Source: a virus
Virus record (IMG/VR): IMGVR_UViG_3300024346_000454
Location: 1-25,598 of that record
DNA: 25,598 nucleotides
Reading direction: 5' to 3' (one strand)
Shown: positions 1 to 25,598 of the stretch, one piece after another
Layout of the letters: each line of letters begins with the position of its first letter
How positions within the stretch are numbered: position 1 is the stretch's first letter
Notes under the pieces: generated by a model
Told to the model about the DNA's origin: nothing
The model's database searches: none
Seen by the model: only the letters and a program-made list of their open reading frames with translations
Program-made: the position numbers and the translations under genes

Positions 1-31
1 ATATCTCCGAATTTATGAAGTATTTAGCCTA
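1..31 (-). promoter_or_regulatory. Leader of the next gene beyond the window edge
   Basis: Read on the minus strand, this stretch contains GCTAAATA (positions 28 to 21) followed by GGAGATAT running to the window edge. The first matches the TAAATA core of the late-promoter-like boxes elsewhere in the window, including an identical 8-mer at 19748. The second is a good Shine-Dalgarno sequence. A further minus-strand gene therefore probably starts just outside the window. The gene itself is not visible. Confidence 0.4.
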
Positions 32-2173
32 TCAAAGATTCAATGCAATAACTGATTTAATAGCAGATCCGTCATTAGTTTTAAAGTAAAAATATGTTCT
101 AGTTTCAACGGGATCAGAACTTATAAAATCTCGCTTTAAATGCGTGGGATCGATTTCTATATCCGTTTGATATATAAATTCATTTTTAGGCACATTTACT
201 GTATCTGCTTCTGTATACGAAGTTAAATTCCAACGAATAAACTGCTTTCCATTGCTTTCTACTAGCTCAAACTTAGTTTCATTTGAGTTAGCTATCGGAG
301 ACATTACGGGTACAAAATTAGGTTCTAACGCTGTTCCTTCATTTTTCAAATATGTTAGTTTATATGAATAGTTGTCTGTGTAAGGTAACTTAGAACTATT
401 TAAAATATTAAGAGTGCTGTCAAATTTAATCAATAAACAATAGCTTGCATTTGCTTCTGTGTTATCCGATGATATGTAGAAATAAAGTTTGTTAAACTCA
501 TAGCCATTTTCTATACTAACATATCGTTTAGTGATAAGAAAATTTGTATTGTCGAACTTGGTAACCGATCTAATTATTTTATTATTTGCATTTGTAAGGC
601 CGCTACTGTCTAAAGTTTCTAAATCAGCTAGAATAGAATAAGATAAACTAGATTGAGTTGCAATAGGAGTGATAACTTGATTACTAGAATTGTATCTAGT
701 AGTTACAGAGTTATAAGTTCTTGTTGTTATATCGACTTCGTGTACAACACCATAATCCGTTGAATGAATTAAATGTAAGCTAGATTTTTTAGCTGCCATA
801 GAAATGTCATACGTTCTGTCAGCTACAGGAATTACTCTAGGACTTGCAGGATCAACTTCGATAATTCCATATTGATTATTTGATGCTTTCCAGTATAGTG
901 TATTAGGAGTCGTTGGATTTTCTATTAATACTGCCCAATCTATTTCACCTCTGACGTAAGTAGTTGTAGTGTCAGGAGTGATAATTTCCATGTCAGTACC
1001 GTACTCTGGACTTCTACTGTAAGTCAAACCATCTAACCAAGTTATAGTATAGTTACCGTTAGAGTAAAATTTTATGGCGGTGTTAACTAATTCCAAACCT
1101 ATTCTATAATGTTTACCTCTAGACAACGATATATTTGTTACAGTTGCACCTGTGGTGTTATAAATTGTAATTACACCATTTTCTTCTTTGAACAAGTAAT
1201 CAAAGTTAACATAAGTTGCTGTTGGATTAACAGTGGGATTATCCGTGTTTACTGCGCCAGGTGCAGTATCCCAACCTATATATGCAGGATCTCCTGATAC
1301 AGCAACCTTTTCGTAGCCTATTACATCGCCGCAATAATCTAAAATTGGTTTACTTACATAGAGAATCGGTTGTGAAGCAAGTCCCGATCTATCAAATACA
1401 GCTTCGATGTCTCCGGCAACCATTGCTTTAAGAGCATTGGCGTATTCAATACCATTGGCATCTTTAACGGTATAACCATCGCTGATGTCTTTAGCACGTT
1501 GTAAACTTTTTACTGTATTCTGTTTATCATTAATACCTAAAGGGTCAGCTAAATTCTTTTCTAATCTTGCTATTTCACTTTTTAATCTAGATGTCTGTGA
1601 TTTTAAATTGTTAGTAAAGGCATTAAGAGTCGGTGTCATTCCTAGACCAGTTGCTTTGGCCTGGCCAATAGCGGCTTTGAGATTTTTTAAATCTCCAGTC
1701 ATACTATTCCAATTAATACCAAATCCGCCTGCGCCGCCACCCAAGCACATACTAGGATTGCTTAGTTTACCTAATGCGCCTAAAATATTATTTGCTTGTC
1801 CAAATAAGTTGGCATTTAGCTGAGGAAGTAAGTCAGGTATCTTTGGTGCATGAACTGGGCTAGGGCATAATCCGCCCAAGCTAAACACATTTTCGATTTG
1901 CCCAAGAGCTTGATTTACACCATTGAGTATATTGTTGTAGCCACTGATTGCTTGAAAACCTGTTAACGCACTTTGCATTCCTGCTAATGCGCCAGCTAGA
2001 CTTCCTAACGCACTTACACCTGTTACATCTTTAAGTAAATCATCTATAGCGAGTTGAGCGCATATTAATTTACCTTTAAACAAATCTTTTAATCTGCCTG
2101 CCAATAGCATACAGATAAGATCTTTTTCGTTTTTAGGAAGAGGAGTAGGAAAGGTTATTTTTAAAGCTGACAT
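32..2173 (-). CDS. Large virion structural protein, probably baseplate or tail associated
   Basis: This is a 713-residue protein with no family I can name firmly. Residues 1-220 are rich in Ala, Gly, Leu and Asn, suggesting helices, and contain a Cys/Gly-rich stretch near CLGGGAGGFG (about 143-152). Residues 230-713 are rich in Thr, Ser, Asn, Tyr and Val with alternating hydrophobics, typical of beta-sandwich or fibre-like virion modules. There is no signal peptide and no catalytic motif. The start follows the stop of the PAAR gene by 3 bases, so the two are probably co-transcribed and the product may sit near the tail spike. Large size and beta-rich composition fit a late structural protein. 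A tail-fibre or baseplate-wedge accessory role is inference; mass spectrometry of virions would settle it. Confidence 0.6.
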   Translation of the reverse strand: MSALKITFPTPLPKNEKDLICMLLAGRLKDLFKGKLICAQLAIDDLLKDVTGVSALGSLAGALAGMQSALTGFQAISGYNNILNGVNQALGQIENVFSLGGLCPSPVHAPKIPDLLPQLNANLFGQANNILGALGKLSNPSMCLGGGAGGFGINWNSMTGDLKNLKAAIGQAKATGLGMTPTLNAFTNNLKSQTSRLKSEIARLEKNLADPLGINDKQNTVKSLQRAKDISDGYTVKDANGIEYANALKAMVAGDIEAVFDRSGLASQPILYVSKPILDYCGDVIGYEKVAVSGDPAYIGWDTAPGAVNTDNPTVNPTATYVNFDYLFKEENGVITIYNTTGATVTNISLSRGKHYRIGLELVNTAIKFYSNGNYTITWLDGLTYSRSPEYGTDMEIITPDTTTTYVRGEIDWAVLIENPTTPNTLYWKASNNQYGIIEVDPASPRVIPVADRTYDISMAAKKSSLHLIHSTDYGVVHEVDITTRTYNSVTTRYNSSNQVITPIATQSSLSYSILADLETLDSSGLTNANNKIIRSVTKFDNTNFLITKRYVSIENGYEFNKLYFYISSDNTEANASYCLLIKFDSTLNILNSSKLPYTDNYSYKLTYLKNEGTALEPNFVPVMSPIANSNETKFELVESNGKQFIRWNLTSYTEADTVNVPKNEFIYQTDIEIDPTHLKRDFISSDPVETRTYFYFKTNDGSAIKSVIALNL

Positions 2174-2176
2174 AGG

Positions 2177-2449
2177 TTATCCGTTGACGAAAACATCAGG
2201 ACTACCAGTAGCTCTAGGATGCTTGCAAGTATCAGGATCACCTTGTCGGTTGACTGAAATATTTTCTATAAAAACATTTCTGCTACCATTTGCAGTAAAT
2301 GGTTTAGAATGCGGAGGCAATCCGTGACCTTTCACTGGGCAACCATCAACACTGACTAACAAATTATTAGCGTACACAGATGATTGAATCACCTTGACAA
2401 TTTCTGCCCTGGCTGTATTTTTATCAAATAATCTGTGTACTGCTGGCAT
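2177..2449 (-). CDS. PAAR-motif protein, membrane-piercing spike tip (T4 gp5.4-like)
   Basis: A 90-residue protein that starts MPAVHR and contains HSKPFTANGSRNVFIENI, VNRQGDPDTCKHP and a C-terminal GSPDVFVNG. This is the usual PAAR pattern: a start of the type M-P-x-x-R, repeated S-x-N-V-F-x-N-G strands, and an R-x-G-D/H/C cluster that binds metal at the sharp tip. Family knowledge: PAAR proteins cap the beta-helical spike of contractile tails and type VI secretion systems, and in T4 the tip is gp5.4. Length matches the family (85-100). The gene begins one base after the stop of the Sm-like gene and is followed closely by the large structural gene, supporting a tail-module role. The metal ligands are likely among the His and Cys residues seen, but which ones is inference. 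Confidence 0.88.
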   Translation of the reverse strand: MPAVHRLFDKNTARAEIVKVIQSSVYANNLLVSVDGCPVKGHGLPPHSKPFTANGSRNVFIENISVNRQGDPDTCKHPRATGSPDVFVNG

Positions 2450-2450
2450 A

Positions 2451-2759
2451 TTATACTATGATACTACTAGAGTTTCTAACTGGCTTAATGCCAGTTGTGC
2501 TTTCTAAATAAGCATCACTAACTTGTTCGTTTGTATCAGCAACACACATAATAGTATGTGCTTTAAATGAGAAGTCACTGTTAGGTTCAGCAGTCATCAT
2601 AAAAGGGATCATTTGTAATCCATCTCTGCTAGCCGCTAGAATAACAGGCTTACTAATAGTAAGACCCTCTGCTGTTTGTCCTGTAATTTTACCAACAACT
2701 TCGTCGCCGTTGGCTAATTTCATACTGACTGTTTGTCCAATTTTGTTTTCTTTTAACAT
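2451..2759 (-). CDS. Small Sm-like (LSm-fold) phage protein
   Basis: A 102-residue product from the ATG at 2759. Residues about 7-35 read IGQTVSMKLANGDEVVGKI followed by a turn and LTISKPVIL, which resembles the Sm1 strand pattern (V-x-L-x-N-G-x-x-V-x-G-x-I) of LSm proteins. The rest, with YLESTTGI near the C-terminus, is unassigned. Sm-like proteins of phages are thought to bind RNA, but no function is established for this one. A GTG at 2786 in the same frame would add nine residues and overlap the glutaredoxin gene; I prefer ATG 2759 because AATAAATA ends exactly 5 nt before it and the glutaredoxin stop lies just upstream. No Shine-Dalgarno sequence is visible before this ATG. Confidence 0.6.
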   Translation of the reverse strand: MLKENKIGQTVSMKLANGDEVVGKITGQTAEGLTISKPVILAASRDGLQMIPFMMTAEPNSDFSFKAHTIMCVADTNEQVSDAYLESTTGIKPVRNSSSIIV

Positions 2760-2764
2760 ATATG

Positions 2765-2772
2765 TATTTATT
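2765..2772 (-). promoter_or_regulatory. Late-promoter-like box AATAAATA, 5 nt before an ATG
   Basis: On the minus strand AATAAATA is followed by CATAT and then the ATG of the Sm-like gene at 2759. The T4 late promoter TATAAATA spans about -13 to -6, so the transcript would start on the A of the ATG. The box overlaps the end of the glutaredoxin gene (its stop TAA is inside), so chance occurrence in AT-rich DNA is possible. The identical arrangement occurs at 19716. Confidence 0.4.
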
Positions 2773-3007
2773 GAGTTTTTAACCACGTGACTAGATCAGT
2801 ATAACCTCCAATGGCCTGATCATCGATAAAGATTTGAGGCACGGTGCGTGGTGCTGCCCCCAATCTTGTTGTTAGAGATTCTAACAATGTTTCTCTTGTT
2901 TCTGCTGTGATATAGTGTTCTGTGAACTCCCAGCCTTTGCTTTTAAACAAGTTTTTTGCTTGAACACAGTAAGGGCACTGGTCCTTGGTATACATTTCTA
3001 CTTTCAT
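2768..3007 (-). CDS. Glutaredoxin with CPYC active site
   Basis: A 79-residue thioredoxin-fold protein. The N-terminal strand KVEMYTKDQCPYC carries the classical dithiol active site CPYC (residues 11-14). TVPQIFIDDQAIGGY (about 55-69) carries the cis-Pro TVP and the GG-Y glutathione-binding segment. Length matches bacterial GrxC (about 80). Glutaredoxins re-reduce class Ia ribonucleotide reductase with glutathione, and this gene lies at the downstream end of the operon containing nrdA and nrdB. It starts one base after the stop of the other glutaredoxin gene. Confidence in the family is high; the electron acceptor is inferred from context. Confidence 0.93.
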   Translation of the reverse strand: MKVEMYTKDQCPYCVQAKNLFKSKGWEFTEHYITAETRETLLESLTTRLGAAPRTVPQIFIDDQAIGGYTDLVTWLKTQ

Positions 3008-3008
3008 T

Positions 3009-3281
3009 TTAACTTTCTTGATTTGTGTTTTTCCTTGCCATATAATCTGTTAGTCTAGTATATCCGACTACGGGAACGTCGTCTATGAAAACCACTGGCA
3101 CAGAAATACGATCAGTGTTCAATCTTTTCCCTAATTCATTAATAAGTGCATTTGAAGATTCACTAGTGAAGTCATCAGTGATGGTATATTCTATATAGTC
3201 ATAGTTATTTTCGCTTAATAATTTTTTAGATTCTTGGCAATATCCACAATTTTCCATTGTATAAATTTCTACTTTCATCAT
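3009..3281 (-). CDS. Second glutaredoxin, CGYC active site
   Basis: A 90-residue thioredoxin-fold protein with KVEIYTMENCGYC at the N-terminus (active site CGYC, residues 12-15), SVPVVFIDDVPVVGY (about 60-74) with the cis-Pro loop, and a short charged tail. It is clearly paralogous to the neighbouring CPYC protein but carries Gly instead of Pro in the active site, which is expected to change redox potential. Its start has two adjacent ATG codons (3281 and 3278), and it overlaps the stop of the upstream 51-residue gene by 4 bases. Context suggests service to the phage ribonucleotide reductase. A distinct partner for this paralogue is possible but not visible. Confidence 0.92.
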   Translation of the reverse strand: MMKVEIYTMENCGYCQESKKLLSENNYDYIEYTITDDFTSESSNALINELGKRLNTDRISVPVVFIDDVPVVGYTRLTDYMARKNTNQES

Positions 3282-3433
3282 TCGTCCCTAAATAAACTTT
3301 CTTCGTATTCTGTTAATGCGGCTTGAAACTCTTCTTCAGTTAATCCGTGCCAGCCAACACATTTGCCATTAGGGCTACGTCCGCAACCGCAGGCACCAAA
3401 TTCTTCTGTCTCTTCTTTTACTCTTACTTGCAT
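3278..3433 (-). CDS. 51-residue CxC...CxxxH protein, CDGSH-like or zinc-knuckle
   Basis: A short gene read directly from the sequence: ATG at 3433, stop TGA ending at 3278. The product starts MQVRVKEETEEFGACGCGRS, continues PNGKCVGWHGLTEEEF and ends ESLFRDE. Cys15-x-Cys17-x7-Cys25-x3-His29 closely resembles the Fe-S ligand set of CDGSH proteins (C-x-C-x8-C-x3-H), with one residue fewer in the long spacer and V-G-W in place of D-G-S. A zinc-binding knuckle is the alternative. AAGGA lies 7 nt before the ATG, and the stop overlaps the start of the downstream glutaredoxin (ATGA), so it is almost certainly translated. Its place among redox genes suggests a redox or metal role, which is inference. 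Confidence 0.72.
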   Translation of the reverse strand: MQVRVKEETEEFGACGCGRSPNGKCVGWHGLTEEEFQAALTEYEESLFRDE

Positions 3434-3442
3434 ATTATATCC

Positions 3443-3877
3443 TTATTGAAAGTTTTGTGGTGTATCATAAGTTTGAGCAAAGATATCTTTCTTTACTGCG
3501 CCATAGTCATTTGCACCGTGTTTGACAATAAAATCATTGCCAGCTGTATAATTTAAATCACCCCAAGATGTATGGATAACACCATCATGATCAGCCAGTT
3601 TAGCAAGTTTAAAAATCTTCTTAGGTGTGCAAACTCCATTGCCCAAGTCATCTTTCATTTGATGGAACTTTTCAGGAGTGATTGGATATTGTTCTCCTTT
3701 GGGTCCAGTCATAATATAATGACCTGCTAGATAGTTGACTGGGCCTTCTAAGGTTTGAACTGTGCCCGGCTCTTGAGCAATTTCATAACGCTCTTTGTTA
3801 GGCTTTTTAAATGTTTTAAATGATCCTTGATCAAACCATTTATCGTTAATTTGTGATGTTACTTCGTTAATTTTCAT
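3443..3877 (-). CDS. PGDYG-like protein, copy 2 of a tandem paralogous pair
   Basis: A 144-residue protein. It contains RYEIAQEPGTVQTLEG, a GHYIMTGPKGEQYPITPEKF segment (about 52-71), then KIFKLAKLAD, and a second related unit TSWGDLNYTAGNDFIV ... NDYGAVKKDIFAQTY. The G-x-x-[IV]-x...G-x-x-Y-x-I-x-x-x-x-F pattern resembles the small PGDYG domain, whose function is not known to me. Two similar units within one chain suggest an internal duplication. It is plainly homologous to the gene immediately upstream (shared YEIAQE, DDLGNG, KLA-LA, TS-G, Y-x-x-x-[YF]), which it overlaps by 4 bases. It sits inside the nrd operon. Confidence 0.65.
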   Translation of the reverse strand: MKINEVTSQINDKWFDQGSFKTFKKPNKERYEIAQEPGTVQTLEGPVNYLAGHYIMTGPKGEQYPITPEKFHQMKDDLGNGVCTPKKIFKLAKLADHDGVIHTSWGDLNYTAGNDFIVKHGANDYGAVKKDIFAQTYDTPQNFQ

Positions 3878-4290
3878 TGTGTTTCCCAGGGATATTCTAT
3901 TGCTGATAAGTCGTATAATTCTTCAAATACAGCTTTGTCTAATACTATATAGTCATCAGGATCTTGTAAAATAATATACTGATTGCCTGACGTATAACTT
4001 TTTTCTCCGTACGATGTTTGTAATGTACCGTTTTCGTTTGCAAGTCTAGCTAGACGTAATAATTTTTTAGTTCTACTGTTTCCGTTTCCTAAATCGTCAT
4101 TGCGTCTAATAAATTTATCGGCAGGAATAGCATATATGCCGTTAATTGGATCATTAATAATATAATCACCGGCATTGAAAGAAACAGAATTAATTGTTCC
4201 TGCTTCTTGAGCAATTTCATAAGTTTCTGTTCTTGTATTCTTTTCAAAAGTTAAAAATCCGCCATTTACAAAAAAATTATAATCAATCAT
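3874..4290 (-). CDS. PGDYG-like protein, copy 1 of a tandem paralogous pair
   Basis: A 138-residue protein homologous to the next gene downstream. It has YEIAQEAGTINS, AGDYIINDPINGIYAIPADK (about 41-60), RRNDDLGNGNSRTKKLLRLA, and a second unit YTSGNQYIILQDPDDYIVLD. The layout is an N-terminal GDYI-type unit, a basic linker and a C-terminal degenerate unit. AAGGAG precedes the ATG at good spacing, and nrdB ends 9 bases upstream. Function unknown. Placement between nrdB and redox genes hints at a link to nucleotide metabolism or protein modification, but this is only context. Confidence 0.65.
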   Translation of the reverse strand: MIDYNFFVNGGFLTFEKNTRTETYEIAQEAGTINSVSFNAGDYIINDPINGIYAIPADKFIRRNDDLGNGNSRTKKLLRLARLANENGTLQTSYGEKSYTSGNQYIILQDPDDYIVLDKAVFEELYDLSAIEYPWETQ

Positions 4291-4299
4291 ATAATCTCC

Positions 4300-5412
4300 T
4301 TAAATATTTGGTAGTGCATCGTAGTCTAAGTTGTCGCTCATTACGCCAATAACATAATTAGTGCTTTCACTTTCTTGTAATGCTGTTTGCTTTTTGCTTG
4401 TGTCGCTGTGCTTGTTAAACCAAGGGATCGGAGTGCTCTTAGGCGCAGGACTCTGATATTTAATACCTATTTCCTTTAAAGCGTTTACTGCGGTGTAATC
4501 AACAAACTCTTTTAGAATGTTAGCATTTAAACCAATAACCGGTCCCATCTTAAACAAATAGTCGGCCCAGGCTTTTTCCTCACGAATAACATCCATATAC
4601 AATTGGTATACTTCTTGTTCGCATTCACCTTTGATGGCGGCAAAGCGTGGATCTTCTTTAACAACTTGATTAATCAAGAAAGCTGTCCAGCCTTTGTGTA
4701 GTAATTCGTCTTGTAGAATCAAACTAATAATGTTGCCATTACCAATAAAGATTTTGTTTTCGACCATTGCTAAACTTGTGGCAAATGATACCATAAAGCG
4801 AAATGCTTCCAAGGCATAACTTGCGTGTAAGGCCATATAGATTGCTTTAATGTGTACTGTTTCTAATACTGTTTCTTTAGTAGGATCGGCAATTTCTTTA
4901 AGACAATTTAACCTATGTAAGTCATCATAATAATTACCAACACTACTTGCCATGTCTACAATTTCTTTTGTATCGTGGATAGTGTTGAATACGTCTTTAG
5001 GCACGTTGTAAATATTACGAATAATGTGACTATAACTACGGCTATGGATATTTGTTTCAAAGAATGTCCAATTATAAATTAATGATTCTAATTCTGGCAA
5101 TGATACCACAGGCGCGAAAACTTGACTAGGGCCGCGGCCTTGTAAACTGTCCAATGCTGTTTGTCTTAACAAGTTGCTAGTAAAGATATGTTTAACTGCA
5201 TCACTGGCTTCTTTAAAGTCGTTAGCATCTTTAGTTAAACTAATTTCTTCCGGTACCCAAAAGAAACCACGTGCCGTTGTTTCAAAGTCGGCAATCTTTT
5301 TATATTTTACTTCTTCAAATCGTTGAATAGTAACTGGACCTTCTGGATCCAAGAACATTTTACGATTTAAATAATCTGTTTTAGTGTTTAAGTTGTATTG
5401 TTGTTTACTCAT
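4300..5412 (-). CDS. nrdB: Class Ia ribonucleotide reductase beta subunit
   Basis: The R2 subunit generates the tyrosyl radical used by NrdA to make dNTPs. From ATG 5412 the product is 370 residues. Metal and radical residues can be matched to E. coli R2: Asp88 (TALDSLQGR), Glu119 and His123 (FFETNIHSRSY), radical Tyr127, Glu202 (ALEAFRF), Glu236 and His239 (QDELLH). The C-terminus VIGVMSDNLDYDALPNI is the acidic peptide that docks on NrdA. The first Glu and His are separated by three residues (E-T-N-I-H) rather than two (E-T-I-H in E. coli). ATG 5412 is preferred over an upstream in-frame start because AGGAA lies 8-9 nt before it and it forms an ATGA overlap with the aldolase gene. Confidence 0.95.
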   Translation of the reverse strand: MSKQQYNLNTKTDYLNRKMFLDPEGPVTIQRFEEVKYKKIADFETTARGFFWVPEEISLTKDANDFKEASDAVKHIFTSNLLRQTALDSLQGRGPSQVFAPVVSLPELESLIYNWTFFETNIHSRSYSHIIRNIYNVPKDVFNTIHDTKEIVDMASSVGNYYDDLHRLNCLKEIADPTKETVLETVHIKAIYMALHASYALEAFRFMVSFATSLAMVENKIFIGNGNIISLILQDELLHKGWTAFLINQVVKEDPRFAAIKGECEQEVYQLYMDVIREEKAWADYLFKMGPVIGLNANILKEFVDYTAVNALKEIGIKYQSPAPKSTPIPWFNKHSDTSKKQTALQESESTNYVIGVMSDNLDYDALPNI

Positions 5413-6068
5413 TTGTAATTTCCTGAAGCAAGTACTATCTTGCAAATATGTTCTAGTCGTTCTATGTGCTCATAAGCACGCCACGGTGTTGTGTCAATAG
5501 CAACGACTCCGTGACCTTTAATACCTACTATATCAAAGGCAATGTTGCCGTTATTGTCTAATTGTAACATCTTATGGCACTGGTCTGCAAGCTCTTGACT
5601 AATCGGAGGCACATCTCCTACATTAGGTGCAACTCGAGTATATCGATTAAGTTCGGGGAAAGCATCACTGATAGTGCTGAGATCGATACCGGCATGCATT
5701 GCGGCAATACAATATGTTGGATGCACATGAACAACTACTCGAACATCATCTTTATGCTGACCCATTTCTTTTTGTAATCCAAAATGTAATGGTATTTCTC
5801 CGCTGGGTTTTAAATTGGCACTAATATCAGTGTAAGGAAGATCTCGCCAATTATAATTAAAGGCAGCACTTCCATAGCCGCTATGAATACTTCTATCAAT
5901 GCTAATCTTTTTAAATTGATCGGGCTGTAAAGTTTGTTTCCGAACACCGCTAGGAGTAATGTAAAAGTGGTCACGATCGTGATGTCGAATGCTTACATTA
6001 CCATCACGACTAGTAATCCAGTTACGCTTATAAGCGTCTACCATAATATCGCAAATTGTTTCTAACAT
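5409..6068 (-). CDS. Class II aldolase/adducin family protein
   Basis: A 219-residue protein of the family that includes L-fuculose-1-phosphate aldolase and L-ribulose-5-phosphate 4-epimerase, zinc enzymes that cleave or epimerise sugar phosphates. Visible motifs: DGNVSIR (22-28), ITPSGV (37-42), PSGEIPLH with the likely catalytic Glu91, zinc ligands HVH (114-116) and His186 in KGHGVVA. Length is normal for FucA (about 215). The gene sits between nrdA and nrdB with a 1-base TAATG overlap upstream and a 4-base ATGA overlap downstream, so it is translationally coupled to both RNR subunits. All four expected active-site residues are present, so it is probably active. The substrate is not predictable; a sugar phosphate linked to nucleotide salvage is a guess. 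Confidence 0.88.
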   Translation of the reverse strand: MLETICDIMVDAYKRNWITSRDGNVSIRHHDRDHFYITPSGVRKQTLQPDQFKKISIDRSIHSGYGSAAFNYNWRDLPYTDISANLKPSGEIPLHFGLQKEMGQHKDDVRVVVHVHPTYCIAAMHAGIDLSTISDAFPELNRYTRVAPNVGDVPPISQELADQCHKMLQLDNNGNIAFDIVGIKGHGVVAIDTTPWRAYEHIERLEHICKIVLASGNYK

Positions 6069-8410
6069 TATAACTTACAGGCCTCACAGTCATCATCAAG
6101 TTCATCTTCTTGATTAAAATTCAAACTGATAACATTATCAGGTTGTTCTTCTACAGCTCTACTACCAGCTTTGTTAATCAAGCTATAATAGAAAGTCTTC
6201 AAACCCCAGTAATGACTTTGCATTAGGTTCTTGGCAATTAATGTTGTTGGAACTTTTCTATCAGCAAAGTGAGCAGGATTGTAAAACGTATTAGTACTGA
6301 TACTTTGATCAACATAGGCAGCAATAACCGCCGCTGTTTTTAAATAGCCATCACAGTCTTTTTGTTCCCACATTAGTTGATATTTGTTTTTTAACTTGTG
6401 ATATTCAGGAACAACTTGTGTAAATGATCCTGCTTTGCTTTCTTTAGTGCTAATCAAGCTCATAGGCATTTCAATACCGTTTGTACTATTAATGACAACC
6501 GAACTAGACTCCACTGGTGCAACTGCCATTTGTGTGGCATTACGAACACCGTGTTCTTTCATACTAGTACGCAATGATTCCCAATCTAATTCAGGAGCGA
6601 AGTTTGTTAATTCATTAACACCATTGGCACGTAATTCCCAAGGGAATGTTCCTTGTCCATAACGTGTTCTATCACTACCTTCACACTTGCCACGTTCTTT
6701 AGCAAGTTCAACACTAGCTTCAGTTAGGTAGTAGGCTTGGTGTTCCATCCACGTCTTGACTTCAGCCAAGCTGTCTCGTTCTCCGTATTTAAGGCTTCGT
6801 TTGGCGTGCCAGTAGGCAAGATTAGTGATTCCAATTCCAAGAGGTCTGATTTCATCGTTGGATAATTTAGATTGAATGGATAGAAAGTCTTGATAGTCAA
6901 GAATGTTATTGAGGCTACGATGCAATATGCGGCAAGCACGGCGCATATCTTCTGGGTTACGGAACGAACCCCAATTGATTGAGCCCAATGTGCAAAGAGC
7001 GATACGACCATCGCTGTCATCCAAACGTTTAAAGGATTTAGTAGGTAAAAGAATTTCACAGCAAAGATTACTCTGATAAATTGTGTGATACTCAGGATCG
7101 AATGGTCCTTGATTCATCACGTTGTCAACGAACACTAAGTAGATACGTCCTGTATCTGTGCGTTCTTTTAAAATGCCGCCTTTAAATACTTCTTCTGCAG
7201 ACATTGTTTTCTTACGAAGACCTGGAGTGTTTTCATACTTAACATATAATTCTTCAAATAGTTTTGTATTAGAATAAAATGCTTGGTATAAGTCAGGTAC
7301 TTCATTAGGATCAAAGAATGTTATTGATTCTTTGTTTTTGAATCGTCTCCAGAATAAAGCACTAAGCACAACCCCATAATCCATATGACGGACTCGGGTT
7401 TCCTCTGTTCCTTGATTGTTCTTGAGTACAATAAGGTCGTCAAACTGGTGATGCCAGATTGGATAAAAGATAGTAGCACTTGCATTGCGAATTCCTCCTT
7501 GTGAACATGAACGCAGATCACCGAACCATTTCTTTAAAAATGGAATCATACCTGTGTGCATAATTTCGCCGCCCCTAATAGGGCTTCCTAAAGGACGTAG
7601 TCGCCCAATTTCTAAACCAATACCAGCACGTTTGCTGGCATACTTGGCCATCATCTCTCCGGACGCAAAAATTGAGTCCAGATCGTCGTCGCTTCTGATG
7701 AGTACGCAAGAACTAAACTGTTTGGTGGGAGTACCAAGGCCAGCAAGTACAGGAGTAGCAAGAGTAAAAAGACCGTCACTAGCCGCGTTGTAGTATTCTT
7801 TAATATAACGCATACGAGCCGCGTTAGGTTCTTCCTTATGAAATACAGTAGCGGCTGCAACCATATATCTAATTTGAGGAGTTTCATATGTTTCTTTCGT
7901 CGAGCGGTTCTTTACAAGATACTTTTCAATAAGTTGTTCAATAGCGGCATAACTGTATTGCTCGTCCTTTTCGTGGTCGAGCATATCATTCATTTTGTTC
8001 CAGTCTTCTTCTGTATACCAGTCGAGAAGTTCATTTGTATAAAGACCTGTTGCTACATTCTTTTTAACAATATCATAAAGGTGAGGAACTTCGTAGTCAC
8101 CATATACATCTTTCCGTAGCATACTAAGGCGTTGCTTGCCTGCTACGTATTGATAATTTGTGTGTCCGATATCCGGGTTGGCTTCTACGTCGATAAGGTT
8201 AACGATAGCGCGAAGTGTAATCTCATCAATTTCTTTAGTAGTGATACCATCATAAAAATGAGGCTGCGCTTTAATCTCTACCATACTTTGACTTACGTCT
8301 GCTATACCTGCACATATCTTAGTAATTTGGGCCTGCCATTTTTCAATCATTAATTGTTCTTTTTCTCCACTGCGCTTAATAACAGTGATGGCTTTGGCTG
8401 ATGATGTCAT
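6068..8410 (-). CDS. nrdA: Class Ia ribonucleotide reductase alpha subunit
   Basis: The large subunit reduces ribonucleoside diphosphates to deoxy forms for phage DNA synthesis. It has 780 residues, normal for the family. Residues 1-100 form an ATP-cone with IDEITLRAIVNL, so allosteric activity control may be retained. Active-site residues: Cys235 (SSCVLI) and Cys473 (ALCTLGS) form the reducible pair; SNLCCEILLPT carries Asn448, thiyl Cys450 and Glu452. Tyr741-Tyr742 (TFYYSL) fit the radical-transfer pair, and the tail DDDCEACKL ends in the CxxC shuttle that glutaredoxin or thioredoxin re-reduces. AAGGAAAC precedes the ATG. It is the first gene of the operon nrdA-aldolase-nrdB and onward. Confidence 0.97.
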   Translation of the reverse strand: MTSSAKAITVIKRSGEKEQLMIEKWQAQITKICAGIADVSQSMVEIKAQPHFYDGITTKEIDEITLRAIVNLIDVEANPDIGHTNYQYVAGKQRLSMLRKDVYGDYEVPHLYDIVKKNVATGLYTNELLDWYTEEDWNKMNDMLDHEKDEQYSYAAIEQLIEKYLVKNRSTKETYETPQIRYMVAAATVFHKEEPNAARMRYIKEYYNAASDGLFTLATPVLAGLGTPTKQFSSCVLIRSDDDLDSIFASGEMMAKYASKRAGIGLEIGRLRPLGSPIRGGEIMHTGMIPFLKKWFGDLRSCSQGGIRNASATIFYPIWHHQFDDLIVLKNNQGTEETRVRHMDYGVVLSALFWRRFKNKESITFFDPNEVPDLYQAFYSNTKLFEELYVKYENTPGLRKKTMSAEEVFKGGILKERTDTGRIYLVFVDNVMNQGPFDPEYHTIYQSNLCCEILLPTKSFKRLDDSDGRIALCTLGSINWGSFRNPEDMRRACRILHRSLNNILDYQDFLSIQSKLSNDEIRPLGIGITNLAYWHAKRSLKYGERDSLAEVKTWMEHQAYYLTEASVELAKERGKCEGSDRTRYGQGTFPWELRANGVNELTNFAPELDWESLRTSMKEHGVRNATQMAVAPVESSSVVINSTNGIEMPMSLISTKESKAGSFTQVVPEYHKLKNKYQLMWEQKDCDGYLKTAAVIAAYVDQSISTNTFYNPAHFADRKVPTTLIAKNLMQSHYWGLKTFYYSLINKAGSRAVEEQPDNVISLNFNQEDELDDDCEACKL

Positions 8411-8487
8411 TCTATTTTGTTTCCTTGCTTTGTTGTTTTTTATTTTAATTTTAGTATTCTATTTAACTAAACATTGTAATAATTCTG
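8411..8487 (-). promoter_or_regulatory. nrdA leader with possible promoter box GTTAAATA
   Basis: A 77-base AT-rich spacer before nrdA. On the minus strand GTTAAATA lies at 8467-8460, giving a leader of about 45 nt, and AAGGAAAC stands before the ATG. The same 8-mer precedes a structural gene at 13649-13656. nrdA is usually an early or middle gene, so another promoter type cannot be excluded; no clear -35/-10 pair is visible. Confidence 0.35.
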
Positions 8488-8940
8488 TTATATTTTAATG
8501 TGCGTTAAGTCATTTTTGGTGATTGTATTCAGAACCTCAAAGTCGCATTCTTCAATAGTCAATACTTGGCCCAGTGTATAATTTAGCACTGTCTTCTTAT
8601 CAATAACTACTACTAGATGTACATCTTTTTCACTAAAATTATTTACTAACCATAGTTCTACGTTAGTATTAGGAGCAGTTATCCATAGCGTATATGCCTG
8701 TCCCAATGCAATAGCACTACGACAAAACTCGCCGCGACTAATCATATCCCAAGGACTTGGCCAAGTTTCGTGTCGATAAGGGTCTATAGTTTTGCGAACC
8801 CATGGGGAGAATGTCCACCACGTGTTTACTGCGCTGACAATATTATCTATTGTCATATCTACAGAGTTTTGTCTTAGTTCTCTCCAAGCTAAGATTTTTT
8901 CTGTAGTAGTCTTATACCAAATGCTTAAATTGTTTTCCAC
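8488..8940 (-). CDS. Conserved-looking phage protein of unknown function
   Basis: From GTG 8940 the product is 150 residues, beginning (V)ENNLSIWYKTTTEKILAWRE. It has a Trp-rich middle (WWTFSPWVRKTIDPYRHETW), GEFCRSAIALGQAYTLWI, and a C-terminal half of alternating hydrophobic strands with VVVIDKK. I do not recognise the family; the many Trp, Pro and Arg residues indicate a folded soluble protein. The frame remains open upstream to an ATG at 9048, but that would overlap the nuclease gene by 100 bases. GTG 8940 lies just after the nuclease stop and 8 nt after a TATAAATA box, so I prefer it. No Shine-Dalgarno sequence is evident. Confidence 0.7.
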   Translation of the reverse strand: MENNLSIWYKTTTEKILAWRELRQNSVDMTIDNIVSAVNTWWTFSPWVRKTIDPYRHETWPSPWDMISRGEFCRSAIALGQAYTLWITAPNTNVELWLVNNFSEKDVHLVVVIDKKTVLNYTLGQVLTIEECDFEVLNTITKNDLTHIKI

Positions 8941-8947
8941 TAGATGC

Positions 8948-9613
8948 TTATTTATAATACTGATCAAGACGTTGTGCCCAGAGATCACTGTAATGATCAA
9001 ACTCGTTACCTTCAATGATAAAAGGTTGGAGTTTGGCATCTCGGTCAATGATGTTAATTACACATTTTTTAATGTCAGTGCCATGCACTTCATTGTGTGC
9101 CAATGCATAGGCACAGCATTGTAGAAAATAATCTTCAATCCATTCTCTTTTCTTAGGCTTCTTAGTAGTCTTATGATCAATGATCGCAGGTGTACCTTTA
9201 TGTATACCAATCATATCACTAGTACCTGCATATAATCCAGGATAGTATAGCGGAGCTTCAATACCCCAAACTTCGTCAATTTCACAAAATGCTTCATTGA
9301 TCATAGTATCTGCCATGTCACGAGCCATTATCTGAACTTGATTATTTCCTTGTGGACGTTCTTTGCCTAATACATAGTATTCTAAATGTGTGTGCATTAG
9401 AGTACCGAGGCCTGCTGACTCTGTGCTAATACGTGTTGCTTCGGCATCGCCTACACGTTTACGCCATTCAATTAAGAATGTTTTATCTTTAGTGGAGTCT
9501 AGTACTGTTGTGACGCTGGGAACTTTACTACCATCAGGGCAAGCATAAAGGCGCTTGCCTGTGGATTCGTCACGGTTGAGTTTTTTGTATTCGTAAATTG
9601 GATTTAATAGCAT
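8948..9613 (-). CDS. PD-(D/E)XK nuclease, RecB/Cas4 type
   Basis: A 221-residue nuclease. After PSVTTVLDSTKD, residues show the RecB-family signature: His74 in GTLMHTHLE, Asp133 in AGTSDMIG, Asp146-x-Lys148 in AIIDHKTTKKPKK (the D-x-K catalytic core) and Gln165...Tyr169 in QCCAYA. This order (H, D, D-x-K, Q-x3-Y) marks RecB/Cas4-like exonucleases rather than restriction enzymes. Cys residues at 25, 110, 166, 167 and 184 do not form an obvious Cas4 iron-sulfur set. A role in phage DNA processing or host DNA breakdown is likely. It is preceded by a strong sigma70-like promoter with a palindromic spacer, and its ATG is only 7 nt past the -10 box. Confidence 0.88.
   Translation of the reverse strand: MLLNPIYEYKKLNRDESTGKRLYACPDGSKVPSVTTVLDSTKDKTFLIEWRKRVGDAEATRISTESAGLGTLMHTHLEYYVLGKERPQGNNQVQIMARDMADTMINEAFCEIDEVWGIEAPLYYPGLYAGTSDMIGIHKGTPAIIDHKTTKKPKKREWIEDYFLQCCAYALAHNEVHGTDIKKCVINIIDRDAKLQPFIIEGNEFDHYSDLWAQRLDQYYK
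8949..8956 (-). promoter_or_regulatory. Exact T4-type late box TATAAATA, 8 nt before a GTG start
   Basis: On the minus strand TATAAATA is followed by AGCATCTA and the GTG at 8940. It is an exact match to the T4 late consensus, but it coincides with the last codons of the nuclease (Tyr-Tyr-Lys-stop), which by themselves would generate it. I list it because the following gene has no Shine-Dalgarno sequence and a similarly close box precedes other genes. Confidence 0.3.
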
Positions 9614-9620
9614 ATAAACT

Positions 9621-9649
9621 ATTATACACTGAAATCAGTGTATAGTCTA
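9621..9649 (-). promoter_or_regulatory. Sigma70-like promoter with palindromic operator-like spacer
   Basis: On the minus strand the -35 box TAGACT (9649-9644) and -10 box TATAAT (9626-9621) are separated by 17 bases. The spacer is almost wholly a perfect inverted repeat with 10-base arms, TATACACTGA and TCAGTGTATA, around a 2-base centre (9623-9644), overlapping the edges of both boxes. The ATG of the nuclease follows the -10 box by 7 bases. This is the geometry of a repressor-controlled promoter. As RNA the repeat would be upstream of the start site, so an operator is more likely than a hairpin. Confidence 0.65.
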
Positions 9650-9657
9650 GTTATATA

Positions 9658-9975
9658 TTACCAACTAACAATCCATTTGAATGTATTGCCGGTGCTGGAA
9701 TTTACTCTACGTTCTATGGAATAGCCTAAATCTGTAAAATAACTTACAACCTGACTCATTTGAATAAATTTGGCACGGTCTTCGGTTACACCTTTCCAAA
9801 CATTACAATAAGTCACTGAAAGGGTCATAGTCGTGTCTGTTGTTTCTGCGCTATAGCTACCATTTGAAATTGCAGATAAGATAGCGTCTTCTAGTTCTCT
9901 GATCTCTGTAAAAATAGTTACATCATTCTGTGCTTTAGCACGAGCTTCTGTAGCAGTTAACATTACGTTTTTCAT
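9658..9975 (-). CDS. Small unrecognised phage protein, possibly virion
   Basis: A 105-residue protein starting MKNVMLTATEARAKAQNDVT, then a helical segment, a Ser/Thr-rich strand region (TTDTTMTLSVTY), and a C-terminal part with YFTDLGYSIERRVNSSTG and FKWIVSW. The ATEARAKA start resembles small proteins seen in marine phage structural regions, but I cannot name the family. It overlaps the upstream gene by 4 bases (ATGA), so it belongs to the same operon, which runs behind a GATAAATA box at 11003. A virion or assembly role is inferred from the operon only. Confidence 0.7.
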   Translation of the reverse strand: MKNVMLTATEARAKAQNDVTIFTEIRELEDAILSAISNGSYSAETTDTTMTLSVTYCNVWKGVTEDRAKFIQMSQVVSYFTDLGYSIERRVNSSTGNTFKWIVSW

Positions 9976-10298
9976 TTCAGTTTATCCATTGCTTGTTTCA
10001 ATGCTGTGCTTTTCATCTTATTAACATCTTTATCAAATTTATTAGTCATAGATTTAATTTGATTGTTATTTAAAACGATTTCATCATAAGTTGCTGTTGT
10101 AATTATATCTCGCAGATCTTTTCTATGTTTGTTAAGAATATTAACTAATAGTTCTGGAGTTACACTAGAGTCGTTAACATCATTAATCAATTGATTAGTT
10201 GAAATGGACTCTGCACCTTCAGCCTTTGCTCGTAAAAGCAAAGGCCTGATGATTCCTAGCACTTGTTCGTCGCTGTCGACAAATTCGTATAAACGCAT
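9972..10298 (-). CDS. Unrecognised small phage protein with two-helix core
   Basis: A 108-residue protein: an acidic start MRLYEFVDSDEQVLGIIRPL, a loop, VTPELLVNILNKHRKDLRDI, and a Lys-rich C-terminal helix (IKSMTNKFDKDVNKMKSTAL). Composition suggests a mostly helical protein that could bind nucleic acid or a partner by the basic tail. The family is unknown to me. Its ATG overlaps the stop of the upstream gene by one base (TAATG), and its stop overlaps the next start by four. The DNA coding for residues LLLRAKAE contains a 9-bp hairpin. Confidence 0.7.
   Translation of the reverse strand: MRLYEFVDSDEQVLGIIRPLLLRAKAEGAESISTNQLINDVNDSSVTPELLVNILNKHRKDLRDIITTATYDEIVLNNNQIKSMTNKFDKDVNKMKSTALKQAMDKLK
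10222..10245. repeat. Inverted repeat (9-bp arms, 6-nt loop) inside a coding region
   Basis: GCCTTTGCT at 10222-10230 is exactly complementary to AGCAAAGGC at 10237-10245, with loop CGTAAA. It lies inside the 108-residue gene, about 55 bases after its start, so the mRNA could fold a stable stem there. No run of T follows on either strand, so it is not a standard terminator. Confidence 0.5.
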
Positions 10299-10984
10299 TA
10301 CTTTAGTTCTCTGCCTGTTGGCAATTCTTCTTCACCACTGGCTGCATCTGCCATTCCGAATTCATCGCCTTGTGGTTCAGCACCAGGCATAGCTTGGCCG
10401 CTTAGGTCATCGCCCATGCCGCCCATTGCACCCATTGGGCTTTCGCCTTTAAGAACTGCAACTGCATTGCTTAAACTATCTTTGGCAGCTTTAACTGCGT
10501 CTAACAATGTAGAGAATGATTGGTCAGCACTTTGACCGAATTGTTGACCTTGCTCTTGACCAAATGTAACCTTCATTTTTTCTTCTAAAGGCATCAATTC
10601 GTCAGTTTGCATTTGAGCAACATCTTCCGCCATCTTTTGCAAGTCATCGACCATGTTTTGAGCAACAAGGATAAGTTCAGCCTGAGCCAAATCTTCACCG
10701 CTTTGTTCATTCATTCTGCGAGTAGAGCGCATTGGGCCAATCTCTTTAAGAATGTGACGTAATGCTTCAATGATCATTGTGTTCTTTACATAAGTAGAAT
10801 CATTGTGGAAGCCAACTTTTGTACTGGCCATTTGGTGGTTTTCCATAACTAGTTTGCTGATCAATGATTGCACTTTAACTGCATCGCCGTGTGCAGCCAA
10901 TTTCAAGCCATAGTGGCTATTCAAAAAGTTTTCTACTACACGCTGTTTGCGTTGTGCAGGGTTAAAAATTTCAGAGGTATTCAT
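10298..10984 (-). CDS. Probable structural or head-associated protein with Gly/Met-rich acidic tail
   Basis: A 228-residue protein. Residues 1-60 are basic and helical (NPAQRKQRVVENFLNSHYGL), 60-150 are helical with heptad-like spacing (MVDDLQKMAEDVAQMQTDEL), and 150-180 continue a helix (LLDAVKAAKDSLSNAVAVL). The C-terminus is low-complexity and rich in Gly, Met, Asp and Glu (PMGAMGGMGDD, then ending PTGRELK). It is the first gene behind GATAAATA (11003-11010), with AAGGATA before the ATG, and heads a short operon of three genes. A virion or scaffold-like protein expressed late is the best guess; I do not recognise a named family. Confidence 0.7.
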   Translation of the reverse strand: MNTSEIFNPAQRKQRVVENFLNSHYGLKLAAHGDAVKVQSLISKLVMENHQMASTKVGFHNDSTYVKNTMIIEALRHILKEIGPMRSTRRMNEQSGEDLAQAELILVAQNMVDDLQKMAEDVAQMQTDELMPLEEKMKVTFGQEQGQQFGQSADQSFSTLLDAVKAAKDSLSNAVAVLKGESPMGAMGGMGDDLSGQAMPGAEPQGDEFGMADAASGEEELPTGRELK

Positions 10985-11002
10985 AATAGGTATCCTTTAG
11001 AT

Positions 11003-11010
11003 TATTTATC
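11003..11010 (-). promoter_or_regulatory. Late-promoter-like box GATAAATA
   Basis: On the minus strand GATAAATA overlaps the stop codon of the 163-residue gene and is followed by an 18-nt leader with AAGGATA before the ATG at 10984. It is one of five exact copies of this 8-mer placed before gene starts in 11000-15250. Confidence 0.6.
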
Positions 11011-11500
11011 AATATGTTTTAGATAATTTGGTTTTTGTTTCTTCTAATCTTGCCTTGGCATCAGATAATCTGTCTGCAAACAAGGGGATTAGTTCAGGGT
11101 TAACCGAATTCATCTTTTGTCTATAAAATTTGATGTTTTCTAAACATCGAAAGTATTCTTGATCTAGTTCGTATATCATATCTTCTTTGGGTGAAGCAGT
11201 ATGCACACCTTTATGTAAAGAAAATATTATATGTAACGCACTAGAAAATAGTGCTACATTTTCAAATACTGTATCATTAGTATATAAATCTACAATAGAG
11301 TAATCATTTTTACTGCGAACATTCAAACTATATCTGTCATAGAATACTAAACAGCGTTCTTGTTCTTTCATGGTAACTAACATACCCAATATGTTAGAAG
11401 GTATAGCATCATCTAGCATTGCTGCCACTTTTGACGATAGCTTTGTAGCACTTTTTTTATCTACTGAATAATTTGTAGATAATTGCTTGGTTTTCTTCAT
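11009..11500 (-). CDS. Unrecognised phage protein, 163 residues
   Basis: The product begins MKKTKQLSTNYSVDKKSATK (basic, probably disordered), followed by a mixed alpha/beta region (SNILGMLVTMKEQERCLVFY, DYSIVDLYTNDTVF), a hydrophobic helix (VALFSSALHIIFSLHKG), and a long charged helix to the C-terminus (FADRLSDAKARLEETKTKL) with coiled-coil character. No family recognised. The ATG at 11500 lies 44 bases inside the upstream gene, an unusually long overlap here; no alternative start with a better ribosome binding site is visible, and the first 30 residues could be non-coding if a later start is used. Confidence 0.65.
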   Translation of the reverse strand: MKKTKQLSTNYSVDKKSATKLSSKVAAMLDDAIPSNILGMLVTMKEQERCLVFYDRYSLNVRSKNDYSIVDLYTNDTVFENVALFSSALHIIFSLHKGVHTASPKEDMIYELDQEYFRCLENIKFYRQKMNSVNPELIPLFADRLSDAKARLEETKTKLSKTY

Positions 11501-11672
11501 CGTATATTCTATCTAATAATCCTAGCCCTGTCATCTGTTCGGCTATTTTTTGTTTTCTTTCATCTAGATCTGTTCTAGATATTTGTGTTTGTTCTTTGAC
11601 TAATTTAACAAGTTCTTGTTGCTCGTTAGTAATCATTGTTTTAATGCCAGATGCTAGTTCGACTATTTTCAT
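11457..11672 (-). CDS. Small helical phage protein, 71 residues
   Basis: From ATG 11672 the product starts MKIVELASGIKTMITNEQQE, continues with a charged helix (LVKLVKEQTQISRTDLDERK) and ends IYDEENQAIIYKLFSR. It is mostly helical and charged, with no recognised family. ATG 11672 forms the usual 4-base ATGA overlap with the upstream stop; a longer version from 11690 is open but would overlap by 22 bases. Confidence 0.68.
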   Translation of the reverse strand: MKIVELASGIKTMITNEQQELVKLVKEQTQISRTDLDERKQKIAEQMTGLGLLDRIYDEENQAIIYKLFSR

Positions 11673-12064
11673 TTTGCAAACTTCTTCCATCCACTGGCTA
11701 CTGCACTCTTAGTGCCTGTATCTGTGCGCTCTTGACTGCCTTTGGTAGTTAGATTAATACTCTTAACTCCCATTAGTTCGTCGGCTATTTTAATTTGTTC
11801 AACTTCAGCGTCGGTATAACCAACCATACCAATATTTTCTGCCCAGGCGCTTTCTTGTTCGAATTCTTCACCCTTCCGAGCAGCCGCGGCCGCTAATGCC
11901 ATACCATAACGCATTTGCATATAGGTATCAGTGTTTCTTAACTGGGGTTCAATCATAACACTGGGCAAACTTTGATCTATATCGCCGCGTTTGACAGAAC
12001 CAAACTCCTTCATGCGTCCCGTGAAACCTTTATATGATTCAGAGATAATATCACTGATTTTCAT
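11669..12064 (-). CDS. Unrecognised phage protein, 131 residues
   Basis: The product begins MKISDIISESYKGFTGRMKE, contains an Ala-rich helix (YGMALAAAAARKGEEFEQES), YTDAEVEQIKIADELMGVKS, and a C-terminal Ser/Thr/Lys-rich tail ending SGWKKFAK. The M-K-I-S-D-I-I-S-E start is a style common among small marine phage proteins, but I know no function. ATGA overlaps join it to both neighbours, so it is part of the operon read from 13087. Confidence 0.7.
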   Translation of the reverse strand: MKISDIISESYKGFTGRMKEFGSVKRGDIDQSLPSVMIEPQLRNTDTYMQMRYGMALAAAAARKGEEFEQESAWAENIGMVGYTDAEVEQIKIADELMGVKSINLTTKGSQERTDTGTKSAVASGWKKFAK

Positions 12065-12474
12065 CTGTTCTGTAACCTTTGTAGTAAACTTTGAATTTGT
12101 CTAACTTCTGGTTTATTTTTATTCATCGGATCTGTAACTAGTGCTTCCAAGTCGTCCTGCTCATTGTCTTGTGGACCATTTGGATTAGTAGGAGTTCCTG
12201 CAATAGTAGGACTTGTACCCACTGGTTTGATTGGTTTGAATCCGCCTTGCTGAGCCCCGCTTGCTCCGGCATATTCTTGAGCAACACTGAATCTAGGATC
12301 ATGTTTACTTAAAATATTTCTTCCAGCATCTACTTTATCGTCGCTGACTGCTGATATTAAATCTAACACTTCGGTAAATTTTAGAGAATTGGAAATGCTG
12401 GCAATTTCAGCGTCGCTGATTTCTCCACTTGGATCTAAAAATTTAATAATATCATTTAAACTGCGGTCTGCCAT
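12061..12474 (-). CDS. Unrecognised phage protein with Pro/Gly-rich linker
   Basis: A 137-residue protein. Residues 1-60 are helical (LNDIIKFLDPSGEISDAEIA, FTEVLDLISAVSDD), 75-110 form a Gly/Pro/Asn-rich linker (VGTSPTIAGTPTNPNGPQDN), and the C-terminus is a short helix (EVRQIQSLLQRLQNR). The design of two helical segments joined by a flexible linker suggests a tether or scaffold, but this is inference. AAAAGG stands before the ATG and the gene overlaps the next by four bases. Confidence 0.7.
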   Translation of the reverse strand: MADRSLNDIIKFLDPSGEISDAEIASISNSLKFTEVLDLISAVSDDKVDAGRNILSKHDPRFSVAQEYAGASGAQQGGFKPIKPVGTSPTIAGTPTNPNGPQDNEQDDLEALVTDPMNKNKPEVRQIQSLLQRLQNR

Positions 12475-12479
12475 ATATG

Positions 12480-12785
12480 TTACCTTTTATTCGTTGTTTT
12501 GTTCATAGTCTTTAATCGTTTACTCAACGGATTAAATGCTTTTGTTCTCTTTGATTTTCTAACGATTCTAGCATTGAAACGTTTTCTAATTCGCTTCATC
12601 TGAAATCTCTTTTTCATATTTATCGCTTTGGAACACGCACCAACGTTAGCAACTGTTCTGCCTTTTTTCTTGCCACTAGTACAACGAATCATACGCTTTA
12701 ATTTCTTACCGCGTTTAGCCCAAACTCTTTTAGCCTCTGTTAAAGGTTCTTCTGTGTCTTCAACTATGACTTCAAATTCGTTCAT
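12480..12785 (-). CDS. Highly basic Lys/Arg-rich protein, possible DNA-binding internal protein
   Basis: A 101-residue protein from ATG 12785. The first 17 residues are acidic (MNEFEVIVEDTEEPLTEA); the rest is extremely basic, with KRGKKLKRMIRCTSGKKKGR, VANVGACSK and long runs such as KKRFQMKRIRKRFNARIVRK. Two Cys (RCTSG and GACS) might form a small metal or disulfide feature. An acidic N-terminus on a basic body resembles a removable neutralising segment, but there is no proof of cleavage. Expected role: DNA binding or packaging inside the capsid, or RNA binding. ATG 12785 is chosen because it forms ATGA with the upstream stop; an upstream start at 12866 would overlap that gene by 85 bases. 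Confidence 0.72.
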   Translation of the reverse strand: MNEFEVIVEDTEEPLTEAKRVWAKRGKKLKRMIRCTSGKKKGRTVANVGACSKAINMKKRFQMKRIRKRFNARIVRKSKRTKAFNPLSKRLKTMNKTTNKR

Positions 12786-13087
12786 TTTAATATTGCTATA
12801 ATACTTTCTGTATGTGCGCTGGCCCAACTTACCACTATCATGCCGCCGCCAAATGTATACATCCATTTATCTTTGAACTTTTCCATGGCCGAGATTTTTT
12901 TAGACATTTCGGCGTGTTGAGTACAGCTGGCTTGATACATCTGTTCTAATTTTTCTTCGATAGTATCTCTAGTTTTATCTAGACAATCGTGCATTTCTTT
13001 TACGTCTACTTTTAAGTCGTCAAGTTTCTCATTAAGATTCTCGACCTTTGTTTCGACTATTCCTAGCCGTTCTGTTGCTGATGCCAT
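12782..13087 (-). CDS. Coiled-coil protein with C-terminal membrane segment
   Basis: A 101-residue protein from ATG 13087, preceded by AAGGAG at 9 nt. Residues 5-45 form a strong coiled coil (LGIVETKVENLNEKLDDLKV, DVKEMHDCLDKTRDTIEEKL). After a short linker a hydrophobic stretch WMYTFGGGMIVVSWASAHTE begins near residue 73, followed by IIAILK. This layout resembles small phage membrane proteins such as haemolysin XhlA-type holin accessories, but it could be any membrane anchor. A GTG two codons upstream is less well placed. A GATAAATA box lies 83 nt before the ATG, consistent with late expression as expected for lysis genes. Confidence 0.65.
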   Translation of the reverse strand: MASATERLGIVETKVENLNEKLDDLKVDVKEMHDCLDKTRDTIEEKLEQMYQASCTQHAEMSKKISAMEKFKDKWMYTFGGGMIVVSWASAHTESIIAILK

Positions 13088-13170
13088 TAACACGAACTCC
13101 TTATAAATGTGTTCTTCTTATCTCAAATGCCTAAGTTTGTGCCAATGGTCTGGTGCCTAATTATGTACTG

Positions 13171-13178
13171 TATTTATC
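13171..13178 (-). promoter_or_regulatory. Late-promoter-like box GATAAATA
   Basis: On the minus strand TTTTGATAAATACAG directly follows the stop of the 148-residue gene and starts an 83-nt leader before ATG 13087. The long leader has AAGGAG at its end. The operon served would run from 13087 down to 11009. Confidence 0.6.
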
Positions 13179-13182
13179 AAAA

Positions 13183-13629
13183 TTACAAGTTATCGTTGCG
13201 ATAAAAATATATGTTACGCTGATTATTTGATCCAGTTTCGAATACATTTGTATCAAATACTGCTGTTTCGTCTAAATCGTCATAAATCGGTAAACCATCT
13301 ACATCTCTGATTAATGAATCTACAGTGATCGCACCAACCCGTTCGCTGGCAAAACGCAATACCCACATATTATGATTGCCTGTAAAATCGCTGCCAAAAT
13401 CATAGTCGTCCATATCTGCCGCTACAATTTTTTCTACACTAGACATGATTGGCTGACTGCCTAAACTAATTGCTTGTAGCAATGAATTTAAATTCTGTGC
13501 TTGTTCGTATGCTGTTCCTGCATTAGGATCATATACACCTGTATCTGTTATATCTACTAAAGTATAGCAACTAAAAAACTCTATGTTGCCACCTACTACT
13601 TCTCCTGTTCTTCCTATGGAATGACTCAT
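13183..13629 (-). CDS. Probable virion structural protein, 148 residues
   Basis: It starts MSHSIGRTGEVVGGNIEFFS and continues with YTLVDITDTGVYDPNAGTAY, an acidic middle (AADMDDYDFGSDFTGNHNMW), and a Asn/Tyr-rich end NIYFYRNDNL. The protein is acidic and beta-rich, typical of small virion surface proteins. CAGGAG is well placed before the ATG. The YNPG/YDPN-like motif (VYDPNAG) is echoed in the upstream gene (IYNPGAS), suggesting related virion proteins. A terminator separates the two genes, so this one likely has its own promoter (GTTAAATA at 13649). Confidence 0.6.
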   Translation of the reverse strand: MSHSIGRTGEVVGGNIEFFSCYTLVDITDTGVYDPNAGTAYEQAQNLNSLLQAISLGSQPIMSSVEKIVAADMDDYDFGSDFTGNHNMWVLRFASERVGAITVDSLIRDVDGLPIYDDLDETAVFDTNVFETGSNNQRNIYFYRNDNL

Positions 13630-13648
13630 TATAATTCTCCTGTTAGTT

Positions 13649-13656
13649 TATTTAAC
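13649..13656 (-). promoter_or_regulatory. Possible late box GTTAAATA
   Basis: On the minus strand GTTAAATA (one mismatch from GATAAATA) lies between the terminator at 13671-13705 and the ATG at 13629, giving a 19-nt leader with CAGGAG. Because a terminator precedes it, some promoter is needed here. Confidence 0.4.
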
Positions 13657-13670
13657 CTTTTGTTTCAGTC

Positions 13671-13705
13671 AAAAGAAAACCGCAGAACAAAATGTTACTG
13701 CGGCT
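13671..13705 (-). terminator. Rho-independent terminator
   Basis: On the minus strand AGCCGCAG pairs with CTGCGGTT (6 perfect G-C-rich pairs plus a G.T and an A-T), enclosing a loop that can itself pair AACA with TGTT. The stem is followed by TTTTCTTTT. It begins 18 bases after the stop of the 124-residue gene at 13724 and should insulate that strongly expressed gene from its downstream neighbour. Confidence 0.82.
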
Positions 13706-13723
13706 TCCCATCCCGAATAAGGA

Positions 13724-14098
13724 TTAAACTGCGCTTGCGCTAACTGTGAAACCAGCACCAGCTTCAACAACTGTACCAGAAACGTCTTTTTCATCGCTAC
13801 CAACTGTGCCCATAGCACGTACTGTTGCTTGTAGTGCGGCTGCACCAGGTGCATTAACACCATCAACAATAATGTGGATTACGCCAGTGTTAGCATTTGC
13901 GCTATCATAAGCAATAATACCTGTTGGGAAAGCAAAGAAGATAGCTTCTAATGCTTGACCAGTACTGTCACTGCTACGTAGGTCAACTGCGGCTGCAGAA
14001 CCATCTTTAACTGTAACTTTGAAAAATGCTAAACTAGCACCTGGGTTATAAATACCACCGTCTGTTGTTCCAACTGAACCATTTACTCTTGTAGACAT
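13724..14098 (-). CDS. Small abundant-type virion protein, 124 residues
   Basis: The product starts MSTRVNGSVGTTDGGIYNPG and is rich in Ala, Gly, Ser, Thr and Val throughout (DGSAAAVDLRSSDSTGQALE, GAGFTVSASAV). It lacks Cys and Trp and has regular short strands, as expected of a capsid decoration or tail-surface protein. It has its own GATAAATA box (14145), a good TTAGGAG site and its own terminator, so it is a self-contained single-gene transcript, an arrangement typical of highly expressed late proteins. Its G+C content appears higher than that of its neighbours, consistent with strong expression. The exact location in the virion is not known. Confidence 0.68.
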   Translation of the reverse strand: MSTRVNGSVGTTDGGIYNPGASLAFFKVTVKDGSAAAVDLRSSDSTGQALEAIFFAFPTGIIAYDSANANTGVIHIIVDGVNAPGAAALQATVRAMGTVGSDEKDVSGTVVEAGAGFTVSASAV

Positions 14099-14144
14099 AA
14101 TTATCTCCTAATTTGTTTTGTCGAAAGTTAATCTTTCTTAAGTT

Positions 14145-14152
14145 TATTTATC
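14145..14152 (-). promoter_or_regulatory. Late-promoter-like box GATAAATA
   Basis: On the minus strand GAAGATAAATAAAC lies 46 nt before ATG 14098. The leader ends with TTAGGAG. The box lies beyond the stop of the upstream 254-residue gene, so it is not constrained by coding sequence. It is the cleanest of the five identical boxes. Confidence 0.68.
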
Positions 14153-14175
14153 TTCGTTTAAAGATATTATACTAT

Positions 14176-14940
14176 TTAATGCTTGTTTTTTGGGCCAAAC
14201 ATATGATAGCCTAGCTTGTAACCTGCTACTAACGCGGCCGCAGGGGCTATTGTTGCTAGTACACCTTTTTTGTCTGCAGGTTGTCCGTAGCCTAAATTAG
14301 CAAGATCTGCATCAATAGGTGCATTTAGCTTATAGCCTTTACTCTTGCCTAAGTCTTCTAAGAAAACTGCCATTTCGCTACGTTTAGCAAATTTACGATA
14401 ATACTGTAACATACGTTGAACTACTAGTTCTTTTTGCATATCATTAATACTAGACCATTCTTGTGCTAGTCTGCGAATGCTTTTTAACTTACTGTCTGTG
14501 ATATTTAATTGCTTTTCTAAACGTAATAACAACACACTAGCATCTTCACTTCTTAAATTGCCATCTGCTAATAAGTCTAAATAACGTTTCACTGTAGGAG
14601 TATGCACTTTTAGCTTTGTTCTAAGCAATGCATCTGCTTCTGGATTTTGATGTATCTTTTTACTAAAAATGCTGTCTGGATTAGCTAGTATGTTTAAGCT
14701 AGTATATAAGTCTGTACCAGCCAATCTCGGGCGTAAAAAGTTTCTATAGCCGATAGTTTTATCTGCATAGTTCTTTGATACTGATGCAGTTTCGTATTCA
14801 TTTTGTAGTATGAATAACGATATTAAATCCAAAAAAGCAAAGTCACTGACATTTCTTAGATTGAGTCCGGCTGTATTTGAGCGGTATTGTCTACTTTCAA
14901 CTAGTAAATCCCAGCCTGCTAAATGTTCAAAGTCTTCCAT
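14176..14940 (-). CDS. Unrecognised phage protein, 254 residues, helical
   Basis: The product starts MEDFEHLAGWDLLVESRQYR and is mainly helical (LDLISLFILQNEYETASVSK, VKRYLDLLADGNLRSEDASV, KELVVQRMLQYYRKFAKRSE). Near the C-terminus there is an Ala-rich hydrophobic segment (VLATIAPAAALVAGYKLGYH) that could cross or dip into a membrane, followed by a basic end PKNKH. The family is not recognised. The ATG overlaps the upstream gene by 14 bases. Lying between likely late genes, it may be an assembly factor or an internal virion protein. Confidence 0.68.
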   Translation of the reverse strand: MEDFEHLAGWDLLVESRQYRSNTAGLNLRNVSDFAFLDLISLFILQNEYETASVSKNYADKTIGYRNFLRPRLAGTDLYTSLNILANPDSIFSKKIHQNPEADALLRTKLKVHTPTVKRYLDLLADGNLRSEDASVLLLRLEKQLNITDSKLKSIRRLAQEWSSINDMQKELVVQRMLQYYRKFAKRSEMAVFLEDLGKSKGYKLNAPIDADLANLGYGQPADKKGVLATIAPAAALVAGYKLGYHMFGPKNKH

Positions 14941-15187
14941 TATTTGCTTCTTTAATTTGTTTAATTCCTCTGCGGAATTTCATTTCATCTCCAGTTTTTA
15001 AACTGTTGAATAAACGCTTTAATAAATCTTCACTTTGCTCTTGATTAAAGTTCTCTTGTATATACTCAACAAGATACCGTGTACTGGCAATGACATTTAC
15101 AGCTTTGTTTTCTACAAAACTTTCTCTGTCCCTTTGCGGTACAATATTTGTAATTTCTTCAAGTAAAGAACGTGTTTGTTTACGCAC
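14927..15187 (-). CDS. Unrecognised small helical phage protein, 86 residues
   Basis: A GTG-started product, (V)RKQTRSLLEEITNIVPQRDR and onward through VIASTRYLVEYIQENFNQEQ to a basic end KFRRGIKQIKEANNGRL. It is almost fully helical and charged. AAGGA stands 12 nt before the GTG, which is wide spacing. The gene is the first behind the minus-strand half of the divergent GATAAATA pair, with a 22-nt leader. Function unknown; late expression is expected. Confidence 0.65.
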   Translation of the reverse strand: MRKQTRSLLEEITNIVPQRDRESFVENKAVNVIASTRYLVEYIQENFNQEQSEDLLKRLFNSLKTGDEMKFRRGIKQIKEANNGRL

Positions 15188-15209
15188 TATTATAGTCCAT
15201 CCTTGAAAG

Positions 15210-15226
15210 TATTTATCTGATAAATA
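15210..15226. promoter_or_regulatory. Divergent palindromic late promoter pair
   Basis: TATTTATC (15210-15217), a single T, then GATAAATA (15219-15226) forms a perfect palindrome of two identical promoter boxes back to back. The minus-strand box serves the gene starting at 15187 (22-nt leader) and the plus-strand box serves the gene starting at 15250 (23-nt leader with GTGGAG). The near-symmetrical distances support both being used. Confidence 0.65.
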
Positions 15227-15249
15227 ACTTTAACAGTGGAGTAATTTAT

Positions 15250-15714
15250 ATGACTATGATGTCTAGCACAAATTTTAATATGGGAACGATTTTGAACAAA
15301 CTTCGTTCAATCGAAGAAGCCGCGCCAGAGGCCCATCATGATCCTGAAATGGATACTAGCGGAAAAGAAATTGATAACAGTAGTTTTACTCGTACAATGA
15401 GTCGATTGGCTGCTATTAAAGACGCAGTAGGCGAAGAACATTACAATGATTTAAAAGCGGGTGTTCGCGCAATGTACATGAATCGTAGACCTAATTTAAA
15501 TCAAATGAGTGCTTTAATGGATCTATTAGAAACTGTACTTGCGTATGTTGCCGAAGACAATGCATTGTTCCAAAGATTAAAAACAGACTTGAACAAAGAT
15601 GCGGCTGCTCAAGTACAAGAACCAACAGGCGAACCGGCTCCTGAAGTAGGTGCTCCGACTACTGCGGAACCTGCTCAACAAGAGCCACAAGGTTCACTTC
15701 GCGGCTTAAAGTAA
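15250..15714 (+). CDS. Unrecognised phage protein with Pro/Glu-rich tail, 154 residues
   Basis: The product begins MTMMSSTNFNMGTILNKLRS, has an acidic His-containing stretch (EEAAPEAHHDPEMDTSGKEI), a helical core (MSRLAAIKDAVGEEHYNDLK, MNQ..ALMDLLETVLAYV) and a disordered Pro/Glu/Ala tail ending GSLRGLK. The ending resembles GRELK of the 228-residue minus-strand protein, which may reflect a shared short signal or nothing. GTGGAG lies 8 nt before the ATG, and GATAAATA is 23 nt upstream. It is the only plus-strand gene in this part of the window and meets the helicase gene tail to tail with no gap. Confidence 0.7.
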   Translation: MTMMSSTNFNMGTILNKLRSIEEAAPEAHHDPEMDTSGKEIDNSSFTRTMSRLAAIKDAVGEEHYNDLKAGVRAMYMNRRPNLNQMSALMDLLETVLAYVAEDNALFQRLKTDLNKDAAAQVQEPTGEPAPEVGAPTTAEPAQQEPQGSLRGLK

Positions 15715-17175
15715 TTAACTCTTTTTAAGAATATTCGCTAGCTTATTACTACTGTCCATTGTCCTAATCGCAATGGACGGTTCCACTTTAGGCTGTGGCG
15801 TTTCTAAACTAAACCCTTCTCTTGCCTTAGGTCTTTCCCAAGTTGTTGATACTGTCGGAGTGCTAGTAGATTCTGTTTGTGCTTGACGACGTAGTCTGTC
15901 ATGTAATACATCTGCTGTAGTAGGTGCTTCTGGACTGTCTTCATCTAAGTCTGTGATACGCAAACTAGTTGTGTTAAACTCTAACTCAATCTTGGTACCC
16001 ACTGCACTACTACTACGTGTCTTCATAAACTGTAACTGTACCCTACCACGCTCACGCATAGTCATACTGTTAAAGATACCAATTACATTGTCAGCAGTTT
16101 GAATCTTAGATAAGCCACCACTGATGTGACTGTGGTCAAACTCTACACTTTCCACAGCACCACGATTTAACTGCGATGCTGTACAGAATAAGAATCCACC
16201 CTGAACCGCCATTGCTCTAAGTTCTTCAGAAACATATTTGTCTTTAATAAAAGTATTCTCTGCTGAAATCTTTACTGACACAGGAGTCATCAAATCCAAG
16301 TAGTCAACTACAACAAAATCAATTTTATTGTTATGTTGAATTTGGAATTCTTTAATCCAAGACTTTAAATCATTAACAGTAATACCCGCTGTAAGTTGTA
16401 CAATCTGTAACCTACCTGCTTTCTTGCCTTTCATCTTAATGTTAAGGTCAACATCATCAATGTTTTTATAAATCTCTTTAGTAGCAATGCCCATAAGCAT
16501 GGCATCCATACGCATACTACATAAGCCCTCACTGAGTTCAAGACTAAAGTAAACGCCATTAAGTCCTTGTTGACTCCAATTTAATGCCAAGTTCTGCAAG
16601 AACAAACTCTTGCCTGCACCAGATCCTCCTGCAAAGATGTTTAGTTCACCTCGGTTAAATCCGCCATATAACTTTTCATCAATAGTCTTCCAACCTGTGC
16701 TGGTTCCGCCATTTTGATTCTTAAGCAACATTAGTCGACCCATGGGATCTTCATAGTAGTTTGTACCAAAGCTCTTGGGCAAGCCAATGTTGCTGGCATC
16801 CTTAATTAACTTTTCTACTTCACCATAACGTTGTTTGTCTAACAAGTCGGCGCTGGCGAGAATAGCTTTCTCTAATGCTTTATGTCTAGCAAACTGTTCA
16901 AACTCTGCTAAGAACCATTCCTTGTGACTACTTGCTTCACCTGGGATAACTCTAAGCTCTGTGTCTGTTACTGCTTTAATTTGTTCTATTGTTGGGCAAT
17001 CGCTGTACTTGCCGGCGTATTCTTTAATAAACTCTGCTGTTGCCTGCAAACTTCTAGAAAAATAACTACCTTCTAGTACGTTTTGACAACGACTTAACAG
17101 TTCCTTATCGCTTACTAAAAACTCTAAAAATAACTTTTGTAAGTCTACACTATATTCTTTTACTTCATTACTCAT
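15715..17175 (-). CDS. 41: Replicative DNA helicase, T4 gp41/DnaB type
   Basis: The hexameric 5'-3' helicase that opens the fork and works with the primase. From ATG 17175 it has 486 residues. The N-terminal 130 residues are helical. The RecA-like motor starts at TGWKTIDEKLYGGFNRGELN and shows Walker A GGSGAGKS (183-190), Walker B FVVVDYLDL (about 287-295) and motif TASQLNR (H4). The C-terminal 80 residues are a Pro/Ser/Thr-rich tail. It overlaps the upstream primase gene by four bases (ATGA), the expected gp61-gp41 pairing. A TTG two codons upstream is possible but unlikely. The DNA for the tail contains an 8-bp inverted repeat. Confidence 0.93.
   Translation of the reverse strand: MSNEVKEYSVDLQKLFLEFLVSDKELLSRCQNVLEGSYFSRSLQATAEFIKEYAGKYSDCPTIEQIKAVTDTELRVIPGEASSHKEWFLAEFEQFARHKALEKAILASADLLDKQRYGEVEKLIKDASNIGLPKSFGTNYYEDPMGRLMLLKNQNGGTSTGWKTIDEKLYGGFNRGELNIFAGGSGAGKSLFLQNLALNWSQQGLNGVYFSLELSEGLCSMRMDAMLMGIATKEIYKNIDDVDLNIKMKGKKAGRLQIVQLTAGITVNDLKSWIKEFQIQHNNKIDFVVVDYLDLMTPVSVKISAENTFIKDKYVSEELRAMAVQGGFLFCTASQLNRGAVESVEFDHSHISGGLSKIQTADNVIGIFNSMTMRERGRVQLQFMKTRSSSAVGTKIELEFNTTSLRITDLDEDSPEAPTTADVLHDRLRRQAQTESTSTPTVSTTWERPKAREGFSLETPQPKVEPSIAIRTMDSSNKLANILKKS
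15754..15778. repeat. Inverted repeat near the convergent gene junction
   Basis: GTCCATTG (15754-15761) pairs exactly with CAATGGAC (15771-15778) across a 9-nt loop. It lies inside the helicase tail, 40 bases past the stop of the convergent plus-strand gene. No T-run follows, so a conventional terminator is unlikely; it might slow transcription arriving from the plus-strand gene. Confidence 0.4.
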
Positions 17176-18143
17176 TGACAATATCTCTTTCCCATTAATC
17201 TAATTTTTGTTGGACTATGCTCTGCGGCCTGTAGTATGCTGTGAATAGCAAACAAGCGTCCATATTTCATTACTGCGTCGCTGACGTCTTTACAGTTTTC
17301 CCACTCAGGAAAACTTACACTCCAGCCGTAATCTGCGGCACGTTCAACTAAATCTCTGCCTGCTTTATCTGCGTCTGGAATAACGATAGGTTCTATATTT
17401 AAGTCTTCTATCAGTTGTGCTTGATGGTCACTTAAATTATTACTACCAATACTTAATCCACTGGTTAGTAACGCATCCATTTCACCTTCTGTGACAATAA
17501 CAAACTGTCTATTGTCCCGTTGATTATCTAAACCAAACACATAGTCTGCTGGTGCTTTTTTGTAATACTTAGAAAACTTCTCTGGTATTTCTCCTATGTA
17601 TCTGCTTTGAAAACCTACTAATCTGTTTTCATATGTTAAAGGCAGTATAGCTCGCTTATTAAGACCTGCGTATTCTGTATCTGTTTCTAACCATACTGCC
17701 AAGTCGTATACTTGTCTATGTTTAAGATATTCTATTTTCTCTGGATCGTTTATAGGTCTAACATCAAATCCTAGTTCATAATCAGGCCAGTTAGGTGTCC
17801 AAGATGGTTCTGGCTCACGTTGTACTAATGTTTCTACATCAGCTTGGCTTAGTAGTTCTAAATTAAGACGTTGTACTTCTGCTTCATCGAAGCCCAGTTG
17901 ACGCATAAGTTTACGCATCTTAAAGCTCAGTGTTCTTCCTGGTGTCCAGCTTGTTTTGAAGTTACAGTTAAAACAATGATAACTTACTGCACCATCTGGA
18001 TTGAACATCAGGCCGCCGCGACGTTTTGTATCTGGACGAGCTTGCCCGTTGACTACGCACATAGGACAGTTGAAGCTAATCCAGCCTTTTGGGCTAGGTC
18101 TTCCATTTATGCGAGATTGTAATAAAGTTTGTAAGGCCGACAT
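17172..18143 (-). CDS. 61: DNA primase, T4 gp61/DnaG type
   Basis: Makes RNA primers for lagging-strand synthesis with the helicase. It has 323 residues. The zinc finger uses Cys26-x2-Cys29 (NCPMC) and Cys57-x2-Cys60 (HCFNC). The TOPRIM catalytic domain shows VTEGEMDALL (Glu219) and IPDADKAGRD (Asp257, Asp259). Length is close to T4 gp61 (342). It is directly upstream of the helicase. A TTGACA-17-TAAAAT promoter lies before it, the -10 box ending 9 nt before the ATG with AAGG between. The C-terminal IRLMGKRYCQ may contact the helicase, by analogy. Confidence 0.93.
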   Translation of the reverse strand: MSALQTLLQSRINGRPSPKGWISFNCPMCVVNGQARPDTKRRGGLMFNPDGAVSYHCFNCNFKTSWTPGRTLSFKMRKLMRQLGFDEAEVQRLNLELLSQADVETLVQREPEPSWTPNWPDYELGFDVRPINDPEKIEYLKHRQVYDLAVWLETDTEYAGLNKRAILPLTYENRLVGFQSRYIGEIPEKFSKYYKKAPADYVFGLDNQRDNRQFVIVTEGEMDALLTSGLSIGSNNLSDHQAQLIEDLNIEPIVIPDADKAGRDLVERAADYGWSVSFPEWENCKDVSDAVMKYGRLFAIHSILQAAEHSPTKIRLMGKRYCQ

Positions 18144-18152
18144 GACCTTACT

Positions 18153-18181
18153 ATTTTAACTTCTGTAAAGTATCTTGTCAA
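18153..18181 (-). promoter_or_regulatory. Strong sigma70-like promoter for the primase-helicase operon
   Basis: On the minus strand the -35 box is TTGACA (18181-18176), the spacer 17 bases and the -10 box TAAAAT (18158-18153), 11 of 12 consensus positions. The ATG follows the -10 by 9 nt, including AAGG. Most of the promoter lies within the 28-bp repeat whose other copy forms the 3' end of the 271-residue gene, so the same -35 and spacer encode protein there. Confidence 0.75.
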
Positions 18182-18182
18182 C
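18155..18182. repeat. 28-bp direct repeat, copy A (after the SGNH gene)
   Basis: Identical over 28 bases to 18894-18921. This copy lies at and after the stop of the SGNH-like gene and carries the primase promoter. It is no longer part of a virion-protein reading frame, but on the minus strand it still spells the codons for VDKILYRS and a stop. Confidence 0.92.
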
Positions 18183-18894
18183 TATTAATTTCTTTTAAAT
18201 CCAAATTAATTAATCTAGCTATCTCGCAATGAGCTTCTTTACTAAAATGATCGCCTAACAATTTTGGAAAAGGTTTGATGAAATCTGATACGTCTAGTAT
18301 TGGTTGTCTGTAGTATTCGTTGATCAAGAAATAAAATTTTGTACTTTGTAAATCATTTACTCTAAAATTTATCTGTTTATTTAATTCAAGAAATTTATGC
18401 TTGATACCTTTGTTTTTTAAATAACCATGCAGCATGATCAAATCGACAAAATCTTCCAACGAGTATTGCAAAGGTTGATGCGAAACTCTTTTTGCATCTA
18501 AATATCTTTCAAAGCCCGGAGGATCACACGCACAGGCTAATTGTAAAGAAGTAATATTGTTTTTTGAATCAATTACTAGTTCTCTGCCAGATGGAATTAT
18601 TTGAAAATACACATAATCAATTTTTGTATTTTTTGATACTAGCGTCATCAAACTAATTATATTTTCTTGGATGCTGGCGCCATTTTTTGCGTGGTTGAAA
18701 GTTTTTATTTCTGGAGATTGTAGTAAAGCTGGATAAGCTAGTCTTTTATTATGTTCTTGATAACCTATAGGAGGAACTCTTCTTAAAAAATATTCTGTAG
18801 CATCTTTACATTCGTGTTTCCACGGAAAAATTTGATCATCCGACAGTTCGTCCCCTGCCGTTAAGCTACAACCAAAAAAGTGAACATCAATCAT
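18178..18894 (-). CDS. SGNH/GDSL-hydrolase-like protein, inserted gene
   Basis: A 238-residue protein. The N-terminus MIDVHFFGCSLTAGDEL matches block I of SGNH hydrolases with Ser10 as the candidate nucleophile (GCSL in place of GDSL). NHAKNGAS (about 67-74) fits the Asn/Gly blocks, and GDHFSKEAH near the C-terminus could give the Asp...His pair. Family members are esterases or acyltransferases acting on lipids, glycans or peptidoglycan. The substrate is unknown. The gene lies exactly between two 28-bp direct repeats; its ATG immediately follows the TAA of the 271-residue gene. It has its own AT-rich, Ile/Asn/Lys-heavy codon style, consistent with later acquisition. Confidence 0.75.
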   Translation of the reverse strand: MIDVHFFGCSLTAGDELSDDQIFPWKHECKDATEYFLRRVPPIGYQEHNKRLAYPALLQSPEIKTFNHAKNGASIQENIISLMTLVSKNTKIDYVYFQIIPSGRELVIDSKNNITSLQLACACDPPGFERYLDAKRVSHQPLQYSLEDFVDLIMLHGYLKNKGIKHKFLELNKQINFRVNDLQSTKFYFLINEYYRQPILDVSDFIKPFPKLLGDHFSKEAHCEIARLINLDLKEINS

Positions 18895-18921
18895 TTAACT
18901 TCTGTAAAGTATCTTGTCAAC
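18894..18921. repeat. 28-bp direct repeat, copy B (3' end of the virion-protein gene)
   Basis: Identical to 18155-18182. Here it encodes the last eight residues VDKILYRS and the stop of the 271-residue protein, and its last base is the A of the SGNH gene's ATG. The matching TTGACA survives, but the -10 position reads TAAATG, so promoter activity is probably weaker than at copy A. Confidence 0.92.
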
Positions 18922-19710
18922 AGTTCCGGTGTTATTGACATCCGGAGTATAGACTACTTTGATCCAACGGAAGCTACCGCGCCAGTTCCAACCTTGAGTT
19001 TGATGTGTGCCTGTTATACCAATGGTAGGACTCGTGGGAGTAGAGTTAAGTGGTAACCAATATTGTCCATCTATAAATCTAATAGGACTATAGTTTCCCA
19101 TACTTCCGTATTCTAAACTGCCAAAGGCTGTCAATGTACCCATAAAGTTAGTAGTTTCAATTTGAAGCGTGTGCAATGTACTACTGTCATTACGTTGTAA
19201 ATTACTAGCCACTGGTTGACTGATCATCGTGTCATTATCTTCTGTAAAATGTAACAATGTGCTGTTGAAGAACTTTGGATAGGCGCCATCTACTATTTCC
19301 ACTTCCATAGTAGCGGCTCGATTTAAATCGGAATACAAACTACGAGCCATACCATCATCTTCGTATATTTGAGCACTTAGTTGATAGATACCAGGTTCTA
19401 AATCTGTTAGGTCATAGCCAAATATGCTGAATTCACAGTAGCCGCTTTGTGGTTCAGTTATTTGTGCTCTACGCTGTAAAACTAATTCTCCTCGTCTAAC
19501 CTGCATAACATTAACCATAACAGTTTTACCTAATAGGTTAACGGGCTTGCGGTCCTGATTCTTAATATCGAAACCTAACTTAGTGTCTACACCTTTGTAG
19601 ATGGTCTTACGTATTGTGCTAAATGGCATATTTTTTGTCCTGCTATATCCGCTGGCGTATATTAACACACTTCGTTGTGGATAATCTAAAAATGTAAATG
19701 TGTCGCTCAT
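18895..19710 (-). CDS. Virion protein with BppU-like N-terminal domain
   Basis: A 271-residue protein. Residues about 38-140 show the pattern of the phage baseplate upper-protein N-terminal domain: KGVDTKLGFDIKNQDRKPVN, then GKTVMVNVMQVRRGELVL, SGYCEFSIFGYDLTDLEPGI and YQLSAQIYEDDG. The C-terminal half (YWLPLNSTPTSPTIGITGTH, WRGSFRWIKVVYTPD) is a beta-sandwich-like region. It is likely part of baseplate or tail-fibre attachment. Its last 28 bases are the repeat that recurs after the SGNH gene. AATAAATA ends 5 nt before the ATG and there is no Shine-Dalgarno sequence. Confidence 0.65.
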   Translation of the reverse strand: MSDTFTFLDYPQRSVLIYASGYSRTKNMPFSTIRKTIYKGVDTKLGFDIKNQDRKPVNLLGKTVMVNVMQVRRGELVLQRRAQITEPQSGYCEFSIFGYDLTDLEPGIYQLSAQIYEDDGMARSLYSDLNRAATMEVEIVDGAYPKFFNSTLLHFTEDNDTMISQPVASNLQRNDSSTLHTLQIETTNFMGTLTAFGSLEYGSMGNYSPIRFIDGQYWLPLNSTPTSPTIGITGTHQTQGWNWRGSFRWIKVVYTPDVNNTGTVDKILYRS

Positions 19711-19715
19711 AGTTA

Positions 19716-19723
19716 TATTTATT
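19716..19723 (-). promoter_or_regulatory. Late-promoter-like box AATAAATA, 5 nt before an ATG
   Basis: On the minus strand AATAAATA, TAACT, then ATG 19710. The T4 late box occupies -13 to -6, so +1 falls on the A of ATG. The region is intergenic, so the box is not imposed by coding sequence. No Shine-Dalgarno sequence is present. Confidence 0.55.
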
Positions 19724-19729
19724 TAAATT

Positions 19730-19755
19730 AATTGAATTGAATTGACTGCTAAATA
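19730..19755 (+). promoter_or_regulatory. Plus-strand leader: (AATTG)x3 and GCTAAATA box
   Basis: Three tandem AATTG units (19730-19744) precede GCTAAATA (19748-19755), which is followed by TTACCG and the ATG at 19762. Like the minus-strand gene opposite, the start lies 6 nt past a TAAATA core and no Shine-Dalgarno sequence is visible. The two boxes form a divergent pair 24 bases apart. Confidence 0.45.
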
Positions 19756-19761
19756 TTACCG

Positions 19762-20130
19762 ATGGCAGATCATAAAGAAATATTAGAAAAATTCCCTTTT
19801 TTAAGCCTTTGTAGGGCGGGTGAAGAAGAAGTTATAGGTATAATTCAAAACTATACTCAAACTCTAGCCAGTATATACGTCTTAAACGTATTAAATTGTA
19901 CAGAAGATAAAGCAGAGTTTCTAGAATGTGGAGAACTTTGGTGGTGGGAAAGTAATAGACAACTACCCGTTAATTTGTTTATAGGACCGAAATTTAAACG
20001 TTTTAGCTACAGTCTACGAACGTATAACGTAAAAGATTTCGAAATACTGCACGGTGAAGCAGTTAGTCTACAAAACATTATCACTAAACGTATTAAACGC
20101 AGACAAATCCAACTAGTTCAAAAATTTTAA
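19762..20130 (+). CDS. Conserved-looking phage protein of unknown function, 122 residues
   Basis: It starts MADHKEILEKFPFLSLCRAG and continues with a beta-rich core (QTLASIYVLNVLNCTEDKAE, VNLFIGPKFKRFSYSLRTYN) and a basic end TKRIKRRQIQLVQKF. ELWWWESNRQLPVN is distinctive. The look is of a small tail-completion or structure-linked protein, but I cannot name the family. It begins the two-gene plus-strand unit with the desaturase, separated by 12 bases. Confidence 0.68.
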   Translation: MADHKEILEKFPFLSLCRAGEEEVIGIIQNYTQTLASIYVLNVLNCTEDKAEFLECGELWWWESNRQLPVNLFIGPKFKRFSYSLRTYNVKDFEILHGEAVSLQNIITKRIKRRQIQLVQKF

Positions 20131-20142
20131 GATAAGTATATT

Positions 20143-20853
20143 ATGCTAGAAATAATATACACTCTCATCTTAACTCATATCACCATCGTTGCTGTTACTT
20201 GCTTTTTACATAGAAGCCAAGCTCATAAATCAGTGACATTTCATCCCGTAATTAATCACTTTTTTAGACTATGGTTATGGCTAACTACAGGCATGGTTAC
20301 TAAACAATGGGTTGCTATCCATCGTAAACATCATAGTGCCACTGATGTAGAAGGTGATCCGCATAGTCCACACGTATATGGTATTTGGCGAGTATTGTTC
20401 AAGGGTGCTGGTTTATATCACGATGCTAGTAAAAATACTAAAATGGTCTCTAACTTTGGCCGTGGTACTCCTGACGACTGGATGGAACATAATGTCTACA
20501 CTAAACATAGTAGACTAGGCATTATGATTATGCTGGTCATCGACGTATTGCTTTTTGGCTACTGGGGATTTTTAATTTGGGGTATACAAATGATATGGAT
20601 ACCATTCTGGGCCGCTGGAGTTATTAACGGACTAGGACATTGGTTAGGATATAGAAACGGTGAAACAAAAGATAAATCAAAGAATCTATCTTTCCTTGGC
20701 ATTGTTATCGGCGGTGAAGAGTTGCATAATAATCATCATATAGCACCAGCAAGTGCAAAATTAAGTCGACGCTGGTTTGAGTTTGATATAGGCTGGTTTT
20801 ATATTCGAACTCTTAGCTTATTAGGACTCGCTACTGTTAATACCGTAAGCTAA
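20143..20853 (+). CDS. Fatty acid desaturase (acyl-lipid or acyl-CoA delta-9 type)
   Basis: A 236-residue membrane di-iron enzyme that introduces a double bond in fatty acyl chains. The three His boxes are present: HRSQAH (23-28), HRKHH (60-64) and HNNHH (195-199), with the extra NGLGH (162-166). Hydrophobic segments flank them (residues 4-21, 34-52, and a pair at 125-160). Length is at the short end of the family (about 240-390), lacking long N- and C-terminal extensions, but all metal ligands are retained, so activity is plausible. Phage desaturases may alter host membrane fluidity or supply lipid precursors; this is inference. Its 3' end overlaps the minus-strand mini-DnaE gene by 33 bases. 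Confidence 0.92.
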   Translation: MLEIIYTLILTHITIVAVTCFLHRSQAHKSVTFHPVINHFFRLWLWLTTGMVTKQWVAIHRKHHSATDVEGDPHSPHVYGIWRVLFKGAGLYHDASKNTKMVSNFGRGTPDDWMEHNVYTKHSRLGIMIMLVIDVLLFGYWGFLIWGIQMIWIPFWAAGVINGLGHWLGYRNGETKDKSKNLSFLGIVIGGEELHNNHHIAPASAKLSRRWFEFDIGWFYIRTLSLLGLATVNTVS

Positions 20854-21399
20854 CTGATTTAGTTGTAGGACAATCGCAGCCGCATAACCAATAGCGTGAC
20901 TCTTTTTAAAACTATAAACATCTTCAGTTTTAGTCCATACTTCTCGTTCTATCTCTGGCCAGTTACGTCCAATTAAATGTTTCTTACCAGGACGGATAAC
21001 TGCTAATACCATGGCAAGCTGTTCAATGCTTCTTGGCTTCATTCTAATAACTGTATCGCTGTGATTGTGAATATGGAACAACTGTTGAATAACTTCCCGG
21101 TGTTCCAATAACTCCCACATCGGTTCTTTGCTTAACAGGTCATCTATTTGTTCATTGCTGGTGAAGTTACTATAGATTCCAACATTGAGCAAGTCAATTT
21201 TAAACCAGCCTGTGTTTTCTGCCTGTTTATAGTCTAATGTACATAATCCGGTAAAAGGATTAGTAGGCACATGATGAAAGTACACACCTGTATTATGTTT
21301 ACGTTCTTTGCCGCCGTCTTTTTGCATAGCGGCTGTGTGTTTAACTAAACTTAGAATTTGCTCTCTATTAGCAAAGTCAATATCAACGTCAAAGCTCAA
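20821..21399 (-). CDS. Miniature DnaE-like (C-family polymerase core) protein
   Basis: A 192-residue protein that lines up, in order, with pieces of the bacterial DNA polymerase III alpha core. [15 protein letters not shown] matches PDFDVDF with the first two catalytic aspartates (here Asp6 and Asp8). [12 protein letters not shown] matches [23 protein letters not shown] matches AGLVKFDFLGL with the third catalytic Asp (Asp69). [16 protein letters not shown], then [20 protein letters not shown] matches [33 protein letters not shown] matches GFNKSHSAAYA. The intervening segments, PHP, beta-binding and OB domains are missing (E. coli DnaE is 1160 residues). All three acidic residues remain, but whether it polymerises is unknown. 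It is last in the UvsW cluster. Confidence 0.75.
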   Translation of the reverse strand: [192 protein letters not shown]

Positions 21400-21626
21400 T
21401 GTAAACTCCTGGCTTCAAAAGGCTGTATTTTATCTTTTTTATCAACAATGCTATCAATCATTCTAACATAATCTTCATCGCTTAGTACTGTTTTATACAG
21501 GCCCATAGCTTGACTTGCTAGTACTGCGGCCACAGCTAAGGCATCGCAGTCTTCTTTTAATAAACGTTCCATGACCATCAATATCTCATTGTAAATGTAT
21601 TCTAAATTGTGATCTTCTTTAGTCAT
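21396..21626 (-). CDS. Small acidic helical phage protein, 76 residues
   Basis: From ATG 21626 the product is MTKEDHNLEYIYNEILMVME followed by ALAVAAVLASQAMGLYKTVL and VRMIDSIVDKKDKIQPFEAR. It is helical, with an Ala-rich middle, and I recognise no function. The 4-base overlap with the mini-DnaE gene and the 8-base overlap with the upstream gene place it firmly in the cluster. A longer frame from 21749 would overlap the upstream gene by 131 bases and is rejected. Confidence 0.7.
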   Translation of the reverse strand: MTKEDHNLEYIYNEILMVMERLLKEDCDALAVAAVLASQAMGLYKTVLSDEDYVRMIDSIVDKKDKIQPFEARSLH

Positions 21627-21852
21627 TCTTTGTTCTGGCCATTCTGTTTGCTTTGTTATCTGTAGCATACAATTTTTGTTCCAATACTGCAACCTTTTTG
21701 AGTAAACGTTGATATGATTCGGCTGTAGGTACAACAACTCTACTGCCATTCATTTCTATCTCAACCATATCATTAATAAGTCTAACTCTAGCTTCTTGTA
21801 CTTGTCTGCTTTTCAGCAATGCTGGTACTGCTCGTTGTTTATATTGATTCAT
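21619..21852 (-). CDS. Small phage protein with coiled-coil helix, 77 residues
   Basis: The product begins MNQYKQRAVPALLKSRQVQE, has a strand pair (RLINDMVEIEMNGSRVVVP) and a helix TAESYQRLLKKVAVLEQKLY with heptad spacing, and ends MARTKND. Unknown family. The start overlaps the upstream zinc-finger gene by four bases. Confidence 0.68.
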   Translation of the reverse strand: MNQYKQRAVPALLKSRQVQEARVRLINDMVEIEMNGSRVVVPTAESYQRLLKKVAVLEQKLYATDNKANRMARTKND

Positions 21853-22529
21853 TTAATTTCCGCCTTGTTAAAAACTTCCTGCACCCAATCAGCATCACCC
21901 TGCTGACGTTTTACTCTGGCCTTCCACGATAAAGGCTCAATGTAATCTATTAATGTTTGTACCTGCCCAGGTTCAAACCTATCAATTAATCTGCTACCCT
22001 GATCTGTAGCAAAGGTACACCATGGACTGATACGACCCATTCTGATATCTTGTACTGCGTCTACTGTGCTAACTTTAGCAAAGTATTCACACCAACTATA
22101 TCCAGTCTTTTCTGCCCAGGCTTTCATATTTAACAAACTTCGCTCAATAGCTCGTTCTACTGTTTCTTTTTTAGTTCTATCTTTTACATAAGTTTCATAG
22201 ACAACTGCTTTACACCAGTCATCTATCTTAATGGCATTTTTTAATACAAATCTAACAAACTCTTCTGGCTTATCCAAGTTCAAATCAATAATGTGCTTAG
22301 ACACTTTCATAAAGTCTAGATAGTATCTATCGTTGATAAAATCTTCATAGGGCTTGTCGTGCTTGACGTTGGCAATAATCATTTTACGATATATCAACCA
22401 ACTTTGATAAGCAATTCGATTCTGCTTAGAATCCTTGTCCATCATTCTACGCTTCTTCTCACATAAGTGAGACATAAGTGTAGTTTCTCTAACGAAGTCT
22501 TTATTACAATATTTGCATTTATAAGTCAT
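21849..22529 (-). CDS. Zinc-finger phage protein of unknown function, 226 residues
   Basis: From ATG 22529 the protein starts MTYKCKYCNKDFVRETTLMS and has a C2H2/C2HC-like finger: Cys5-x2-Cys8-x12-His21-x-Cys23 followed by a basic KKRR. The remaining 190 residues are helical (RIAYQSWLIYRKMIIANVKH, YYLDFMKVSKHIIDLNLDKP, ERAIERSLLNMKAWAEKTGY) with ISPWCTFATDQG and no catalytic motif I know. The finger and its place beside clamp-loader and helicase genes suggest a DNA-binding replication or late-transcription factor. ATG 22529 is chosen over 22562 because it follows the usual short overlap with the upstream gene (11 bases). Confidence 0.75.
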   Translation of the reverse strand: MTYKCKYCNKDFVRETTLMSHLCEKKRRMMDKDSKQNRIAYQSWLIYRKMIIANVKHDKPYEDFINDRYYLDFMKVSKHIIDLNLDKPEEFVRFVLKNAIKIDDWCKAVVYETYVKDRTKKETVERAIERSLLNMKAWAEKTGYSWCEYFAKVSTVDAVQDIRMGRISPWCTFATDQGSRLIDRFEPGQVQTLIDYIEPLSWKARVKRQQGDADWVQEVFNKAEIK

Positions 22530-23004
22530 TGGCACTAGCGATAACATCTTTGTCTTTAACATGGTATTGTTCTAACATATCCTTTGCGGATTTTTTATCT
22601 AAGTTGCTAATCCAAATATCTAACTCTTGGTCATCTAAGTGAGGATATTGCTCACGTAACCATGCTCTAAAAGCATTTTTCTTTTTTCTTTTGCCTCCAC
22701 CAGGAGCAATGTATGGGTGCTTGAGGCTTTTACCAATACCCACCATACTCATTAACTTCCAAGTCATCTCAGGATCTTTGACTTCACTAAAGTTGACGTT
22801 GACAATGTCATTGGTCATAATAAGGTAATGTTCAATAATAGCATTGTTAGCACTTTCTGCACTACTTAAATATCGTTGAACAAGCCAAGGGCTAAACCCT
22901 TTCATTTCTTCTTCACTGAGATTCTCATACAGAGTTTTATTACGAGTATCCAATGCTGGAAGTACTCGTTTAAACATATCTAACATTGGTGCTTTTGTTG
23001 CCAT
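22519..23004 (-). CDS. 62: Probable clamp-loader small subunit (T4 gp62-like)
   Basis: A 161-residue protein. FSPWLVQRYLSSAESANNAI, then MTWKLMSMVGIGKSLKHPYI and the basic GGGKRKKKNAFRAWLREQYP follow the layout of phage clamp-loader A subunits (T4 gp62: F-M-V-x-x-x-L-S, a middle helix, then a basic R-x-x-K-x-W). If correct, it joins gp44 to load the sliding clamp gp45. No gp44 is in this window, so the usual pairing cannot be checked. A TAGACA-17-TACAAT promoter ends 5 nt before the ATG. An unrelated conserved protein is the alternative. Confidence 0.5.
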   Translation of the reverse strand: MATKAPMLDMFKRVLPALDTRNKTLYENLSEEEMKGFSPWLVQRYLSSAESANNAIIEHYLIMTNDIVNVNFSEVKDPEMTWKLMSMVGIGKSLKHPYIAPGGGKRKKKNAFRAWLREQYPHLDDQELDIWISNLDKKSAKDMLEQYHVKDKDVIASANDL

Positions 23005-23009
23005 ACTGT

Positions 23010-23038
23010 ATTGTACACTCTTTAAAACATTTTGTCTA
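23010..23038 (-). promoter_or_regulatory. Sigma70-like promoter 5 nt before an ATG
   Basis: On the minus strand TAGACA (23038-23033), 17 bases, TACAAT (23015-23010), then ACAGT and the ATG at 23004. Ten of twelve positions match consensus. The start codon is where transcription would begin, and no Shine-Dalgarno sequence is present, so the mRNA is probably leaderless. The -35 lies in the end of the upstream gene. Confidence 0.6.
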
Positions 23039-23522
23039 TGGACAAGACTTCCGGCAGCTTGGTAGTTTCTTTAACAAAATACGCACACATCGGCTTATCA
23101 CCGCCTTCAAGAGGTACTGCTAAAATATGCCCGTGTTTAAGTTTAGGAGTATACCATCGAATGTCTTGAAACACATTAATAATCTCAAGTGGCTGGAAAT
23201 CTAATCTAAAACTACTAATAGGATTAAATGTAAATGCACTAAAGCCCCGATCATTGATATTCATAATAGGAACAATCTCCGGATCACCGTGATCCTTTTC
23301 ACCAATGACAATATACCAATCAAGTGGAACTTGAATAATATGTTCGCCAATCTTTAATACGGCTGCCGGTGCGTGGAATGTTTCCATAAAGATCAATGGC
23401 ACAAAATGATAGTCTACATTTTTAGGATCATTCCAATCGAGAACTCCATAACGCAGATCTTCTACTTCCTCTGGTAAAGAATTTAACTCAAAGGCTTCAT
23501 TATTAGAAGTTAGTATGTTCAT
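23022..23522 (-). CDS. Conserved-looking marine T4-like phage protein, 166 residues
   Basis: It starts MNILTSNNEAFELNSLPEEV and continues DLRYGVLDWNDPKNVDYHFV, IIQVPLDWYIVIGEKDHGDP and AFTFNPISSFRLDFQPLEII, with KLKHGHILAVPLEGG near the end. The pattern looks like a compact beta-rich protein that I associate with T4-like marine phages next to uvsW, but I know no function. It overlaps UvsW by four bases, so the two are co-transcribed. Confidence 0.7.
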   Translation of the reverse strand: MNILTSNNEAFELNSLPEEVEDLRYGVLDWNDPKNVDYHFVPLIFMETFHAPAAVLKIGEHIIQVPLDWYIVIGEKDHGDPEIVPIMNINDRGFSAFTFNPISSFRLDFQPLEIINVFQDIRWYTPKLKHGHILAVPLEGGDKPMCAYFVKETTKLPEVLSIDKMF

Positions 23523-24973
23523 AGGTATTTCACTTTCTCGATTTTATAAGGGTAACCCGCTTCCTCATAATATTTCTTTCTAGTAGTAAGATGCTTCTTA
23601 CTAAACTTTGCACTTGACGTCAAGTCCCAAATCTCTACATGGTCTTTATCTTGAGCTTTTCTAATACCTCGTCCAATGCTTTGGATAACGCGAACAACGC
23701 TCTTTCCGGGTTCCAAAAGAACCAGATTAAAAATACGAGGAATATTAATACCCACAGCGGCCACACCATAAGTCGCCACAATAACCTTGCCATCGCTCTC
23801 TTTAATCTCATCATAGTGTTCTTTCCTATCGCCTGTTTTCATTGCGCCGCTGACGAATACACTATCTGTGATTCTATCACAGAGCAATTCACCTGCTTTA
23901 ATTCTATCTACCAATACTAATGTGTTTCCAGATAAAGCAAGACTCCGAACAAACTCTGCAATGAAGTCTATGCGACGAGTATTTGTCGTTAAAAATGTTA
24001 GTTCTTCTTGATATGTGGAATACTGTGCTGTCTCTTGTAGTTGTACGACGTTAACTGTGCAGTTAGCTAACACCCCTTGATCCTGAAGATCTTTGGCAGC
24101 AATCTTATTTACTACAGGACCCAAAGTTGATATCAATCCAACTCGCTCAAAGTCCTCTTTAGGAATAGTTCCAGTAAGTCCCCAACGAATAGGTATATTC
24201 GCAAATGGGCCACTGAGCAATGCTTTAAGTACATCTGCCTTAGCTTGGTGTACCTCGTCAACAATAATTGCTACTAAGTCTTGTCCAAACTCTGCTAGAC
24301 TTAATGGACTTTCTCCGTCCTTAAAACGTTTTTCTAATATGTTAAGACTTTGCCAAGTACAGATAGTATGTGTTTTACCTAGTTCTTTTTTATCGCCAAA
24401 GTAAACACCTACATCGAGACCTAATAGTTCGTAGTCTTCTAATGTTTGTTTAACAAGGTCTTTGTTAGGAACGATAACTAAACTTCTGCCATAGTCTTGC
24501 ACACTTTTAGATAATGTAGCTGTTGTAATTGTTTTGCCTGCACCTGTACTGATTTCCTGTACACATTGTAAGTTATTTAGAAACTTGTTAATAGCATCGA
24601 CTTGATAGTCACGTAGTAAAACTGGAGCACCTTCGTTGACGTGACCTTTAGGCCAAATAGTTTGTTCGTGTGTTGTTTCTGTTACTTCAAGAAATTGAAA
24701 GTTATGATTAATTCTTTGGTCATTAATTTCAATATTGTAACCTTCATCCACTAAGATGGGTAAGATCCTATCTAGTAAGTTGAAATAAGTGCTGCCGCCT
24801 AAACTAAAATAACTAACACAACCATCCCAACGTCCTAGTTTATACGCAGGGCTATGATAAGCCCACGGTTGGAAGTACTTAAATTCTTTTTCTAATTTAC
24901 GTCTAGTGGATGTAACAAGGTCAGATATCTTAATATTAACTTCGTCTTTTATATGTATTGTACAAGATGTCAT
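23519..24973 (-). CDS. uvsW: UvsW-like ATP-dependent helicase
   Basis: A superfamily 2 helicase of 484 residues from ATG 24973. T4 UvsW remodels recombination intermediates and R-loops and helps switch from origin- to recombination-dependent replication. The N-terminal 100 residues fit the UvsW DNA-binding domain (KYFQPWAYHSPAYKLGRWDG). Motifs: LLRDYQVDAI (Q-like), Walker A STGAGKT (142-148), DEVH (239-242), LTGT (266-269), and VI QSIGRGIRK (431-439). An in-frame ATG at 25009 lies inside the terminator and is rejected. The -10 box TATACT ends 6 nt before the chosen ATG and no Shine-Dalgarno sequence is seen. Confidence 0.93.
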   Translation of the reverse strand: MTSCTIHIKDEVNIKISDLVTSTRRKLEKEFKYFQPWAYHSPAYKLGRWDGCVSYFSLGGSTYFNLLDRILPILVDEGYNIEINDQRINHNFQFLEVTETTHEQTIWPKGHVNEGAPVLLRDYQVDAINKFLNNLQCVQEISTGAGKTITTATLSKSVQDYGRSLVIVPNKDLVKQTLEDYELLGLDVGVYFGDKKELGKTHTICTWQSLNILEKRFKDGESPLSLAEFGQDLVAIIVDEVHQAKADVLKALLSGPFANIPIRWGLTGTIPKEDFERVGLISTLGPVVNKIAAKDLQDQGVLANCTVNVVQLQETAQYSTYQEELTFLTTNTRRIDFIAEFVRSLALSGNTLVLVDRIKAGELLCDRITDSVFVSGAMKTGDRKEHYDEIKESDGKVIVATYGVAAVGINIPRIFNLVLLEPGKSVVRVIQSIGRGIRKAQDKDHVEIWDLTSSAKFSKKHLTTRKKYYEEAGYPYKIEKVKYL

Positions 24974-24979
24974 AGACAC

Positions 24980-25009
24980 AGTATAACATATTAAGTCACA
25001 AAAAAGCAA
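24980..25009 (-). promoter_or_regulatory. Promoter of uvsW, overlapping a terminator
   Basis: On the minus strand the -35 box TTGCTT (25009-25004) lies in the 3' arm and T-tract of the terminator, followed by an 18-base spacer and -10 TATACT (24985-24980). The ATG of uvsW follows after GTGTCT. The same bases therefore end one transcript and help start the next. Confidence 0.55.
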
Positions 25010-25022
25010 GCCTTAGCTTGCT
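25000..25022 (-). terminator. Rho-independent terminator after the methyltransferase gene
   Basis: On the minus strand AGCAAGC pairs with GCTTGCT around the loop TAAG, followed by six T residues (25005-25000). It begins 22 bases after the stop of the methyltransferase gene at 25045 and separates it from uvsW. Confidence 0.85.
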
Positions 25023-25044
25023 CTATTTGCTCATTTATTTTAAA

Positions 25045-25598
25045 TTAGTTAAACACATCATTAAATGATGTTGTTGGAATAAAACGTTGATTCATCTTTT
25101 CAAACATTCCAGGATCTCGTTCTATCAAAATTGCACGTCTATTTAAATCGTTACAGGCCATTCCTGTCGAACCAGAACCAGCAAAGGTATCTAAGACCAA
25201 GTCGCCTGGATTAGACAGTAACTCAATAAAATATCTTAATACTTCTTGAGGCTTTTCGGTTGGATGGATCTTGTTCTTACCCAGGCCACCGCTAAAAGTA
25301 ATACTGTTTGGAATTACACATTCAATTATATTATTAGATTGTTTACGATTTTTAATCATGGACATATAATCTTTTTTAGCTTGTTCAAATATAGCATCTA
25401 CATTGTCTGTAGATTTGCTATCTTTAATTGCTTTGTAAAGTATACTGCTAGCTTTGTCTGCTGCCGCATAGCGTTCGACAATGCTATCTAACTGTGCATC
25501 TGCATTAAACGTCCTACTGCCTTTGGGCTTGATACCAAACAGTAAGTACTCTGCACCACTAACAGGATTTACAGATCTATTAAAAGGAACTGCGGCTG
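25045..25598 (-). CDS. DNA methyltransferase, N-terminus outside the window
   Basis: The frame is open to the window edge, giving the last 184 residues; the ATG at 25365 is internal. The fragment has VPFNRSVNPVSGAEYLLFGI, then FSGGLGKNKIHPTEKPQEVL, and the SAM-binding motif LDTFAGSGSTGMACNDLNRR followed by AILIERD. This C-terminal placement of the FAGSGST motif, preceded by HPTEKP, is typical of beta-class N4-cytosine or N6-adenine methyltransferases; the DPPY-type catalytic motif should lie upstream beyond the edge. Likely role: protecting phage DNA from restriction. A partner endonuclease is not visible. A good terminator follows its stop. Confidence 0.9.
   Translation of the reverse strand, partial: AAVPFNRSVNPVSGAEYLLFGIKPKGSRTFNADAQLDSIVERYAAADKASSILYKAIKDSKSTDNVDAIFEQAKKDYMSMIKNRKQSNNIIECVIPNSITFSGGLGKNKIHPTEKPQEVLRYFIELLSNPGDLVLDTFAGSGSTGMACNDLNRRAILIERDPGMFEKMNQRFIPTTSFNDVFN

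Follow-up and report, generated by a model that had tools for sequence, protein, structure and literature searches.

The window, as we call the whole 25,598-nt stretch of viral DNA that was analysed, derives from a large tailed phage and carries on its minus strand a virion structural gene, an SGNH-fold hydrolase-like gene, a DNA primase gene and a DnaB-like replicative helicase gene (Table 1). The counterpart of the virion gene in phage PA5oct is annotated as a structural protein and was detected by mass spectrometry. The SGNH gene is bracketed by an exact 28-nt direct repeat (GTTGACAAGATACTTTACAGAAGTTAAA), which occurs exactly twice in the window with a spacing of 739. The DNA between the copies holds the SGNH gene only, and the gained DNA amounts to 711 unique bases plus 28 duplicated ones.

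Table 1. Genes and regulatory features around the junction of the virion and primase genes in the window
Feature	Position	Strand	Remarks
Virion structural protein gene (upstream)	18895..19710	-	271 aa
Direct-repeat copy A	18894..18921	-	native virion 3' end (VDKILYRS*) plus first base of SGNH start codon
SGNH-fold hydrolase-like gene, inserted	18178..18894	-	238 aa; 711 bp of unique inserted DNA at 18183-18893
Direct-repeat copy B	18155..18182	-	duplicate linking SGNH 3' end to native primase leader
Putative primase promoter, TTGACA-N17-TAAAAT	18153..18181	-	11/12 match; last two native bases follow copy B
Hairpin, primase start codon in loop, AAGG ribosome-binding bases in stem	18131..18151	-	present in 28/28 empty-site relatives
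DNA primase gene (downstream)	17172..18143	-	323 aa
DnaB-like replicative helicase gene	15715..17181	-	488 aa; overlaps primase 3' end

The 3' end of the virion gene reads GTT GAC AAG ATA CTT TAC AGA AGT TAA (VDKILYRS*), and the base directly after the virion TAA is both the first of the SGNH ATG (18894..18892) and the last of copy A, as an earlier note on this sequence had proposed. At the other end, the last codon and stop of the SGNH gene (A|GT TGA, 18183..18178) extend into copy B, which starts two bases ahead of the stop. Hence, the exact 28-nt copies reported in that note stand, but its placing of the second copy after the SGNH stop does not: the TGA lies inside copy B, as part of the copied −35 element TTGACA. 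Copy B further contains the first four bases of the primase −10 element. In copy A, the TTGACA is retained, and the −10 position has changed from TAAAAT to TAAATG.

A chance origin of the repeat is excluded because every other 28-mer of the window differs from it at 10 or more positions. The pair is the sole exact repeat of at least 20 nt within the window and, among 194 sequences (1.39 Mb), the only one of that length that brackets one gene. The remaining exact matches in that set are a conserved SGNH coding stretch in contig L024 and promoter arrays in L130 and L131, in which near-identical promoter and ribosome-site repeats precede successive small open reading frames (ORFs) (L130:5678-6749 and L131:3940-4169) and resemble T4 promoter cassettes. 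Elsewhere in the window, we observed tandem paralogues that share a 31-nt repeat (84%) at corresponding sites (3443-4290), two more tandem genes that are glutaredoxin-like (2768-3281), and a palindrome around ACTTGACGTCAAGT (23607-23630) within a helicase-like gene (23519-25009).

At the empty site, the putative primase promoter overlies the end of the virion gene, and its −10 element begins with the virion stop codon TAA. This TTGACA-N17-TAAAAT is the best-scoring promoter match in the surrounding 6 kb, and copy A no longer scores. That it lies on the repeat is supported by synonymous codons that do not vary: the Val codon GTT is present in 28/28 and the Asp codon GAC in 29/29 distinct sequences, counts that kinship inflates among virion proteins diverging by up to 48%. 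Each of these codons makes up about 41% of the use for its amino acid in the window; the codons adjoining them vary freely, and TAAAAT is retained in 27/29 sequences. The 29 sequences were collected by protein similarity, except for L025, which came from a 28-mer scan; a separate set of 114 contigs was selected by the promoter motif, and its promoter conservation is therefore by construction and not evidence. The duplication begins one base ahead of the −35 element and ends one base past the virion stop codon; at 28 bp, it is about as short as it could be without harming either neighbour.

The promoter is followed directly by a hairpin of the sequence GTAAGG-TCATGTCGG-CCTTAC. In L063 both of its arms have changed (AAGGC/GCCTT to AGAGC/GCTCT) with pairing kept. 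Transcripts arriving from upstream would contain the whole hairpin (computed at −11.7 kcal/mol, z −2.6), and those from the primase promoter would begin within its 5' arm and retain a weak remnant (−4.3, computed). These features suggest a read-through silencer. In T4 I-TevI, the ribosome-binding site is hidden only in transcripts from upstream promoters (PMC2988022), and by analogy the hairpin may serve as a comparable switch against upstream transcripts at the primase start.

In 28/28 nonredundant relatives within the clade, the virion gene leads directly to the primase, which starts 11 to 12 nt past the virion stop, and the stretch occurs as a single copy. These relatives, whose virion genes have 52 to 94% amino acid identity and which provide 28 distinct junctions besides that of the window, were found with the virion protein and the primase as queries, searches in which the repeat did not serve as bait. 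The jumbo phage isolates PA5oct, Atu_ph07, Vibrio 2.275.O and SCTP-2 have the same gene order with the slot empty. Further, a primase tree (a quick search with SH-aLRT support only) places the window within a group of 29 rows, 28 of which are empty. The SGNH gene at this junction is an insertion. The earlier reading of a cassette insertion that duplicated the junction, sparing both the virion stop and the primase promoter, is thus borne out by the single-copy empty site and by the promoter on the repeat, with its invariant codons and its top score; of the two configurations expected in relatives under that reading, one copy joining the virion gene to the primase proved to be the rule, and other cargo between the two genes was also found.

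The repeat is recipient DNA, since it holds the last eight codons and the stop of the virion gene together with parts of the primase promoter. The exact 28-mer is otherwise known once, at the end of a virion gene. Both copies carry the Lys codon AAG where near relatives (virion gene at 83 to 94%) have AAA, and the duplication is therefore later than that base change. The G+C content of the insert is 31.4%, compared with 37.0% for the window, and falls in the lowest 2% of 711-bp windows. This AT richness and the derived base common to both copies point to a recent event. The repeat geometry would also allow clean excision of the gene by recombination between the copies, although no variant with such a deletion turned up.

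The AlphaFold2 model of the 238-aa protein (pLDDT 84, pTM 0.83) has its best Foldseek matches in the PDB among GDSL esterases, led by Escherichia coli TesA (E values of 8.9e-7 and 1.7e-6, target TM of 0.70 to 0.73), and this predicted fold suggests membership in the SGNH/GDSL superfamily. No Pfam or PHROGs family matched the protein at an E value of 0.1. PADLOC returned no match, and an anti-defence role was rejected on that account. The motif HFFGCSxTAGDEL (with S10), H216 and H222 are invariant in seven members of the family, so that the block I Ser and a C-terminal His are present. In the same seven members, no Asp of the DxxH type is conserved at position −3 of H216 or H222. Catalysis is uncertain because the family does not conserve the Asp that SGNH enzymes usually pair with this His, and either a Ser-His dyad or a noncatalytic role is possible.

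The closest relatives of the protein (53 to 56%) are encoded in radical-SAM clusters, twice in L024 and once in L028, more distant ones (38 to 41%) in similar clusters of L029 and L032, and others (35 to 39%) behind uvsX in L030 and L031. The family was found in few contigs and, within the limits of those scans, not in cultured phages or species genomes. Repeats of at least 11 nt bracketing the SGNH copies are absent from L024, L028, L029, L030 and L032. The dN/dS ratio between the first L024 gene and its L028 orthologue is about 0.03, with dS near saturation, indicating a maintained protein. The company of glycosyltransferase and radical-SAM genes fits a role in modifying surface or nucleotide sugars, and phage SGNH proteins include proven surface-glycan deacetylases (PMC13123978). 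We infer that the product is an esterase- or deacetylase-type modifier of cell-surface or nucleotide-sugar substrates. As a separate observation, the two SGNH genes of L024 (L024:5273-6717) are in tandem and 54% alike; L028, otherwise 85% identical, has one, and the last codons of the second L024 copy equal intergenic DNA of L028. This difference could be either a gain or a loss.

Taking these observations together, we consider it probable that a promoterless SGNH gene was inserted at the stop/promoter overlap with a 28-bp duplication, with template switching as the likeliest route. As the promoter lies within the last codons of the virion gene, an insertion here can persist only by duplicating the overlap or by creating the promoter afresh. 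The source was probably the surface-glycan and radical-SAM repertoire of another large phage. The data establish the polarity of the insertion, the duplication, the conservation of the promoter and the donor family, whereas template switching, translational coupling and enzyme activity belong to the model. During replication or break repair, a copying strand would leave the end of the virion gene at TTAAA, matching the start of the donor gene, copy the SGNH gene and re-enter at GTTGA, at the −35 element, copying the 28 bp a second time. The outcome would be an intact virion gene and a primase that keeps its promoter, leader and start hairpin. From the arrangement, the SGNH gene would be cotranscribed with the virion gene, and its start at TAA|ATG would likely be reached by translational coupling.

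The gene ends of relatives bear on this route. The SGNH gene starts with TTTAAATGG in the second copy of L024, compared with GTTAAATGA in the window, and ends with CAATAGTTGATTG in L028, compared with TTAATAGTTGACA in the window. The stretches common to these donor-type ends and the recipient are TTAAA and GTTGA, that is, the two edges of the 28-mer, and a strand switching at these two points would reproduce the present arrangement exactly. This comparison uses relatives that are 53 to 56% identical, and at the 3' side the match is obtained only when the aligned gene end is shifted by 7 nt. Two-step template switching appears likeliest because these ends suggest 5-bp microhomologies at both edges of the insert. 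The insertion is present in one genome only, and the mechanism therefore cannot be replicated.

Alternatively, the repeat could have arrived with the cassette, from a donor circle or phage region in which the SGNH gene adjoined the same promoter and 3'-end sequence, through homologous recombination at the 28 bp. The geometry is that of a single-crossover insertion, promoter and ribosome-binding-site repeats before small genes do exist in the neighbouring phages L130 and L131, and such an event would parallel the gene-shuffling promoter cassettes proposed for T4-type phages. However, every contig carrying the SGNH family shows at least 10 mismatches to the 28-mer, the only other known exact copy is a virion gene end, and 28 bp is short for homologous recombination. 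We consider this origin unlikely; a donor-supplied repeat was rejected, as the 28-mer is in no donor contig.

Much the same low likelihood attaches to the suggestion that the junction is a break-prone slot for free-standing homing endonucleases, with the SGNH gene captured during repair of a cut and the duplication left as a scar. A GIY-YIG-like gene, probably encoding a homing endonuclease, occupies the same junction in L218 (8628-9437), where L211 represents the empty relative, with 82 to 83% nucleotide identity on both flanks, although on the primase side the similarity does not return until about codon 50. In T4, free-standing endonuclease genes are found at junctions of this kind, where they meet the same difficulty with promoters (PMC2988022). 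However, the window holds no endonuclease gene, the GIY-YIG match of L218 is weak (E value of 0.027), and cargo is often found at the primase|helicase junction too, which makes the slot less than unique; the idea of a virion|primase slot uniquely open to cargo was dropped for that reason.

An insertion by a transposase or integrase, with a 28-bp target duplication or an att core restoring the 3' end of the gene, is very improbable. Integrase sites typically show a gene 3' end regenerated by a direct repeat, as here, but a single ORF fills the insert end to end, neither a transposase or integrase gene nor terminal inverted repeats are present in it, and the core is not common to the donor loci. 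Homing, integrase and transposon origins were all rejected, as the insert has no such gene or ends. An assembly artefact has still less to commend it: the window is a metagenome contig and the repeat length is close to a k-mer size, but the two reading frames stop and begin precisely at the junctions and the gene is undamaged. Moreover, a false join presupposes another genome with the 28-mer at either end of the gene, and such a genome would itself have the structure described here.

The least credible explanation is that gene and repeats are ancestral and were cleanly deleted in all relatives. In its favour, a distant marine clade (L065-L111) has SGNH genes (216 to 232 aa) in the same slot, gained once, with stop/start overlaps on both sides and, in some contigs, a second gene beside them. 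However, they form a distinct family that has only the GCSxTxG motif in common with the present one, and orthology was rejected on that basis (hhalign, 23 columns). Further, the marine slot has no such repeat, the near relatives and isolates are all empty, and no sister lineage with the same SGNH gene in place was found.

Cargo at the virion|primase junction of relatives thus comprises the unrelated marine SGNH family, the GIY-YIG-like gene and a glycosyltransferase-like gene. The last (L235:9890-10768, also in L254) has no Pfam match and was named by eye, and its 3' end is a perfect TTGACA-N17-TATAAT (12/12) before the primase. Other junctions have taken cargo as well. A cassette of a GlcNAc-type glycosyltransferase and another SGNH gene (L002:831-2375), which the window and all other near relatives lack, lies between homologues of window 23022-23522 and 22519-23004; it splits a TAGACA-N17-TATAAT promoter, and its tail provides a TTGATA at 16 nt as a new −35 element. 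In L030, a member of the present SGNH family sits between uvsX and the next gene, which in L116 (94% uvsX identity) overlap by 11 nt with the downstream AAGGAG inside uvsX. L030 retains this AAGGAG site, and AAAGGA-like bases flank its insert on both sides, perhaps as a decayed short duplication. An unrelated SGNH gene occupies the same uvsX junction in L153.

These cases allow a broader hypothesis, which we hold tentatively as possible rather than probable, that the virion|primase junction of this jumbo phage lineage repeatedly admits surface-glycan genes (SGNH, glycosyltransferase), being opened by free-standing homing endonucleases and filtered by the embedded promoter/hairpin switch. If true, an insertion would be kept only when it duplicates or rebuilds the promoter, and fresh ones would carry a duplication of the length of the stop/promoter overlap. 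The underlying rule is that, where a downstream promoter lies inside an upstream gene, a viable insertion carries either a duplication of at least the overlap or a new promoter; L235/L254, L002 and, less clearly, L030 fit this rule by other means. The acquisition of single genes by phages with packed, overlapping signals is already known and has usually been inferred from old, blurred junctions. What is new here is a duplication that saves the promoter to the base, together with a complete series of empty sites, in an insertion recent enough that both junctions are readable to the base, at an early stage of gene pick-up.

Among known systems, phage SGNH deacetylases such as G7C gp63.1 and Klebsiella prophage receptor-binding proteins share the fold class of the window protein (PMC13123978). 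However, those SGNH units are domains of tail spikes or fibres, whereas the window protein is free-standing, with 238 aa and no detectable Pfam or PHROGs similarity. Our literature searches found no SGNH single-gene insertions of this kind. Like morons and other auxiliary cargo, the SGNH gene is a single addition where relatives have an uninterrupted junction. Classic morons carry their own promoter and terminator; the SGNH insert brings neither, with no promoter of its own at 18892-18921, where copy A is without a −10 element. T4-type phages reportedly contain mobile regulatory cassettes of promoter-early stem-loops, in which, as with the 28-nt repeat, promoter-containing repeats flank exchanged genes. 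In contrast to these, the present repeat is the gene end of the recipient and single copy in relatives, and the 28-mer is absent from the donor loci and from elsewhere in the window.

A further likeness is to the free-standing homing endonuclease genes of T4-like phages, which are likewise promoterless (PMC2988022), although the SGNH insert has an SGNH fold and no nuclease family was found in it. In both cases, single genes lie between conserved phage genes, their start touches the upstream stop, transcription from upstream is needed, and the displaced downstream promoter requires a solution. In T4, that promoter comes to lie within the endonuclease gene or in an intergenic stretch; in the window, an exact duplication keeps it.
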